Notes under the pieces: generated by a model
What the model was told of the DNA's origin: nothing
The model's input: only the letters and a program-made list of their open reading frames with translations
Databases searched by the model: none
Part shown: positions 1 to 64,000 of the stretch, piece after piece
How the letters are laid out: each line of letters starts with the position of its first letter
Position numbering within the stretch: the stretch's first letter is position 1
Translations under genes and position numbers: made by a program
From: Anaerococcus hydrogenalis DSM 7454
GTDB lineage: Bacteria; Bacillota; Clostridia; Tissierellales; Peptoniphilaceae
DNA length: 64,000 bases
Direction of reading: 5' to 3'
Assembly (NCBI RefSeq): GCF_000173355.1
Contig: NZ_ABXA01000012.1
Location: 1 to 64,000 of the forward strand

Positions 1-2
1 TG

Positions 3-423
3 GCCAATATGACCTACAACGCCTATAGTAATGCAAGGAGTTGCCAGGAAATGGAAATTCAAAAGTAAAACGCAAGAGAAACGGCAAAATTTTTAAACCT
101 CTATCCACCAATAGGAATTTTTATAATGAGCACAGACGTACAAAGAGGTTCAAAATTATATAAAATGAGAGAAGAAGGATATTTTAAAGAAACAAGTAAC
201 AGAGAAAACCTAGAAGAACAAATAGAATTATTAAAAAAATCTAGATGTTCCGGGAAATGTCCTCTACTCATCAGGCCACATAGTAAATCTTGTAAAAGTA
301 ACATCTCACATGAGAAATAAGAAAAATGATAAAAAATTAGAAGATGCCCTAAAAAATCTAGATGAAAAAATCCTAGATTCAAAAATAAGGGTAGGGCTAT
401 TTAGACTGTATGGTCTAATAGCC
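3..423 (+). pseudogene. 3' remnant of a radical SAM-type protein, frameshifted
   Basis: The window opens inside a gene. Frame 3 reads NMTYNAYSNARSC, meets an in-frame TAA near position 66, then continues through STDVQRGSKLYKMREEG to a stop at 318. A one-base shift near 240 restores a continuation containing VPGNVLYSSGHIVNLV and VTSHMRNKKND. That frame then runs into the adjacent element. The STDVQRGS/LYEMR and SSGHxxNL blocks resemble the C-terminal part of some radical SAM proteins by recall only, so the family is uncertain. One stop plus one shift indicates decay, or errors like those elsewhere in this window. The 5' part is outside the window. Confidence 0.45.
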
Positions 424-424
424 T

Positions 425-592
425 CAGAGCGTAGACAAAGTATGAATGTAGATAATAATTTATTTAAATAAAATTAAGCTACGTACCATCTCGACTAAGT
501 GAGTGAAACGAACGCACGGAGAGATCTCATTAGATTTCTCGACTCACTACGTTCGCTCGAAATGGGAAAATTTTTAGTTTGTCAACAGACTG
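425..592. mobile_element. MITE-like element, copy A, beside a duplicated terminator hairpin
   Basis: This 168-bp non-coding unit begins CAG and ends CTG, with imperfect terminal inverted repeats (CAGAGCGTAGACAAAG against the complement of CTTTGTC..CTG at the other end). It is closely similar to 7674-7844. It is flanked by two identical 27-base copies of a terminator hairpin (397-423 and 596-622), like a target-site duplication. Its centre (485-566) holds a large palindrome related to the dispersed repeats. It contains no gene. Confidence 0.7.
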
Positions 593-595
593 GGA

Positions 596-632
596 CTATT
601 TAGACTGTATGGTCTAATAGCCTTATTTTTTT
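596..632. terminator. Terminator hairpin, second copy of the duplicated target
   Basis: The stem CTATTTAGAC/GGTCTAATAG is followed by a T run on the plus strand. The same 27 bases occur at 397-423 without the T run. The 3' end and stop codon of the minus-strand ABC gene (600) lie inside this hairpin, so it can terminate from both sides. Confidence 0.7.
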
Positions 633-1178
633 CATATCTTTTTCTTCAAATAATCCCAAATCATAGTGGTTGGTTATTATTATTTTTTTGCCATTTTTGT
701 TTAAATCTTTGATTAGATTCGCTATGTATTTTGCTTTTTCTTTGTCAAGTTCATTAAAAGGTTCATCTAATAAGTATAATTTTTTATCAGTAAATAGAAG
801 TAAAATCAAATATAAAAATTTAAATTCTCCACCTGATAGGTGGTAGAGGGTTTTATCGAAATTTTCATTAATAAAATTATTTATGTAAGAATTTTTTCTT
901 ATTTTTTCTAGAAGATTTTCATTATTTATTTGGTCAAAAAATTCCACAAAATCTTTCACCTTTATTCTTTCATAAAAAGAAAAATGTTGGCTTAGATAGA
1001 TTATATCTTTTTTGTCTATATGAGGTTCTATCCTAACCTTATTATCAAAATAAAGGCCATCTAAAAAAAGAGTCTTTCCTGAACCGTTTTTGTCACAAAT
1101 ATAATTTATTTTATCTGAAAAATCTATCCTATTTATTTTGAAAATCAAAGTTTCTATATTAAAAACACTAAACATCAT
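600..1178 (-). CDS. ABC transporter ATP-binding protein
   Basis: This 192-aa nucleotide-binding subunit would energise export by the membrane protein encoded just upstream. Visible motifs are Walker A CDKNGSGKT (about residues 29-37), signature LSGGE (about 114), Walker B LYLLDEP with the catalytic Glu, and the H-loop NH. It is shorter than the usual 220-300 aa. The start has AAGGAG five bases upstream and overlaps the permease stop (ATGA), so the two are translationally coupled. The last codons come from the duplicated terminator hairpin, so the original C-terminus may have been altered when the neighbouring element arrived. The substrate is unknown; small bacteriocin or immunity exporters look similar. 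Confidence 0.85.
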   Translation of the reverse strand: MMFSVFNIETLIFKINRIDFSDKINYICDKNGSGKTLFLDGLYFDNKVRIEPHIDKKDIIYLSQHFSFYERIKVKDFVEFFDQINNENLLEKIRKNSYINNFINENFDKTLYHLSGGEFKFLYLILLLFTDKKLYLLDEPFNELDKEKAKYIANLIKDLNKNGKKIIITNHYDLGLFEEKDMKKIRLLDHTV

Positions 1179-1855
1179 CTACGCTCCTTTGAAAATGGAC
1201 TGAAATTTTTTATTGAATATAGAGATAAAGCACTAGTTAAGACAGATATTAAAATATAAGTTCCTATATAGGAAAAATTTTTATCTATTAGGGCATTTAT
1301 CAATAAAAATATTTGATAAAAAGGATTTATAAGATTGATTTTTGAAGGAGAATTTAAAAGAAAAACTCCGACAAATACGCAAATATCAGTTATAGTTGAT
1401 ATAGAATTTACGTGGACATCTTTTAAAAGAGTTAGGTTATAAGATAAAAATCCTATATTTATCAAAATGAAAACTAATACCATATCGTAGGAAAAAAGTT
1501 TTAAAAAACTTATTTTAAGAGCAAAGCTTGCACCAATACAAAATATTAGGCTGCAAAGACTTGCATAAATAATTTGTGATATGAGAAGAGCCCCAAAATA
1601 TTTTGTTTTTTGATAATTTAAACCGAAAATAAATTTACACATACCACTTTCTCTTTGTCTTAGGGCCCTTAATCCCACCCCATAAATATAGGAAGTTACT
1701 ATTATATAGGCACAATAGATTAAAGCTTCATTGATATCAATTTTTTTGTGAGAATTAATAAGCAAAAAAACTAGGGGAAGAATTATTGACCAAAATATAG
1801 AAATTTTGTCTTTGAAAATTATTTTGAAGTTGAATTTTATTAGCGATTTTAACAT
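1175..1855 (-). CDS. ABC transporter membrane protein (unrecognised family)
   Basis: This 226-aa hydrophobic protein has about six membrane segments and forms an operon with the following ATPase (4-base overlap). I chose the internal ATG at 1855 (MLKSLIKFNFK) because AAGGA lies just upstream. The open frame extends further but has no ribosome site and is unusually AT-rich. The early ISIFWSIILPLVFLL stretch resembles the first helix of ABC-2 type permeases. The substrate cannot be read from the sequence. Confidence 0.7.
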   Translation of the reverse strand: MLKSLIKFNFKIIFKDKISIFWSIILPLVFLLINSHKKIDINEALIYCAYIIVTSYIYGVGLRALRQRESGMCKFIFGLNYQKTKYFGALLISQIIYASLCSLIFCIGASFALKISFLKLFSYDMVLVFILINIGFLSYNLTLLKDVHVNSISTITDICVFVGVFLLNSPSKINLINPFYQIFLLINALIDKNFSYIGTYILISVLTSALSLYSIKNFSPFSKERR

Positions 1856-1996
1856 AATATTTTCCTTATAATTATTTTTGAATAAGCAGAAACACTTTCT
1901 CGTATTATAACATAAATATATTAGAGGAAAAAAATTTGAAATAAAATTTAAAAATAAAATTTTTAAAATATAAATCCTTGTAATTGATAATAAATC

Positions 1997-2025
1997 TTGA
2001 AAAAAAACATATTTTATGCTAAAAT
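1997..2025 (+). promoter_or_regulatory. Putative promoter upstream of gltX
   Basis: TTGAAA (1997-2002), a 17-base spacer and TAAAAT (2020-2025) preceded by an extended TG. Transcription would begin near 2032, just before the hairpin at 2043. Confidence 0.5.
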
Positions 2026-2042
2026 AAAAGCAGTATTTAGGA

Positions 2043-2075
2043 GGGAGTGAGTTTTGCACTCCCTTTCCTTTTCGT
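2043..2075 (+). terminator. Terminator-like hairpin in the gltX leader
   Basis: GGGAGTG pairs with CACTCCC around a 7-base loop and is followed by a pyrimidine-rich tract. It lies between the putative promoter at 1997 and gltX, so it could attenuate the operon. No T-box motif is visible beside it, and a weaker TATAAT at 2138-2143 could give a second start. Confidence 0.5.
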
Positions 2076-2168
2076 TATTTTTATAAATTTACGAAAAAAT
2101 TGAAAAAATATGATTTTATAAATTAGTCAAGATATTATATAATAAAAGTAATATTTTAAGGAGGACTT

Positions 2169-3650
2169 ATGACAGAAACAAGAGTTAGATTTGCACCATC
2201 ACCAACAGGTTACCTCCACATCGGTGGACTTAGAACAGCACTTTTTAATTACCTTTATGCAAGACATACTGGTGGAAAAATGCTTTTAAGAATTGAAGAT
2301 ACAGACAGAACCAGATTTGTTGAAGGAGCCTTGGAAAATTTATTAAAGACTTTAAAATGGTCAGGAATTGAAATTGACGAAGGCGTTATGCTTGATGAAA
2401 ATGGTCAAGTTACTGAAAAAGGAAATTGTGGTCCTTATATCCAATCTGATAGGGTTAAGGCTGGAATTTATGATAAATATATTGAAAAATTAATCGAAGA
2501 AGGCAAGGCTTATTATTGCTTCTGCTCAAAGGAAAGACTAGATAATTTAAGAGCAAGACAAAAAGCTGATGGTCTTACACCAAAATATGATGGACTTTGC
2601 CGTTCACTAACATTAGAAGAGGCAAAAGAAAAAATTGCCAATGGTGAAAAATATACTGTAAGATTAAAACTTCCAAAAGATACAGATATTTCTTTTGAAG
2701 ATAGGATTAAGGGAAAAATTACCTTTAATACAAATGATATGGATGACCAAGTTTTAATAAAAGAAGACGGATATCCAACCTATCATTTTGCAGTTATTGT
2801 TGACGATCACGAAATGGGAATCACCCATGTTGTAAGAGGGGATGAATGGATTTCATCAACTCCAAAACACGTATTTTTATACCAAGCTTTTGGATGGGAG
2901 GCTCCAGAATATATCCACCTTCCTACAGTTTTAAATAAAGATCACAAAAAATATTCTAAGAGAAATGGAGATGGAATGGTTGAAGATTTCATCGAAAGAG
3001 GATATTTACCAGAAGGATTAATAAATTATTTGGCTCTTTTGGGATGGTCACCTGATAGTGAAGAAGAAATTTTTACAATGGAAGAACTTGCTGACCAATT
3101 TACTTTTGATAGGGTAAATAAAACTGGAGCAGTTTTTGATGTAAGAAAACTAGATTGGGTTAACGGTCATTATGTAAGAGAAATGAGCGTTGAAGATTTG
3201 GCAGCTGCTATAAAACCATATTGTATTGAAGCAGGATTTTTCGGGGAAGATTATCCAGAAGAAAAATTAAATCTTCTTGCAGCTACTTGGCAATCAGCAA
3301 TTGATAAATTTTCTGATATAAAAGATGAAGCTTATGTTTATTATGTAGATGATAAAGATATGAAATGGACTGATGAAGCAGTTGAAGCTATAAAGACTGA
3401 TGAGGCTAAAACTTTATTTGATGCCTTTATCGGAAAGCTTGAAGAAGTTGATGAAGTTGAGCTTGATTTTGCAAAAACCATAATGAAATCTATCCAAAAA
3501 GAAACAGGAATAAAAGGAAAGAATTTATGGTTCCCAGTTAGGGCAGGACTTACAGGAAATGTTCACGGACCAGAACTTGTAAATGCCTTTGTAATTATGG
3601 GCAAGGAAAAAATGATCGAAAGATTAAATTACGTTAAGGAAAATTTTTAA
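2169..3650 (+). CDS. gltX: Glutamyl-tRNA synthetase
   Basis: A class I aminoacyl-tRNA synthetase that charges tRNA-Glu in the cytoplasm. The 493 aa match the normal family length. The HIGH-type motif is HIGG at residues 17-20 after RFAPSPTG, and the KMSKS-type motif is KYSKRNG near residue 260. The start has AAGGAGG seven bases upstream. It is followed after one base by cysS, and gltX-cysS-rlmB-rae1-sigma is the conserved Firmicutes order, although cysE and mrnC, which sit in this cluster in Bacillus, are absent. Whether it also charges tRNA-Gln cannot be told here because gatCAB and glnS are not in the window. Confidence 0.97.
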   Translation: MTETRVRFAPSPTGYLHIGGLRTALFNYLYARHTGGKMLLRIEDTDRTRFVEGALENLLKTLKWSGIEIDEGVMLDENGQVTEKGNCGPYIQSDRVKAGIYDKYIEKLIEEGKAYYCFCSKERLDNLRARQKADGLTPKYDGLCRSLTLEEAKEKIANGEKYTVRLKLPKDTDISFEDRIKGKITFNTNDMDDQVLIKEDGYPTYHFAVIVDDHEMGITHVVRGDEWISSTPKHVFLYQAFGWEAPEYIHLPTVLNKDHKKYSKRNGDGMVEDFIERGYLPEGLINYLALLGWSPDSEEEIFTMEELADQFTFDRVNKTGAVFDVRKLDWVNGHYVREMSVEDLAAAIKPYCIEAGFFGEDYPEEKLNLLAATWQSAIDKFSDIKDEAYVYYVDDKDMKWTDEAVEAIKTDEAKTLFDAFIGKLEEVDEVELDFAKTIMKSIQKETGIKGKNLWFPVRAGLTGNVHGPELVNAFVIMGKEKMIERLNYVKENF

Positions 3651-3651
3651 G

Positions 3652-5068
3652 ATGAAAATATATAATACATTCACAAGAAAAAAAGAAGATTTCAAAACAA
3701 TCGATGAAAATAAGGTAAGAATGTATGTATGCGGCCCTACAGTTTATGATTATATGCACATAGGAAATGCTCGTCCTTTGGTAATTTTTGATACAATGAG
3801 AAGATATTTAAGATATCTTGGAAATGATGTAAAATACGTTGTTAATTTTACAGATGTTGACGATAAGATTATAAACAAGGCCATAAAAGAAAATATATCA
3901 ACTAAGGAAGTTACAGATAAGTATATAAAAGCTTATATGGAAGATGCAAAAGATTTAAATCTTGACGAAGAGCACACCATTCACCCAAAAGCTACAGAAA
4001 CTATGGATGATATTATAGATTTTGTAAAAGAATTGGTAGATAAGGATTGTGCATACGAATCTGATGGAGATGTTTATTTTGATATTTCAAAAGCAAAAGA
4101 TTATGGCCATCTTTCAGGAAAAAATATTGAAGATTTAAGAGAAGGCGCATCAAACAGATTAGATGATAAGGATAAGGGCAAAAAAAGAAATCCTATGGAT
4201 TTTACCCTTTGGAAAAAACAAAAAAGAAGGAGAAATCTCTTGGGATTCTCCTTGGGGCAAGGGTAGACCGGGCTGGCATATAGAATGTTCAACCATGAGC
4301 AAAAAATTATTGGGAGAGACAATCGACCTTCATGCTGGTGGAGAAGATTTACAATTTCCTCACCACGAAAATGAAATTGCCCAATCAGAAACAAGGTCAG
4401 GCAAAAAATTTGCAAATTATTGGATGCACAACGGCATGATCCAAGTTGATGGAACCAAAATGAGTAAGTCTTTGGGAAATTTCTTTACCCTACACGATAT
4501 CAAAAAAGAATACGACCTTATGGTTGTAAGATTTTGGCTATTATCTGCAGGTTATAGACTTCCAATAAATTTCACAAGAGAAATAATAGAGCAAGCCAAA
4601 AATTCCCTAGAAAGATTAAACAATGCCAAATTTAGGATGGATGATCTTTTAGAAAAGGCAAGTGGAAATTTAAAAGATGAAGAAAAAGACTTGGTAAAAG
4701 AGCTTGATAATTTTGAAAATAATTTTAGAAAAGTAATGGATGATGATTTAAACACAGCAGATGCCCTTACAGTCTTATTTGAAATTTCAAAATTTGCTAA
4801 CACCAAACTAGATTCAAATTCTTCAAAAGAATTTGTAGAAAAAACAAGAGCTTTATTTATAAAACTTGAAGATGTACTTGGTATAGAAAATAGGAAAAAA
4901 ACAGACGATTCCCTTGATGAAGATTTGATAAATAAACTAATTGATGAGAGAAAAGAAGCTAAAAAGGCAAAAGATTTTGCAAAGGCTGATGAGATTCGTG
5001 ACAAACTTTCTGACATGGGAATTATAATCAAAGATACAAGAGAAGGAACCAAGTGGGAGCTTAAATAA
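3652..5068 (+). pseudogene. cysS: Cysteinyl-tRNA synthetase, frameshifted as read
   Basis: A class I synthetase for tRNA-Cys. The HIGH motif MHIGN is near residue 35, KMSKS is present as TKMSKS near 268, and the zinc-ligand region CSTMS/GGEDLQFPHHENE is clear. Two frames join at 4213-4226: DFTLWKKQK in the first frame continues as EGEISWDSPWGKG in the next if one A is removed from the A6 run at 4220-4225. The corrected protein is about 471 aa, a normal length. Because the gene is normally essential, an extra A from sequencing, or slippage that restores the frame, is more likely than loss. Its stop overlaps the rlmB start by one base. Confidence 0.92.
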
Positions 5069-5781
5069 TGGCAAGCATATATGGAAGAAAATCTGTACTT
5101 GAAACCATTGATGCAGGGGAAAATATAAAAAAAGCCCACATCCTTGATAACAAGGGTAAAAATCACAAGTTAATTGATAAGATTATAAATAAATTAGAAG
5201 ATAAAAATGTGCCAATATTTTTTGAAGACAAGGATTATTTTTCAAAAATTTCTGGCAACCACCAAGGTGTTGAAATCGAAGTAGAAGATTACAAATACAA
5301 GGACTTGGATGATTTAAAAGATAAAAAAAGACTAATGATTTTAGATCAAATAGAAGATCCCCACAATCTTGGTGCAATAATTAGAAGTGCAGAGGCCTTT
5401 GGATTTGATGGAATAGTTATTTCAGAAAGAAGATCTGCTAAAGTAAATTCAACAGTATATAAGACAAGTGCCGGAGCAATCAACAACATAGACATAGCCA
5501 TGGTTAAAAATATAAATAGGGCCATAAAAGAAATAAAAGAAGAAAATTTTTGGGTTTATGGACTAGCTGGAGAAGCTGATGGCGATATTACCCAAACAGA
5601 TCTTACAGGAAAAATCGCCCTAGTTGTTGGTAATGAAGGAAAGGGACTTTCAAGACTTGTAAGAGAAAATTGCGATGGACTAATAAAAATACCCATGCTT
5701 GGCAAAATAAATTCATTAAACGCATCGGTAGCAAGTGCAATCGCAATCTATGAAAGTCTAAGACAAAATGGCTTTAACTAA
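5068..5781 (+). CDS. rlmB: 23S rRNA 2'-O-methyltransferase RlmB (TrmH/SPOUT family)
   Basis: A SAM-dependent SPOUT methyltransferase expected to methylate the ribose of a 23S rRNA guanosine (G2251 in E. coli). The 237 aa contain an N-terminal substrate-binding domain (GRKSVLETI), then DQIEDPHNLGAIIRSAEAF, GNEGKGLSR and NSLNASVASAI, the three TrmH motifs that form the knot. It is coupled to cysS by a one-base overlap and to the next gene by a 14-base overlap. Confidence 0.95.
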   Translation: MASIYGRKSVLETIDAGENIKKAHILDNKGKNHKLIDKIINKLEDKNVPIFFEDKDYFSKISGNHQGVEIEVEDYKYKDLDDLKDKKRLMILDQIEDPHNLGAIIRSAEAFGFDGIVISERRSAKVNSTVYKTSAGAINNIDIAMVKNINRAIKEIKEENFWVYGLAGEADGDITQTDLTGKIALVVGNEGKGLSRLVRENCDGLIKIPMLGKINSLNASVASAIAIYESLRQNGFN

Positions 5782-6298
5782 AAAAAATATAACCTATGTT
5801 GATGGCTATAACATAATAAACTCTTGGCCTGACTTAAATCATATAAAAGAAAATTCCCTAGAGCTTGCTCGTGAAAAATTAATAGACGAGATGGCAGAAT
5901 ATGCCTCTCTTTCAAATGAAAAAGTTGTAGTAGTTTTCGATGCCTATAATTCTGATGGTGAAAAAGAAAATATATTTGAAAAATTAGGAGTAGAGATTGT
6001 CTATACCAAAAAATTTCAAACGGCTGACACCTACATCGAAAAAATGACCAATCAATATGCACGTCGCCACAATGTAAAAGTTGTAACCGACGATGGGCAA
6101 GTCCAATCACTTGCCTTTGAAAGAGGAGCAAGTAGGATTACTGCCCTTGAGCTTAGGAATGATCTTTTAAATAAAAGGGTAAAAATAAAAAGAAGTCAAA
6201 AAAAAGACTTTTCAAATAATTTCAAGCAATTTCCCTTATCAGATCACATAATAAAAAAACTTGATGATATAAAAAAGACTTGGAAAAATAAATGGTAA
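5768..6298 (+). CDS. rae1: NYN-domain ribosome-associated endonuclease (Rae1/YacP family)
   Basis: A PIN-like NYN nuclease. In Bacillus the family member Rae1 cleaves mRNA in the ribosomal A site. The 176-aa length matches. The acidic motifs YVDGYNIINSW at the N-terminus, VVFDAYNSDG and VVTDDGQVQSLAF are the expected metal-binding positions. Its place directly after rlmB is the yacP position in Firmicutes. The start lies inside the end of rlmB. Confidence 0.88.
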   Translation: MALTKKNITYVDGYNIINSWPDLNHIKENSLELAREKLIDEMAEYASLSNEKVVVVFDAYNSDGEKENIFEKLGVEIVYTKKFQTADTYIEKMTNQYARRHNVKVVTDDGQVQSLAFERGASRITALELRNDLLNKRVKIKRSQKKDFSNNFKQFPLSDHIIKKLDDIKKTWKNKW

Positions 6299-6381
6299 AG
6301 GTAGATAAATTCAATTTATAAAAATTCAAATCATTTTTATAAGAACTTGGCTGCTTAGCAGACCAAATTTATGGTGGTTAT

Positions 6382-7383
6382 ATGGATAAAATAAATTTTA
6401 ATGATGAAGAAATCTTTGAAAAATTTAAGGATTTCTTTGACGAAGAAGATATTGATCAAAAAGAGGCAGAAAAATTATATAAAAGCCTAACAGAAGACGA
6501 AAAAGAAGAATTTGACCAATACTTAGAAGACGAACAATTAGAAGATGACGAAGAAGAAAATATACACAAAATAAAAAACTCCCTAGTGGCAAAAAAAAGA
6601 AGTGATATAATAAGGCTTTCCGACTTAACAAACGAGCAAATTGTAGAACAATTTCAAGAAGGAAACCAAAATGCCCTTGGAGCCTTGGTAGATAAAAACC
6701 AAGGGCTTGTAAGAAGTAGGGCTTCATACTTTTATCGCTCACACGGAAATGACCTTGAACTTGAAGATTTGGTCCAATCAGGCATGCTTGGAATGATTAG
6801 AGCTGCTGAAAAATTTGATTTGACCTTAGGATACAAATTTACAACCTACGCCTACAAGTGGATTGATAAGGCTATAAGAAAAGCAATCAACAAAGAAGGT
6901 CACACAATAAGAATACCAGCTGGGAAATATTTAAAATTAAACAAACTAAAACAAATATTAAAGGCAAATCCAGAAGCAAGCGAAGAAGAATTATATAAGA
7001 TTTTAAAACAAGAAGGAATCGACAAAAAACAAGCTGATGATTTATTCCTAATAAATAGAAATCAAGTAAATTCTACAAGTCTAAATATAAATCTAGACTC
7101 AGAAGACTCAACAGGTGATGAGCTAATGGATATGGTAGGAGATGATTCAATCCCAGTAGACGATCAAATCCTAAAAAAAGATATGGAAGATTTCCTAATG
7201 AAAGCCCTAGACCAACTGTCAGATAGAGAAAAACAAATAATAATCTACAGGTATGGTCTAGACAACGAAAAACCAAAAACCCTAGAAGAAATAGGAACAA
7301 TCTATTCCCTATCAAGAGAAAGAATCAGACAAATAGAAAACCAAGCCCTAGGAAAACTAAAACAATACAGTGATCAAGATTAG
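6382..7383 (+). CDS. Sigma-70 family RNA polymerase sigma factor, RpoD-like
   Basis: This 333-aa sigma factor has a very acidic first 80 residues, resembling region 1. Region 2 includes LEDLVQSGMLGMIRAAEKF and TTYAYKWIDKAIRKAI. A region-3-like middle follows, and region 4 ends in LEEIGTIYSLSRERIRQIE. The helix-turn-helix and the RIP that follows region 2.4 make it group 1 or 2 like. In Bacillus the gene after yacP is sigH, whose sequence is different, so either a different sigma occupies the locus or this lineage's locus evolved separately. No second rpoD is visible here, so it could be the housekeeping sigma or a paralogue. It is followed by strong terminators. Confidence 0.9.
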   Translation: MDKINFNDEEIFEKFKDFFDEEDIDQKEAEKLYKSLTEDEKEEFDQYLEDEQLEDDEEENIHKIKNSLVAKKRSDIIRLSDLTNEQIVEQFQEGNQNALGALVDKNQGLVRSRASYFYRSHGNDLELEDLVQSGMLGMIRAAEKFDLTLGYKFTTYAYKWIDKAIRKAINKEGHTIRIPAGKYLKLNKLKQILKANPEASEEELYKILKQEGIDKKQADDLFLINRNQVNSTSLNINLDSEDSTGDELMDMVGDDSIPVDDQILKKDMEDFLMKALDQLSDREKQIIIYRYGLDNEKPKTLEEIGTIYSLSRERIRQIENQALGKLKQYSDQD

Positions 7384-7389
7384 ATAAAT

Positions 7390-7673
7390 AGCTTAAAAAC
7401 GCCCCTGTGTGGGCGTTTTTAATATTTATCCCGCGAACGAAACCGAAGATGAAAAATTCTGCAAAATAAATCTTTATGCTAGTTTATTAAAAAATGAGTG
7501 ATAAGTTAGCGTTAATTAGCTTAAAAACGTGCCAGTGGCACGTTTTTAATATTTATCCCTCGGACTAAAACAGAGAATTACAAAAAGCAAAATAAAATAC
7601 TATGCTAAATTATTAGAAAAAGAGTGATAAATTAGAGTGTAAATTAGCTTAAAATCGTGCCAGTGGCACGATT
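7390..7673. repeat. 128-bp tandem repeat, each unit carrying a terminator hairpin
   Basis: The motif AGCTTAAAA recurs at 7390, 7518 and 7646, an exact 128-base period. Each unit starts with a hairpin: GCCC..GGGC at 7395-7420, GTGCCAGTGGCAC at 7523-7547 and at 7653-7673. The first two have T runs. The rest of each unit (TATGCTA..TTATTA..GAGTGATAA) is also conserved. The third unit is interrupted by MITE copy B. This fills the gap after the sigma gene and contains no ORF. Confidence 0.75.
7395..7420 (+). terminator. Terminator of the gltX-sigma operon
   Basis: A-run, ACGCCC, short loop, GGGCGT and a T run directly after the sigma-factor stop codon. A second hairpin of the same type at 7523-7547 backs it up. 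Confidence 0.85.
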
Positions 7674-7844
7674 CAGAATGTAGACAAAGTGTGAATGTGG
7701 ATAATAATTTATTAAAAAATAAAAATTAAGCTATATACCATCTCGACTAAGTGAGTGAAACGAACGCACGGAGAGATCTCATGAGATTTCTCCGCTCGTT
7801 ACACTCGGTCGAAATGGTCAAATTTTTAGTTTGTAAGCAGCCTG
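7674..7844. mobile_element. MITE-like element, copy B, beside a duplicated terminator hairpin
   Basis: This 171-bp unit starts CAGAATGTAGACAAAGTG and ends TTTGTAAGCAGCCTG, matching copy A at 425-592 along its length. Its flanks are near-identical 21-base hairpins, AATCGTGCC..GGCACGATT, at 7653-7673 and 7845-7865. Only the right copy keeps the T run, so insertion appears to have duplicated the terminator stem-loop. The centre (7737-7817) is the same large palindrome as in copy A. Confidence 0.7.
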
Positions 7845-7972
7845 AATCGTGCCATAGGCACGATTTTTAAATTCATAAATAAAAAAATCTCAAAAATCAA
7901 AAGTTTAATCAAGCCCATATCGGGTAAGCTCTTAATAAGAATGTTTCTACAAAAAATGAAAGGAGATTGTTC

Positions 7973-8149
7973 ATGAAAAATCCTTTAAATAAAACTTTAT
8001 CAGTAATGGGTTTGGTTTTTATTATAACTTTAATTTTAAATCTAATCTTAGATATTGAATTTTATAATACAAATGCAAGTATAAGTTACCTTGCTTTTGC
8101 CCTTGTATATTTTTGTATAAAAAAATTTACAGGAAAAAATAGAGATTAA
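7973..8149 (+). CDS. Small membrane protein, unrecognised
   Basis: A 58-aa protein with two hydrophobic segments (VMGLVFIITLILNLIL and SISYLAFALVYFCI) and a basic C-terminus. ATG at 7973 is preferred over the upstream TTG because AGGAG lies seven bases before it. It is followed after three bases by another tiny membrane protein, so the two probably form a transcript. I do not recognise the family. Confidence 0.6.
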   Translation: MKNPLNKTLSVMGLVFIITLILNLILDIEFYNTNASISYLAFALVYFCIKKFTGKNRD

Positions 8150-8152
8150 TAT

Positions 8153-8353
8153 ATGATAGATTTAATTTTAATTATCTTAACTATCTTTGTAGTCTTATTT
8201 GCAGTCTATCAGGCTGATAAAAATAAGAAAAAGAGCAATAAAAGCCTAGAATATAAAATCTCAAAATTTGTTGCAAATATCTTGAATTTTATAACATTTT
8301 TAGATTTTTCTGATGTAAATAATTTGATAGGTGATATAGAAAATGACGAGTAA
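8153..8353 (+). CDS. Small single-span membrane protein, unrecognised
   Basis: A 66-aa protein with an N-terminal membrane segment (LILIILTIFVVLFAVY) followed by a lysine-rich stretch and an acidic end. There is no clear ribosome site of its own, so it is probably coupled to the preceding gene. It ends immediately before a strong terminator. No function can be assigned. Confidence 0.55.
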   Translation: MIDLILIILTIFVVLFAVYQADKNKKKSNKSLEYKISKFVANILNFITFLDFSDVNNLIGDIENDE

Positions 8354-8388
8354 AAAAGGGCTATGCATATTTTGCATAGTCCTTTTTT
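8352..8388. terminator. Bidirectional terminator
   Basis: AAAAAAGGGCTATGCA pairs with TGCATAGTCCTTTTTT. It serves the small-protein pair and, read on the other strand, the surface-protein gene that ends at 8402. Confidence 0.85.
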
Positions 8389-8401
8389 AAACTCTATAGT
8401 A

Positions 8402-11258
8402 TTATTTAATTTTTCTTTTTATAAAATGTAGGGCTGAGGATAGTCCTAAAATACTGAAGACTTCTATTAAATTATTTTCTACTCCCATTTTTGGATTAGA
8501 ATTTGTTAATGTTTTTGTATTTTTATTTTCTATAGTTTTTTCAAGTCTTTTAACTTTAGGTGCTTGAGATCTAGTTATATTTATTTTCTTATCTTCAGGT
8601 TTTTTAACTTTAGGTGCTTGAGCTCCAGGTATATTTCTTTTCTTACCTTCAGGCCTTTTACTTCCAGGAGTATTTCCTTTATTATTTTCAGGTCTTTTGC
8701 CTTTAGGTGCTTGAGCTCCAGGTATATTTCTTTTCCTATCTTCAGGTTTTTTGCCTTCAGGCCTTTTACTTTCAGGAGTATTTCCTTTGTTATCTTCAGG
8801 TTTTTTACTCTCAGGATTTTTAGATTCAGGCTTAGAATCTTTGTCTTTTCCAGGATTTTCATTTTCAGGTTTTTGCGTCTCTGGATTTTTATTTTTATCT
8901 GGATTCTTAGGTAATTTTGATAAGTCAAATTCAGGTTTTACATTTACTAATGGCTTACCCTTTGAGGATTGGAAGTTTTTGTCTTTTGATGGTTTTGTTT
9001 CGGGTTTTTCTTTAGCTTGATTTGGTTTTTCTTTACTTTGATTTGGTTTTTCTTTACTTTGATCTGGTTTGCTTTGACCTTTGTCTTCTTTTTCCAAAGC
9101 TTGCAAAGACTTTTTACTTTTATCTATATTTAATTTTAATTCCTCGATTTCCTTTTCTAAGGCTAGTATTTTTTCTTTAAATCGTCAATTTTTTCTTGGA
9201 TAAGATTTTTATTTTTTCTATCTGTTCTTTATTTTTCCTTAGATTTTCGATATTTTCTTTTGCTTTTTCTATTTCCTTATCAAGATCTTTAATTATAGCA
9301 TTTTTATTTTGGATTGATGTATCCAATTGTTTTATCTTTTCTTTATTTTCAGCGATTTTTTCTTCTATTTCTTGTTTTTGGGCTTTTAATTCTTTTAATT
9401 TTAAATCTTTATTTTCTAATAAGTCCAAGTCACCTTGTTTTTCTTTTATTGATTTTTTGATTTGGCTTAATTCATTGCTTGTTTTTTCAACTTCTTCTCT
9501 TTGATTAGCTATTTCTTTTTCCTTATTATCAAGGTCTGTTTTTTCAGAATCTAGATTTTTCTCAAGCTGTGGCAGGGAGTTTCTTATATTATTAATTTCT
9601 TTTTCAGTGCTATTGATTTCTTTTTCTAGTGCTTCTTGTTTTTCTATTAAGTTAGTAATATCTTCTACTTTGTTTTCTGCTATAGTTTTATTTGCAAACT
9701 CTTCTTGTTGGTCTAAGATTTCGAAAGCTGATTTTGCCCCCTTAATTCTATTAGATAAATCTTTAATTTCTTTATTTAAATCAGCAATTTTTCTTATATC
9801 ATTTTCATTTTCTCTTTTTTCTTCTTCTATTTGTTCTAACTCACTTTGAATTTGGCCCGCTTGTTTTTGTTTTTCAGCTAAGGATTTTCTTGCTCCATTT
9901 ATATTTTTATCTAAGTTTAGATTTTCATTAGTTAAATTTGAAGATATATTTGTTTGTTCTTGTCTATTTTGCTTAAGTGTATTAACTTCAGCATTTAAGC
10001 TACTTAGTTGAGATTCTACCTCTTTAATATCTTTTTCAATTTGTGCAATTATTGCGTCAAAATCAGGATAGTTTTTATCCATATTTTGTGAAGCTTTATC
10101 TTTTGAAGCTTCTTCAAAATTTTTCTTAGCCTCTTTAGCTCTTTCTAAGGCAAATTGCTTATTTTGAAGGCCTGCTTCTTTTTCCTCAACTTGTTTGCTT
10201 TTTTCTTCAAGAAGATTATTTATCCTGTCAATTTCACTTTTAGCCTTTAGAATTTTTTCTTCATTATCCTTAATTTTTTGAGTGCTATTTTTTATAGTAT
10301 TATCAAAAGGAGCCATTTCTTTCTCTAAACTATTAAATTCATCCTCTTTTGATTTTATATAATCATCAGAGTATTTATGGTAGTTAGGATATTTTTTAAG
10401 AAGGTCATTTAGTTCTGAGCTTTTTTGATTATATTGTTCTTGGTTGGATTTATTTAATTTATTAAAATTATCCCTTTGTTTTCTTATTGATTCCAAATGT
10501 TTTTTAGCTTTTGATATTTTCTCTTGAGGGATTTTATTTTTTTCCTTGATTTTCTCAACTTGTTCATCCAAATATTTCTTTTCATCTCTTATTTTCTCAA
10601 GATTTTTAGGATAAATTTCCAAATCTTTCCTTAATTTATCAATATAAGCCTTATCCCTAACATAGCCTTGCTTTTTCTTAGCGTAAGCTTGTTCATTAGA
10701 TTTTAAACTTTCTTCAAGTCCCCTTTTTTCTTTATTCAAATTTTCGAGCTTTTCTTTTTTACTAGAAATTTCTTTTTCTATCTCTAATTTCTTATCACTA
10801 ACAATATTTTCTTTTGCTTTCTTAATTTCTTCGTCTTTATTTTTTAAATCTTCTTCTAGTTTTTTATTTTTATCTGCAATATTATTCTTATCTTGCCTAT
10901 GGGTATCAATTTTTTTTTCTTCGGAAGTCTTTTTTTCATCAAGCTCTTTAAGCCTATTATTTTCTTTTTCTATTTCTTGGTCATGGTTTGATTTGATGTT
11001 AGAAAGCTCATTCTCATTATTATTTTTCTCTTTAATCAAGTTATTTTTTTCCTTGATTTTTCCTTCCAATTCACTTTCTTTTTTTGCTATGTCTTCTTTA
11101 ATAGTATCTTGTTTGCTCTTTAAATTCTCATTATTATTTAAGGAAGTATCTAGTCCAGATACTTCATCAGCCTTAACCTTGTCAGTGTTAGAAAATAAAA
11201 CACTAGACGACAGGGCAAGGACTAAAGCAAATTTAAAAATATTATTGTTCTTTTTCAT
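8402..11258 (-). pseudogene. Secreted coiled-coil surface protein, two frameshifts as read
   Basis: The N-terminus MKKNNNIFKFALVLALSSSVLF is a signal peptide followed by a mature start near KADEVS. About 650 residues of heptad-rich, Lys/Glu-rich coiled coil follow. Then come short repeats (QSKEKPN three times) and Pro/Lys-rich units (GSKRPEGKK, IPGAQAPKGK). The C-terminus has NPKMG, a hydrophobic span and KRKIK, a sortase-signal layout with a non-standard motif. The coiled coil and tail lie in different frames. Adding one A at two A runs near 9180-9215 joins them through EKIDDLKKKILALEKEIEELK. The corrected length is about 950 aa. Likely a cell-wall-anchored protein; the ligand is unknown. 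Confidence 0.8.
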
Positions 11259-11556
11259 AGTTTATACCTCATGTTTAATATTGTATTATATATGTTTCAT
11301 ATATGTTGAAATAATTCTACCAAAATAAAACTAAAAAGTCAATAAAAAATTTTAATTTAATTGCACACTCAAATTTATCAAAATTATTTTATAAAAATCA
11401 GTAAATATGTGGGTTTTATGGAAGTGGATTTTATACAAAATATGTAGAAATTTTAAAAAATCTAATATGGATTTTATTTTTAAAAATATATCTAAAATAT
11501 TTAGCTTATTTATCTATAAAATATTAATTTCAACTTAGATAATAAAATAATAAATA

Positions 11557-11594
11557 AAAAATAGACTGTTTGCATAAAGCTACAGTCTATTTTA
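11557..11594. terminator. Terminator, bidirectional
   Basis: A perfect 12-bp stem, AAAATAGACTGT with ACAGTCTATTTT, and A/T runs on both sides, 27 bases beyond the end of the minus-strand PTS-like gene. The rest of 11259-11556 is very AT-rich and holds only the presumed promoter of the surface-protein gene. Confidence 0.8.
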
Positions 11595-11620
11595 ACTTTG
11601 GAAAATATTTATAATAAATT

Positions 11621-12643
11621 TTATTTAGAAAAATCCAACTTCATATCTCCATCTTTTATCCAGCCTATTTTTCTTACAAAATAATAAATTATCAAAGAAA
11701 CTATGGCTGGAAGGATTATGTGCATTAAAATTACTACAGATAATAATTTGAAAAATCCTACCTGGTTCATTGCTGTGAAGGTTGAGATTTGTCCTACCAA
11801 ACCGCATGTTCCCATGCCTGCTCCTATTGGGGAATTTTCTAGTTTAAAAATTATTGTTGAAACTGGTCCAAGGATTGCTGATGCAAGAGTTGGTGGGATT
11901 AATATTTTTGGATTTCTCATTATGTTTGGCATTTGTAACATGCTTGTTCCAAGTCCTTGGGCAATTAAGCCTTGGGTTTTGTTTTCTTTAAATGAAATTA
12001 CTGCAAAGCCAATCATTTGGCAACAGCAACCAATTGTTGCAGCTCCTGCGGCAAGGCCTGAAAGGCTTATGGTCATACAAAGAGCAGCTGATGAAATTGG
12101 AAGTGTTAAAACTATTCCAACTATTACTGATACAATTATTCCCATTATAAAAGGTTTTTGTTTAGTTGCATCCATTATTATAATTCCGATTTTTGTCATG
12201 AGTGTTTGGATAAAAGGTCCAACTAAATTTGCAATCATTACTCCAACTAAAACTGTAACAATTGGGGTCAAAACTATATCGATTTTTGTTTCTTTTGAAA
12301 TCATTTTAGCAATTTCTACACAAAAAAGTGTTGCTATAAAAACTCCCATGGGTCCACCCAATTTGTTTGCGGCAAGCCCTACTATTGTTGATGAAAATAA
12401 AATTAATCTGTCAGCATTTAAGGCGTAGGCAATTGAAACTGCTATTGCAGGGCCGGTTGCTTCTTGGGCAAGGGGCCAGACAGTTTTAGATAAAAAGTCA
12501 ATTCCAAAAGAGTTTCCAATTGTATTTAAGATTGTCCCTACCAAAAGTGTTGCGAAAAGCCCAAAGGCCATTGATCCTAAGGCATCAATAAAATAAACTT
12601 TTGCCGATAAGCTTATTCCTTTTCTTTTTAAAAAATTTTTCAT
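11621..12643 (-). CDS. PTS EIIC-type membrane protein, PfoR family
   Basis: A 340-aa integral membrane protein with about nine hydrophobic segments and glycine-rich loops (GLAANKLGGPMGVF, GLGTSMLQMPNIMRNPK, PIGAGMGTCGLVGQ). These are typical of the PfoR-like PTS_EIIC_2 family, described either as sugar PTS IIC components or as toxin-regulator membrane proteins. No IIA, IIB or other PTS genes are adjacent, so PTS transport is not supported by context. The start has AGGAGG. It stands alone between a terminator and an AT-rich gap (12644-12936) in which I see only promoter-like sequence. Confidence 0.8.
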   Translation of the reverse strand: MKNFLKRKGISLSAKVYFIDALGSMAFGLFATLLVGTILNTIGNSFGIDFLSKTVWPLAQEATGPAIAVSIAYALNADRLILFSSTIVGLAANKLGGPMGVFIATLFCVEIAKMISKETKIDIVLTPIVTVLVGVMIANLVGPFIQTLMTKIGIIIMDATKQKPFIMGIIVSVIVGIVLTLPISSAALCMTISLSGLAAGAATIGCCCQMIGFAVISFKENKTQGLIAQGLGTSMLQMPNIMRNPKILIPPTLASAILGPVSTIIFKLENSPIGAGMGTCGLVGQISTFTAMNQVGFFKLLSVVILMHIILPAIVSLIIYYFVRKIGWIKDGDMKLDFSK

Positions 12644-12936
12644 TTTTCCCTCCTAAAATTCTTTAAATATAATTTTATATTATAAATAAAAATTTGTAAA
12701 TATTCGCAAAATTTGTTTATTTTTTTATAAATATTTAGATAATTTGTATTTTATCAAACTATTATACAGGCGAACCATATTAAAATAATCGAAAAAATTA
12801 AGGATATAGTTTTTTTATTAAAAGAAAAAAATAGGGTATAAATATTAAGGAATAAAAATTTCATTATTATGTCTTTTTTATTGCTAGCAATAAGTTTTTA
12901 TATAAGCTTTTTGTATTTTAAAGAAAGGATGATATT

Positions 12937-14100
12937 ATGATAAATTATTTTAAAGAAGCAGAAGAATTAAAAGATGAATTAGTTAAAAATCGTAGACATA
13001 TACATGAAAATCCAGAATTAGGATTAGTCTTACCTCAAACTAAGGAATTTGTAATAAAAAATTTAAAAGAAATCGGGGCTGAAATAAAGGAAATTGGAGA
13101 AAGTGGAGTTCAAGCTACTATCAAAGGAGAAAAGGGTCCTGGTAAGAGAATTTTAATAAGGGCTGATATGGATGCTCTCCCAATGGATGAGGAAAGTGGT
13201 CTAGATTTTTCATCAAAAAATAAGGGAGTAGCCCACACTTGTGGACACGACCTTCACACATCAATTGGTCTTATTAGTGCAAAATTATTAGCAAAGCATA
13301 AAAAAGATTTTAAGGGCGAGGTAAGATTTATGTTCCAACCTGCTGAAGAAATTTTTAAAGGATCAAAGATGATGATTGAAGAAGGTGTACTTGATGGGGT
13401 TGATGTTGCACTTGCCCTTCACACAAACCTAACTCATGAGGCTGGATCAGTTTCTTATTATGAAGGATATATGGCAACAAGTTGTGATAATTTTAAAGTT
13501 ACAATCAAGGGTCAAGGAGGACATGGTGGTTATCCTCACACAACCAAAGATCCAATTAATGCAGGAGTTATGATTTACCAACAATTTAATCAACTTATAA
13601 GTCGTGATGCAAATCCTTCTAAGCACACAACTTTAACTTTTGGACAATTTTCTTCAGGTTCAAATTCAAATATTATTCCTGATACAGCAATTTTACAAGG
13701 AACTATGAGAACTTATGACCCAGAAATCAGGGAAAAATTATTAAAAAGAATTGATGAAATTGTAGAAGGAGTTTCAAAGGCAAGTGAATGTGAAGTTAAT
13801 TTGGGATATTTTGCCTCAGTTCCTTCACTTTATTCAGATCCATCTCTTACAAAAGAGCTTGTTGAATATGTAGAAAAATCATCTGATATTGAAATGATTT
13901 CTGGTGAAAGGCTAATGGCAAGTGAGGATATGGCCTTTGTTTCAAGAAAAGTTCCTACAGTTTATTTCCTACTAAATTCAAAAGTTCCAGGAAATAATTA
14001 TTCTCACCACAATCCAAAGGTTGATTTTTCAGAAGATGCAATGCCAATAGGTGTAGGCTTATTTTTGACCTGTGCTATTAATTGGTTAAATAATAATTAA
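12937..14100 (+). CDS. M20 family amidohydrolase (N-acyl amino acid/aminobenzoyl type)
   Basis: A metal-dependent hydrolase of N-acyl amino acids, 387 aa, the normal length. Metal ligands are visible in AHTCGHDLHTS (about residue 103), QPAEE (about 138), ALHTN (about 162) and SHHNP near the C-terminus. The dimerisation-domain signature GQGGHGGYPHTTKDP lies in the middle. There is no signal peptide, so it is cytoplasmic. AAAGGATGA precedes the ATG. It is monocistronic with a terminator directly after it. The exact substrate (N-acetyl amino acid, hippurate or a cell-wall derivative) cannot be told. Confidence 0.9.
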   Translation: MINYFKEAEELKDELVKNRRHIHENPELGLVLPQTKEFVIKNLKEIGAEIKEIGESGVQATIKGEKGPGKRILIRADMDALPMDEESGLDFSSKNKGVAHTCGHDLHTSIGLISAKLLAKHKKDFKGEVRFMFQPAEEIFKGSKMMIEEGVLDGVDVALALHTNLTHEAGSVSYYEGYMATSCDNFKVTIKGQGGHGGYPHTTKDPINAGVMIYQQFNQLISRDANPSKHTTLTFGQFSSGSNSNIIPDTAILQGTMRTYDPEIREKLLKRIDEIVEGVSKASECEVNLGYFASVPSLYSDPSLTKELVEYVEKSSDIEMISGERLMASEDMAFVSRKVPTVYFLLNSKVPGNNYSHHNPKVDFSEDAMPIGVGLFLTCAINWLNNN

Positions 14101-14105
14101 TTTTT

Positions 14106-14134
14106 ATAGGCTAAGTTTATTAGCCTATTTTTTA
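14106..14134 (+). terminator. Terminator after the M20 hydrolase
   Basis: TAGGCTAA pairs with TTAGCCTA and is followed by a T run. Confidence 0.85.
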
Positions 14135-14175
14135 TTTCTCTAAGGTACAGAATTTATCTTATAAATTTAAGCTAT

Positions 14176-14284
14176 GAGATCTATCGACTACTAAAACTCA
14201 ATCGCTTTGCAGCTTTTTCGTGTTTTCCAATAGTTTTAGGGATAAATATGGCAAATCAAGGCATATTTATCTGCTCGAGATGGG
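14176..14284. repeat. Dispersed palindromic repeat, left-type end with nested hairpins
   Basis: It starts GAGATCTATCGAC and ends CTCGAGATGGGT. The loop carries CTAAAACT..AGTTTTAG and then ATAAATATGGC..GCATATTTAT as nested stems. No matching right end is seen before the next unit. With the next two units it fills most of the gene-free stretch 14135-15011. Confidence 0.75.
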
Positions 14285-14374
14285 TAGTTTTTAGATTTGA
14301 TTTATTGCTAAAGGAGGTTTTGATTTATTTGTAATTAGAATAATTTATTTAATTATAGGCGATATTTAAGAAAG

Positions 14375-14583
14375 AGATCTCTCGACAGGCTCGAGATGGG
14401 TAATTATTGGCTTTAATTTTATACTGAAGAAGTTTTTAGAATTTTTTTAAATTATAATTTTATTTATTATTCTATTTTAGATTAAATAATAAGTAAGAAT
14501 GAATCAAATACATCAAACTTTAGCTTAAAATCTTTTCTATTATTTCTCATCTCGAGCGAATGTAATGAGTCGAGAGATCTCTT
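14375..14583. repeat. Dispersed palindromic repeat unit (paired ends)
   Basis: The left end AGAGATCTCTCGACAGG..CTCGAGATGGG and the inverted right end CATCTCGAGCGAA..GTCGAGAGATCTC enclose about 145 bp containing CAAACTTTAGC. Confidence 0.85.
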
Positions 14584-14660
14584 TTTTTGTTTTATTTTTT
14601 TATTTTATTTTTAAGTTATTCAAAAAAATTTTGAAATTTTACTCCTTATTTAATCAATTA

Positions 14661-14882
14661 GATATCTCGATTATGCTCGAGATGGGTGATTTTGGGATTG
14701 GGTTTAGTGCTGAAGGATATTTTTATTTATTTTTAAATTTTTAATTTGTAAATTCTATTTCCAAATTCAATTATTGAGTTTAAAGATTTAAGAAAAGAGT
14801 CAAACAATTTAAACTTTAGCTTAAAGCTATATTTACACATTACCCATCTCGGCCGAGCGAAGTGAGCGGAGAGATCTCTTTT
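14661..14882. repeat. Dispersed palindromic repeat unit (paired ends)
   Basis: Left end GATATCTCGATTATGCTCGAGATGGG and right end CCCATCTCGGCCGAGCG..GGAGAGATCTC, with AAACTTTAGC inside the right arm. The left end is slightly diverged. Confidence 0.8.
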
Positions 14883-15011
14883 GTTTTATTTATTTTTTAA
14901 TTTTTGATTTCTTTAGTAATTCAAATAATTTTTTTATTTCTTTAATTCTTAAATTTTATCAATAGAAAAATCCCTTTATATAAGTATAATTTTTATAAAA
15001 GGAAGTGAATT

Positions 15012-15872
15012 ATGGAAAAGGAAAAACCATTTGTTTATATAGATACTAATTTTAGTTTGTCAGAAATTTTGATGTTAAAGCTTGCTTTTAATTCTAATGA
15101 GTTTGAAATTGTTGGGATTTCTTCTGTAAATTCTTTTATGGATGCAAAAAGTGCCGCTTTAAATATTTTGTCTATGACTTGTATGGAAGATTTGATTTTG
15201 CCAATTTGCCAGGGCTCATCTTTTAATTTAAAAAATCAAGAGATTTTGACTAGGGGAGAAAATTCTGTGATTTTTGATAAAGAAGATGACTACTTGTCAG
15301 AAGAAGATCCTGAAGATTTTCTTTATAATTTGGCAAAAGACTGCGGAAGGCTTGATATCATTGCAACAGGTCCCCTTACAAATATAGGAAAAGCTATAGA
15401 AAAATATGATGATTTTGTAGATTATATAGACCATATTTTTATTTTAGGATCAAATTTTTCATCAGGTGATATTACCAAGTCATCAGAATTTAATTTTTTT
15501 ACAGATCCAAAGGCTGCAAATATTGTTTTGAAAGAAAAAATTGAAACTTTTATTTTACCAATTGACCTTTCAAATTCTTTGACCTTGCCTGACGAGATTT
15601 TGAAAGAAAATTCTTCTGACCCAGTTTTAAATAAGATAAAGGAAATTTATAAGATTTACCCAAAAAATGAAAGGGAATTGAAGGCTGCTATCTTGCTTTA
15701 CATGGTAGTAAAACCTCAAGCCTTTATTTTTGAAGAAAAATCAATCAAGGTTAATGAAGATTTTGATAGGGGAGCTATTAGTGAAATTTCTTCTAAAAAC
15801 AAAAAATATGTAGCAAATAGGCTAAATGACCAAACATTTTTTGACTTTTTATTTGATAGGCTTGGAGTATGA
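15012..15872 (+). CDS. Nucleoside hydrolase-like protein with degenerate active site
   Basis: A 286-aa protein of the inosine/uridine-preferring nucleoside hydrolase fold. Family landmarks retained are DIIATGPLTNI (about residue 116) and SSEFNFFTDPKAA (about 156). The normal N-terminal calcium and ribose motif DTDxGxDD is here DTNFSLSE, so two of the metal-binding aspartates are gone. Calcium-dependent hydrolysis is therefore doubtful, and the protein may bind nucleosides or have another role. It overlaps the next gene by four bases. The start has AAAGGAAG upstream. Confidence 0.75.
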   Translation: MEKEKPFVYIDTNFSLSEILMLKLAFNSNEFEIVGISSVNSFMDAKSAALNILSMTCMEDLILPICQGSSFNLKNQEILTRGENSVIFDKEDDYLSEEDPEDFLYNLAKDCGRLDIIATGPLTNIGKAIEKYDDFVDYIDHIFILGSNFSSGDITKSSEFNFFTDPKAANIVLKEKIETFILPIDLSNSLTLPDEILKENSSDPVLNKIKEIYKIYPKNERELKAAILLYMVVKPQAFIFEEKSIKVNEDFDRGAISEISSKNKKYVANRLNDQTFFDFLFDRLGV

Positions 15873-16381
15873 AATTTAAAAAACCAGGGCAAAGAATTTT
15901 CAAAACTTCCCTAGCAGTTTTTTTTGCCTTTACCTTATCTCATTTTAGGTCGGCTCATGCTCTTCCCTTTTATTCGGCTATTGCTGCAATAATTTGTACA
16001 AAAAATGATGTAAATGGATCTATTAATATTGGATTAAATAGAATTTTGGGTACTTTTATTGGTGGTTTTGTTGGCTTTTTATATCTTTTATTTGTAAAGA
16101 AAAATCTTACAAATGAGATAGAAGAATATTTTTTGCTTTCTGTGATTATGGCATTTTTGATTTGGCTAGTTTCATCATTTGAAAAGCCAAATGCTATTTC
16201 TATAATGTGTATAGTTTTGGCATCTGTATCAATTAACCATGCAGGAGAAGATTTTGGAGCCATTGATTTTGCAGTAAATAGAGTTTTGGATACCCTAGTT
16301 GGGGTTTTGGTTGCGATCTTAATTAATTCTATTGATTTTGAAATTTTAAAATTTATTAAATATGAAAAAGATAAGTCATAG
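15869..16381 (+). CDS. FUSC/aromatic acid exporter-type membrane protein
   Basis: A 170-aa protein with four to five membrane segments matching the N-terminal half of FUSC/ArAE-type proteins (RIFKTSLAVFFAFTLS, PFYSAIAAIICTKND, NRILGTFIGGFVGF, NRVLDTLVGVLVAILIN). It lacks the cytoplasmic C-terminal domain of the longer members. Coupling to the nucleoside-hydrolase-like gene suggests a shared transcript, but no joint function is known to me. Confidence 0.75.
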   Translation: MKFKKPGQRIFKTSLAVFFAFTLSHFRSAHALPFYSAIAAIICTKNDVNGSINIGLNRILGTFIGGFVGFLYLLFVKKNLTNEIEEYFLLSVIMAFLIWLVSSFEKPNAISIMCIVLASVSINHAGEDFGAIDFAVNRVLDTLVGVLVAILINSIDFEILKFIKYEKDKS

Positions 16382-16397
16382 TTTCTTATCTTTTTTT
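16365..16397 (+). terminator. Terminator after the FUSC gene
   Basis: AAAAAGATAAG pairs with CTTATCTTTTT and overlaps the end of the coding region. Confidence 0.75.
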
Positions 16398-16454
16398 ATT
16401 GTATTTTATATGGTAAAATAATTATAAATAGGTAAAAAAAAATAAGGAGTATTT

Positions 16455-17346
16455 ATGCTAAAAGTAGAAAGACTTAAAAAAAAGTTTTGGCGATCTTGAT
16501 GCTTTAAAAAAAATAGATTTTGAAGTAAAAGATGGGGAACTTTTTGGAGTTATAGGCCAAAATGGTGCAGGAAAATCTACACTTTTTAGGTGTATAATGA
16601 ACTTTTATTCAAAATATGAGGGCAGTATTACTTATAAGGGCAAAAAATTTTCAAAAGTTCCTTTGGAAAAAATTGGATTTTTGCCAGAAGAAAGGTCTCT
16701 TGATCCTAAAAGAAAAGTAGAAGATCAAATAAGATATTTTGCAAAATTAAATAAGATGAGAAAAATTTCAGATCAAAAATTAAAAGAATGGTTTGATTAT
16801 TTTGAAATTGATGGAAAATTATCATCAAAAATAAAGGAGCTTTCCAAGGGAAACCAACAAAAAGTCCAACTTCTATGTGCTTTAATTTATAAGCCAGAAT
16901 TTGTAATTTTGGATGAGCCTTTTTCAGGTCTTGATCCATACAATATCAGACTTTTGGAAAAAATAATCAAAGATGTAAATAAAGAAGGAACAACAATTAT
17001 GTTTTCATCTCACAATATGGAAAATGTGGAAAGTCTTTGCCAAAAATTGATCATGCTTAAAAAAGGAAATATAGTTTTAAACGGTTCACCTCAAGAAATT
17101 AGAAATTCTTACGAAAGAAAAAAACTTGTGGTTGAATCAAGCGAAGATTTGTTTTTCCTAAATGATGAAAATATTGAAATGATTTCCCAAGATGGTGATA
17201 AGTGGACCTTTATTTTAAAAGATGAGGACTATGCTAAGGTAATTTTCAAAAAAATTGTCGATAATATTGGATTCGTACCATATTTTGACCAATCACCTCC
17301 AACATTAAATGAAATTTTTGCAAGAAAGGTGGAAGAAAATGAATAG
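16455..17346 (+). pseudogene. ABC transporter ATP-binding protein (NatA-like), frameshifted as read
   Basis: The start MLKVERLKK at 16455 follows AAGGAG. After the A8 run at 16476-16483 the frame must lose one A to read SFGDLDALKKIDFEVKDGE. Walker A GQNGAGKST, signature LSKGNQQ (a variant of LSGGQ), Walker B VILDEPFSGLDP and the H-loop SSHNM are then all present. The C-terminal domain typical of NatA/CcmA-like exporter ATPases follows. The corrected length is about 296 aa. It overlaps the permease start by eight bases. An intact partner permease argues for a sequence error or slippage rather than gene loss. Confidence 0.85.
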
Positions 17347-18547
17347 GTTTATGACTGTATCTACCGATACTCTAAAAAAACATCTTAAAACTCCTACTTT
17401 TTGGATTATGGTTTTGATGCCTTTCATTATGGCAGTAGTTATTGGGATAATTTCCTATATTTCCTACTCAACCAAAACTCCAGACACAATCGCAGTTGTA
17501 ACGGAAGAAAAATATAAGAAAAATTTCCAAAATAATCCTATGGTAGATTTTGAATTTAAGGAAAAAAATGAGGCCAAAAAAGCCCTTGATGATAAGGATA
17601 TTTCAGCCTATCTTGAAGTTAAAAACAAAGATGGACTTTTAAATTTTGATTATTATGGAGATACAACTGCAAGGACTCCTATGCTTGTCATAAATTCTTT
17701 GGCAGAGAATATGCAAAGAAAAGAAAATTTGAAAAATTCAAATATAGATGCCAAGCAAAATGCCATAATTAGCCAAAAACCTAAGGTAAATCTTCACGAA
17801 ATAAAAGACAATTTAAAAAATCCAGGAAATATGTTCGCCCTTTTTGCTACAATTTTCATAATGTATTTTGTCTTGATTTTTTACTCACAAATAATAATGC
17901 AAGATATAGCAATAGAAAAGGGCTCAAAAATGCTAGAATTTATATTCTCATCAGTTAAGGCGGGAACCTATATGGCAGGAAAAATTTTTGGAACAATCCT
18001 TGCCATGCTAGTTCATTTTGGAATATATGTAATTTTGGGACTTGTGGGATTTGCAGTAATTAAATTTACAGGTTTTTATGATAAGATAAGATCAATGCTA
18101 GATATAAATATTTCAGATTTATTCAAGGGAATAAACACCAACTTGGTTATTGAAATAGTTTTATTTATGGTTTTGGGATTGATTTTATATATAATCCTTT
18201 CAGCCATGCTTGGATCTTTGGTACAAAAACAAGAAGACGCTGGAAAAATGGCAACACCAATAATGCTAATAATAATGTTTTGCTATTTCATTTCCACATC
18301 ATTTGTAGGAAGCGAGCCAAATTTATTTATAAAAATCCTATCCTACATCCCATTCTTATCAACATTCTTCATGCCAATGAGATTAATTTACGAAAATGCA
18401 AGTCTTTTCCAAGGAATGATTTCACTAATTATTTTGTTAATCGGAATTGTTTTAATGTATATAATTGCAGCGAGAGTTTACAAGAAAAATATCCTAAATT
18501 ATTCAACAAATAAACTATTTGGAAGAGGAAAAAAAATTGAAAATTAA
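17339..18547 (+). CDS. ABC-2 type transporter permease (NatB-like)
   Basis: A 402-aa permease of the NatB/YhaP type. It has one N-terminal membrane helix, a large extracytoplasmic domain (about residues 45-170) and five to six C-terminal helices (FALFATIFIMYFVLIFYSQ onward, with QKQEDAGKMATP in the loop as in this family). The ATG at 17339 was chosen over the upstream one because AGGTGG precedes it and it overlaps the ATPase stop. The pair probably exports an ion or toxic compound; the substrate is not determinable. Confidence 0.88.
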   Translation: MNRFMTVSTDTLKKHLKTPTFWIMVLMPFIMAVVIGIISYISYSTKTPDTIAVVTEEKYKKNFQNNPMVDFEFKEKNEAKKALDDKDISAYLEVKNKDGLLNFDYYGDTTARTPMLVINSLAENMQRKENLKNSNIDAKQNAIISQKPKVNLHEIKDNLKNPGNMFALFATIFIMYFVLIFYSQIIMQDIAIEKGSKMLEFIFSSVKAGTYMAGKIFGTILAMLVHFGIYVILGLVGFAVIKFTGFYDKIRSMLDINISDLFKGINTNLVIEIVLFMVLGLILYIILSAMLGSLVQKQEDAGKMATPIMLIIMFCYFISTSFVGSEPNLFIKILSYIPFLSTFFMPMRLIYENASLFQGMISLIILLIGIVLMYIIAARVYKKNILNYSTNKLFGRGKKIEN

Positions 18548-18562
18548 AAAGAAAAAGAAATA

Positions 18563-18662
18563 AAAAACGGATGTTGCAAATTATGAATTACTACCGTCTT
18601 ACAATCATAAATTTTTTACGATTATTTTGAAAGGGTTAATAATTTTGCAACATCCTTTTTTA
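18563..18662. terminator. Long terminator hairpin
   Basis: GGATGTTGCAAA (18569) pairs with TTTTGCAACATCC (18643), followed by a T run. The 60-base loop contains a smaller ATCATAAA..TTTACGAT stem. It can stop the ABC operon and, from the other side, the cupin gene. Confidence 0.75.
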
Positions 18663-18672
18663 TTTAAAAATT

Positions 18673-18963
18673 TTATTGAATTTTTGCTTTTATAACCATC
18701 AAATCACTATCTTCGATTGCCTTTAGGGCATGCATTTCATTAGGATCCATAGTTATTATATTACCAGGAACTATAATCTCATTTCCATTTTCTCCAGTAA
18801 AATCAACCTTGCCCTTATAAATTACAACTACTACACTTTTATCTGACTTATGACTTGGGACTTCTTCACCTTGTTTGATTTGAAGGTGGGTAATTTGTAG
18901 TTTATCCTCATCAAGCAAGTGTTCAAATTTACCATCTAAAATATTTGCGCTTAATTTTTTCAT
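18673..18963 (-). CDS. Small cupin-domain protein
   Basis: A 96-aa single-domain cupin. The barrel is seen in GEEVPSHKSDKSVVVVIYKGKVDF (motif 1, with one His) and PGNIITMDPNEMHALKAIEDSDLMVI (motif 2, His retained). AAGGAGG precedes the start. It stands alone. Such proteins may bind a metal and a small ligand, but no substrate can be inferred. Confidence 0.8.
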   Translation of the reverse strand: MKKLSANILDGKFEHLLDEDKLQITHLQIKQGEEVPSHKSDKSVVVVIYKGKVDFTGENGNEIIVPGNIITMDPNEMHALKAIEDSDLMVIKAKIQ

Positions 18964-19010
18964 AAAGCCTCCTTATATATAATTAGTATTAATTCTTATC
19001 CTATAAAAAT

Positions 19011-19583
19011 TTAAATTATTTCTTGGATAATTTTTTTAATTTCTGGCAGTGTTTCATCTTTAAAAAACTTGTTCTTAGCCATCCACCTATTATTCAAAGG
19101 ACTTGGATGGACTAGGGGAAAGTATTCTGGCAGGTAATCTTTAAAATTTCTTACTGTTTCTGTTAGGTTTTTCTTAAAATCATCTTTAAGGTAAAACTTT
19201 TGTGCATAGGCACCTATCAATATAGTTAAATTTATATTTTTAAGCCCTTCAAGTAGGAGAGGGTGGTATTCTTTTGCTATAAATTTTCTTGGGGCCTTGT
19301 CACCACTTTTTGCCTTACCAGGATAATAAAAGTCCATGGGAATTATTGAAAAATTTTCGCCGTGGAGGGTATCCATACTTATACCGAGCCAATCAACTAA
19401 GTTTTCCCCGCTCTTATCATTAAATAAAATTCCACTTTCCTCAACTTTTTTTCCGGGAGCCTGACCAATTGTTAAAATTTTAGCATTTTTATTAAACTGA
19501 AAAATTGGACCAATTCCTCTTTTTGTGTAAGTTTTATTTCTAGGATCAGCCTTTAATTTTTCAATTATCTTTTCTATTTGCAT
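19011..19583 (-). CDS. Uracil-DNA glycosylase superfamily protein
   Basis: A 190-aa protein with the family's GQAPG motif (usually GEAPG/GQDPY) near residue 39, followed by GILFNDKSGENLVDWLG. HPSPLN near the C-terminus forms the second active-site motif. The expected role is excision of uracil or a related base from DNA. I chose the ATG at 19583 because AGGGG lies five bases upstream; the GTG two codons earlier is too close to that site. It forms a minus-strand pair with the next gene upstream. Confidence 0.8.
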   Translation of the reverse strand: MQIEKIIEKLKADPRNKTYTKRGIGPIFQFNKNAKILTIGQAPGKKVEESGILFNDKSGENLVDWLGISMDTLHGENFSIIPMDFYYPGKAKSGDKAPRKFIAKEYHPLLLEGLKNINLTILIGAYAQKFYLKDDFKKNLTETVRNFKDYLPEYFPLVHPSPLNNRWMAKNKFFKDETLPEIKKIIQEII

Positions 19584-19632
19584 AAACACCCCTAGTTACT
19601 TTTAAATAAAATTATATACTTTTATTATTATT

Positions 19633-20289
19633 TTATTTTTTATAAATTCTATAATTAATTCCACCAACAAGGTCTACTCCGTAAGGGGAATTTTCAAAAT
19701 ATCCTTTCAAAAATTCATACCTATATTCATGATAAGGTGAAATTTCTTCTTTTAATTCAAAACCATTTTTATTAATTTCAAAAGCTTCGTGGTGGTCGTG
19801 GCTATGGCCTCCTTCACAAGTGTTTGAAAGAGAATCTTCTGGATTTATAAAATCTTTAAAGTATCTCTCGTGGGTATTTACATTTGTAATTAAAAATAAG
19901 TCGCCGTTTTCATCAATTGTTGCAGAAAGACCATTATCACATGGCATGCCATCAAGAAGCATGGTATTTAAATCTTGAAAAATTTCATTATAATCAGAGA
20001 AATTTTTTCCCTCTCCTTGTTTTTTTCCAAATTCAAATAATTTTTCCTCTGTTTTTTTGCTATTTTTTATTGCAAAGGCAAGTCTATTTTCAACAACAGC
20101 AATTTTTGAATCAAGCCAACCGTGAATATTTTCTTGGTCAATTAGATTTTCTAAATTATCAGTTGAAACAGGGGCAATTTTTTCGTCAATTTCTTTTGTA
20201 TTTCCATCCAAAAGAAAATTTGTAATCTTATCTTGAAACTTTATCTTATCATACATCATATAATGTATTGGTCCTAAAAATTCACTCAT
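19633..20289 (-). CDS. Conserved hypothetical protein with LGPIHYxxYDKI start
   Basis: A 218-aa soluble protein. Its opening LGPIHYMMYDKIKFQDKI resembles the start of a hypothetical family that I recall from anaerobic clostridia. The middle is acidic and helical. A His/Asp-rich stretch, GGHSHDHHEAF (about residues 160-170), together with the preceding Cys and DGMPCDNGL could bind a metal. AGGAG precedes the start. The function is unknown; a redox or metal role is only a guess. Confidence 0.65.
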   Translation of the reverse strand: MSEFLGPIHYMMYDKIKFQDKITNFLLDGNTKEIDEKIAPVSTDNLENLIDQENIHGWLDSKIAVVENRLAFAIKNSKKTEEKLFEFGKKQGEGKNFSDYNEIFQDLNTMLLDGMPCDNGLSATIDENGDLFLITNVNTHERYFKDFINPEDSLSNTCEGGHSHDHHEAFEINKNGFELKEEISPYHEYRYEFLKGYFENSPYGVDLVGGINYRIYKK

Positions 20290-20445
20290 TTAAAACTCCT
20301 TTTTCTATTTTAAATTTATTATATTAAAAAAATAATTTTATTTCTGTAACCCATGTTACATTCTAATATTTTACAAGAAATATTTTAAAATTAAAGACTT
20401 AAATTTTTGTATATTTATAATGAAATTCTTGGGGAAAATGATATA

Positions 20446-20474
20446 TTTACACAATTTTAAATATACTATATAAT
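20446..20474 (+). promoter_or_regulatory. Promoter of the ECF S-component gene
   Basis: TTTACA, a 17-base spacer and TATAAT, 34 bases before the coding start. Confidence 0.65.
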
Positions 20475-20507
20475 AAAAAAGTAATAATAAATTTATTGGG
20501 AGGGGTT

Positions 20508-21050
20508 ATGAACAAATTAACTACAAAAAAAATTACATATACAGGACTTTTTATCGCCCTAGTTTTTATTTTCTCAGCATTTTTCCAAATTCCATTAAAA
20601 ACTCCAATGGGAGATACAAGATTTCATTTGGGAAATGTATTTTGTCTTTTAGGTGGAATAATTTTAGGACCAGGACTTGGTGGCCTTGCTGCAGGATTGG
20701 GATCTGCAATTTTTGATTTAACAAATCCACTTTATTTCGCATCAGCTCCATTTACATTTATAAATAAATTTATGATGGGCTTTGTAGCAGGTTTAGTTTT
20801 TCATAAGGTAAAAATGAAAAATGAGAAATTAAGAGCTGCCCTTGCAGGCTTATGTGGACAAGTAACCTATATTGTTCTTTACCTACTTTATACTTTCATA
20901 AAAAATAAAGTAGCCATGGGCTTATCATTTGAAGCAAATATGGTAGAAGTTGTACAAAAACTTGGAGTTTCCTCAATAAACGGAATAATTTCAGTAATAG
21001 TTGCTGCTATATTTTCAATTGCAGTTTCAAAAAGAGTAAAAATGGACTAG
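20508..21050 (+). CDS. ECF transporter substrate-binding (S) component
   Basis: A 180-aa integral membrane protein with about six segments and the S-component pattern: KKITYTGLFIALVFIFSAF, then GDTRFHLGNVFCLLGGIILGP and GLGGLAAGLGSAIFDLTNP. It would bind a vitamin or trace compound and work with a shared EcfAA'T energising module that is not encoded here. The ATG at 20508 follows GGGAGGGG. The substrate is not evident and there is no riboswitch in front, unlike the RibU gene at 55962. Confidence 0.85.
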   Translation: MNKLTTKKITYTGLFIALVFIFSAFFQIPLKTPMGDTRFHLGNVFCLLGGIILGPGLGGLAAGLGSAIFDLTNPLYFASAPFTFINKFMMGFVAGLVFHKVKMKNEKLRAALAGLCGQVTYIVLYLLYTFIKNKVAMGLSFEANMVEVVQKLGVSSINGIISVIVAAIFSIAVSKRVKMD

Positions 21051-21065
21051 AAATAGTCCTTTTTT
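21044..21065 (+). terminator. Terminator overlapping the ECF stop codon
   Basis: GGACTA, loop GAAA, TAGTCC and six Ts. The stem begins inside the last codons. Confidence 0.88.
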
Positions 21066-21115
21066 AAATGCTGATTTTTTGTTTTTTATCTTAAATTTAA
21101 TTTTTTTATAAAATC

Positions 21116-21196
21116 AATACTTCGTAATGTTAGGGCGGAGGAAATGGGGGAGTTTCGATTCTCCCCCTTTTTCCTCCCCCTAACATTACGAAGTAT
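21116..21196. repeat. 81-bp GC-rich inverted repeat, unexplained
   Basis: The left arm AATACTTCGTAATGTTAGGG continues as CGGAGG..GGGGGAG. The right arm is its near-perfect complement, with an 8-base loop (TTTCGATT). It is far richer in G/C than its surroundings and is not followed by a T run. No other copy was noticed. Confidence 0.8.
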
Positions 21197-21319
21197 TAAA
21201 AAATAATTGTAATTTAGTATATTATAAAAATTTAATTTTAAAAATCAACAACTATCTTTTATTTGGGTATAATGTTTAAAGAATGTTTAAGTTAAAAGGA
21301 AAAATGAAAGGATTTTTTT

Positions 21320-21767
21320 ATGGTTTATAAAAGATTTGGTGATAAGTTAGTTATTAGATTAAAAAAAGGCGACAAACTTGTGGAATCTGTTAGGGAAATT
21401 CTTGAAAAGGAAAATGTTAAGGCAGGTTTTTTGACAGGAATTGGTGCTACAGATAATCTTGAGGTTGGTCTTTTTGATCCAAAAACTAAGGATTATAATA
21501 TAAAAAAAATATGAAGAAGATTTAGAGATTGCAAATCTTTGTGGAAATATTTCAAATAAAGATGGAAAACTTTATACCCACTTTCATATAACTTGTGGAA
21601 GGGTAGAGGATAATGCCCAAAAAGGACAAATTCCAGGATCTGCTATTGGTGGTCATTTAAACGAGGCTATTATTTCTTTGACAGCAGAAATTTTTGTAAC
21701 AATTATTGATGGGGATATCAATAGGGTTTATGACGAAGATTTGGGATTAAATTTAATTGAGTTTTAA
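21320..21767 (+). pseudogene. PPC (DUF296) domain protein, frameshifted as read
   Basis: The start MVYKRFGDKLVIRLKKGDKLVES leads into EILEKENVKAGFLTGIGATDNLEVG, the PPC/DUF296 fold. After the A8 run at 21502-21509, removing one A gives YEEDLEIANLCGNISN, then the metal-binding pattern HFHITCG and GGHLNEA. The corrected protein is about 148 aa, the size of stand-alone bacterial PPC proteins, whose function is poorly known. One base separates its stop from the following HAD gene, which is probably co-transcribed. Confidence 0.82.
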
Positions 21768-21768
21768 T

Positions 21769-23046
21769 ATGGATTATTTTGTTTTTGACATGGACGGGAC
21801 TCTTTTTGATACCGAGAAAATTTATTACAGTACTTGGATTGAAATTAGTAAAAAAGAAGGCTTTCATTTTGATATAAATGATAAATTAAACTTATCAGGA
21901 AAACAAGAAAAGGAAGCTATAGACTACATGATAGAAAATTTTTCTATGGATTATGATAAGGCAATTAGGGTCAGAAAAGATTTAAATGCTTTAAGAGATA
22001 AGCGCTTTGGCGAAATTGATTATTGTATAAAAAAACCTGGACTTATAAATTTATTGACATACTTAAAGGAAAATGAGAAAAAAATAGCCCTAGCCTCTTC
22101 ATCTTCAAGAAAAAGAATTGATTTTTTCCTTGATAAGGAAGGTGTGAGACATTATTTTGAAAAAATAGTTTCATCAGATGATATCACAAAGGGAAAGCCT
22201 GATCCAGAAATTTTTAATTTGGCTATGGAAAAATTGGGGGCTGATAAGGATAAAACTTATGTTATTGAAGATTCTTTGGCAGGAGTAAAGGCAGCAAGAG
22301 CAAGTGGAGCCAAGGTTGTTTTGATAATTGACCTTGATGATTCAGACCTTATAAAAAGTCAGGCAGATTTGGTATTCTCATCTCTTGATGAATTTTTGGA
22401 GTATATAAAAAAAAATACAAAAATAGATACTAGAAATAAGGATTTTAAATTATCCTGCCCATCTTGTGGGGAAAATTTTACAAAATCCTTGCCAACAGCA
22501 GTTTTTTCTATAAATGATAAAGAGTTTTTAGAAAATATTGGCCTTGTAGAATGTCCTTCATGTAAAAAATTATTTAAATTAAACTACAGATATGTTTACA
22601 CAGATAATGACAAAAAATTAATGTTTGTAAATGACCCCAAATTTGCTCAAAAAAGAAACCAACTTGCCTTTAAGTCTTCTTTGAAACTTTTGGATAAGTT
22701 TAACAAGAATAAGGCAGGAGATTTCTTGATAAGAATGTGCCAAGATGATAAGGACTTGAAAGAAAAAATTTCTATTTTTAATGATGGCAAGATTGATAAT
22801 ATAGTTGAATTAATGAAACTTGTCCTAATCCAAAGTCCAGATTTTAAATTTGATAGGGAAAGTATTTTAAAAATTTATTATAAGGACAATGAATTTATTA
22901 TAAACACTAAAGAAGGAAAATTTAAGATGCCCTTTATTGACGACTTGTATGAAAGTTTGTATGAAAAGTATATCCCTTTTATAGATATAAAAAATACAGA
23001 AATGATAGATCAAAATTGGGCTAGGAAAATAGTTAAAGAAATATGA
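21769..23046 (+). CDS. HAD-family phosphatase fused to a CpXC zinc-ribbon domain
   Basis: Residues 1-220 are a beta-phosphoglucomutase-like HAD hydrolase: DMDGTLFDTE (nucleophile Asp and general acid), LASSSSRKRI, and KGKPDPEIF with VIEDSLAGVKAAR. From about residue 225 a second domain has CPSCGEN and CPSCKKLFKLNYRYVY, two CxxC pairs of the CpXC type, and about 130 further residues. The total is 425 aa, about twice a plain HAD phosphatase. ATG 21769 is preferred over the TTG four codons earlier. It overlaps the next gene by four bases. The substrate is unknown. Confidence 0.82.
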   Translation: MDYFVFDMDGTLFDTEKIYYSTWIEISKKEGFHFDINDKLNLSGKQEKEAIDYMIENFSMDYDKAIRVRKDLNALRDKRFGEIDYCIKKPGLINLLTYLKENEKKIALASSSSRKRIDFFLDKEGVRHYFEKIVSSDDITKGKPDPEIFNLAMEKLGADKDKTYVIEDSLAGVKAARASGAKVVLIIDLDDSDLIKSQADLVFSSLDEFLEYIKKNTKIDTRNKDFKLSCPSCGENFTKSLPTAVFSINDKEFLENIGLVECPSCKKLFKLNYRYVYTDNDKKLMFVNDPKFAQKRNQLAFKSSLKLLDKFNKNKAGDFLIRMCQDDKDLKEKISIFNDGKIDNIVELMKLVLIQSPDFKFDRESILKIYYKDNEFIINTKEGKFKMPFIDDLYESLYEKYIPFIDIKNTEMIDQNWARKIVKEI

Positions 23047-24338
23047 AAATATACTTAGAAAATGAAAATTTAAGAAAAATTGTATATGATATTTTAAATA
23101 TTTTTTATGACAAAAAAGACTTTTCTTTTGTAGGAGAAAATGAGGATATTTCAATCAAAAATGGACTTGTTAACACAAAAGATAAGTCTTACTTTTTTGA
23201 TTCTAATTTGAAATTAAAAGAGATTCTATTTGAAATTTTTAAAGATGAATTGAAAAAATCTCCTCCTTGGGGGATTTTGACAGGATCAAAACCGTCAAAA
23301 CTTCTAAAGAATCACAATCTAGAAGATTTGAAAAATATTTATAAAGTAAGTGATGAAAAAATTAATCTTTTAAAAAAAGTAAAAGAAAGTCAAGATAGGC
23401 TAAAATTTGCCCCAAATTCTTTTAACCTTTATATAAATATTCCCTTTTGCCCTCAAAGGTGTAAATATTGTTCCTATCCTACTATTGTGTCAAACATAGT
23501 AGATAAAAATCAATATGTAGATTTTTTATTAAAAGAAATAAAAGGGATAAGCTTAGATAAAAAATTAGATACAATTTATCTAGGAGGGGGGACTCCTTCA
23601 AATTTATCTCTTAAAGATTTGGATAGGATTTTGTCCTTATTAAATGAAAAATTTACTTTTGATGAATTTACCTTGGAAGCTGGCAGGGAAGACACCTTAG
23701 ATTTTGAAAAATTAGACTTGTTTAAGGAAAAAAATGTAGGAAGAATTTCTCTAAATCCCCAAACTTTTTCAAAAAATGTTTTGGAAAATGTAAATAGGCC
23801 CATTGATTTTGAAAACTTTATAAAAATTTACAAATATGCCAAAGATTTGGGCTTTATTATAAATATGGATTTTATAATTGGACTCTTTGGTGAAAATAGA
23901 GAAAGTTTTAAGAAAAATTTTGAAATTTTAAAGGACCTAAATCCAGACAACCTTACCTTTCATGCCCTAGCTCAAAAAGTTGGGTCAAAATATTTTGAAG
24001 AAAATATAAATGGTGATATCAATGAAGCTATAAAAATATCAAAGGATATAGAAAAATTTACCAAAGAAAATTCCTACAAACCCTATTATCTTTACAGGCA
24101 AAAAAATATAATAGGAAATTTGGAAAATGTAGGTTATGAAAAAGGGAATACTGCCCAAAGATATAATATTTTGATAAATGAAGAGCTAGAAAATATTATA
24201 GGCCTTGGCATGAATGCAAATTCTAAATTGATGAATGGGAAAAAATATAGGAATGAAAGAAATTTAAGAGATTATTATAAGAATATAGAAAAAGAAATTT
24301 CTGATAAGAATAAATTAATAGAAAATTTTAATCCTTGA
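23043..24338 (+). CDS. Radical SAM coproporphyrinogen dehydrogenase-like protein (HemZ type)
   Basis: A 431-aa radical SAM enzyme with the CxxxCxxC cluster motif CPQRCKYCSYP near residue 138 after YINIPF, then YLGGGTPSNLS (SAM-binding GGGTP) and a C-terminal HemN-like region (LYRQKN, YEKGNTAQRYNI). An N-terminal domain before the cluster distinguishes HemZ-like proteins from HemW. HemZ-type enzymes may oxidise coproporphyrinogen III, but heme synthesis by this organism is unproven here (only hemA is seen, at the window end). It is coupled to the HAD-CpXC gene. Confidence 0.8.
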   Translation: MKIYLENENLRKIVYDILNIFYDKKDFSFVGENEDISIKNGLVNTKDKSYFFDSNLKLKEILFEIFKDELKKSPPWGILTGSKPSKLLKNHNLEDLKNIYKVSDEKINLLKKVKESQDRLKFAPNSFNLYINIPFCPQRCKYCSYPTIVSNIVDKNQYVDFLLKEIKGISLDKKLDTIYLGGGTPSNLSLKDLDRILSLLNEKFTFDEFTLEAGREDTLDFEKLDLFKEKNVGRISLNPQTFSKNVLENVNRPIDFENFIKIYKYAKDLGFIINMDFIIGLFGENRESFKKNFEILKDLNPDNLTFHALAQKVGSKYFEENINGDINEAIKISKDIEKFTKENSYKPYYLYRQKNIIGNLENVGYEKGNTAQRYNILINEELENIIGLGMNANSKLMNGKKYRNERNLRDYYKNIEKEISDKNKLIENFNP

Positions 24339-24342
24339 TACA

Positions 24343-24388
24343 AGGCTTATTTTTTATATTATATAAATTTATATGATAAAATAAGCCT
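24343..24388 (+). promoter_or_regulatory. Inverted repeat before the Cof hydrolase gene
   Basis: AGGCTTATTTT and AAAATAAGCCT form a perfect 11-bp stem around a 24-base AT-only loop. It may terminate the HemZ transcript weakly, or the loop (TATAAATTTATATGATA) may hold the next promoter. Confidence 0.45.
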
Positions 24389-24409
24389 ATAGATAATTTA
24401 GGAGGGGAT

Positions 24410-25225
24410 ATGAATAATAATATAAAACTTGTAGCTATAGATCTTGATGGAACTCTTTTAAATTCTGATAAAAAAGTTTCAAGAAAAAACATTGAAACTA
24501 TAAGAAAATTAAGGGATAAGGGAGTATATATTACAATTTCCACAGGAAGGCCTGTAGGTGGATTTTCTTGGATTCTTGATGACTTATCCTTATTTGCAGA
24601 TGATGATTATTCCATTACTAATACCGGATCTCTTATTATAAAAAACAAGGATAAATCAGATATTTCCAAGGAAGTTTTGTCAATGGATGATTATTTTAAA
24701 TTAAAAAATATGATCAATGATAAGATGCAAATTGGAATTTACAATAAATATAATTTATACTCTAACAGCGAAAAAATAAATGAGCACTTTGCCTTTGAAT
24801 CAAAAATTTTAAAAATGCCAATCGAAAAATTTGATGAATCTAATAAAAATCAAAGTGTTGATAGGATTTCTATTACAGGTGATGGGAAAGTTTTGGATAT
24901 TTTTGAGAAAAATTATAACAAAAAGTTATTAGAGACCTACCAAACAGTTAGAAATGTCCCAGAAGTTTTTGAAGTTTTAAATAAAAAAGCTGATAAGGGC
25001 CAAGCCCTTCAAAGACTTTGCCATTATTTAAATATTGATATAAAAAATACCCTAACAATTGGAGATTCAAATAACGATAAGACCATGTTAAGTATATCTG
25101 GTCTTTCAGCAACTTGCCAAAATGGAAGAGAAAGTGTGAAGGAAATGGTCGATATAGTTTCAGCTTATTCAAACGATCAAGATGGAGTTTCTAATATTTT
25201 GGAAAAAATATTTTTTGATAAGTAA
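24410..25225 (+). CDS. Cof-type HAD hydrolase
   Basis: A 271-aa HAD phosphatase of the Cof/YidA group. It has AIDLDGTLLNSDK at the N-terminus (nucleophile and acid/base Asp), ISTGRPVGG (motif II), Lys in KADKGQAL (motif III) and IGDSNNDKTML (motif IV), with a C2-type cap between. Members dephosphorylate sugar phosphates or flavin/cofactor phosphates with low specificity. AGGAGGGG precedes the start, and a terminator follows. Confidence 0.9.
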   Translation: MNNNIKLVAIDLDGTLLNSDKKVSRKNIETIRKLRDKGVYITISTGRPVGGFSWILDDLSLFADDDYSITNTGSLIIKNKDKSDISKEVLSMDDYFKLKNMINDKMQIGIYNKYNLYSNSEKINEHFAFESKILKMPIEKFDESNKNQSVDRISITGDGKVLDIFEKNYNKKLLETYQTVRNVPEVFEVLNKKADKGQALQRLCHYLNIDIKNTLTIGDSNNDKTMLSISGLSATCQNGRESVKEMVDIVSAYSNDQDGVSNILEKIFFDK

Positions 25226-25269
25226 ATTGAAAAAAGGCACAAAACCAGTATTATAAGATTAGTTATTTA

Positions 25270-25300
25270 TGTAAGATTTTTTTAAATCTTACATATTTTT
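25270..25300 (+). terminator. Terminator after the Cof hydrolase
   Basis: TGTAAGATTT pairs with AAATCTTACA, followed by TATTTTT. Confidence 0.75.
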
Positions 25301-25333
25301 ATGTTAAATTTTTTTAAAAAGATAGGAAGTATT

Positions 25334-26125
25334 ATGAGTAAATTTTGCTCTCTAGCTTCAGGATCTTCGGGAAATTCTGTTTTTGTTGAGCACAAGGGAT
25401 CAAAAATTTTGATTGATTGTGGATTTTCTGGAAGAAAAATTGAAAATCTTTTATCCCAAATTGATGAAAAGCCAAGTGATTTGGATGCTATTTTTCTAAC
25501 TCACGAACACATGGACCATGTAAAAGGGGCAGGTGTTATAAGTAGAAGGTATGATATTCCAATTTATGCAAATAAGGGAACCTGGCTTTCTTTTATAAAA
25601 AATGCAGGCAAATTGAAAGAAGAAAATATTAAAATTTTTAGGTCAAATTCCTTTTTGAATTTCAATTCTTTTGATATTTTTCCAATTTCAATCCACCATG
25701 ATGCAAATGAACCTGTTGGTTTTATTTTGTATTTGGATAATAAAAAAATTACGGTTTTAACCGATACGGGAATAATTGATGATAGGATTTTAAATGAAAT
25801 AAAGGGATCTGATGTTTATTATTTCGAGGCTAACCATGACCTAGATGCCTTAAAAAGGGGGCCTTATACCTATCCTATGAAAGTTAGGATTATGGGAAAA
25901 ATGGGACACTTATCAAATGATCAATCAGCAAAAATTTTGGCAGATGCTCTCCAAGGGAAAAATGAAAAAATTTTTCTTGCCCACTTATCAGAAACAAATA
26001 ATTCAGAAGAACTTTGTAAAATAACTGTAGATAATTACCTAAAATCCTGTGGACTAGACACAAGTAGAGATATAAAACTAGAAGTTGCAAAAAGACATGC
26101 ACCTTCAAGCATAGTGGAGTTATGA
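25334..26125 (+). CDS. walJ: MBL-fold metallohydrolase, WalJ/YycJ-like
   Basis: A 263-aa metallo-beta-lactamase-fold protein starting KFCSLASGSSGNSVFVEH, the WalJ/YycJ signature. Metal-binding residues are in THEHMDH (about residue 55), LTDTG and HLSN/AHLSETN. Family members are exonuclease-like and linked to the WalKR cell-wall regulon in Bacillus, but here there is no walKR neighbour. ATG 25334 follows AGGAAG; the longer frame has no ribosome site. It overlaps the next gene by four bases. Confidence 0.85.
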   Translation: MSKFCSLASGSSGNSVFVEHKGSKILIDCGFSGRKIENLLSQIDEKPSDLDAIFLTHEHMDHVKGAGVISRRYDIPIYANKGTWLSFIKNAGKLKEENIKIFRSNSFLNFNSFDIFPISIHHDANEPVGFILYLDNKKITVLTDTGIIDDRILNEIKGSDVYYFEANHDLDALKRGPYTYPMKVRIMGKMGHLSNDQSAKILADALQGKNEKIFLAHLSETNNSEELCKITVDNYLKSCGLDTSRDIKLEVAKRHAPSSIVEL

Positions 26126-26933
26126 TGGAATTAGTAGAAATTGAAAGATCGATTATAAAAAAATATAGGAAAGAAATTTGGTCAAAATTTGTAAAGGCTG
26201 TAAAGAAATATGAATTAATAAATGAAGGCGATAAGGTGGCCTGTGCTATTTCTGGTGGAAAAGATTCACTTTTAACTGCAAAACTTGTAGAAGAATTGCA
26301 CAAACATTCAAAGGTAAATTTTGAAGTAGAATATATTTGTATGGATCCAGGTTATGATAAGGAAAACAGGGATTTGTTGGAGAAAAATTTAAAATATTTA
26401 AATATTCCAGCCAAAATTTTTGATTCAGATGTTTTTGAAATTAGCGAGAAAATTTCTGGAGACTATCCTTGCTATATGTGTGCAAGGATGAGAAGGGGAT
26501 TTTTGTATGCTAAGGCAAAAGAGCTTGGTTGCAATAAAGTTGCTCTTGGCCATCACATGAATGATGCAATAGAGACAACCTTAATGAATGTTTTATATGC
26601 TGGAAACTATAAAACAATGAAGCCAAAACTTATGGCCCAAAACTTTGATGGAATGGAACTTATTAGGCCCATGTATTTTATAGAAGAAAAAGATGTAATA
26701 GCTTGGCGTGATTATGTGGGATTAGACGCTTTAAATTGTGCTTGTACTGTTACAAAAAAAAGTGAGTCTTATACAAGAAAAAAATAAAAAATCTTATAGA
26801 AGATTTAAAAGAAGACATACCAAATGTAGAAAAATCAATCCTAAGGTCAGCAGAAAATGTAAATTGTGATATGGTTTTGGGATATCAAATAAAGGGAGAA
26901 AAACATTCATTCTTGGAGGAATTTGAAAAATGA
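26122..26933 (+). pseudogene. TtcA-family tRNA thiolation-like ATPase, frameshifted as read
   Basis: An ATP-pyrophosphatase with the PP-loop SGGKDSLLTA (about residue 45). CYMCARMRRGFLY (about 115) and CACTVTKK are the cysteine pairs of the TtcA/Ncs6-like group, which thiolates tRNA or, in bacteria with two CxxC pairs, carries an Fe-S cluster. At 26778-26784 (A7) the frame stops. Adding one A restores IKNLIEDLKEDIPNVEKSI and a stop overlapping the uppP start (ATGA). The corrected length is about 271 aa. The restored overlap supports a sequencing-type deletion. Confidence 0.82.
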
Positions 26934-27814
26934 TATTAGATTTGTTAAAGGTATTTATCCTTTCAATTGTAGAAGGGGTTACCGAATTTTTACCAGTTTC
27001 ATCAACTGGACACCTAATTTTGGTAAATGAATTTGTAAAACTTGAACCGGAAAAATTTGCCAATGCTTTTAATGTAATTATTCAATTGGGGGCAATTTTA
27101 TCAGTAGTAGTTTTATACTTTAGGAAATTAAACCCTTGGGATTTGGAAAAAACTAAAAAATATTTTCCAAAAAATTATGAAAAGCTAAATGGTCAATCAA
27201 AAATTTATTACAGGTTAAGCCACCCTCACAAAGAAACAATGGATCTTTGGAAAAGAGTAATAATTGGGGTTATTCCTGCAGGAGTATTGGGATTATTGTT
27301 AGATGATATAATCGATGCTTATTTATTTAATCCAATGGTAGTTGCCCTTATGCTTTTTGTTTGGGGTATTGGAATAATTTTACTTGAGAAGAAAAATAAA
27401 AATGAAAATAGACAAAGAGTTGATAATCTTTCCCTAATTTCTTATAAAACTGCATTTTTTATAGGATGTTTCCAAGTTCTTGCTATGATTCCAGGCACAT
27501 CAAGATCTGCTGCAACAATAATTGGGGCTATGATTTTGGGACTTTCAAGATCTGCCAGTGCAGAATTTTCATTCTTTTTGGCAATTCCAACCATGCTTGG
27601 AGCAACTCTTTTAAAAGTTTTTAAAAATGTATCAGGTTTTAATGCTTATGAATGGATTTTAATTCTTATTGGAATGATTTTATCTTTTATAGTTGCCTAT
27701 ATAGTAATTAAGAAATTTATTTCTTATGTTCAAAAAAACGACTTTATAATTTTTGGAAAATATAGGATTATTCTTTCTATAATAGTATTTTTATATTTTT
27801 TAATAATTAAATAA
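26930..27814 (+). CDS. uppP: Undecaprenyl-diphosphatase (BacA/UppP)
   Basis: An integral membrane phosphatase that recycles undecaprenyl diphosphate to the monophosphate for cell-wall polymer synthesis. The 294 aa contain EGVTEFLPVSSTGHL near the N-terminus and PGTSRSAATIIGAMILGLSR, the two active-site motifs, with about eight membrane segments. AGGAGG lies just before the start within the end of the preceding gene. A strong terminator follows. Confidence 0.95.
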   Translation: MILDLLKVFILSIVEGVTEFLPVSSTGHLILVNEFVKLEPEKFANAFNVIIQLGAILSVVVLYFRKLNPWDLEKTKKYFPKNYEKLNGQSKIYYRLSHPHKETMDLWKRVIIGVIPAGVLGLLLDDIIDAYLFNPMVVALMLFVWGIGIILLEKKNKNENRQRVDNLSLISYKTAFFIGCFQVLAMIPGTSRSAATIIGAMILGLSRSASAEFSFFLAIPTMLGATLLKVFKNVSGFNAYEWILILIGMILSFIVAYIVIKKFISYVQKNDFIIFGKYRIILSIIVFLYFLIIK

Positions 27815-27823
27815 TAAATTTTA

Positions 27824-27849
27824 AAAGGCGGATTAATCCGTCTTTTTTT
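27824..27849 (+). terminator. Terminator after uppP
   Basis: AAGGCGGAT pairs with ATCCGTCTT and is followed by a T run. Confidence 0.85.
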
Positions 27850-27925
27850 GAATTTATAAAACTTTAAAAAAAACAGCTTATAGTGTAAAATTAGTATATA
27901 AGAATTTGAAAAAAGAGGAATTTAT

Positions 27926-29071
27926 ATGAAAATATTGTTTTGGATTTCTGCCTTTGCACTTTTTTATGCAATGGTTGGATATCCTTTAACTTTAATTATT
28001 TTAGATAAAATTTTAAAGAAAGAAAATAAAAAAGATTATTCTTATAAGCCAAAGGTATCTATGGTTATATCTGCTTATAACGAAGAAAAAGTTATTGAGA
28101 AAAAACTAGAAAATATAATAAAATCAGATTATGAAAATTTGGAAATTATAATTGCAAATGATTGTTCAGATGATAGGACTGTTGAAATTTGTGAAAAATT
28201 TATAAAAAATCATCCGGACTTTGATATAAAAGTAAATACAGCCAAAGACCACTTTGGAAAAACCAATGCCCAAAACGAGGCAGTTGCTGTTGCAAGTGGA
28301 GAAATTATTGTATTTTCTGATGCAAATTCCATGTTTAAAGAAGATGCAATCAAAGAATTGGTTTCATTTTTTACCTCAGATGACATTGAATATGTTTGTG
28401 GATCTCTTATTTATAAAAAAGATGGGCAAATATCTTCAGTTGTTGCTGAAAATACTTATTGGGATTTGGAACTTAAAATGCGTGAAATCGAATCAAAAAT
28501 TTCTACCATAGCTGCAGGAAATGGTGCTATTTATGCTTGTAGGAAAAAAGATTATAGGCACTATAACTTGGTTTCATCCCATGATTATGAAATGCCCCTT
28601 CATGCTGGACTTAATAAGAAAAGAGCCTTGTATAATAAGGATGCCATAGCAGTAGAAAAGGCAGGGGCGACAACCAAGGATGAATTTAAAAGAAAGGTAA
28701 GGATGCAAAGAAGGATTCTTACTAATATTTTTACAAATATAAAAAGACTAAATATATTTAAGTATGGTTGGTTTGCATTTTTCCATTTCAACCACAAAAC
28801 ATTAAGATTTCTGCAAGCATTTTTCCATATTTTAATATTTGTAGCAAATATATTCTTGATAAAAAGTGGAATTTTTTATCAAATAACAATGATAGGACAA
28901 ATTTTATTTTATATTTTGGCACTTTTGGGATACTTAAGTAAATCAAAGGCAAAAATTTTATATTTTCCCTTATATTACAGCCTTATGATGCTTGCCCAAA
29001 TAAGGGGAGCTTATAATCAGATAAGTGGAAAATCAAAGGCAACTTGGGAAAAAGCGGAGTCAACAAGATAG
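27926..29071 (+). CDS. Membrane glycosyltransferase, family 2
   Basis: A 381-aa enzyme with an N-terminal membrane helix, then the GT-A domain: VSMVISAYNEEKVIEKKL, IIIANDCSDDRTVE, FSDANSMF (DxD-like) and a later acceptor-side region (SSHDYEMP). Two to three C-terminal membrane helices (ILIFVANIFLI, ILFYILALLGYL) follow. The layout is that of hyaluronan/cellulose-synthase-like processive enzymes that polymerise and extrude a chain. It leads a five-gene run with a second glycosyltransferase and chain-length-type proteins, which points to a surface polysaccharide. The sugar is unknown. Confidence 0.85.
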   Translation: MKILFWISAFALFYAMVGYPLTLIILDKILKKENKKDYSYKPKVSMVISAYNEEKVIEKKLENIIKSDYENLEIIIANDCSDDRTVEICEKFIKNHPDFDIKVNTAKDHFGKTNAQNEAVAVASGEIIVFSDANSMFKEDAIKELVSFFTSDDIEYVCGSLIYKKDGQISSVVAENTYWDLELKMREIESKISTIAAGNGAIYACRKKDYRHYNLVSSHDYEMPLHAGLNKKRALYNKDAIAVEKAGATTKDEFKRKVRMQRRILTNIFTNIKRLNIFKYGWFAFFHFNHKTLRFLQAFFHILIFVANIFLIKSGIFYQITMIGQILFYILALLGYLSKSKAKILYFPLYYSLMMLAQIRGAYNQISGKSKATWEKAESTR

Positions 29072-29072
29072 T

Positions 29073-29852
29073 ATGAAAATAGAAGTAATAGTTTCAACTA
29101 TGGGGCAAAAATCCATAGATTTTTATAAAAAATTAAATATAAAGTCAGACTGTCTTATTATTAACCAAACCGATCACGAATCCTATGAAGAAGTTTATGA
29201 TAAGGAAAATAAAATCAGGATGATTTCAACAAAGACTCGTGGCCTTGGCAGGAGTAGAAATCTTGGACTTTTAAATTCCAAGGCTGATGTAATTGTTTTG
29301 TGCGATGATGATGAAGTATTTGAAGATGATTATGTTGAAAAAATTGAAAGTGAATTTAAAAATCATCCCCATACAGATTTTTTTATAATGAAAACAAAAA
29401 TTTACCAAGATAATAAGGAAATTATTAAGGTTAAAAATGATGGAGAATTGAAATTTTTTAATTCCTTAAAATACGGATCAGTTCACTTTGCCTTTAAAAG
29501 AGAAAGGGTCCAAAAATATAATATGTCATTTTCAACATATTTTGGAGCAGGAACTGAAAATGGTTCTGGGGAAGATTCTCTTTTTATAAGAGATGGCTTT
29601 AAAAATAAATTAAAATTTAGGACATCAACAAAGCTTATAGCAAAAGTTTACAATGACGACTCTACTTGGTTTACAGGCTATGATGAAAAAATGTTTTTTG
29701 ATAAGGGCCAGCTTGCAAGGGCACTTTTTCCAAAACTTTATAGGTTATATATAGAATATTACTTAAAAAACCATGAAAAATTCATGGAAAATATAGATAA
29801 AAAGACAGCTAGAAAGAAGATGCTAGAAGGGGCAAAATATTTTGGAGGTTAG
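29073..29852 (+). CDS. Glycosyltransferase, family 2, soluble
   Basis: A 260-aa protein starting IEVIVSTMGQKSIDFYKKL, with TKTRGLGRSRNLGLLNSKADVIVLCDDDEVF (the DDD nucleotide-sugar site) and AGTENGSGEDSLFIRDGFK as the likely acceptor-side motif. There are no membrane segments. It starts two bases after the previous stop at ATG 29073; the longer open frame overlaps the neighbour needlessly. It probably adds a sugar in the same polysaccharide pathway. Confidence 0.8.
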   Translation: MKIEVIVSTMGQKSIDFYKKLNIKSDCLIINQTDHESYEEVYDKENKIRMISTKTRGLGRSRNLGLLNSKADVIVLCDDDEVFEDDYVEKIESEFKNHPHTDFFIMKTKIYQDNKEIIKVKNDGELKFFNSLKYGSVHFAFKRERVQKYNMSFSTYFGAGTENGSGEDSLFIRDGFKNKLKFRTSTKLIAKVYNDDSTWFTGYDEKMFFDKGQLARALFPKLYRLYIEYYLKNHEKFMENIDKKTARKKMLEGAKYFGG

Positions 29853-29853
29853 G

Positions 29854-30744
29854 ATGAAAAAGAAAGAATCAATATTTATTGTTATACAAAAGGCTTTGAT
29901 TTTTGGAATTATTGTGGGAATTGGATTTTATTTCTTATCTGATCGTTTAGGTTTAAAAACTTACAAGGCACAAGCAAAAATCCTTACAACATCAAACGAA
30001 AAGATAAAAGACCAAGACAAAACAACCTATACTTATGCAGAAACAGTAAAGTCTAATGCAATTAAAAAAAGAGTAATAGAAAATTTAAAACTTGATATAA
30101 GTGAAGATGAACTTGATAAAAAAATGCAAATTCAAGCTATTCCAAATACTCATATTTTAAATATAAATGTTGAAGATTCTGTAAAACTTAGGGCAGAGGA
30201 CATAGCAGATGAATACGCAGAAATTACAGTTTCTGTAATTAACCAACTTTATCAGGCAAATTCTTTGATAATTGACCATGCTTATCCGAATGCAGCCTTA
30301 GTAAAAACAAGTCAAAAAGATGCAATGAAAGTAGGACTTGCAGGATTTCTAACATATTTTATTTTTGGCTCTCTTATGCTTTTTATTAGAAATTCAAAAG
30401 TTGAAGAAAATGAAAAGATAGTTGAGGAAAAAGTTGTTAGAAAGGTAGTTTTTGAAGATAATGACAAAGAAGACTACCAATATGATAATCTTCATGAAGA
30501 CTTTGTAGAAGATCAAAATAATGAGGATACTTTTGTAAAAGAATACCATGTAGCTGAAAAAATAGAAGATGAAAATCCAGAAGTTGTAGAAGATGATATA
30601 GATTATGATGAATCTTTTAAATATGTAGAAAGCCTTGATGAGGACGAAGAAGAGCTTGGGGTCTATGAAAATAAGGAAAACAACAAAGATTATACAATAA
30701 TAGCAGATATGCCTAAATATGACGACGGTGATTTAGATGTTTAG
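29854..30744 (+). CDS. Wzz/YveK-like polysaccharide chain-length protein
   Basis: A 296-aa protein with membrane helices near residues 10-30 (ALIFGIIVGIGFYFL) and 160-180 (GFLTYFIFGSLMLFI) around an extracytoplasmic domain starting TYKAQAKILTTS, as in CapA/YveK co-polymerases. Unusually, about 115 residues of acidic cytoplasmic tail follow (VVEDDIDYDESF, DEDEEELGVYEN). That tail could hold phosphorylatable tyrosines or bind the ATPase encoded next, which overlaps by eight bases. GGAGG precedes ATG 29854. Confidence 0.78.
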   Translation: MKKKESIFIVIQKALIFGIIVGIGFYFLSDRLGLKTYKAQAKILTTSNEKIKDQDKTTYTYAETVKSNAIKKRVIENLKLDISEDELDKKMQIQAIPNTHILNINVEDSVKLRAEDIADEYAEITVSVINQLYQANSLIIDHAYPNAALVKTSQKDAMKVGLAGFLTYFIFGSLMLFIRNSKVEENEKIVEEKVVRKVVFEDNDKEDYQYDNLHEDFVEDQNNEDTFVKEYHVAEKIEDENPEVVEDDIDYDESFKYVESLDEDEEELGVYENKENNKDYTIIADMPKYDDGDLDV

Positions 30745-31339
30745 CAAAAAAACAGACCATATTGAAAAATCTTTTGAAATATTAAAAAAGAATTTTTTGA
30801 AAGTTACAGAAAAAAATTCACTGGTTCAATTTGTTTCGTCAAATGAAAAAATAAACAAGGCTTCTTTGATTTTAAATCTTGCAAGAAGCCTTTCAAAAGA
30901 TAATTACAAGGTAATTATAGTAGAGGCAGACTTTAGAGACCCTGAATTAGGAGAGCTTTGTGATATTGATTTTGATAGGGGATTTTTTGATATTTTAGAA
31001 AAAGAAAAACCTTATGAAAATTTTATAGTAAAAGATCACTTTTATGAAAATCTTGACATAATTCTTGCACCAAAGCAAAGAGAGGATGTTCATAGCATAA
31101 TGAACTATGAGAGGGTAGAGAGCATATTTTCTTCATTAAAGGAAAAATATGACTATGTATTTTTGGATACAGCAGACAATGAAAACTATGATGATGCAAA
31201 CTTTTATCCGAGCCTTTCAGATTTTGTAATAGTCTTAGCCCACAAAAAAGATTTTAGAAAAAAAAGACTAAATTCATCAATAAGAAAGCTTGAAAATGTA
31301 AATTGCCAAATAGCTGGCATTATTACTACAGATAATTAA
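30737..31339 (+). CDS. BY-kinase/CapB-like ATPase with degenerate Walker A
   Basis: A 200-aa protein with the fold and position of the bacterial tyrosine kinase partner of Wzz proteins. Walker A' VIIVEADFRDPELGELCD and Walker B-like DYVFLDTADNENYDDA are clear. The Walker A loop, normally GxGKS/T, reads SSNEKINKASLI, lacking the glycines and the GKS. The C-terminus has no tyrosine cluster. It may therefore be a non-catalytic partner that only docks on the tail of the preceding protein. Confidence 0.7.
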   Translation: MFSKKTDHIEKSFEILKKNFLKVTEKNSLVQFVSSNEKINKASLILNLARSLSKDNYKVIIVEADFRDPELGELCDIDFDRGFFDILEKEKPYENFIVKDHFYENLDIILAPKQREDVHSIMNYERVESIFSSLKEKYDYVFLDTADNENYDDANFYPSLSDFVIVLAHKKDFRKKRLNSSIRKLENVNCQIAGIITTDN

Positions 31340-31348
31340 GGAGAAGAA

Positions 31349-31843
31349 ATGAAAAAGAAAATTTTATTAATACTAGCCTTGTCTTTGACACTTTCAGCAT
31401 GTAAAAAGGACCAATATGTATCCCAAAGACATCCAGATGAAAATAAAAGTAATCCTGTATCAACATCTGTAAGCTATCAAGAAGAAAAAAATAAGGAAAA
31501 TAAAATTGTATCTTCTGATTCTAAAAAAGCCTCATTAGAAAAAGTAGATGATAAAAATAAATCTAATGAGAAAAAAGAAGACAAAAAAGAAACTAAAAAA
31601 GAAGTTAAAAAAGAAGAAAAAACAGAGGATAAAGATAAGGAAGTAAAAGAAGCTGTAGGAACTTTTACAGTCAAAGATATTTCAAACATAAGAAGGGAAA
31701 CAAACGAGGAATCAGAAATTGTAGCTACTATACAACCAGGAGTTGAAGTAGAAAGATCAGAAATCGATGGAAAATGGTCAAAAGTTTCCTACGACCAATA
31801 CCAAGGATATATTTTGACAGAATTATTAACTGATATCCAATAA
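31349..31843 (+). CDS. SH3-domain lipoprotein
   Basis: A 164-aa lipoprotein with signal peptide KKKILLILALSLTLSAC (lipobox LSAC, mature Cys near residue 18), a 70-residue Lys/Glu-rich linker (KKEDKKETKKEVKKEEK) and a C-terminal bacterial SH3 domain (VKDISNIRRETNEESEIVATI to WSKVSYDQYQGYI). It probably binds cell wall or the polysaccharide made by this operon. AAGGAG precedes the start, and a terminator closes the operon. Confidence 0.82.
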   Translation: MKKKILLILALSLTLSACKKDQYVSQRHPDENKSNPVSTSVSYQEEKNKENKIVSSDSKKASLEKVDDKNKSNEKKEDKKETKKEVKKEEKTEDKDKEVKEAVGTFTVKDISNIRRETNEESEIVATIQPGVEVERSEIDGKWSKVSYDQYQGYILTELLTDIQ

Positions 31844-31850
31844 ATTTTAA

Positions 31851-31874
31851 GTCTGGAAAATCCAGGCTTTTTTT
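31851..31874 (+). terminator. Terminator of the polysaccharide operon
   Basis: GTCTGGA pairs imperfectly with TCCAGGC and is followed by seven Ts. Confidence 0.75.
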
Positions 31875-32011
31875 ATTACGATTTTTTAAAATAATTTAAT
31901 AAAAATTAATCTTTTTAAAAACAATTTAAAAATAATATAAAAAAACAATTATATATAATTTAAAATTTATGATGAAAACACTTTTATTTTTTTTAATTTA
32001 GTGTTATATTA

Positions 32012-32027
32012 GATTTGTAATTAAATC
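32012..32027. promoter_or_regulatory. Possible operator in the asr promoter region
   Basis: GATTTGTAATTAAATC is a short inverted repeat just downstream of a possible -10 (TATATT, 32005-32010). Its position would suit a repressor or a Crp/Fnr-like regulator. This is inference from symmetry alone. Confidence 0.3.
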
Positions 32028-32044
32028 ATGTTTATGGAAAAAAG

Positions 32045-32074
32045 AATTTTATGGCCTATGCCGTAAAATTTTTT
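32045..32074 (+). promoter_or_regulatory. Terminator-like hairpin in the asr leader
   Basis: AATTTTATGGC pairs with GCCGTAAAATT and is followed by a T run, 60 bases before asrA. It lies inside the likely transcript, so it could attenuate the operon. Confidence 0.5.
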
Positions 32075-32134
32075 AAGTTGCAGAGGAAAATGATACCTGT
32101 TATCAAATTCCAAAAATTATTTTTAGGAGGATAT

Positions 32135-33175
32135 ATGGCTTACACAGATTATCTTATCAAAAAAGATGAGGCCAAGGATTTATTTGAAATCCTAAAATCC
32201 AAATACACAATTTTTGCCCCAAAAAGAATTGTAAATGGTGGAAGATATTGTGAAATGGATGCAATAATGTACGAAAATGTACAAAGTTTTGACGAAATCG
32301 AGTATAAGGAAAAGTCTACATATTCAGCTAAGGAAGCTTTACTTCCAATGACTGAAAACTTATTTTATTTTACAGAAGACGACTATACAGAAACAAAAGA
32401 ACCTTACAAAAAAGAAGTTTTAGTTTTTGCAAGAGCTTGTGATATAAATGCAATCAAACATTTAGATGATATTTTCATCAAAAATGGACCATTTGAAGAT
32501 ATGTTTTATCAAAGACGTAAAAATAAAGTTCATTATGCACTTTTAGAATGTCAATCAGATATTGATGAACATTGTTTTTGCGTATCATGTGATGCAAACA
32601 AAACAGATAATTATACATACGCATTTAGATTCAATGAAGATGGATCTATGAACATAAAAGCAGAAGATGATTTAGACTTATCAGTATTTTCAAATGAAAA
32701 ATTTGATTTAAAATTCCCAGAAGAAAATGAATTAAAAGTAACATTCCCAGAAATAAAAGATGATAGAGAAGCAAACATAATTGCAAATTCTGATATTTGG
32801 AATGAATACAATTCAAGATGTATAGGATGTGGATCTTGTACAACTTCTTGTTCAACATGTACATGCTTTACAACAAGAGACGTTACTTATACATTAAACA
32901 GACGTGTTGGTGAAAGAAGAAGAACTAACGCATCATGTATGACAAAAGATTTCGATCTTGTAGCTGGTGGTGGACATTTTAGAAACCAATTGAAAGAAAG
33001 ATACAGATATAAAATCATGCATAAAATTTACGCTCACAACAAGAGATTTGGCGATGGCCCAATGTGCGTAGGTTGTGGAAGATGTTCAGCTCACTGCCCA
33101 CAATTGATTTCTTATCCAGAAACAATTAACAAGGTAAATAAAGAATTAGAAAAAGTAAGAAGTGAGGTAAAATAA
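32135..33175 (+). CDS. asrA: Anaerobic sulfite reductase subunit A
   Basis: A 346-aa iron-sulfur subunit of the NADH-dependent AsrABC complex that reduces sulfite to sulfide. Two [4Fe-4S] motifs are seen: CIGCGSCTTSCSTCTC near residue 228 and CVGCGRCSAHCPQ near 310. They pass electrons from AsrB to the siroheme subunit. ATG 32135 (MAYTDYL) follows AGGAGG; the longer frame starts inside the leader hairpin region. One base overlaps asrB. Confidence 0.95.
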   Translation: MAYTDYLIKKDEAKDLFEILKSKYTIFAPKRIVNGGRYCEMDAIMYENVQSFDEIEYKEKSTYSAKEALLPMTENLFYFTEDDYTETKEPYKKEVLVFARACDINAIKHLDDIFIKNGPFEDMFYQRRKNKVHYALLECQSDIDEHCFCVSCDANKTDNYTYAFRFNEDGSMNIKAEDDLDLSVFSNEKFDLKFPEENELKVTFPEIKDDREANIIANSDIWNEYNSRCIGCGSCTTSCSTCTCFTTRDVTYTLNRRVGERRRTNASCMTKDFDLVAGGGHFRNQLKERYRYKIMHKIYAHNKRFGDGPMCVGCGRCSAHCPQLISYPETINKVNKELEKVRSEVK

Positions 33176-34008
33176 TGCAAAAAAATGAAATAAAAAGATC
33201 AACAGATGATTATTTAAATTATGTTTTACCAAAATCTTATGAAATTTTGGATATCAAAAAACACACAAATAATGAATGGACTTTCAAAGTTGAATTTGAT
33301 AAAAAAGTTGAACCAGGACAATTTTTACAAGTATCTCTAGTAAAAATAGGTGAAGCTCCAATTTCTGTTTCAGGAATGGGAGAAGGCTATGTAGAAATGA
33401 CCATCAGAAATGTTGGTGAAGTTACATCAGAACTTTTCAAATCAGTACCTGGAGATAGAATTTATCTAAGAGGACCATATGGAAATGGATGGCCAGTAGA
33501 TGAATTAAAGGGCAAAAATGTAGTTGTTATAGCTGGTGGTACAGGAGTAAGTCCTGTTAAAGGCTTAATCGAATACATTAAAGAAAACCCAGATGAATTC
33601 GAATCACTAAACCTAATTTTAGGATTTAAAAATCATGAATCAGTACTTTTCAAAGAAAATCTAGAAGATTGGAAAAACCAAGAAAAAATAAGCACTGTTT
33701 ATTCATTAGATAATGAAGAAGTTGATGGATTTAAAAAAGGAATGGTAACAGCATTTATTCCTGATCTTCCATTAAAATCTTTTGACGGAAACTATGCAGT
33801 AGTTATGGTAGGACCTCCAATCATGATGAAATTTACATCTCTTGCTTTAATTAAAGAAGGTGTAACAGAAGATAAAATTTGGACAAGTTTTGAAAGAAAG
33901 ATGTCTTGTGCAGTAGGAAAATGTGGACACTGTAGAATAAATGAAACATATGTTTGTCTAGACGGACCAGTTTTCCCATATACAGTTGCAAAAGACTTAT
34001 TAGATTAA
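33175..34008 (+). CDS. asrB: Anaerobic sulfite reductase subunit B
   Basis: A 277-aa flavin-dependent subunit that takes electrons from NADH. It has an FNR-type domain with GQFLQVSLVKIGEAPISVS (flavin-binding RxYS-like region), VVVIAGGTGVSPVKGLI (nucleotide binding) and a C-terminal [2Fe-2S] motif CAVGKCGHCRINETYVC, as in PyrK/AsrB proteins. It lies between asrA and asrC in one transcript. Confidence 0.95.
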   Translation: MQKNEIKRSTDDYLNYVLPKSYEILDIKKHTNNEWTFKVEFDKKVEPGQFLQVSLVKIGEAPISVSGMGEGYVEMTIRNVGEVTSELFKSVPGDRIYLRGPYGNGWPVDELKGKNVVVIAGGTGVSPVKGLIEYIKENPDEFESLNLILGFKNHESVLFKENLEDWKNQEKISTVYSLDNEEVDGFKKGMVTAFIPDLPLKSFDGNYAVVMVGPPIMMKFTSLALIKEGVTEDKIWTSFERKMSCAVGKCGHCRINETYVCLDGPVFPYTVAKDLLD

Positions 34009-34017
34009 GGAGAAAAT

Positions 34018-35043
34018 ATGACATTAGATATTAATGTAGGAAAAGTTAGAAATAATTGTTACCGTCAATCTAAAATTCCTGGAGAATTTTTACTTCAATT
34101 AAGATCTCCTGGTGCATTTTTAGATGCAAAATGGTTAGAAATGGTACAAATGCTTTGCCAAAAATATGGAGATGGAAATTTCCACTTTGGTACAAGACAA
34201 ACTTTTAATATTACAGGAATAAAATACGAAGATATTCCAAAAGTAAATGAAATTATTAAACCATATATAGAAGAAATCGAAGGTGATAGAAACGTAGATA
34301 TAGAGTATAATGATGATGGATACCCATACATTGGACCAAGAAATATCATGGCTTGTATTGGTGGAAGACATTGTATAAAAGCTGCACAAAATACACAAAG
34401 ACTTGCAGATAAATTAGAAAAAATAATATATGAATCACCATACCAAATTAAAACTGCAGTTACAGGTTGCCCAAATGACTGTGTAAAAGCACACTTTACT
34501 GACTTTGGATTTGTTGGAGTTACAAGACCAGTTTACGATATTGATCGTTGTATAGGTTGTGGAGCTTGTGTCGATAGATGTAAAGCTGTAGCAACAAGAG
34601 TATTGTCATTAAACGACCAAGGGAAAGTAGATAAAGACCCATGTTGTTGTGTTGGATGTGGAGAATGTGTAACAAGATGTCCAAATAATGCATGGAGAAG
34701 ACCTGACAGACAAATGTGGAATGTAATAATTGGTGGAAGAACTGGAAAGCAATTCCCAAGAATGGGACAAATGTTCGCAAGATGGATGGACGAAGATGCA
34801 GTAATCCAAATGATGGAAAACTGGAAAGACTTCTCAGCTTACGTTCTTGACAACAAACCAGTATATCTTCACGGTGGCCACTTGATTGATAGGGTAGGAT
34901 TCCCAACATTCAAGAAGATGATGTTAAAAGATGTCGACTTAAATCCAGAGTGTCTAATAGCTGATAGAATTAATTGGACAGAAAAAGAATATAGATCTTC
35001 AATAAATGTAATGAATGTTGAAGATCATAAAACTGTAAAATAA
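34018..35043 (+). CDS. asrC: Anaerobic sulfite reductase subunit C, siroheme subunit
   Basis: A 341-aa catalytic subunit. CIGGRHCIKA (about residue 112) and TGCPNDCVKAHF (about 149) supply the cysteines that hold the coupled siroheme and [4Fe-4S] centre. Two ferredoxin-type clusters follow: CIGCGACVDRCKA (about 177) and CCCVGCGECVTRCPN (about 206). AAGGAG precedes the start. No siroheme-synthesis genes are seen, although hemA lies at the far end of the window. Confidence 0.95.
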   Translation: MTLDINVGKVRNNCYRQSKIPGEFLLQLRSPGAFLDAKWLEMVQMLCQKYGDGNFHFGTRQTFNITGIKYEDIPKVNEIIKPYIEEIEGDRNVDIEYNDDGYPYIGPRNIMACIGGRHCIKAAQNTQRLADKLEKIIYESPYQIKTAVTGCPNDCVKAHFTDFGFVGVTRPVYDIDRCIGCGACVDRCKAVATRVLSLNDQGKVDKDPCCCVGCGECVTRCPNNAWRRPDRQMWNVIIGGRTGKQFPRMGQMFARWMDEDAVIQMMENWKDFSAYVLDNKPVYLHGGHLIDRVGFPTFKKMMLKDVDLNPECLIADRINWTEKEYRSSINVMNVEDHKTVK

Positions 35044-35053
35044 GGAGAAGTAA

Positions 35054-35524
35054 ATGAGATCACAATTTCAACCAAAAGATTTACTAGAAACATTAGTAAA
35101 ACTAGAACAAAATGGTCAAAAATTTTATGAAGAAATGGCAAAAAAATTCTCAGATGACAAAAAAAATAGAGAATTCTTTGAATTTTTAGCTGAACAAGAA
35201 ACTCATCACGAAGTTTTATACAAAAATTTGTCAGAAAAACTTGATAATAACCAATCAATTGACAAAGAATACGATGATGAATACAAAGCTTATATCCAAT
35301 CAATGATCGATCAAATATTTAACTTTGATTCATCAAATGTTGGAGATGACCCAATAGATATCTATAGATTTTCAATAGGAATCGAAAAAGATACAATTTT
35401 ATTTATCAAAGAAGTTAGAACAATAGTTCCAGACTTTGAACCAGAATTAATAGATAGAGTTGAGGCTGAAGAAAGAGGCCACATCAAATTAATTCACCAA
35501 TGGTACAATGACTATATAAAATAA
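35054..35524 (+). CDS. Ferritin-like (rubrerythrin-type) di-iron protein in the asr operon
   Basis: A 156-aa four-helix protein with the di-iron ligand pattern of rubrerythrin-like proteins: LEQNGQKFYEEMAKKF (first Glu), EQETHHEVLYKNL (ExxH), GIEKDTILFIKEV (third-helix Glu) and EAEERGHIKLI (ExxH). There is no rubredoxin domain. Its position 10 bases after asrC with AAGGAG suggests co-expression, perhaps protecting the oxygen-sensitive reductase from peroxide. That role is inferred from context. Confidence 0.82.
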   Translation: MRSQFQPKDLLETLVKLEQNGQKFYEEMAKKFSDDKKNREFFEFLAEQETHHEVLYKNLSEKLDNNQSIDKEYDDEYKAYIQSMIDQIFNFDSSNVGDDPIDIYRFSIGIEKDTILFIKEVRTIVPDFEPELIDRVEAEERGHIKLIHQWYNDYIK

Positions 35525-35532
35525 AAAGTAAA

Positions 35533-35598
35533 ACCCCATTTCGAATAAAGAAAAGTTTAAAAGCTAGACTTTACTTTCACCCGAAATGGGTGTTTTTT
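35533..35598 (+). terminator. Terminator of the asr operon
   Basis: CCCATTTCG pairs with CGAAATGGG around a loop with its own small stem, then GTGTTTTTT. Confidence 0.8.
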
Positions 35599-35691
35599 AT
35601 TTTGTAAAACAATAAAATTCTTATGAAAGTTTTGATTTTTATAGGAATTAAAATAAATTTAATTTTTAAATAGCTAGCTTTAGGCTAGGAC

Positions 35692-35739
35692 TTGACAATC
35701 GTTAACTGTTAATGTACACTATATACAGTAGGAGGAATA
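35692..35739 (+). promoter_or_regulatory. Promoter with inverted repeat, GntR/ABC operon
   Basis: TTGACA (35692-35697), 17 bases, then TACACT (35715-35720). ACTGT (35705) and ACAGT (35725) bracket the -10 as an imperfect inverted repeat. That is the expected place for autoregulation by the GntR protein encoded next. AGGAGG follows. Confidence 0.6.
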
Positions 35740-35740
35740 A

Positions 35741-36118
35741 ATGGATATTAAGATCAAATACTCGAGTAAGGATCCCATATATTTACAAATTAAAAACCAA
35801 ATAAGAGATGCAATTTTAAATGATGAGATAGAAAAAGACAAGGCTCTTCCTTCTATTAGACTTTTAGCAAAAGAGCTTAGAGTTAGTGTAGCTACAACGA
35901 AAAGAGCCTATGATGAACTTGAAAAAGATGGTCTAATTAATTCTGTTCCTGGTAAGGGAAATTTTGTTAAAGATCAAAATCCAGAATTAATCAGAGAAAA
36001 ATTTTCATTAAAAATTGAAGACCATCTAAGAGAAGTTATTAAATTGTCTAAACTTGCAGGAATTTCAAAAAAAGAAATTATTTCTCTTATGGATATATTG
36101 GAGCAAGATTATGAATGA
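35741..36118 (+). CDS. GntR-family regulator, YtrA type
   Basis: A 125-aa repressor with an N-terminal winged helix (DPIYLQIKNQIRDAILNDEIEKDKALPSIR..LRVSVATTKRAYDELEKDGLI) and only a short C-terminal helical region, as in the YtrA subfamily that controls adjacent ABC genes. It overlaps the ABC ATPase by eight bases and probably represses its own operon through the inverted repeat in the promoter. Confidence 0.9.
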   Translation: MDIKIKYSSKDPIYLQIKNQIRDAILNDEIEKDKALPSIRLLAKELRVSVATTKRAYDELEKDGLINSVPGKGNFVKDQNPELIREKFSLKIEDHLREVIKLSKLAGISKKEIISLMDILEQDYE

Positions 36119-36977
36119 TATATTAAAAATAAAAAGCCTTAGCAAATCTTTGAATGATTTTTATCTTGGACCTTTGGATTTATCTATCAAAAGAGGGTCT
36201 ATCCTTGGCTATATTGGAGAAAATGGAGCAGGAAAATCTACTACAATAAAGTTGATTTTGGGCGATATGGAAAAAGATTCTGGGCAAATTTATATTTTTG
36301 GTAAAAAAATTGAAGATTTGACAGAAGATGAAAAGAAGAAAATTGCCTTTGTATTTGAAGATTTTTTCTTTCCTCAAGAGATGAATGTTAAGGAAGTAGA
36401 AAAATTTCATTCTATGTATTATGGAAATTATTGGGAGAAGGAAAAATTTAATAAGCTTGTTAAAAGATTTAATCTTCCAGAAAAAAAGAAAATTTCTACT
36501 TTTTCTAGAGGTATGAAGATGAAATTGTCATTAATTTTGGCCCTAAGCCACAAGGCAGAGCTTTTGATTTTGGATGAGGCGACAAGTGGGCTTGATCCTG
36601 TAGCAAGGGATGATATTTTGGATATACTTTTGGAATTTATCCAAGATGAAAATAATAGCATTATGATTTCATCCCATATTTTGTCAGATTTGGAAAAAAT
36701 TGCTGATGAAATTGCCTTTATACATAGGGGAAAATTAATTTTTGTAGAAAGTAAAGATATATTGGAGGAAGAGTACGGTATAGTTTCTCTTTCCAAAGAA
36801 GAATTTGAAAGCCTAGATAAAAGTGCCATAATTTCTGTAAGAGATTATAAATTTGGCAAGGAATGTTTGGTGAAAAAACAATTACTTCCTGAAAGTCTTG
36901 AGGTTGAAAATGCAAGTGTGGAAGAGATTATGGTTTATATGATAAAGGAGAAATACAATGAAAGCCTTGATATATAA
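36111..36977 (+). CDS. ABC transporter ATP-binding protein (YtrB/BcrA-like)
   Basis: A 288-aa ATPase with Walker A GENGAGKST, signature FSRGMKMKLS (a variant typical of this exporter group), Walker B LLILDEATSGLDP and the H-loop SSHIL. The C-terminal 80 residues are a variable domain. The ATG at 36111 lies within the end of the GntR gene; the longer frame is not needed. It works with the following membrane protein, and such GntR-ABC sets often respond to cell-envelope stress. Confidence 0.9.
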   Translation: MNDILKIKSLSKSLNDFYLGPLDLSIKRGSILGYIGENGAGKSTTIKLILGDMEKDSGQIYIFGKKIEDLTEDEKKKIAFVFEDFFFPQEMNVKEVEKFHSMYYGNYWEKEKFNKLVKRFNLPEKKKISTFSRGMKMKLSLILALSHKAELLILDEATSGLDPVARDDILDILLEFIQDENNSIMISSHILSDLEKIADEIAFIHRGKLIFVESKDILEEEYGIVSLSKEEFESLDKSAIISVRDYKFGKECLVKKQLLPESLEVENASVEEIMVYMIKEKYNESLDI

Positions 36978-37590
36978 AGATTTGATTTCAATAAAAAAAG
37001 CCTTAATTTTACAATTTGTAATTATAATTGGCTTGGGACTTTATTTTTACAAAGAAAATCAATTGGTTTTAATTCCATTGTTTTTTATCTTGGTTCCAGT
37101 AATACTTTTGGGTATGGTTTTTGGAATTGACAACCAATATTCTACAAATAAGTACCTGGTTTCAAGTGGAATTTCTAGGAAAAAAATTGTTATTTCAAGG
37201 TATTTGATAATTTTATTTATGGCTCTTTTTTCAATATGCCTATCCTTTGTAGTAGGATTTGACAAAAATCCCCTTACAAAAGAAATTCCCATGCTCTTAA
37301 TTTTATCATCCTTATTTTTTGTAACTAGCATAGTTGGAGTTATTGAACTTCCTTTGATGTATAAGTTTGGGGCAGAAAAGGCAAGGCTAGTCTTTGTGAT
37401 TTTATACTTTGTCGTATTTGCATTTTTCTCAACCGTCTCTTCAAACAAAGAATGGCTTTTGGAATATGTAAATAAGGGCTTAAGCATGGATAAGACTCTT
37501 TTAGCTCTATTGATATTTGTCATAACAATAATATTTCATCTACTTTCAATTTTTTCTTCAATTAAAATTTTTGAAAATAAAGATTTTTAA
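36958..37590 (+). CDS. ABC-2 type membrane protein
   Basis: A 210-aa membrane protein with six hydrophobic segments. The N-terminal KALIYKDLISIKKALILQF and NQYSTNKYLVSSGISRKKIVISRYL are the amphipathic and coupling regions usual in this ABC-2 group. It overlaps the ATPase by 20 bases and ends the GntR/ABC operon. Confidence 0.85.
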   Translation: MKALIYKDLISIKKALILQFVIIIGLGLYFYKENQLVLIPLFFILVPVILLGMVFGIDNQYSTNKYLVSSGISRKKIVISRYLIILFMALFSICLSFVVGFDKNPLTKEIPMLLILSSLFFVTSIVGVIELPLMYKFGAEKARLVFVILYFVVFAFFSTVSSNKEWLLEYVNKGLSMDKTLLALLIFVITIIFHLLSIFSSIKIFENKDF

Positions 37591-37617
37591 AGACAGGATT
37601 TATTTCCTGTCTTTTTC
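37590..37617 (+). terminator. Terminator of the GntR/ABC operon
   Basis: AAAGACAGGA pairs with TCCTGTCTTT and is followed by Ts. It overlaps the stop codon. Confidence 0.85.
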
Positions 37618-37698
37618 ATATTAATGATTATTTGACTTATTTTTTATAATTCATATAGTTATAATAGATATATAAAATTTCCTAACAAAGGAGAAAAA

Positions 37699-38649
37699 AT
37701 GGAGTATATATATAAATTTGATACGGATAATGGGTTTGAAATGACTGATATATCCAGTTTTTATGATGTAATAGAAGATGATGATTTTTACTTAATGTAT
37801 TTGGGAAAGGCAAGCTTTATTGATTTTGCCAAAACTTATAACCTAGATGATGCCATAATTGATTTACTTATGTCAGATACGGCAAAAAAATCTTATATGG
37901 CAGTTGAGGATAATTATACCTTTGCCATTCTTGAAATGCTGGATATTATGGGAAATCTTGAAACATCAGACCTAATAGGATTTTACATAGAAAATAACAG
38001 GCTTATAATTGTTGATATGTATGATAGAGACCAGTCAACAACAGAGGCCTTTAGAAAGATGCTTACAAAGAAATTTTCAGCGAGGTCTCCTGGAAGGCTT
38101 TTAAAATATTTTATAACAGCCCTTGTAAACAACCATACAAGAATTTTTAACCAAATAAAAAATTCAACAGCTGATGTAGAAGATGCTATTATAAAAAATA
38201 GAAATTTCAGAAATAGTATAGAGGTAATTTCTGATAACAGGCACAAGGCCCTTAATTTGTACGCTTCCTACGAAAGGCTTCTTGATACTTTGGAAGTTTT
38301 TATGGAAAATGAAAATGAAATATTTGATGACGATGATATAAAACACCTAAAGTCAGTTTTATTTAGGGTGGAAAGATATTCCTCAAATATTTCCTACTTA
38401 AGTGGATATATAACAAATGTCAAAGATTCATACACATCAAAAATGGATCTTTCTATGAATAATACCATGAAAGTTTTGACAGTTGTTACAACAATATTTA
38501 CACCAATTACTATAATAACAGGTTGGTATGGAATGAATTTTGAAAATATGCCAGAGCTAAAGTGGAATTTTGGCTATATGTATGTAATTGGAATTTCTTT
38601 GATTAGTGTGATTTTAGTTTACTTATTATTTAAAAAGTTTGATAGGTAA
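37699..38649 (+). CDS. CorA-like divalent metal transporter
   Basis: A 316-aa CorA-family channel. A cytoplasmic funnel domain rich in helices is followed by two C-terminal membrane segments. The signature YGMNFENMPE, containing GMN, lies between them and forms the selectivity loop. Magnesium or cobalt uptake is the family role. AAAGGAG precedes the start. It is monocistronic. Confidence 0.9.
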   Translation: MEYIYKFDTDNGFEMTDISSFYDVIEDDDFYLMYLGKASFIDFAKTYNLDDAIIDLLMSDTAKKSYMAVEDNYTFAILEMLDIMGNLETSDLIGFYIENNRLIIVDMYDRDQSTTEAFRKMLTKKFSARSPGRLLKYFITALVNNHTRIFNQIKNSTADVEDAIIKNRNFRNSIEVISDNRHKALNLYASYERLLDTLEVFMENENEIFDDDDIKHLKSVLFRVERYSSNISYLSGYITNVKDSYTSKMDLSMNNTMKVLTVVTTIFTPITIITGWYGMNFENMPELKWNFGYMYVIGISLISVILVYLLFKKFDR

Positions 38650-38726
38650 TATATAAGAAACTTATCTTAAAAAATATAAATATTAGAAGCTAAAAGAAAA
38701 GAAAATTAACAAATAAATATAATTAA

Positions 38727-38807
38727 TAGATCTCTCGAAACAAAAACACATTTTCTAGGTGAATTTCTTCCTAATTTTACATTGTTTAGTAGTCGAGAGA
38801 TCTCTTT
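38727..38807. repeat. Compact dispersed palindrome
   Basis: AGATCTCTCGAAACA and TGTTTAGTAGTCGAGAGATCT bracket a 45-base loop: the outer ends of the repeat family without the CTCGAGATGGG inner ends. It lies between the convergent CorA and TraX genes, where it may also act as a terminator. Confidence 0.7.
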
Positions 38808-38857
38808 TATATCAATACTCTCATTATCAAAATTTTAGTATTTCATTAATCTAAAAC

Positions 38858-39574
38858 CTACAAGCCAAAAATAAACCTACAAATCCCAAATATTAACAAA
38901 TGAACTGGATAGAATAAATAATTGAATAATTTATTTTGTTTTCCTTTTTCTCCATTATAAAACTGAATTGTCAAAAATCCTAAGAAACAGTAAACTTCTT
39001 TTATTATGACAAGGTAGGACAAAAGGCAGGATAGGGGTCTTTTGTTGTAGAAAAGGTAGAGGATAAAAATTATTATTATGGAATAATAATCGTAGTCAAA
39101 GGATAGAAGGGTTGCAATTATGGCATTTACTCCTACTATTAATATGGAAAGAATAAGCCAAGTGTATTTATTTTTGATTTTTTCTTTTAATTTATCGACA
39201 ATAATTAGGGTCAAAAGTCCAAGAGCAAGGGCCCACATAATATTTTGTGATCTATTATTTATAAAAACTTTTGATTGGAACATATCATAGGGAATTTCTG
39301 ATATTATGGCGAAAATCAAAAGATTTCTTAGATATTTAAATCTTGATTTTGTTTTATAAAAGCCTTCTACAACCATAAAGGCAAAAATCGGAAAGGCGAT
39401 TCGTCCGATTATATCGAAAATTGTAGATATGGCCACAAGGGGCTGCTGGTAATTTAAATATGGGGTGATAATCGCCTTATTAAAATGGTCGATAAACATT
39501 GAAATAAAGGCAATATATTTTAAGACTGCTCCGTTTATTTGGTATTTTTCTTGTATTTGTTTTAATTTTTCCAT
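38858..39574 (-). CDS. TraX-family membrane protein
   Basis: A 238-aa protein with about seven hydrophobic segments and the TraX pattern: LKYIAFISMFIDHFNKAII, RIAFPIFAFMVVEGFYKTKSRFKYL and EIPYDMF. Family members include F-pilin acetylase TraX and many chromosomal acyltransferase-like proteins of unknown substrate. No conjugation genes are nearby, so a pilin role is unlikely. GAGGAAAAC precedes the start. Confidence 0.85.
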   Translation of the reverse strand: MEKLKQIQEKYQINGAVLKYIAFISMFIDHFNKAIITPYLNYQQPLVAISTIFDIIGRIAFPIFAFMVVEGFYKTKSRFKYLRNLLIFAIISEIPYDMFQSKVFINNRSQNIMWALALGLLTLIIVDKLKEKIKNKYTWLILSILIVGVNAIIATLLSFDYDYYSIIIIFILYLFYNKRPLSCLLSYLVIIKEVYCFLGFLTIQFYNGEKGKQNKLFNYLFYPVHLLIFGICRFIFGL

Positions 39575-39744
39575 GTTTTCCTCTTTCTTTTTGGTATTTT
39601 TATATTATACTATTATACTATATTTTATTTTACGTTATCTATTTTTGGAAATTATATTTACTGGTAATAAATTAAAGATTTTAAATTTTTATATAATTGG
39701 TTAAAAATTAAAGATATACTAGGTGAATATTATAAAGAGAATAA

Positions 39745-39932
39745 AAGAGATCTCTCGACAGGCTCGAGATGGGGTATGTATTTACCTATTTTTATTTACT
39801 ATGAATGGAGTTAAATTAAGCTTAAAAATATTAAAAGGATTATAATAAAACTTAGAATGATTATTAGCCTTATACTTTAGCAATCAAACAAGGAAAATCA
39901 AACCCCATCTCGAGCGAAGTCGAGAGATCTCA
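39745..39932. repeat. Dispersed palindromic repeat unit (paired ends)
   Basis: Left end AGAGATCTCTCGACAGG..CTCGAGATGGG and right end CCCCATCTCGAGCGAAG..TCGAGAGATCTC, with TTTAGCAA inside the right arm. It occupies the 500-base gap between TraX and HppA. Confidence 0.85.
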
Positions 39933-40029
39933 TGGAAAAGTAAGTATATAAATATAGTATGTATTTAAAAATAAAAATAAACTTAAAAATCACAAAAACC
40001 TATATATCTCATATAATAAAAAATTAGCT

Positions 40030-40077
40030 AAAAAAATAAGCTGCTACAAAAATTATTGTAACAGCTTTTATTTTTTT
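40030..40077 (-). terminator. Terminator of hppA
   Basis: TAAGCTGCTACA pairs with TGTAACAGCTT, with A/T runs on both flanks. Confidence 0.8.
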
Positions 40078-40080
40078 ATA

Positions 40081-42042
40081 TTAGATAAATAATCCTGCAC
40101 ATACAACAGATACTACTGTTATAAGTTTTACTAGGATATTAAGTGATGGTCCGGATGTATCTTTGAATGGATCTCCTACTGTATCACCTACTACTGCAGC
40201 GTGATGGGCTGGTGAATTTTTACCGCCTTCTGCTCCAGATTCTATAAATTTCTTAGCGTTATCCCAAGCTCCACCTGCGTTTGACATAAATATTGCCATT
40301 AATACGCCTGTAACTAGGGCTCCTGCTAATAGTCCACCAAGTGTTTCAGCTCCAAATACTTTTCCTACAAATAATGGTACTACTATAGCAAGTGCTCCTG
40401 GTATTACCATTTCTTTTAGGGATGCTCTTGTTGAAATATCTACACAAGATGCATAGTCTGGTTGGTCTGTTCCTTCTAGGATACCTGGTTTTTCTCTAAA
40501 TTGTCTTCTTACTTCGTTGATCATTTCTGTTGCAGCTTTTCCTACTGAATTCATTGTCAAAGCTGAGAATAAGAATGGTAACATTCCACCTACAAACATT
40601 CCTGCAACTACTTTTGAATCAAGTAATGAAAGATTGTCAAGGTTTAATGTGCCTGTGTAGGTTACGAATAATGAAAGTGCAGTTAAGGCTGCAGATCCAA
40701 TCGCAAATCCTTTACCAATTGCTGCTGTTGTGTTTCCTACTGAATCAAGGCTATCTGTGATTTCACGAACAGATTCTTCAAGTCCACTCATTTCAGCAAT
40801 TCCACCGGCATTATCAGAAATTGGTCCGTAAGCATCAACTGTTACTGTTGTTGCTGTGATTGAAAGCATTCCTACTGCTGCTAGGGCAATTCCGTACATT
40901 TGCATTGTGTGGAATGATACTAAAATTCCTACAGCTATAAGGATGATTGGTCCAACTGTTGAAAGCATACCACTTGAAAGACCTGCTATAATGTTTGTTG
41001 CAGCTCCTGTTTGACTTTCTTCAGCTATTCTTTTTACTTGACTATATTTTTCAGATGTGAATACTTCTGATAAAAATCCTATTGCAATTCCTACGAGTAT
41101 TCCAACAACTATACATATAGCAGCTTTTATATTTCCAAAGAAAATTGGTGAAAGTATAAATGATGCTATAAGAACTATTGCTCCTGATAGATAAATTGTC
41201 ATCATTAGTGCTGATTGTGGTGATTTTTGTTTCTTTCTTAAGAATAAGAAAGCAGCAAGGATTGATGCGACAATTCCTATTGATGATAATACAAGTGGGA
41301 ATCTAATTCCTGCATCTCCAAAGATTGAAAAACCTAGAACCATTGATGAAAGGATTGCTCCTGAATATGATTCGAAAAGGTCAGCTCCCATTCCAGCAAC
41401 GTCTCCTACGTTATCTCCTACGTTATCAGCGATAACTGCTGGGTTTCTTGGGTCATCTTCTGGGATTCCTTTTTCAACTTTTCCTACAAGGTCAGCTCCA
41501 ACGTCTGCAGCTTTTGTGTAGATTCCTCCACCAACTCTTGCAAAAAGTGCAACTGAACTTGCTCCAAATGAGTAACCCATAAGGATTGCTGGGTCTCTAA
41601 ATATTAAATAAACAATTCCAACTCCCAAAAGTCCAAATCCTGTTACAGCAAATCCCATTACAGATCCACCAGCAAAGGCAACTTTAAGAGCTGAAGAAAG
41701 ACCACTTTCCTTAGCTTCGTTTGTACATCTAGCATTTGAGGCTGTAGAAATTCTCATACCTACATAACCTGCTGCCATTGATAATAAGGAACCAAAGATA
41801 TAACAAATCATGGTACTTACGTTGATAAAAATTGCTATAAGAATTGCGACAACAATCACAAAAATAATAACGTATTTATACTCACGAGATATAAATGCCA
41901 TAGCTCCTTCTTTAATATTTCCTGATATAGCTCTCATTTTATCGTTTCCTTCGCTAACTGGAAGTATATTTGTTTTAATTTGCAATGCCATAAAACAAAT
42001 TGCGATAACTGCTACTATAACAGGTAAAAAATCAGATAACAT
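40081..42042 (-). CDS. hppA: K+-dependent membrane pyrophosphatase, Na+ or H+ pumping
   Basis: A 653-aa ion pump driven by pyrophosphate hydrolysis, with about 16 membrane segments. The substrate motif DVGADLVGKVEKGIPEDDPRN (in two blocks) and NVGDNVGDVAGMGADLFESY are intact. GNTTAAIGKGF has Ala where K+-independent enzymes have Lys, which indicates the K+-dependent class, whose members pump Na+ or H+. The choice of ion cannot be settled without comparing the gate residues. AGGAGG precedes the start. It is monocistronic. Confidence 0.95.
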   Translation of the reverse strand: MLSDFLPVIVAVIAICFMALQIKTNILPVSEGNDKMRAISGNIKEGAMAFISREYKYVIIFVIVVAILIAIFINVSTMICYIFGSLLSMAAGYVGMRISTASNARCTNEAKESGLSSALKVAFAGGSVMGFAVTGFGLLGVGIVYLIFRDPAILMGYSFGASSVALFARVGGGIYTKAADVGADLVGKVEKGIPEDDPRNPAVIADNVGDNVGDVAGMGADLFESYSGAILSSMVLGFSIFGDAGIRFPLVLSSIGIVASILAAFLFLRKKQKSPQSALMMTIYLSGAIVLIASFILSPIFFGNIKAAICIVVGILVGIAIGFLSEVFTSEKYSQVKRIAEESQTGAATNIIAGLSSGMLSTVGPIILIAVGILVSFHTMQMYGIALAAVGMLSITATTVTVDAYGPISDNAGGIAEMSGLEESVREITDSLDSVGNTTAAIGKGFAIGSAALTALSLFVTYTGTLNLDNLSLLDSKVVAGMFVGGMLPFLFSALTMNSVGKAATEMINEVRRQFREKPGILEGTDQPDYASCVDISTRASLKEMVIPGALAIVVPLFVGKVFGAETLGGLLAGALVTGVLMAIFMSNAGGAWDNAKKFIESGAEGGKNSPAHHAAVVGDTVGDPFKDTSGPSLNILVKLITVVSVVCAGLFI

Positions 42043-42258
42043 AAACTCCTCCTATTTTTAATATTTACCTTTCTATTATATAACATAATATAGATATAAA
42101 CAATTGTTTTTGATAGAATCTTGGGAAAACATGAGAAAATTCTTGGGATTTATGAAAATTTTTAAAAATTTATAGGAAAATTAGGACTTTAGGAATAAAA
42201 TAAATAAAACCCAAAGATAATCCAAGGTAAAAATCAAATTATCATAACAGTACAATCC

Positions 42259-42432
42259 AGAGATCTCTCGACTGGGCTCGAGATGGGTTATACTTCGTTT
42301 AGTTTATATTAACGTAAATAAATAATTAATTATAAAGTCAATATGAGAATATTGAGAAAACAAGAACTTTAGTAATAAATCAAAAAGAGCTATTACCCAT
42401 CTCGAGCGAATGTAATGAGTCGAGAGATCTCA
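42259..42432. repeat. Dispersed palindromic repeat unit, tandem copy 1
   Basis: Left end AGAGATCTCTCGACTGGG..CTCGAGATGGG and right end CCCATCTCGAGCGAA..AGTCGAGAGATCTC. The unit and its left flank recur 267 bases later (TAATCCAAGGTAAAAAT at 42218 and 42485). Confidence 0.85.
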
Positions 42433-42524
42433 TTCAAGAAGTAAAGCGAGATAAAAAGTAAATATTTAAAGAAATATCCTTAAATAATCCAAGGTAAAAA
42501 TGGATTATCATCACAATACAATCC

Positions 42525-42770
42525 AGAGATCTCTCGACAAGCTCGAGATGGGTTATACTTCGTTTGTCTTATTATAAATGTAAATAAATAATTAAATAAA
42601 AGTCAATATGAGAATATTGAGAAAATAAGAACTTTAGCAATAAAATAAAGACAATAATCACCCATCTCGAGCTGATAAATATGCCTTGATTTGGCATATT
42701 TATCCCTAAAACTAGTGAAAAACACGGAAAAGTTTGCGAAGCAAACGAGTTTTAGTAGTCGAGAGATCTC
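42525..42770. repeat. Dispersed palindromic repeat unit, tandem copy 2, nested hairpins
   Basis: As copy 1, but the right-end loop is enlarged. It holds GATAAATATGCC..GGCATATTTATC, then CTAAAACT..AGTTTTAG enclosing GTTTGCGAAGCAAAC. Copies 1 and 2 fill the gene-free stretch between HppA and KdgT (42043-42993). Confidence 0.85.
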
Positions 42771-42993
42771 ATTGATTAAGTGAATATAAAAATAATTAAT
42801 GCACAAAAAATAATAATTCACACAGTTAATAGGTTTATATGTAATAAGAAAATTTACGGTTTTAAGGCTATGGATTAAAAAATAATTGTAAAATTAAATA
42901 AATGTTTCGAGTAGTGGATTTATTCTCTGCTCGTTTTTTGTGTATAATTAGTTATGGAAATTGTCAAAATTTATATAATTATAAAGGAGAATT

Positions 42994-43941
42994 ATGTTTA
43001 GTAAAATTTTTAGAAAAGTACCAGCTGCTTTGATTGTTGTTCCAATGCTTTTTGCAGCTTTTATAAATTCATTTTTTCCCAAGTTTTTTAACCTTGGTCC
43101 AACCTCATCTTCAATCGCATCTGTTGATGGGCTTAATGCTATTATTTCGATAACTTTAGTTGCTGTAGGAAGTCAACTTACATTATCTAGATTAAAAAAA
43201 GCCCTTAGTCGTGGTCTTACTTTGTTTATTTCTAAATGGGTAAGCTCTATTGTTTTAGGTTTTATTTTTATAAAACTTTTTGGAAATAAGGGGATTTTTG
43301 GTATAAGTAGTCTTTGTTTTATAGCTGCAATTTCTAATCAAAATAACTCTATTTTTGTAGGTCTTATTAATGATTATGGAGATGAATATGATATGGCATC
43401 AGCAGCTATTACTTCTATTATTTCTGTACCAATTTTTACTTTTTTAACTCTTTCAATTTTAAAAGTAGCCGATATAACTCCATCATCAATTCTAGATTTA
43501 GCCCTTCCAATTCTTGTTGGAATTTTTCTTGGAAATATTGACAAGGATTTTTGCAAATTTCTTGGACAAAGTCAAAAGTATATATTAGTATTTTTGGGTT
43601 TTTCTATCGGGGCAAGTATTAATCTTTCTACAATAATTGAAGGGGGACTAGGAGGAATTATTTTAAGTATTTTGACAGTTTTGTCTGCATTTTTATTTAC
43701 AGTTCCAGCAGATATTTTAATAAATAAAAGACCAGGCTGGGCAGCAATTTCAATTTATACTGCAGCAGGAAATGCTATTATTGTCCCAGCTTTGGTTTCA
43801 GATCTAGATAAATTACGGCAAGCAACAAGGGCAATCTCTCAAGCTCAACTTGGTACAGTAGTAATTTTTACATCAATTTTGGTTCCTATTGTGGTAGGCT
43901 TGTGGAATAAAAAATTTGGTGTAGAAAAAATTAAAAGATAA
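42994..43941 (+). CDS. kdgT: 2-keto-3-deoxygluconate permease
   Basis: A 315-aa membrane transporter of the KdgT family with about ten segments. Diagnostic stretches are KVPAALIVVPMLFAAFINSFFP at the N-terminus, VAVGSQLTLSRL and ISNQNNSIFVGLINDYGD. It would import 2-keto-3-deoxygluconate with protons for the Entner-Doudoroff end of pectin or glycosaminoglycan breakdown. No KDG kinase or aldolase is adjacent. AAAGGAG precedes the start. Confidence 0.9.
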   Translation: MFSKIFRKVPAALIVVPMLFAAFINSFFPKFFNLGPTSSSIASVDGLNAIISITLVAVGSQLTLSRLKKALSRGLTLFISKWVSSIVLGFIFIKLFGNKGIFGISSLCFIAAISNQNNSIFVGLINDYGDEYDMASAAITSIISVPIFTFLTLSILKVADITPSSILDLALPILVGIFLGNIDKDFCKFLGQSQKYILVFLGFSIGASINLSTIIEGGLGGIILSILTVLSAFLFTVPADILINKRPGWAAISIYTAAGNAIIVPALVSDLDKLRQATRAISQAQLGTVVIFTSILVPIVVGLWNKKFGVEKIKR

Positions 43942-44185
43942 AAATTTTAAGGTAAAAAAATATAATTTTAAATCAATACATAAATTTAGGTGAAAATATC
44001 CTATATAGACTATAAATATATGTTTATGTAGCATATTTATCCATAAAAGAAAGACGAAAATAAAAAAATGTAAATGAGAATAGCTTTAGTATGTTGTATT
44101 ATAAATTAAATATAATTATAAATAAAGTAAGTACTTAAAAGATTAAAGATTTAGGTGAAAATTTAGAAAAAATATATCAAATAAT

Positions 44186-44232
44186 AAAAAAAGGATATTT
44201 CAAAATACTTAATACTTTGAAATATCCTTTTT
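44186..44232. terminator. Convergent terminator with 17-bp perfect stem
   Basis: AAAAAGGATATTTCAAA and TTTGAAATATCCTTTTT flank an 11-base loop, just beyond the end of the minus-strand YitT gene. The rest of 43942-44185 shows nothing I recognise. Confidence 0.85.
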
Positions 44233-44235
44233 AAT

Positions 44236-44895
44236 TTAGCTTTTAGCTTGCTTTAAATTCCCTTGACATACTTGCCATGCTGGTATTTCCATTTTTAATT
44301 CAAATTGTCCTATCAAAAATGATGAGATAATTGTTGTTAAAAATGAATAAATCAAGTGTCCAAATGGAATATAAATTAATGATAAGCCAAGGACCAAATA
44401 ATCTGTAAACAAGTAGGCTCTTGAGATAGGCCACTTTGTTTTTTTGGAAATTGTCATTGCCAAGGCGTCATCGCCTCCTGCACATCCTCCGGCTGTAACT
44501 GCTATTCCACAACCACATCCTATAAATATTCCACCAAATATGGCAGCAAGGAAAGGCATATCATATAGGCTTGGAATTACTGGTCCAATAAAATCAAAAA
44601 TCCAATAAAATACTGCAAACATTATAGTTGCAACAATTGATTTTTTTAAAAATATTCTTCCAAGCATTGAAAATCCTAAAAGATAGCATAGACCATCTAA
44701 AATTGGTGTTGTGTAGGCAAGATTCATATTAAAGGCTTTTTTTAAAAATAAACCGAGTCCCAAAACTCCACCTTCAGTTATTTGTGCTTGTTCGTGGACA
44801 TTTATTACCCCAAAGGCCATAATGGCACAACCAAGGGAAATAATCAAAAATTCTTTTTTCGTAACTTCTAAACTTCTCAGAAATTTTCTGAGCAT
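44236..44895 (-). CDS. YitT-family membrane protein, short form
   Basis: A 219-aa protein with five to six membrane segments. FGVINVHEQAQITEGGVLGLGLFL and AVTAGGCAGGDDALAMTIS correspond to the repeated glycine motifs of the YitT/DUF161 family. The C-terminal DUF2179 domain of full-length YitT is absent. The ATG at 44895 has AGGAG eight bases upstream; the GTG three codons earlier abuts that site. A long structured leader precedes it. The substrate is unknown. Confidence 0.8.
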   Translation of the reverse strand: MLRKFLRSLEVTKKEFLIISLGCAIMAFGVINVHEQAQITEGGVLGLGLFLKKAFNMNLAYTTPILDGLCYLLGFSMLGRIFLKKSIVATIMFAVFYWIFDFIGPVIPSLYDMPFLAAIFGGIFIGCGCGIAVTAGGCAGGDDALAMTISKKTKWPISRAYLFTDYLVLGLSLIYIPFGHLIYSFLTTIISSFLIGQFELKMEIPAWQVCQGNLKQAKS

Positions 44896-44904
44896 AAATT
44901 TCAC

Positions 44905-45165
44905 TCCTAATCTCTGGCGATTAGCAAAACAAAAAAGACTGCTGTCTTAGTAATAACTAATCGCGCAATCTTCGGCTGGTGTTGATGCTTTTTTGTTTAG
45001 ATTATTTTTTCTTGTAAAAACTCTGAGCTTATAGAAGAATTTAAGGCCAAGTAAATCCCACATCAGGCACTTAATAGGCACACTCAACTTCCATGCATCA
45101 GATAAAAACTACCGACAAAAATCGGCAACCACCGTTTTACAACAGTTCTTCGAATATTATGATAC
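44905..45165 (-). ncRNA. Structured leader or small RNA before the YitT gene, class unknown
   Basis: On the minus strand a promoter-like TTTACA, 16 bases, TATCAT is followed by about 230 bases. Reading 5' to 3': GAAGAA pairs with TTCTTC farther on, CCGA..TCGG forms a hairpin, and CTGATGC can pair with GCATCA. A terminator AAGAC, AGCA, GTCTT with a T run (44934-44949) is enclosed by GCGATTAG/CTAATCGC arms next to the ribosome site. That layout resembles a riboswitch or attenuator. It matches no class whose core I know. Confidence 0.45.
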
Positions 45166-45337
45166 CTGCTTTTTTTAATTTGTAAAGTTTTAGGTTTATT
45201 TAGAGCTTAAACTGCAATAAGCCCAAAACCATATCGAGAGAAGAAGTTATTTGAGATTTATGAATTAATGATGGATTTAATTTATTTTTGCTTTATGATT
45301 TCTATGTTTAAAATTAATATTAGCCTTAAATAATCCA

Positions 45338-45506
45338 TGAGATCTCTCGACTACTCTCGAGATGGGTAAATATGGTATTTATTTTAATGCTAAAGTTTGT
45401 ATTTTTAAAAAGATTATAAATTTTTACTTATTTATAAAATTTTAATATAAAATTAAAAACGAAGCGAAACACATCTCGAGGGAATGAAATGAGTCGAGAG
45501 ATCTCT
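45338..45506. repeat. Dispersed palindromic repeat unit (paired ends)
   Basis: Left end TGAGATCTCTCGACTA..CTCGAGATGGGTAAATATGG and right end CATCTCGAGGGAATG..GTCGAGAGATCTC, with GCTAAAGTTTGTATT inside. Its interior is the uninterrupted counterpart of the unit at 46155-47045. Confidence 0.85.
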
Positions 45507-45580
45507 TTATTAATTTTGAATTTTAATTTATTTTTTACCTGTGAAATTTCAATTTAATAGTTAACGATTCTTTAAAATGA

Positions 45581-45765
45581 TATAATAACTTTGTTATCGT
45601 ACCCAAACTGGTAACAGTTGGGAGGTGAGGTTATGGAAAAACTCGGTACCATTTTAATATCTGTCGTAGGTATGTAGTTGCTCATTATATTATCAAGTGG
45701 CTGGATAGATATTATAAACATGATAATTAGCACAAAAAAGACAGGAGTGGCTGCTCCTGTCTTTT
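45581..45765 (+). other. Type I toxin-antitoxin-like locus 1 (Fst/par arrangement)
   Basis: TATAAT at 45581, the conserved leader TTATCGTACCCAAACTGG, a broken toxin frame, then a bidirectional terminator GACAGGAG..CTCCTGTC at 45734-45765. CTCGGTACCAT occurs in the first toxin codons (45642-45652) and again at 45785-45795, downstream of the terminator. Confidence 0.65.
45633..45730 (+). pseudogene. Fst-like toxin, broken copy
   Basis: It starts MEKLGTILISVVGM and then hits TAG at 45675. One missing base just before GCTCATTATATTATC puts the rest in another frame (AHYIIKWLDRYYKHDN, stop at 45730), which aligns to the intact copy at 45913. GGGAGGTGAGG precedes the start. The deletion is not in a homopolymer, unlike the shifts in larger genes here, so real inactivation is plausible. 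Confidence 0.65.
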
Positions 45766-45800
45766 TGTTTGGTCATGGATATAACTCGGTACCATGCTCA
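45735..45800 (-). ncRNA. Predicted antisense RNA antitoxin of locus 1
   Basis: On the minus strand TTGAAA, 15 bases, TATAAT (45806-45811 as complement) would start an RNA near 45800. That RNA begins with the complement of CTCGGTACCAT and ends at the shared terminator. It could pair with the toxin mRNA at both the direct repeat and the terminator, as RNA II does in the par system of pAD1. Confidence 0.5.
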
Positions 45801-45912
45801 ATATTATTATATAAGTTTTATTTTAATTTCAATTTAATAGTTTATGATTTTTCTAAATGATATAATAAAAGTGTTATCGTACCCAAACTGGTAACAGTGA
45901 GGGGGTGAAGTC

Positions 45913-46011
45913 ATGAATTTTCTCGAATCTATAATAATATCTGTCGCAGCCAACATATTAGCTCATTATGTTATCAAATGGCTAGATAGATATTCAAAAT
46001 ACGATAATTAG
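45913..46011 (+). CDS. Fst-like/holin-like small membrane toxin, intact copy
   Basis: A 32-aa peptide with membrane span IIISVAANILAHYVI followed by KWLDRYSKYDN, a short hydrophobic helix and charged tail as in Fst/holin-like type I toxins. GGGGGTGAAG precedes the ATG, and a promoter TATAAT lies at 45861-45866. It is followed by terminator 46015-46047. The family assignment is by pattern, not by alignment. Confidence 0.65.
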   Translation: MNFLESIIISVAANILAHYVIKWLDRYSKYDN

Positions 46012-46015
46012 CCTA

Positions 46016-46082
46016 AAAAAGACAGGAGCCGTCACTCCTGTCTTTTTTGTGTGCCATGGTATAATTCTCGAATCCATGCTCA
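46016..46082 (-). ncRNA. Predicted antisense RNA antitoxin of locus 2
   Basis: The minus-strand promoter TTGAAA, 15 bases, TATAAT (complement at 46088-46093) is placed as in locus 1. The RNA would begin with the complement of TTCTCGAATC (46065-46074), which is a direct repeat of 45920-45929 in the toxin start. This direct repeat differs in sequence from that of locus 1. Confidence 0.5.
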
Positions 46083-46462
46083 ATGTTATTATATAATTTT
46101 TATTTTATTTTCAATATATTCTTATTTTATAATTTTTTGCATACATTATAAATGAGATCTCTCGACAAGCTCGAGATGGGTAAATATGGTATTTATTTGA
46201 AGGCTAAAGTTTGTATTTTAGATTGAAATATAGGTTTAATGAATATATTAGTTTGATAAAACCGAATTAGATTATACTAAAGTAATGATAGACAATGAGC
46301 CGTTTCATATATTAATGAGAAAATATTTGATAATATAAAAAAATGATAGTATATGAAAAATATTTAAAGACTTAAAACCTGATGGGTATAATGACTATAT
46401 AATGATATTTTCTATTTTAAATTGAGATAAAATTTTAACTTTTGGAAGAGGGGTATTTACAT

Positions 46463-46810
46463 ATGAATTTAGCAGATCCTAAAGATATTACTGTTAAAAT
46501 ATTTTTGTTGATTCCAATTATTTTATGCTTATTTTCTTCATATATGATAGATAAGACTAATGGAAATATTATAGCAGGATTTAATACTATGGAAGAAGAT
46601 AAGAAAGAAGAGCTAATAAGAAAAGGATATCTATCTAAAGTCAAAAAAATGACTTTTATAATGAGCATACCTTTAGTTATTGCCTTTTTGTCTAGTTTTT
46701 TTGTTAAGAATATTAAGCTTTATAATGATATTCTTATGGGATCATGGGGGTTATTTGGAATAATTACGATTTTAGGAATTGTAGTTGTTAATTATTCTGT
46801 AAGAAAATAA
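46463..46810 (+). CDS. DUF3784-like membrane protein carried inside a repeat unit
   Basis: A 115-aa membrane protein with three segments. The loop IIAGFNTMEEDKKEELIRKGYLSKVKK between the first and second is the DUF3784-type signature. ATG 46463 is preceded by GGAAGAGGGG; the upstream TTG frame is less likely. It has its own terminator. The function is unknown. Confidence 0.65.
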   Translation: MNLADPKDITVKIFLLIPIILCLFSSYMIDKTNGNIIAGFNTMEEDKKEELIRKGYLSKVKKMTFIMSIPLVIAFLSSFFVKNIKLYNDILMGSWGLFGIITILGIVVVNYSVRK

Positions 46811-46840
46811 TTCCTAGAAGCTTTGAAATAGTTTGTGTAT

Positions 46841-46888
46841 AAAACCTCCTGATTTTGGTAGAGAAAAACTAATCAGGAGGAATTTTTA
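46841..46888. terminator. Terminator after the DUF3784-like gene
   Basis: CCTCCTGATT pairs with AATCAGGAGG and is followed by AATTTTT. Confidence 0.8.
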
Positions 46889-47123
46889 TAACTTATATTT
46901 TTAAAATAGATTATTATTTTTTACTTATTTATAAAATTTTAATATAAAATTCAAAACGAAGTCAAACCCATCTCGAGCAGATAAACAACCGTCGGTTTCG
47001 GTTGTTTATCCCGATTTATCGTATGAAATGAGTCGAGAGATCTCTTCATTAATTTTGGATTTTGATTTATTCTTACATTGAGATTTCTATGATTGAAATT
47101 TATGTTAAGCTTACATAATCTAT

Positions 47124-47152
47124 GAGATCTCTAGACTCGGCTCGAGATGGGT
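47124..47152. repeat. Solitary left end of the palindromic repeat
   Basis: GAGATCTCTAGACTCGG..CTCGAGATGGG with no right end nearby. It lies 78 bases from the end of the M29 peptidase gene. Confidence 0.7.
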
Positions 47153-47229
47153 TAATAAGATATTAAAATAATATCTAAAGAATTTATTTATTTAATTTTT
47201 CACTATAAATTAGATCACTTAAAAAATTT

Positions 47230-48468
47230 TTACGCCCAATTTCCATCAACAAATACATCAAATTCTTCCCCGTCTTTGTAGGCTTTTATATTTAAATCTT
47301 TTGCTCCTACCATAAAATCTTCGTGGATTAGGGAATCATTTAAGCCAATGGTATGAAGGTCTTTATCTTCAACTTCTGTTCCGCCTTTTACTGTTGTTGG
47401 GTAGGCTTTTCCAAGGGCAAAGTGGCAGGATGCGTTTTCGTCAAACAGGGTGTTAAAAAATAAAATATTTGATTTTGAAATTGGAGATTCGTATGGAACT
47501 AGGGCAATTTCTCCCAAATATTTTGCATTTTCATCTGATTCTAGCATTTCTTTTAGGGTATCATATCCCTCTTCTGCCTTAAAGTCTACAACTTTTCCAT
47601 TTTCAAAGGTGAATTCAAAATTATTTATTATTACTCCATTATAAACAAGAGGTTTTACAGCAACAAGCCTTCCATCAACTCCGTCAAATTGAGGTGAGGT
47701 GAAAACTTCTTCTGTTGGAATATTTGGCAAAAATAAATCGCCTTTTTCATTTTTTGATGAAGCTGACATCCAAATGTGATTTTTTGGTAATTTAACCCTC
47801 AAATCTGTTCCGTTTTTTGACTTGTAATGAACTTCGTCAAATTGGTGAGAATTTAAAAATTCTGCCTTTTCATTTAATAAGTTTATGTGGTCATTCCAAT
47901 TTTTTTTGGTTTTTTCCCAATCTTCATCAACACGGCTCACATCAAAAATTACTTCCCATAATTTGTCTACTGCTTTTTCTTCTGGAAGGTCTGGGAAAAT
48001 TTTCTTTGCCCATTTTTTGGTTGGATAGGCAATAACAAGCCATGAAACCATATCATTCATGGTATATTTTACAAAATCTTTTAATTTCAAAGAATTTTCC
48101 CTAACAGCTTCTGCTATCTTTTTTTGGTCCAAATCTTTTAATAAATCTGGATCGTCACCAATTATAGAAATCCTGTTTGACCTGTGTTTTTCAAGTTGGT
48201 AGATATTTTTTTCAATAATATAATCTGGAACTTCATTTAAAGTTTCTTGGTTCTCGTAGGTATATTTTAATTTTGTTAGCTCTTCGTCTTTCCAATTAAT
48301 ACTTACAAGTCTTGCACCCTTCTCATAGGCATATTTTGCAATAAGTCTTGCAAGGCTTGGATCTTCCAAGGATGAATTTATCAATACATCTTCATTTTTT
48401 TGTACATTTACACCAAATTCAACTGCAAGTTTGGCATAATTTTCTAATTTATTTTTGTTTACTGTCAT
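47230..48468 (-). CDS. M29 family aminopeptidase (AmpS/PepS-like)
   Basis: A 412-aa cytoplasmic metallo-aminopeptidase. Family landmarks are LAVEFGVNVQKNEDVLINSS near the start, FLPNIPTEEVFTSPQFDGVDG (metal-binding Glu), LGEIALVPYESPIS and HFALGKAYPT, and GLNDSLIHEDFMVG at the C-terminus. The ATG at 48468 (MTVNKNKLENY) has GGAGGG upstream. It is divergent from pepF with only 69 bases between them. Confidence 0.9.
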   Translation of the reverse strand: MTVNKNKLENYAKLAVEFGVNVQKNEDVLINSSLEDPSLARLIAKYAYEKGARLVSINWKDEELTKLKYTYENQETLNEVPDYIIEKNIYQLEKHRSNRISIIGDDPDLLKDLDQKKIAEAVRENSLKLKDFVKYTMNDMVSWLVIAYPTKKWAKKIFPDLPEEKAVDKLWEVIFDVSRVDEDWEKTKKNWNDHINLLNEKAEFLNSHQFDEVHYKSKNGTDLRVKLPKNHIWMSASSKNEKGDLFLPNIPTEEVFTSPQFDGVDGRLVAVKPLVYNGVIINNFEFTFENGKVVDFKAEEGYDTLKEMLESDENAKYLGEIALVPYESPISKSNILFFNTLFDENASCHFALGKAYPTTVKGGTEVEDKDLHTIGLNDSLIHEDFMVGAKDLNIKAYKDGEEFDVFVDGNWA

Positions 48469-48537
48469 ATTTCCCTCCATTTTTTTCATTATACTATATT
48501 GTGATGGTATAATAAAATGTAGAAATGGAGGGAAAAT
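48469..48537. promoter_or_regulatory. Symmetric divergent promoter region
   Basis: CCCTCCATTT on one side and AAATGGAGGG on the other give both genes the same leader and ribosome site. A TATAAT (about 48509-48514) and minus-strand TATAAT-like sequences lie between. Both peptidase genes are probably controlled together. Confidence 0.55.
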
Positions 48538-50337
48538 ATGGTAAAAAGAAATGAAGTTGATATAAAAGAAACATGGAGATTGGAAGATTTATTTGATAGT
48601 GATGAGAAATTTTATGAAGAACTTGATAAAACAGTGAAAGCAAGTGAAAATTTCAAAAAAACTTACAAGGAAATAGACTCTTCCGATAAATTATATAAGG
48701 CCTTAAAAGATTTATCTGAAACTTATGGGGCCATGCATAGGCTTGGATCTTTTGCAGGAATTTCTACAGAAGTTGATGCCAACGATCCACACCCACAAAA
48801 AAGATATGCAAATTTTGGGTCAAAGGCAAGCGAAGCTTATGCAAATTTAACTTTTTTTGATGGACTTTTGACAAAAATTGATGAAAAAATCATAAATGAA
48901 GTGAGAGAAAATCACAAAGATTATGATTATTTTCTAAAAAGAGCCTTGGACAAAAAAGATTATATTTTAGATGATGCTGCTGAGGAAGTTATTTCAAAAT
49001 TAGCCCCAACTTTTGATGCACCTTACGGTGAATATGCGTCCTTGCGTTATGGGGATATAAAAGTTGAGGATATTAAAATTGATGGAAAGGAAATTCCTTT
49101 AAATCACAATACTTTTGAAGAATATTACGAAAGTGATGAAGATACAAAAATTAGAAGGGAAGCTTTCAAAAATTATCACGAGGCCCTTTCTCGTTATGAA
49201 TCAGGAAATGGGGCGATTTATAATACCCACATAAATAATGAAAAAATTCTCGCAAATTTAAGGGGATATGACTCAGTAATTGATATGCTTTTATCCTACC
49301 AAGATATTCCAAGAGAAATTTACGATAATCATATCAATACAATCATGGAAAAACTTCCAAAGCACATGAGAAAATATGCAAATATTTTGAAAAAAGTTTA
49401 TAAACTTGACCAGATGACCTATGCAGATTTGAAACTTTCAATTGATTCTGGTTTTTCAAAAGAAATTGAAATCGAAGAGGCTAGAGATTATATAGTAGAT
49501 GGCCTAAAAGTTTTAGGAGATGATTATGTAGAAATGCTCAAAAAAGCCTTCAGCGATAGGTGGATTGATTATGCACAAAACGAAGGAAAAAGAACGGGAG
49601 CATTTTGCGATACACCTTACGGATGCCATTCCTATATAATGACAACTTATAACAAGGACATGAGCCAAGTAATGACCCTTGCTCACGAATTGGGACATGC
49701 TGGACATTTTGAAAATACAAATAAAAATCAAGATGCATTAAACACAGATGTTTCAATGTATTTTGTAGAAAGTCCATCAACAGCAAACGAAATAACCATG
49801 GAAAGATATTTACTAAAAAACGCCAAAGACGATAGGGAAAAGTTGTGGGTTTTGGATACAATGATTTCAAAAACCTACTACCACAATTTCGTAACCCATT
49901 TTCTAGAAGCAGCCTTCCAAAGAGAAGTTTATGAGAGAATCGATAAGGGAGAAAGCCTAACAGCAGGAGATTTCAAAGAAATTTTTAATAAAAAATTAAA
50001 AGAATTTTGGGGAGATGATGTAAAACTTGTAGAAGGATCCGACTTGACTTGGATGCGCCAACCACATTATTACATGGGACTTTACCCATACACCTATTCA
50101 GCAGGACTTACGATAGGCACAAAAGTTTCTGAAAAAATAATAAATGGAGATGAAAAAGATATCAAAAATTGGAGAGAAGTCCTAACCCTAGGCTCAACCC
50201 TAAGCCCAATGGACCTTGCCAAAAAAGCTGGAGTGGATATGACAAATACAAAAGCCTTAGAAGAAACCATTGAATTTATAGGACAAATAATTGACCAAAT
50301 AGATGAGCTTTGTGAGAAGCTTGGTCTTTATGAATAG
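48538..50337 (+). CDS. pepF: Oligoendopeptidase F (M3B)
   Basis: A 599-aa zinc peptidase that cleaves oligopeptides in the cytoplasm. HELGHAGHFENTN (HExxH, about residue 384) and the downstream glutamate in EIFNK..YFVESPSTANEITME form the active site. The substrate-channel region GAFCDTPYGCHSYIM precedes it. The length is normal. AATGGAGGG precedes the start and a terminator follows. With the divergent M29 enzyme it suggests peptide catabolism. Confidence 0.95.
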   Translation: MVKRNEVDIKETWRLEDLFDSDEKFYEELDKTVKASENFKKTYKEIDSSDKLYKALKDLSETYGAMHRLGSFAGISTEVDANDPHPQKRYANFGSKASEAYANLTFFDGLLTKIDEKIINEVRENHKDYDYFLKRALDKKDYILDDAAEEVISKLAPTFDAPYGEYASLRYGDIKVEDIKIDGKEIPLNHNTFEEYYESDEDTKIRREAFKNYHEALSRYESGNGAIYNTHINNEKILANLRGYDSVIDMLLSYQDIPREIYDNHINTIMEKLPKHMRKYANILKKVYKLDQMTYADLKLSIDSGFSKEIEIEEARDYIVDGLKVLGDDYVEMLKKAFSDRWIDYAQNEGKRTGAFCDTPYGCHSYIMTTYNKDMSQVMTLAHELGHAGHFENTNKNQDALNTDVSMYFVESPSTANEITMERYLLKNAKDDREKLWVLDTMISKTYYHNFVTHFLEAAFQREVYERIDKGESLTAGDFKEIFNKKLKEFWGDDVKLVEGSDLTWMRQPHYYMGLYPYTYSAGLTIGTKVSEKIINGDEKDIKNWREVLTLGSTLSPMDLAKKAGVDMTNTKALEETIEFIGQIIDQIDELCEKLGLYE

Positions 50338-50370
50338 AAAATAGTAAAAACAAAAAAGTATCAAAAAACC

Positions 50371-50399
50371 AAAAGGAAGGAGCCAATCCTTCCTTTTTT
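50371..50399 (+). terminator. Terminator of pepF
   Basis: AAAAGGAAGGA pairs with TCCTTCCTTTTTT. Confidence 0.9.
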
Positions 50400-50447
50400 C
50401 TTTGATTTTTGGGGTAGGAATAGAGTAAGAAAAAATGGAGGGATATT

Positions 50448-51512
50448 ATGGAAAAAGAAATGTCTATATTTGATAAGTTAGAAAAATCTTTAACAGATTT
50501 TGCAAAAGAAGATGAAAATCATGATAGTGATAATCTTGATAAGAAAAATCCTTATAAAGAAATAAAATTAAAAGAAGTTTTTGATGAATTTTTTGAAAGT
50601 TTAGAAAAAAATAATTCTGATTTTTCTTGGGTAGACAAGCTAAATAGAATAGATAAAAATAAAAATGCAGAAGATAAGGATAAGGTTGCTAATATTCATT
50701 ATGGTTTGCCTTCTCATGTTCATGGAAATTACAAAGATGGCTCTATATATTTATGTTTATTTAATCCAAATGTTATAGGAATACTGGATAATAATTTGAT
50801 TTATAAAAGTGAATCTTCTAAAAAGGAAAGTGCTAAAATATGCAGCTTAGAAGATTATTATACAAAACCACCACTATTAGAAGATAAAAAAGACCCTATA
50901 GATGATGAATTTTGGAGAATTATCAATTCTTATAAAGAATGGAAAAATGATGATAAAAAAAGAAAAGTTAATATAGAAAAACTTAAAAATTTAATAATAA
51001 GTGATGAATCTACCTTAACAAAAGAATTGAAAAACCCTGAATTAGGGACATACTATATTGATAATTATTTTGATAAATTAATTAATAAATGTGCAAATAA
51101 ATTAAAAGATACGGATAAAATTGTAAATATGGAATTGTGTCCATTTAGATCTAAAAATGCTAGCACAATAAGCAATGATATTTTAAAATCAGAAATTTCT
51201 TTATTTGCTTGTTATATCATATGGTATAGAATAGGAAAATATATAAATAATAAAAATACCAATAAACCTATTTTTATATTTAGAAGCTATAGTAAATGGG
51301 AAGATATGTTAGAAGATTCTTTATATAAATTAAACAATAAAAAGATAACAAAGATAATTATTAGAGAATATATTACAAAAATTAGAAATGAGTTTTTCTA
51401 TCATTTTCCAAATCAAAGTGGAATGATAAGTTCAAAAAACTTAAGAAAATTTGTAAGTGAAGAAGAATTTGATCATATAAGGAAAAATATAAAAAAGTCT
51501 GAAAATAAGTAA
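50448..51512 (+). CDS. Unrecognised accessory protein, possibly uracil-DNA-glycosylase-like
   Basis: A 354-aa soluble protein richer in A, T, Lys and Asn than its neighbours, with an acidic low-complexity N-terminus (about residues 1-45). The core has HVHGNYKDGSIYLCLFNPNVIG (about 86-108), TYYIDNYFDKL and VNMELCPFRSKNASTIS (about 226-242). The pattern GNxxxAxVxLLLxNPG then ExxPYHSK is what I recall from uncharacterised proteins with a uracil-DNA-glycosylase-like fold, but the match is weak. ATG has GGAGGG upstream. It is flanked by a repeat end, which fits an acquired gene. Confidence 0.55.
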   Translation: MEKEMSIFDKLEKSLTDFAKEDENHDSDNLDKKNPYKEIKLKEVFDEFFESLEKNNSDFSWVDKLNRIDKNKNAEDKDKVANIHYGLPSHVHGNYKDGSIYLCLFNPNVIGILDNNLIYKSESSKKESAKICSLEDYYTKPPLLEDKKDPIDDEFWRIINSYKEWKNDDKKRKVNIEKLKNLIISDESTLTKELKNPELGTYYIDNYFDKLINKCANKLKDTDKIVNMELCPFRSKNASTISNDILKSEISLFACYIIWYRIGKYINNKNTNKPIFIFRSYSKWEDMLEDSLYKLNNKKITKIIIREYITKIRNEFFYHFPNQSGMISSKNLRKFVSEEEFDHIRKNIKKSENK

Positions 51513-51549
51513 AATTTGAAACTTTAGCAATTAAATAAGATAAAAATAA

Positions 51550-51628
51550 ACCCATCTCGAGTGGATAAACAACCGTTGATTCGGTTGTTTATCCCGATTT
51601 ATCATATGAAACGAGTGGAGAGATCTCA
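51550..51628. repeat. Solitary right end of the palindromic repeat with nested hairpin
   Basis: CCCATCTCGAGTGGATAAAC..GAGTGGAGAGATCTC. The loop has ACAACCG..CGGTTGT then CCCGATTTATC, as at 46970 and 62841. ACTTTAGCAATTAAA precedes it. No left partner is seen between it and 47152. Confidence 0.7.
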
Positions 51629-51704
51629 TAAAAAATTAAGAATAGAGAAAAATAGGATCGTAGATAATTCAATGAAAAGAAACATTGATTTCTAAAATTA
51701 ATAA

Positions 51705-51945
51705 AGAGATCTCTCGACTGGGCTCGAGATGGGTTTAATTATTTGATATATTCAAATACTTCGAATTATTTAAAAAAATATATAAATAATTACTAAGAAA
51801 GCCATGATTTTATAATAAATACATAAAATTCAATCTTAAATTAAAAAAGAACTTATAACTTCCAAAAACAAAAATTAAACTTTAGCAATTAAAAATCAAA
51901 ACTCATAACCCATCTCGACTGACCGTAGGGAATGGAGAGATCTCA
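51705..51945. repeat. Dispersed palindromic repeat unit (paired ends)
   Basis: Left end AGAGATCTCTCGACTGGG..CTCGAGATGGG and right end CCCATCTCGACTGACC..GGAGAGATCTC, with AAACTTTAGCAATTAAA inside. It occupies the gap before the CPBP gene. Confidence 0.8.
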
Positions 51946-52037
51946 TGAATTAAGTAAAGCTGGAAATATGTATATATTTAAAAAAAAATCTTTCTTTTGG
52001 GTAAAAATATAAAAATGTTAAATTCGAAAGGAGTTTT

Positions 52038-52714
52038 ATGAAGTATTTATCTAAAAGATTTACAGGAAAATATGGATTTTTTAAATTTATATTTTTACTT
52101 TTATTAATGTTTTTGGGACCGGTTCCTGCAAGTTATAGTATTTTAATTAGGGGAGTGGATAAGTCTGTTTTGTATATAATGACAGGGGCTTATCTTCTGG
52201 TAGCTTTTTTGTTTTTATAATTTTTTATAGGAGATTTAAATTTTCTGGTGGGTTTTTCCAAAATTTAATGATTCTTGTAGTCTCTATTCTTGCAATTTAT
52301 GGACTTTCATTTTTGCTTGATTTAATTTTTGGATCAAATTTAACAAATCCTCAAAATCAAGAAACTATAGAGTCAATGCTGAGATTAAATTTTTCACCTG
52401 CCCTTATAGCTTATATAGTTTTTTTGGGACCCTTAGTTGAAGAGTACACTTTTAGGGAATATTTGCCGGGTGTTTTTAGGAAAATTTTTAAAAGACGTGA
52501 CCAGGATGTGAAGGATATAATTGCCCTTATTATGGCAAATATTTTGTTTTCTCTTGCTCACATGCCTACTGATATTTATAGCTTTTTGGTTTATTTTTCA
52601 ATAGGTTTTGTCCTTGTATTGGTGAGATTTTTTACTAATAATTTAAAATTATCAGGCCTTGTCCATATTTTTTGGAATCTTTTATCAACTTTAATTTTAT
52701 ATTTTGCCCTATAA
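52038..52714 (+). pseudogene. CPBP intramembrane metalloprotease, frameshifted as read
   Basis: The first frame (MKYLSKRFTGKYGFFKFIF..) stops at 52220. Adding one T to the T6 run at 52205-52210 reads VAFFVFIIFYRRFKFSGGFFQNL and runs to 52714. The CPBP/Abi motifs are present: GPLVEEYTFREYLPG (EExxxR) and LFSLAHMP (His), then LSGLVHIFWNL. The corrected length is about 225 aa with six membrane segments. Members process prenylated proteins or act in bacteriocin self-immunity. AAAGGAG precedes the start. Confidence 0.82.
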
Positions 52715-52749
52715 AAAAATCCCAAGTTTTAAACTTGGGATCTCTTTTA
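52713..52749. terminator. Convergent terminator
   Basis: TCCCAAGTTT pairs with AAACTTGGGA, with A and T runs on both sides, between the CPBP gene and the minus-strand membrane protein. Confidence 0.88.
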
Positions 52750-54747
52750 TTCTTTTTCTGTATCTACCTTATTAAATCCGTCATATTTTATCTTGTTTAT
52801 AGCATCAGCCTCGTCAAGGTCTGAATAAGGGGTATGGATATTGTAATTTACAGCTCCATTATTTTCACTAATATCATCTACTTGATAAACTATAACAGTT
52901 TCTTTAGGCTCTAATTTTTCAACTTCATTATCATCATCGTCATATTTTTTGGATACTTTGTCATAAGTTACCTTATAAATATAGGCAAGTTGGAATTTAT
53001 GACTTTTACCATTTTTGTCAACTCCATCATTAGAAATGGCTTCTTTTGGAACCTTGTTTTCAAAAACTCCCACAAGTTCCATTTCAAGATTTTTTGTTTT
53101 AGTTGAAAATCCACTTCCATCAGAAATATATTGGTCAGAAATTTTCTTTTGTATATCTCCTTCAAATTTATCCTTTGTATCTTGGCTAAGGTCCTTGTAA
53201 GAGTTTAAAAATTTATCCAAGCCCTTAACCTTAAATTTCTTTTCGATTTTGTCATCGCTAAAGGAAACTTTGTATGGAGGAAGAGCAGTGTATTCAACAG
53301 TTGCAGTAACAACATCACCGTTTTTTATATTTTTGTCCTTATCCAAGGTGATTTTTTGTGTGTAAGCTTCTTCAATATCTTTTTGCAAATATTTATTCTT
53401 AAATTGACTTAAAACTGGAGCATCTGTAGTTGAGGCAGATGCCTTGGCATAGCCACTATATCCTTCAACATTAAATTTAATATCAACAGCTGAAGTATCA
53501 AATTCAGCATCAGGTTTCAAAGCAAAAAATATTGATTTTGCAGCAAAAAATAAAATTATAGCTGCCAAAACTCCAAGACCAATAAAGAGGTATTTCTTTT
53601 GATCTTTAGAAAGATTTATGCTAGATTCCCCATTTGGATTAGTAGACTTTTTAAAGTCATCAGACTTGTTTATTTTTTCGGTTTTCTTAAAATTATCATC
53701 TACATTTTCATTATCATCATGGGATAAATCTTCATTTTGAGAGTCAAAATTTATTTTTTCATGATCAAAATCTTTTTTTTCATCTTGAATATTTTTATCC
53801 CCATCAAGGTCATCAGAATAATTTTTCTTAAAACCAGAAGAAAAATCATAGGCCCCGTGCCTAATTTCTCCACTATTAGAAGGTTTTTTCTCTTTTTTAT
53901 CAAAAGATTCATTTAAAATATCATCCCTATTTAAAACACGAGTTTTATCAAAATCTTGGTCAGGATTTACCTTATTTTCAGAAAAATCTTCCTTCTTATC
54001 CTTAACTTCATTATCAGAATCTTCTTCTCTTAATTTCTTACTCAAACCTTCACTTGCATTTGCCAAAGTTCTCTTTGCTTCTTTATAAGAACCTTTAAAA
54101 GATTCTTTAACAGCTTCTAAATCCACATCATCGACATTTTCATATTTTTTCTTAGTAAGAGCCATTACCAAAAAATAAATAGAAGCTATGAAAGAAATTA
54201 TAGCTAAAACAAGAAGAAATCCAGCAAATTTTGCCCTTCCAGGACTAAAAGTTAAAATTAAATTTTGTAACTGCAAGCCAAGATTTTCAAACTTTTCTTC
54301 AATTCCACTCAAGGCATCAAAATTAGGATTCATAAAATTGATTCCCTTAAGAGTTGATTTAGCTAAATTTAAAAAGCTAACTAAAGGATGGATCAAAATA
54401 TATGAAATAAGCATAAGTCCACAAGATACAGCAGAAAAAACATATTCATAAAGATTAGCCTTAAAAATAAAAATAGCCACAAGTAGCAAAATGAGATTTA
54501 TAAAAAATAAAAATTTAATAAAACCCATGTAGGAGATCATATCTTTAAAATTATTGATATATTTTAAAATACCAAAACCCAAACTTTCTACAAATCCTTC
54601 AATATTATCGCCTGCAAGTTGTAAAGATTGGTATAAATCTGATATAGATTTAACTTTAGCTAAAAACAAAGCAATTAAAATAACCAAAATACCTTGAATA
54701 GCAATTTGACCAATATAAAGAGCAAGCTTTCCCTGTTTCTTAGTCAT
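52747..54747 (-). CDS. Large membrane protein with acidic linker, unrecognised
   Basis: A 666-aa protein. Residues 1-215 hold about five membrane segments. Residues 215-400 are a charged, Asp/Lys-rich low-complexity cytoplasmic linker. One membrane span (YLFIGLGVLAAIILFFAAKSIFF, about 400-422) leads to an extracytoplasmic C-terminal region of about 240 residues. That region contains FNVEGYSGYAKASAS and GDVVTATVEYTALPPYKVSF, like the repeated beta domains of Firmicutes proteins with DUF4352-like or Ig-like outer parts. AAAGGAG precedes the start. No function is assigned. Confidence 0.65.
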   Translation of the reverse strand: MTKKQGKLALYIGQIAIQGILVILIALFLAKVKSISDLYQSLQLAGDNIEGFVESLGFGILKYINNFKDMISYMGFIKFLFFINLILLLVAIFIFKANLYEYVFSAVSCGLMLISYILIHPLVSFLNLAKSTLKGINFMNPNFDALSGIEEKFENLGLQLQNLILTFSPGRAKFAGFLLVLAIISFIASIYFLVMALTKKKYENVDDVDLEAVKESFKGSYKEAKRTLANASEGLSKKLREEDSDNEVKDKKEDFSENKVNPDQDFDKTRVLNRDDILNESFDKKEKKPSNSGEIRHGAYDFSSGFKKNYSDDLDGDKNIQDEKKDFDHEKINFDSQNEDLSHDDNENVDDNFKKTEKINKSDDFKKSTNPNGESSINLSKDQKKYLFIGLGVLAAIILFFAAKSIFFALKPDAEFDTSAVDIKFNVEGYSGYAKASASTTDAPVLSQFKNKYLQKDIEEAYTQKITLDKDKNIKNGDVVTATVEYTALPPYKVSFSDDKIEKKFKVKGLDKFLNSYKDLSQDTKDKFEGDIQKKISDQYISDGSGFSTKTKNLEMELVGVFENKVPKEAISNDGVDKNGKSHKFQLAYIYKVTYDKVSKKYDDDDNEVEKLEPKETVIVYQVDDISENNGAVNYNIHTPYSDLDEADAINKIKYDGFNKVDTEKE

Positions 54748-54975
54748 AATTTTCTCCTTTTAAAAAATATTTTTTAAAAATTATTCACATAATTTACACA
54801 TATTATTATATCATAATCTGATAAAAATTTCTGGTATTTTTGTAGGAAAATATTTTAATAAAGTAAATGGAAAAATTAAAAATACAAGTCTTATTGTAAA
54901 ATAATTTTATAAAATCTAAAAATAAAAAGTTATTTTTAGTATTGATAAATCAATAAGATTTTTGAATAAAATTTC

Positions 54976-55041
54976 TTGCTATTGAATAGGTTTTTCTATA
55001 TAATAGAAATGAGTGAGTTTATCACAACTTAAAGTGATAAT
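54976..55041 (+). promoter_or_regulatory. Promoter and inverted repeat of the orphan regulator
   Basis: TTGCTA, 17 bases, TATAAT (54999-55004). TTATCAC, 8 bases, GTGATAA (55019-55041) lies just downstream as a possible operator. The preceding 54748-54975 shows nothing I recognise. Confidence 0.55.
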
Positions 55042-55062
55042 ATTTAAAAGTAAGGAGAAGTT

Positions 55063-55729
55063 ATGAAAATAGCATCTATGGAATATAAAAATGGAATCTC
55101 TAACTTGCTCAACTCTAAATTTGATGAAAACGAAGTTGTTGTAAAAAAATATGAAAATTTTGAGGATATAATCCTAGAAGATGACCTATCGGAATTTGAT
55201 TTGATTTTGGTGGATATGACCCATACAAGGTGCATTGAACTTATCCAATACATAAAACAAACAACAAATATTCCAGTAATCTATCTTACAGATAGGTACA
55301 AAAAAAGTCCTTACGAGGCAAAAATTGACGATAAAGATTTTGTAATTCATTCTTATTCAAGGGATGAATTTGTTAAATTTACCCTAAAAAAAGTCGAAGA
55401 GATTAACAATTCCAAAATTATTTCCTTTGGATTTTGCTCAATCGAAGTAGACAATGGTATTTTTAGGATAGGAAATGACATATTAAACCTTACAAAATCA
55501 GAGATAAGTCTTTGCACTATCCTTATCAAAAAAAATGAACAGGCCTGTTTCAAAAGAAATTATTGTAAAAGAAATGGCAAAAATGGGAATTGAAACAACA
55601 GATAGATCAGTTAGAGAACATGTTAGAAAAATCCGAAAAGAATTTAAAAAAGTAAAATTAGAACCAATAAAAACCATAAGGGGCCAAGGCTATTCTTGGG
55701 TTATGGAATCTTGTGATGTTGGAAAATAA
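55063..55729 (+). pseudogene. OmpR-like orphan regulator with degenerate receiver, frameshifted as read
   Basis: The N-terminal 120 residues look like a receiver fold. An Asp is retained in LILVDMTHTR, but the acidic pair and the conserved Lys are missing, so phosphorylation control is doubtful. After LTKSEISLCTILIKK an A8 run (55528-55535) must lose one A to read MNRPVSKEIIVKEMAKMG and then RSVREHVRKIRKEF and IRGQGYSW, a winged-helix DNA-binding domain. The corrected length is about 221 aa. There is no histidine kinase beside it. Confidence 0.78.
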
Positions 55730-55730
55730 A

Positions 55731-55752
55731 GTCAGCCTAGGCTGGCTTTTCT
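55731..55752 (+). terminator. Terminator of the orphan regulator gene
   Basis: GTCAGCC and GGCTGGC pair across a TA-only loop, followed by TTTT. Confidence 0.7.
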
Positions 55753-55754
55753 TG

Positions 55755-55783
55755 TTGAAAAAATATTTTTATGCTATTATATA
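55755..55783 (+). promoter_or_regulatory. Promoter of the riboswitch-ribU transcript
   Basis: TTGAAA at 55755 and TATATA at 55778 with a 17-base spacer, immediately before the FMN aptamer. Confidence 0.5.
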
Positions 55784-55784
55784 A

Positions 55785-55894
55785 ATATCTTCAGGGTGAG
55801 GTTAGATTCCTAACCGGCGGTAAAGTCCGCGAGTTTTTACTGAATGGGTGTAATTCCCATACCGACAGTTATAGTCTGGATGAGAGAAGATATT
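55785..55894 (+). promoter_or_regulatory. FMN riboswitch
   Basis: The RFN element core is clear: ATATCTTC..GAAGATAT closing helix, AGGGTGAGGTTAGATTCC, CTAACCGGCGGTAAAGTCCG and CGACAGTTATAGTCTGGATG. It binds flavin mononucleotide and should switch off the downstream riboflavin transporter. The expression platform is the terminator at 55917-55938. Confidence 0.96.
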
Positions 55895-55916
55895 CTTTTT
55901 ATGAGAAATTATTTAA

Positions 55917-55938
55917 GCCCTGAAAGGGCATTTTTTTT
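55917..55938 (+). terminator. Riboswitch expression-platform terminator
   Basis: GCCCTGAAAGGGC is a tight stem followed by A and eight Ts, 24 bases before ribU. Confidence 0.88.
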
Positions 55939-55961
55939 ATGCCGAAATTTAGGAGGATATT

Positions 55962-56557
55962 ATGAGTCATGATCAAAAAAAATTAAGAAATTTAGTAAAA
56001 GTTGGAATACTTTCAGCAATGAGTTTTATATTAATGTTTGTACAATTTCCAATACCAGTTGCCCCACCTTTTATGAAAGTTGACCTTGCTGATGTACCAG
56101 CCCTTATCGGTGGATTTTCAATGGGACCTGTTTATGGAGTTTTGATCCAATTAATTAAAAATGTATTAAACTTAACAAAAACTTCAACAGGAGGAGTTGG
56201 AGAAATTTCTAACTTTATAGTTGGGGGATTATTCGTATTTATTTCAGCAAGCATTTATAAAAAAATAAAACAAAGAAAAATGCAACCATAGCCATGGTTT
56301 GTGGTGTACTTGTTATGACACTTGCTGCAACATTTTCAAATGCCTTTGTAATTTTTCCCTTATATGGAAAGGCAATGGGAGTAGATATGAGTGCCTTTGT
56401 AGCAATGGCACATAAAACAAATGCATTGGTAAATTCATACTTTACCATGATGTTATTTGCAATAGTTCCATTTAATTTAATAAAGGGATTTATTGAAATT
56501 TTGGTAACAAAATTATTATACAAACATGTATCTTCAATCCTACACGATAGAAGATAA
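55962..56557 (+). pseudogene. ribU: Riboflavin ECF transporter S component RibU, frameshifted as read
   Basis: A membrane protein that binds riboflavin and works with an ECF energising module. KVDLADVPALIGGFSMGPVYGV and LIQLIKNVLNL are RibU signatures, and the FMN riboswitch in front confirms the substrate. The first frame stops at 56291. Adding one A at the A5 run 56276-56280 gives KQRKNATIAMVCGVLVM and continues to 56557. The corrected length is about 198 aa with six segments. AGGAGG precedes the start. Confidence 0.93.
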
Positions 56558-56569
56558 AATTTTAAATTA

Positions 56570-56595
56570 AAACAGACTTTAGGGTCTGTTTTTTT
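56570..56595 (+). terminator. Terminator of ribU
   Basis: ACAGAC pairs with GTCTGT and is followed by seven Ts. Confidence 0.88.
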
Positions 56596-56640
56596 GATGT
56601 AATTTAAAATAAAGACAAATTATAAGCAGAATATAGTAAG

Positions 56641-56879
56641 GAGATCTCTCCATGCACTCCACTGCGTTGCGTTTAGTCGAGATGGGTAATTTTCTTATAT
56701 GTGTAATAGCTAAAGTAGAATTTTTTAGTAGATTTATTAAATATATTTAGAATAAATTGATATAGGATAAGTAAAATCAAAGAAATAGATTTTAAGAATA
56801 GGGATTAAGATAAAGAAAATTCTTTAGTAGTAAAATAAGAAAAACATAAACCCATCTCGAGCCTAGTCGAGAGATCTCA
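56641..56879. repeat. Dispersed palindromic repeat unit (paired ends)
   Basis: Left end GAGATCTCTCCATGCACTCC..AGTCGAGATGGG and right end CCCATCTCGAGCCTAG..TCGAGAGATCTC, with TAGCTAAAGTAG inside the left arm. Confidence 0.85.
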
Positions 56880-56966
56880 TGCATTAAGTAAATCTATAAA
56901 AAAAGTATATATTAAAATAAAACTTAGAAATTACAAGGTAAAAGTAAATTATAAGCAAAATATAAT

Positions 56967-57256
56967 AAGAGATCTCTCCATGCACTCCACTTCGTTAATA
57001 CTAAAACACGTTTGCTACGCAAACTTTCCCGTGCCTTCTCACTTAGTTTTAGGGATTATTGTGCCAAATCAAGGCACAATAATCTAGTCGAGATGGGTAA
57101 TGGGGATATTTATTTAATTGCTAAGGTTTGTATTATTTAATATTAGAAAAATAAAAAATTAGATTATATAATAAAAATCAAAATATTATTTAGTAAATTC
57201 TTTAGTAATAAAAAAAGCTAAAGTAATCCCATCTCGAGCGAAGTCGAGAGATCTCT
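56967..57256. repeat. Dispersed palindromic repeat unit with nested hairpins
   Basis: The left end AGAGATCTCTCCATGCACTCC is expanded to 130 bases by CTAAAACA..TTAGTTTTAG (enclosing GTTTGCTACGCAAAC) and GATTATTGTGCC..GGCACAATAATC. The right end is CCCATCTCGAGCGAAG..TCGAGAGATCTC. A degenerate further end lies near 57308-57330. With the previous unit it explains the gap between ribU and tsaE. Confidence 0.85.
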
Positions 57257-57464
57257 GTATTAATTTTATCTCAAAATAAAATTTAAACTTTAGCCAAAAC
57301 AATAAAAGAGATTTCTCCATATCAACCACTTTCTTATCTCCAATCAATACAGGTAATTTTATTTAACAAATTTAATTGGATTTTTTTAATTTTAGCTTAT
57401 AATATATTTTACAAAATGCCTTAAAATTAAACTTTTGTAGTATAATATGTGATAAGGAGTTTTT

Positions 57465-57884
57465 ATGAGAATTAATTCTTTAAAAGAAATGGAAGATTTC
57501 GCTTTTGATTTTTCTAAAAAATTGAAAAAAGGCCAGGTTATAAATCTTATTGGTGATATGGGTAGTGGAAAGACTACTTTTGTTTCATATATTTGTAAAT
57601 ATTTTGGAATTTCTAATACTTCATCGCCTACTTTTGCTATCGTAAATATGTATGATGGTAAAAAGCAAGGGGAAGATTTTCCAATTTATCATCTAGACCT
57701 CTACAGGTTCGAAGATCCTGATGAGATTTTGGATATAGATTTTGAAACATATTTTTATCCGGAAAATGCCATAACATTTTTGGAATGGGCTGATAAGTCC
57801 GAGGATTATCTTCCAGATGATATGATTGAAGTAAATATAGAAAAGATAGACGAGAACACTAGGGATATTAGTGTTAAATTTTAG
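57465..57884 (+). CDS. tsaE: tRNA t6A biosynthesis ATPase TsaE
   Basis: A 139-aa P-loop ATPase that assists TsaB-TsaD in making N6-threonylcarbamoyladenosine on tRNA. Walker A IGDMGSGKTTF (about residue 31), SSPTFAIVN and HLDLYRFEDPDEILDIDFETYF are family motifs. It leads the tsaE-tsaB-rimI-tsaD run. AAGGAG precedes the start, and TATAAT lies just upstream. Confidence 0.95.
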   Translation: MRINSLKEMEDFAFDFSKKLKKGQVINLIGDMGSGKTTFVSYICKYFGISNTSSPTFAIVNMYDGKKQGEDFPIYHLDLYRFEDPDEILDIDFETYFYPENAITFLEWADKSEDYLPDDMIEVNIEKIDENTRDISVKF

Positions 57885-57897
57885 TTAGGAGATTTTA

Positions 57898-58566
57898 ATG
57901 AGAGTTTTAGCTATTGATACATCTACCATGATTTCTACTGTAAGTATTTGCGAAGATGAAAAAATCATTGGAGATTTTAATGTAAATCAAGAAAAAACTC
58001 ATTCTGAATCGCTTGTTCCAATGGTTGAATCTTTGTTAAAACTTTTGGGATTAAAGCTTTCTGATATTGATATTTTTGTAATTAGCCAAGGACCAGGATC
58101 TTTTACAGGTCTTAGGATTGGAATGACAATTGCAAAGACCTTTGCTCAAGTTGATAATAAAAAACTTATTCCAGTTTCAACTTTAAAGGCTCTTGCCTTA
58201 AATTCTTCATCAAATACAGGCAAAGCCGCTATGCTTGATGCTAGGGGAAGAAGAGTTTATGGGGCAATGTATGATGAAAATATGAATGAAATTGTAAAGG
58301 AAGATTTATATAATATTGATGAATTTTCAAAACTTTGCAATGAAAAAAATATAGATTTTGACTTAGTTTCAGAAGTTAGTGAAAAATATGAGGATAAATT
58401 TGATAGGGCAAGAATTCTAGATTTTTCTTACAGGTCATGTATTGGTAAAAATTTATGCAAACTTGCACTTGAAAAAAAGGATGAAGATTTTGATCTTTAC
58501 AAGCTTGTTCCAAATTATTTGAGAAAATCACAAGCGGAAAGGGACAGAGAAAAGAAAAATGATTAG
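57898..58566 (+). CDS. tsaB: tRNA t6A biosynthesis protein TsaB
   Basis: A 222-aa ASKHA-fold partner of TsaD: RVLAIDTSTMISTVSI at the start, HSESLVPMVESLL, and GPGSFTGLRIGMTIAK. It is the scaffold subunit of the threonylcarbamoyl transferase complex. AGGAG lies before the ATG. It overlaps rimI by eight bases. Confidence 0.95.
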   Translation: MRVLAIDTSTMISTVSICEDEKIIGDFNVNQEKTHSESLVPMVESLLKLLGLKLSDIDIFVISQGPGSFTGLRIGMTIAKTFAQVDNKKLIPVSTLKALALNSSSNTGKAAMLDARGRRVYGAMYDENMNEIVKEDLYNIDEFSKLCNEKNIDFDLVSEVSEKYEDKFDRARILDFSYRSCIGKNLCKLALEKKDEDFDLYKLVPNYLRKSQAERDREKKND

Positions 58567-58994
58567 AACAATGACTGTAGCTGATACAGACAAGGTTTAT
58601 AGGATTGAAACTAGCTCATTTTTTAGGCCCATGCCAAAAAAAGACCTTGTAAGTGATATTGAAAAAAATAAGCACAAGAGACATTTTGTTTATGAAAAAA
58701 ACGGAGAAACTGTAGGCTTTTACATAATTTCAAAAATTTTGGATGAGGTAGAAATCTATACAATTGCAGTCGATGAATTATATAGGGGCCAAAAAATCGC
58801 CTCTAATATGCTAGAGCATTTGATAAATTTTTCCAAAGAGATGAAAGTTTCAAAAATTTGGCTAGAAGTTTCTACCAAAAATATGCCGGCTATTAATTTG
58901 TATGAAAAATTTGGCTTTGAAAAATAAGACTTAGAAAAATTATTATAGCCTAACAAATGAAGATGCTTTTATAATGTTAAAGGAATTGATATGA
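58559..58994 (+). pseudogene. rimI: Ribosomal protein alanine acetyltransferase RimI-like, frameshifted as read
   Basis: A GNAT acetyltransferase: IYTIAVDELYRGQKIASNMLEHL (acetyl-CoA site, RGQKIA) and LEVSTKNMPAINLYEKFGFEK. The frame stops at 58927 (122 aa), short for the family. Adding one A at 58920-58924 and one at 58935-58939 restores IRLRKNYYSLTNEDAFIMLKELI, ending at 58994 with a 4-base overlap onto tsaD. The natural end and overlap support missing bases rather than a true stop. It acetylates protein N-termini; the Firmicutes target is uncertain. Confidence 0.88.
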
Positions 58995-60001
58995 AAGATT
59001 TTTATACTATGGGAATTGAGACATCTTGCGATGATTCCTCAGTTTCTATTTTGAAAAATGATAGGGAAGTTTTAGTAAATTTGATATCATCACAAATTGA
59101 TATACATAAAATGTTTGGAGGAGTTGTACCAGAAATTGCCTCAAGAAAACACCTTGAAGCAATAAATCCTCTAATAGAAAAAGCTTTGAATGATTGTAAT
59201 CTAAAATACCAAGATATTGATTTGATTTCTGTAACAAAAGGACCAGGACTTATTGGTTCACTTTTGGTAGGAATTTCTGCAGCAAAGGCCCTTTCCTTGG
59301 CAGCAGATATTCCAATGATTGGAACAAACCACATGCAAGGTCATATTTGTGCAAATTATTTATCAAATAAAGACCTAGAACCACCTTTTATTTCTTTAGT
59401 GGTAAGTGGGGGTCATACTTATCTGGTAAAGGTAAATGGCTACACAGATTATGAGATAATTGGAACAACAAGAGATGATGCTGCTGGAGAATCTTACGAT
59501 AAAATCGCAAGAAGCATAGGGCTTGGCTATCCTGGTGGACCAAAAATTGATAAACTTGCAAAAGAAGGAAATAAAGATGCTATAGATTTTCCAAGAATTA
59601 TGCTTGAAAAAGATTCTTATGATTTTTCATTTTCTGGCCTAAAAACCTCGGTTTTAAATTATATTAATAAGCAAAATCAAAAAAATATAGAGATAAACAA
59701 GGCAGATTTGGCAGCAAGCTTCCAAGAAGCTGTTGTAGATGTCTTGGTAGAAAAATCTATGAGATTAATCGATGAATCCGGCCTAAAAACTTTGGCAGTT
59801 TCCGGAGGAGTTGCAGCAAATTCTAGATTAAAAGAAAGATTAAAAGAAGAATGTGACAAAAGAGGGGTCAAATTTTATAATCCAGATATAATTTTGTGCA
59901 CAGACAATGCAGCTATGATTGCCATGGCAGGATATTTAAATTATAAGAATGGAAAAAGATCAGATAATTATTTGAAAGTTTATCCAAATTTAGGACTTTA
60001 A
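58991..60001 (+). CDS. tsaD: tRNA t6A threonylcarbamoyltransferase TsaD
   Basis: A 336-aa catalytic subunit that moves threonylcarbamoyl from its adenylate to A37 of ANN-decoding tRNAs. Metal-binding histidines are in NHMQGHI (about residue 113). GIETSCDDSSVSIL, VSGGHTYLV, AAGESYDKIARSIGLGYPGGP and AVSGGVAANSRL complete the family pattern. The length is normal. Confidence 0.97.
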   Translation: MKDFYTMGIETSCDDSSVSILKNDREVLVNLISSQIDIHKMFGGVVPEIASRKHLEAINPLIEKALNDCNLKYQDIDLISVTKGPGLIGSLLVGISAAKALSLAADIPMIGTNHMQGHICANYLSNKDLEPPFISLVVSGGHTYLVKVNGYTDYEIIGTTRDDAAGESYDKIARSIGLGYPGGPKIDKLAKEGNKDAIDFPRIMLEKDSYDFSFSGLKTSVLNYINKQNQKNIEINKADLAASFQEAVVDVLVEKSMRLIDESGLKTLAVSGGVAANSRLKERLKEECDKRGVKFYNPDIILCTDNAAMIAMAGYLNYKNGKRSDNYLKVYPNLGL

Positions 60002-60028
60002 ATTAATATAATTTGATATAATAGACTT

Positions 60029-60376
60029 ATGAGTAGAGAAAATATAAAAATTAAAAATTACAACAAAAAAAATAAAATATCCTACTTTCTTTACTTTTTG
60101 TCTGCAATAATTGTATTTGCTTTTGGCATATATTTTATAGAAAGTTTGGAGCTTATAGGAGGGTTCTTTTTGTTTTTGAGAGGACTTTTCCTAATAAAAA
60201 TAAATAACAAAAGCATGGGATCTATTATGAGAAACGAAAAAAGAGGCCTTTCATTTTGCCTATTGATGATTGCACTTTTTTCTTTAATAAATCCTGTGGG
60301 AATCCTTCCCTTTTTATATGAAATTAGAAAAAGAGATTGGGTAATTAGTGGAGGACTCGATGAAGAAAAAAAATAA
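60029..60376 (+). CDS. Small membrane protein, unrecognised
   Basis: A 115-aa protein with a lysine-rich N-terminus and three membrane segments (SYFLYFLSAIIVFAFGIYF, LIGGFFLFLRGLFLI, FCLLMIALFSLINPVGILPFL). There is no clear ribosome site, but TATAAT lies just upstream, so translation may be leaderless or weak. It overlaps the start of the peptidase lipoprotein gene by 17 bases, so the two may share a transcript. No family recognised. Confidence 0.6.
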   Translation: MSRENIKIKNYNKKNKISYFLYFLSAIIVFAFGIYFIESLELIGGFFLFLRGLFLIKINNKSMGSIMRNEKRGLSFCLLMIALFSLINPVGILPFLYEIRKRDWVISGGLDEEKK

Positions 60377-61779
60377 ATTAAGCCTTTTGGTCTTGGTCTT
60401 TCTTATCCTATTTTCATCTTGTGCCCAAAGAAGGATAGACTATCTTAACCAAAGAAAAGATATAATCCTATCAGAAAAAAAGCCTAAAGAAAAAAAGATA
60501 ATAAAATTTAATCCAGATCAAATCGATGAATTTAAGTCAACAGATGATTATTTGACTTGGTATAAAAGCTTGGATGGGCCTTGCCAGTTGGTTTTTAAGG
60601 ATAAAAAAGATCAAAAAGAATTAAGCCAAGAAGAAAGAGTAGAAGATTTCAATTATCTTTTCAACCAAATAAGGGATAATTATCCGTTTTTTGGCATACT
60701 AAAAAGGCAATATGGTATCGATTTTTTAGGAAATTATTCTAGATACCTAAACGAGGTAAAATTCTGCAAAAGCGACCAAGAATTTCAAAAAATTATGCAA
60801 AATATAATGGGAGACCTCCACAATGACCATGCAACCATAGCAGACGAAGAATATGTAAAAGAAACCTTAGAATATTATTCGCATTTTTGGAAAGACCCGT
60901 CCATGTACTATGAGTTTTTGACCATGAACAAGGAAAGTGTAAGGGATAGGTACAATATAAAGGGCGTTCAATCAAGCCAAATTGGAAAGGAAAAATCCAA
61001 AAAAAAATCAGGCCACAAAAAAAACTTCTCTTGAAACACTGACAGAAGATAATGGGGAAAATTTACAAACAAAAATTATAAAACCGGGACTTGGCCTAGT
61101 TAGGGTCAATGAAATGCTTGCAGAATATGAATTATCTGATGATATGGAAAAGCTTGATGAATTTTTGGAAAATAATCCTAATTTAAAAGCTTTAATTATA
61201 GACATAAGGCAAAATTCTGGTGGAAATATTGAATATTGGCAAAATTATTTATTGCCAAGACTTATAGAAAAAAAAGTTTCTGTAGAAAACCATATGTTTT
61301 TTAGGGATGGAATGCGTACAAAAATGCTCTTACAAAGCGAAGATATTTCCTATGAAAATATAGAAAATGTTAACTTGGCAAATATGGACTTAAACCACAA
61401 GGAAGATTTAGAAAATTTTTCTTATTATAGCAAGGATGACATAGAAATTTCTCCTCTAAAAGAAAATAAATTTAAGGGAAATTTATATCTCTTGGTAGAT
61501 GAGGGAGTATATTCGGCAGCAGAAGGCCTTGCAAACTTTTGTAAAAATACAAAAATTGCAAAGCTTGTAGGCCACAAAACAGGAGGAGATGGGATTACCC
61601 TTGGAGTAATAAATGATGTCCTTCCGAACTCAGGCCTTGTTTTTACCTACACAAACACCTTGGGCTATGCCCCAGACGGATCTATAAACGAAGAAGAAAA
61701 AACAAATGTAGATATAGTGACAGAAAGTTTGAATGAATCTATCGATACAATAAAAAAATTAGAAAAAATTGGAGAATAA
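60360..61779 (+). pseudogene. S41-family peptidase lipoprotein, frameshifted as read
   Basis: Lipoprotein signal KKKNKLSLLVLVFLILFSSC (lipobox FSSC). The C-terminal half is an S41 tail-specific-protease-like domain: LIIDIRQNSGGNIEYWQNYL, LVDEGVYSAAEGLANFC (candidate nucleophile Ser) and GHKTGGDGITLG. The two frames meet at the A9 run 60999-61007; with eight As it reads KEKSKKNQATKKTSLETLT. The corrected length is about 472 aa. There is no PDZ domain by eye. GGAGGA precedes ATG 60360. A role in envelope protein processing is inferred. Confidence 0.82.
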
Positions 61780-61780
61780 A

Positions 61781-62633
61781 ATGTATGGATCAATAGAATT
61801 TGGTGGGACAAAAATAAAATGTGCAAGCTTTGATGAAAATGGAAAAGTAATAGCTGACTGTTGGATTGATACCAAAAATCCAGAAGACAATCTAGAAAAA
61901 ATTGGAGAATTTTATAAAAAAAATCCAGTAGAATCCCTAGGAGTTGGAGCCTTTGGCCCGATAGACTTAAATGAAGAATCAAAAACATACGGCTATATCC
62001 AAAATACTCCAAAAAAACTTTGGGTAAACTATGATTTATTGGGAAACTTAAAAAAACAAGTTTGCCAAAAAATAAAAATCGTAACAGACGTTGGACTCTC
62101 ATTAATAGGAGAAGCTAACAAGGGAGCAGGCGAGAAATTAAATTCTAGTTTGTATTTAACAATAGGAACAGGAATTGGTGGGGCCTATATCCAAAATGGA
62201 AAACTATTAAACGGATTTTCCCATCCAGAAATGGGCCACATAAATATAAAAAGAATGAAAGACGATGACTTCAAATCGACTTGTACCTATCACGAAGATT
62301 GCCTAGAAGGCCTTGCTTGTGGACCAAGCGTAAACAAAAGACTAGGACAAAATCCAAAAGACGCAGACATAAATGAAAAAAGCCTTCAAAATAGCAGCAA
62401 ATTATATAGCCCAAGCTATCTACACCTACACCTTGGTCCTAAGACCAGAAATAGTAATAATTGGTGGAGGATTAATAAACAAAAAAGGCTTTATCGAAAT
62501 GATAAGAGAAGAATTCGATAAAATAAAAGGCGACTATATACCGGTGAAAGAAAGCAGTGAATATATAGTAAAGCCAAAGCTAAAAAATGATTCAGCCCTA
62601 ATAGGTGGATATTTATTGGCAAAATCATTGTAA
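61781..62633 (+). pseudogene. ROK-family sugar kinase (fructokinase-like), frameshifted as read
   Basis: The N-terminus YGSIEFGGTKIKCASFDENGK is the ROK phosphate-1 motif. Also present are GVGAFGPIDL, LYLTIGTGIGGAY, and GHINIKR..CTYHEDCLEGLACGP, a fructokinase-type zinc-binding region with His and Cys ligands. At the A6 run 62376-62381 the frame shifts; with five As it reads NEKAFKIAANYIAQAIYTYT and PEIVIIGGG to 62633. The corrected length is about 283 aa. GGAG precedes ATG 61781. Probably phosphorylates fructose or a similar hexose. Confidence 0.85.
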
Positions 62634-62659
62634 AAAATTATTATCAAAAAACAATAAGC

Positions 62660-63446
62660 AACCCATCTTGTGTGAACAAAGTGAGTGAAGATATCTTATA
62701 TTAAAATTAAATATTAAAAAAATTATACTTTAGTAATAAATCAAATAAAACCCTCACCCATCTCGACCGAACAAAGTGAGTGGAGAGATCTCTGTATTAA
62801 ATTAATCCAAAAATAAAATTTAGCCTTTAGCAAATAAAAAAAGAGATCTCTCTACATGCGCTCTGCACGATAAATCGGGATAAACAACCGAACTCAACGG
62901 TTATTTATCTAGTCGAGATGGGTTATTATTGTACTTATTTATTGGCTAAAGTTTAAATTATTAAATATAAAAAAATCAAAAGTAAATCCGTATATATCGA
63001 GTAAAGTAAGTGGAGCAATCCCATGAATAAAATTAATACAAAATAGAACCTAAACTTTAGTAACTAAAGTAAATATAATCAAACCCCATCTCGAGCCTGT
63101 CGAGAGATCTCTGTATTAAATTAATCCAAAAATAAATTTAGCTTTTAGCAAAGAAAAATGAAAGAGATCTCTCCATGCGCTTCGCTTAGTCGAGATGGGT
63201 AATTGCCTTATGTATGTAAAAGCTAAAGTTAAATTTTTAAAAGATTTAGGAAATATTTTTAAAGAAGTTTTAAAATCAAAATAAAAATAATTCTTTAGTA
63301 TTAAAAATAAGACAAAGATACACCCATCTCGAGCTTGTCGAGAGATCTCTGTATAAAATAAATCAAAAAATACAACTTAGCCTTTAGCAAAAAAACAATG
63401 AAGATTTTTCACACATTCCATTTATTTTCGTTTAGCCGAGATGGCT
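62660..63446. repeat. Cluster of dispersed palindromic repeat ends
   Basis: Seven or eight ends lie in a row. Right-type: 62660-62699 (diverged), 62757-62792, 63084-63113. A left-type with nested ACAACCG..CGGTTAT hairpin at 62841-62922 is followed by a diverged right end near 62990-63025. A paired unit spans 63162-63350, and a diverged left end lies at 63401-63446. Between right and left ends the linker TTAATCCAAAAATAAA..TTTAGCAAA recurs. No ORF is present. Confidence 0.8.
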
Positions 63447-63608
63447 TATTTTTATTTAGTAATTAAATCAACCTCCATTGCATTTTTAGCCCCTTAGAGT
63501 ATAATTTTTGACAAGAAGTAATATTACTTTTGTAAATCTAATAAAGTTGAACTTTTGTTTAATCCCGGACTTATTATCATATACCTTTTTCAGGTTCTTC
63601 TTTATTTT

Positions 63609-63633
63609 ACCCAGCTTTTGCTGGGTTTTTTAT
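63609..63633 (+). terminator. Terminator upstream of hemA
   Basis: ACCCAGC, loop TTTT, GCTGGGT and a T-rich tail. A TTGACA at 63508 could drive a short RNA ending here. A TATAAT-like sequence downstream (about 63649-63654) would start hemA itself. No known RNA family recognised. Confidence 0.7.
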
Positions 63634-63684
63634 TTTATTTTTTAAATAGTATAATGTTAGTAGTAATTAGTAAGGGGGAAGATT

Positions 63685-64000
63685 TTGTTTTTTTATTCGT
63701 TTGGTCTAAATCACCATAAAGCAGGAATTGATATTCGTGAAAAAGTGCATTTTAAGGATTCTGATATTATTGATGCAAGTGAGATTTTGGAAAATGAAGG
63801 TTTTGATGAAGTTGTAATTCTTTCAACTTGTAATAGGTCAGAAATTTTTGCCTTGACTAGTGAGGACAAATTTTCGGATGATTTTTTTGTGAAATTTTTT
63901 GAAAATTATTTTTCTCTTGATGGTCTTTCTTCTTTTATTTTTATAAAAAAAGATTTGGATGCCATTAACCATCTTTTTTCTTTAACTTGTGGTCTCGATT
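63685..64000 (+). CDS. hemA: Glutamyl-tRNA reductase, 5' part, cut by the window end
   Basis: TTG start at 63685 after AAGGGGG. The translated part reads FFYSFGLNHHKAGIDIREKVHF, then EVVILSTCNRSEIFAL, which holds the catalytic Cys of the family, and HLFSLTCGLD at the window edge. The enzyme reduces glutamyl-tRNA to glutamate-1-semialdehyde, the first step of tetrapyrrole (siroheme, cobalamin, heme) synthesis, and uses the product of gltX. The siroheme-containing AsrC gives it an obvious role here. About 105 codons are present. Confidence 0.9.
   Translation, partial: MFFYSFGLNHHKAGIDIREKVHFKDSDIIDASEILENEGFDEVVILSTCNRSEIFALTSEDKFSDDFFVKFFENYFSLDGLSSFIFIKKDLDAINHLFSLTCGLD

Follow-up and report, generated by a model that had tools for sequence, protein, structure and literature searches.

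A solo hairpin in Anaerococcus hydrogenalis as the probable remnant of a two-ended palindromic element from a hairpin family of Clostridia

Introduction

The window considered here, i.e., the whole stretch of 64,000 nucleotides from contig NZ_ABXA01000012.1 of Anaerococcus hydrogenalis DSM 7454, harbors an 82-nt palindrome between two genes, which raises the question what kind of element this is and how it came to stand there. The initial annotation had offered several ideas, among them a very stable RNA structure and a small mobile element from another genome. The odd palindrome turned out to be tied to a conserved structured motif that occurs across several lineages of Clostridia, gut species included; the window copy is modest, and the family is the part of interest.

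The window hairpin and its neighboring genes

The site is composed of the following features:

20508..21050, + strand: upstream gene, ECF-type riboflavin transporter S component (PF07155)
21044..21059, + strand: terminator-like hairpin GGACTAGAAATAGTCC followed by T6, located ahead of the element and still overlapping the 3' end of the upstream gene
21081..21114, no strand: left AT-rich outer arm, possibly a continuation of the terminal inverted repeat
21116..21197, no strand: solo hairpin of 82 nt, with left arm 21116-21152, loop TTTCGATT 21153-21160 and right arm 21161-21197
21135..21189, + strand: region matched by R1, the hairpin model for Clostridia at large (46 bits, E 2.1e-10 within the own genome)
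21178..21184, + strand: CCCTAAC, presumed deletion junction, where left-end hairpin sequence switches to the outer end
21219..21252, no strand: right AT-rich outer arm
21245..21273, + strand: promoter-like site of the downstream gene, located past the element (by consensus match only)
21320..21767, + strand: downstream PCC-domain gene (PF03479, DUF296-like), with the frame interrupted near 21500 in the present assembly

With 37 nt in each arm and an ungapped complementarity of 86% around the 8-nt loop, the near-perfect inverted repeat described initially is borne out, except that it ends at 21197 and not at 21196. As RNA the hairpin folds with -60.7 kcal/mol (z -13.8) and its other strand with a z of -12.8, and in neither case did any of 200 shuffles equal this stability, so that the fold of the window hairpin is far beyond chance; a stable RNA structure is possible. 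The symmetry may extend to about 21081-21252 via the outer arms, which are 71% complementary, a value that AT-rich DNA could partly give by chance, and the 172 nt including these arms, folded as DNA, reach a z of -11.0 that is mostly the contribution of the inner hairpin.

On the + strand an inner 7-bp hairpin, GGGGGAG-loop-CTCCCCC, is directly followed by TTTTT and was flagged as terminator-like. The earlier statement that there is no T run therefore holds for the full hairpin, inside whose arm the T run lies, but not for the inner one. That the window hairpin is an intrinsic transcription terminator is nevertheless very improbable, since the T run belongs to the right arm and is mostly paired in the full fold, the upstream gene already has a terminator-like site of its own at 21044-21059, and, judged by eye, a T run is no feature of the family outside Anaerococcus.

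In five sister species the PCC-domain gene has an intact frame of 148 aa, and therefore its break in the window is either a real frameshift or an assembly error; the broken frame covers 64 aa and is located near an A-rich run around 21500. Promoter-like sites number five in the region, with 2.2 expected. Elsewhere in the window, an FMN riboswitch (55783-55895) is the sole match at Rfam gathering level, and a second dispersed palindromic repeat family is present, with arms GTCGAGATGGG / CCCATCTCGAC as well as GAGAGATCTC palindromes:

7651-7867, 39762-39915, 42276-42565, 45328-45516, 51535-51749, 62711-63094: copies of the second palindromic family

Copies in the own genome and in the genus

Within the window the hairpin is indeed lone, as noted initially, but the claim of no second copy does not extend to the genome. 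In this draft of 1.89 Mb (52 contigs, 84% complete) there are four further elements with the window hairpin, one on contig C22, one on C6 and two on C43, which contains a fragment in addition. In these other copies the hairpin forms the left terminus of a longer element and is followed there by a C-rich linker, CCCCCTGCAAMCGACC, more hairpins, an AT-rich middle and a right end that is inverted and has a hairpin as well; a right end is recognizable in both C43 elements and in neither the C22 nor the C6 copy.

A blastn-type search retrieved the hairpin from eight of 61 genomes including the own one, every one of them Anaerococcus, and the covariance model R1 detected the family in 20 of 31 Anaerococcus genomes. 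Contigs of named Anaerococcus species share these elements, together with their flanks, with the other genomes of the genus. Searched with R1 under a strict filter with 12 candidates per genome, a phylum-wide sample gave matches in two of 398 genomes, the own genome among them. The initial annotation had proposed to search the genome, phages and plasmids for the arms: the genome copies were found, and the queries tried gave no match to phages (two queries) or plasmids (one query). An exact pattern scan of viral contigs yielded two stretches. Many copies of the A. vaginalis group have a nested insert of ~170 nt (CACGCTAACTT...ATTATATCCCC) in the arm of the end hairpin, seen in the loci L034, L039 and L043 and, as a fragment only, in L010 (around 5530-5605), and its presence or absence varies between species at the same site.

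The same site in sister species

At the ECF/PCC site, the sister species contain a two-ended element with outer ends CTTCG and CGAAG that are 432-894 nt apart; in the window they are 74 nt apart. The spacing is 559 nt in G001, 432 nt in G009 and 546 nt in G008, all three free of gaps, and 814 nt in G003 (368 N) and 894 nt in G030 (437 N), in which the middle of the element and the greater part of one hairpin are hidden by the Ns. All five of these sisters, which have the site on one contig, show both outer ends, and in the sixth sister, G007, the element at the site is split over two contig ends. Since all six close sisters in which the site is visible have an element there, the copy is old and vertically inherited at this place, and an arrival of the window copy from another genome, as suggested initially, finds no support. 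The more distant G023 has no element at this site, and its spacer is too diverged to align an exact empty site; neither a target duplication nor a clean empty site could be aligned.

Clustering of 29 loci by their flanks assigned the close-group copies to four syntenic sites and two single loci. The mean distance is 0.261 between same-site copies, 0.300 within species and 0.282 for the remainder, a comparison that covers the 26 of 28 loci with a cap match and is uninformative for dating. As same-site copies are scarcely closer to each other than different-site copies, inter-locus exchange or repeated insertion has also shaped them.

Origin of the solo form

From 21116 to 21184 the window does not differ in a single position from a left-end hairpin that G008 has at another site, and after 21184 ATTACGAAGTATT, the outer end of an inverted copy, replaces the interior GACCCCC. 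The 3' arms of the left and right hairpins are direct repeats with CCCTAAC common to both at the junction, and a deletion between these arms gives exactly the structure of the window. It is therefore likely, with a probability of about 0.7, that the window feature is the solo end-hairpin of an ancestral two-ended palindromic element, the interior of which was lost in this lineage. The deletion route that we infer starts from an element between the ECF and the PCC gene that would predate the split of the A. vaginalis-group species. Because each end hairpin is near-palindromic, the 3' arm recurs in like orientation in the hairpin of the other end, and slippage or recombination between the direct arm copies could delete everything between them. 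The product would be one hairpin with both outer ends, comparable to the origin of a solo LTR, and thus a simple route for the decay of a two-ended element. The copies, their synteny and the two-ended relatives are directly observed, and a second one-hairpin form is present in A. porci/G023, where it stands upstream of a gene that we take to be proC.

An adapter or assembly artefact had been considered from the beginning. The own genome is fragmented, and several contigs of other genomes end in these elements, so that a full element could in principle have been collapsed to one hairpin in the draft. However, the junction is continuous within a 90-kb contig with unique flanks, the shared string of 7 nt suffices for it, and the solo form of G023 is comparable. 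As the family is present in many independent genomes and a 7-nt repeat would appear too short to mislead an assembler, an artefact is unlikely, and such a collapse in particular is scarcely credible.

A hairpin family in diverse Clostridia

The core of the family is a loop TTYCGATT on a covarying GC-rich stem, followed by the tail CCCCNNNAAACGAC, and it recurs in diverse Clostridia. When one genome per species was scanned for exact matches to GGGGAGTTTCGANNCTCCCC, 73 stretches were obtained, i.e., 19 in Anaerococcus, 53 in Oscillospiraceae, Caccovivens, Tissierellia and further Clostridia or Bacillota metagenome assemblies, and one in Helicobacter (L130), which is without the tail and looks like chance. 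The tail, which was outside the search pattern, is present in 42 of the 49 non-Anaerococcus matches having 80 nt downstream and in 12 of 20 Anaerococcus matches, compared with 0.8% and 0.5%, respectively, after mononucleotide shuffling. Seven of the eight Anaerococcus matches that miss it have the nested ~170-nt insert in the right arm, and the eighth is the solo hairpin of A. porci. The AAACGAC tail is also absent from the window copy. Searches of open-licence full texts gave no paper on the sequence strings of the family or on REP, MITE or palindromic repeats in Anaerococcus or Clostridia, and the core hairpin family is apparently undescribed.

Covariation was assessed in an alignment, A3, to which 44 selected loci contributed 65 matches (60 distinct rows). 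All nine stem pairs changed on both sides, and the 83 doubly changed cells compare with a shuffled mean of 27.6 (none of 500 shuffles was as high), in an alignment fitted to R1, which favors covariation; in the 20-row start set the GGGGAG stem was fixed by the search pattern. The true register outscores every slid register. The stem occurs as GGGGAG/CTCCCC, GGGGAC/GTCCCC, AGGGAC/GTCCCT and GGGGCG/CGCCCC, and the loop reads TTTCGATT in 48 and TTCCGATT in 10 of the 65 matches. Only 2 of the 85 changed standard-pair cells are one-sided, and thus G-U intermediates are nearly absent; the arms could be kept perfect by template switching at the DNA level. For the downstream hairpin hp3 the support is moderate, with 43% of 46 cases reaching 7 bp or more, compared with 13% of mononucleotide shuffles.

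The family is non-coding, dispersed and mostly located 3' of genes. Its placement was evaluated from 74 exact-core sites, of which 22 inside ORFs were set aside after simple ORF calling (three of these ORFs exceed 1 kb, and the other 19 are under 0.5 kb and probably spurious). The upstream neighbor is codirectional in 32 of the 43 sites with a call (p 0.002, related copies all counted). Where both neighbors were called (n = 34), 25 pairs are codirectional, eight convergent and one divergent, with the orientation classes +E+ (18), +E- (8), -E- (7) and -E+ (1); the bias of +E+ over -E- has a p of 0.04, again with related copies all counted. In the single-module type of gut Clostridia, the cap follows a same-strand ORF, 33-81 nt past its stop codon, in seven of ten instances scored, two of them orthologous, with the added loci L257-L259, which are without a pattern match, left out. 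This position shortly past stop codons would be compatible with a role as 3'-UTR RNA.

The family might thus be a structured RNA, i.e., 3'-UTR hairpins or small RNAs that stabilize, process or terminate transcripts, and the window copy a truncated RNA motif. The covarying stem with its invariant loop and linker, the position of the gut-type cap and the orientation bias would all fit. In contrast, the window copy has a terminator-like site on one side and the promoter-like site of the following gene on the other, G-U intermediates are almost missing, and other Anaerococcus elements have terminal inverted repeats and IS interruptions. Moreover, Rfam 15 gave no gathering-score match at the elements, with the window searched at gathering level and five loci of the own genome and eight of other Clostridia at E-value level. 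Matches below gathering score were mainly to microRNA precursors. The best of them, 42.9 of 86 bits for mir-627 on the window hairpin (E 9e-7) and 90.4 of 200 bits for MIR839 on L076 (E 8e-17), are read as the likeness of any long hairpin to microRNA precursors. Taken together, we regard the structured RNA as rather unlikely.

The conserved loop TTYCGATT, the C-rich/AAACGAC tail and the freely covarying stems, all directly seen in the alignments, suggest a factor that binds a folded single strand, which may be lagging-strand DNA or RNA. Tentatively, and with less than even confidence, we propose that these folded single-stranded elements of Clostridia are recognized by a dedicated putative factor, neither a Y1 transposase nor a known riboregulator, which would amplify, homogenize and collapse the elements in otherwise vertically inherited sites.

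Terminal repeats and the search for a transposase

Elsewhere in Anaerococcus the element ends reach further out, to a terminal inverted repeat, RTRTCTTWTATTT...CTTCG, which G020, G027 and G029 have in inverted orientation at either end. The corresponding pattern, which was derived from such elements and counts overlapping matches twice, matched nine times in G029, nine times in G027 and 13 times in G020 on both strands, compared with 0-1 in the reversed control, and there was no excess over the control in G000, G017 and G024. We infer past mobility, as we infer the recognition of a folded strand. The initial idea of a small mobile element was the nearest guess as far as a dispersed, two-ended, non-coding repeat is concerned, and goes further than the data as to movement itself.

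The paired ends examined included neither a gene-bearing version nor an autonomous copy, and no coding partner of the family was found. In L138, inward ends more than 1 kb apart enclose an HTH_38+rve transposase, presumably IS30-like, and in L204 a pair of IS21 IstA/IstB type is located inside (IstB by Pfam); both are IS insertions and not an autonomous parent. L216 and L253 each comprise two separate elements around host genes, and the ends of L104 face outward. In one gut Clostridia genome, the same sequence TGTACTAGTCAACAAAAACTGGACAC interrupts three copies (L091, L102, L129) at different points, which suggests that the hairpins are landing sites for IS elements.

PF01797 (Y1_Tnp) was matched in the own genome and in four of ten motif-bearing genomes, and was not found in the other six, e.g., A. 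vaginalis ATCC 51170, several of these being incomplete metagenome assemblies. A RAYT was rejected as mobilizer on account of these six genomes and of the Y1 ORF of the own genome, which is flanked by a different repeat. This Y1/RAYT-like gene (238 aa, L146:1150-1866) lies between short inverted repeats of the GGGGACG type, and possibly both together represent a CGTC-tagged REP system.

Comparison with known repeat systems

What the window contains is best seen as a decayed, solo representative of a family that is REP/BIME- or MITE-like. REPs and BIMEs are described as palindromic, extragenic and dispersed repeats that often form inverted pairs and are found mostly 3' of coding regions, where the neighboring genes are codirectional or convergent (PMC3733652); terms such as Firmicutes or Anaerococcus do not occur in that source. 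The family resembles them in being palindromic, extragenic, dispersed, often paired and mostly downstream of genes, with 33 of 34 sites between codirectional or convergent neighbors. It differs in size, with a hairpin of 82 nt and full elements of ~0.3-0.9 kb compared with 20-40 bp, and in its tag, since the conserved unpaired tail is CCCCNNNAAACGAC and no GTAG or CGTC was seen by eye. Furthermore, positive genomes have 1-18 R1 matches (17 genomes), whereas REPs usually exceed 100 copies per genome (PMC2817692). REPIN/RAYT and IS200/IS605 systems, which rely on a Y1 transposase in the same genome and have subterminal hairpins, likewise have hairpin ends that could be recognized as folded single strands (PMC6006769, PMC8266576). 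In the family, no Y1 transposase or RAYT is obligatory. Because of size, tag and the lack of a link to RAYTs, the family should not be filed as REP.

With MITEs it shares the short, non-coding form, several loci per genome and terminal inverted repeats, the latter on the basis of G020, G027 and G029, as the outer arms in the window are just 71% complementary and AT-rich. It differs from them by its elaborate conserved internal hairpins, and no parent transposon was found among the paired ends inspected, nor a target duplication at the site of the window copy. BOX, Correia and bcr1 elements are, like the family, modular structured intergenic repeats; they belong to other taxa and are set beside it here by description. 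With its motif present also in genomes for which the search detected no Y1 transposase, the family is a test case for REP-like spread without RAYTs.
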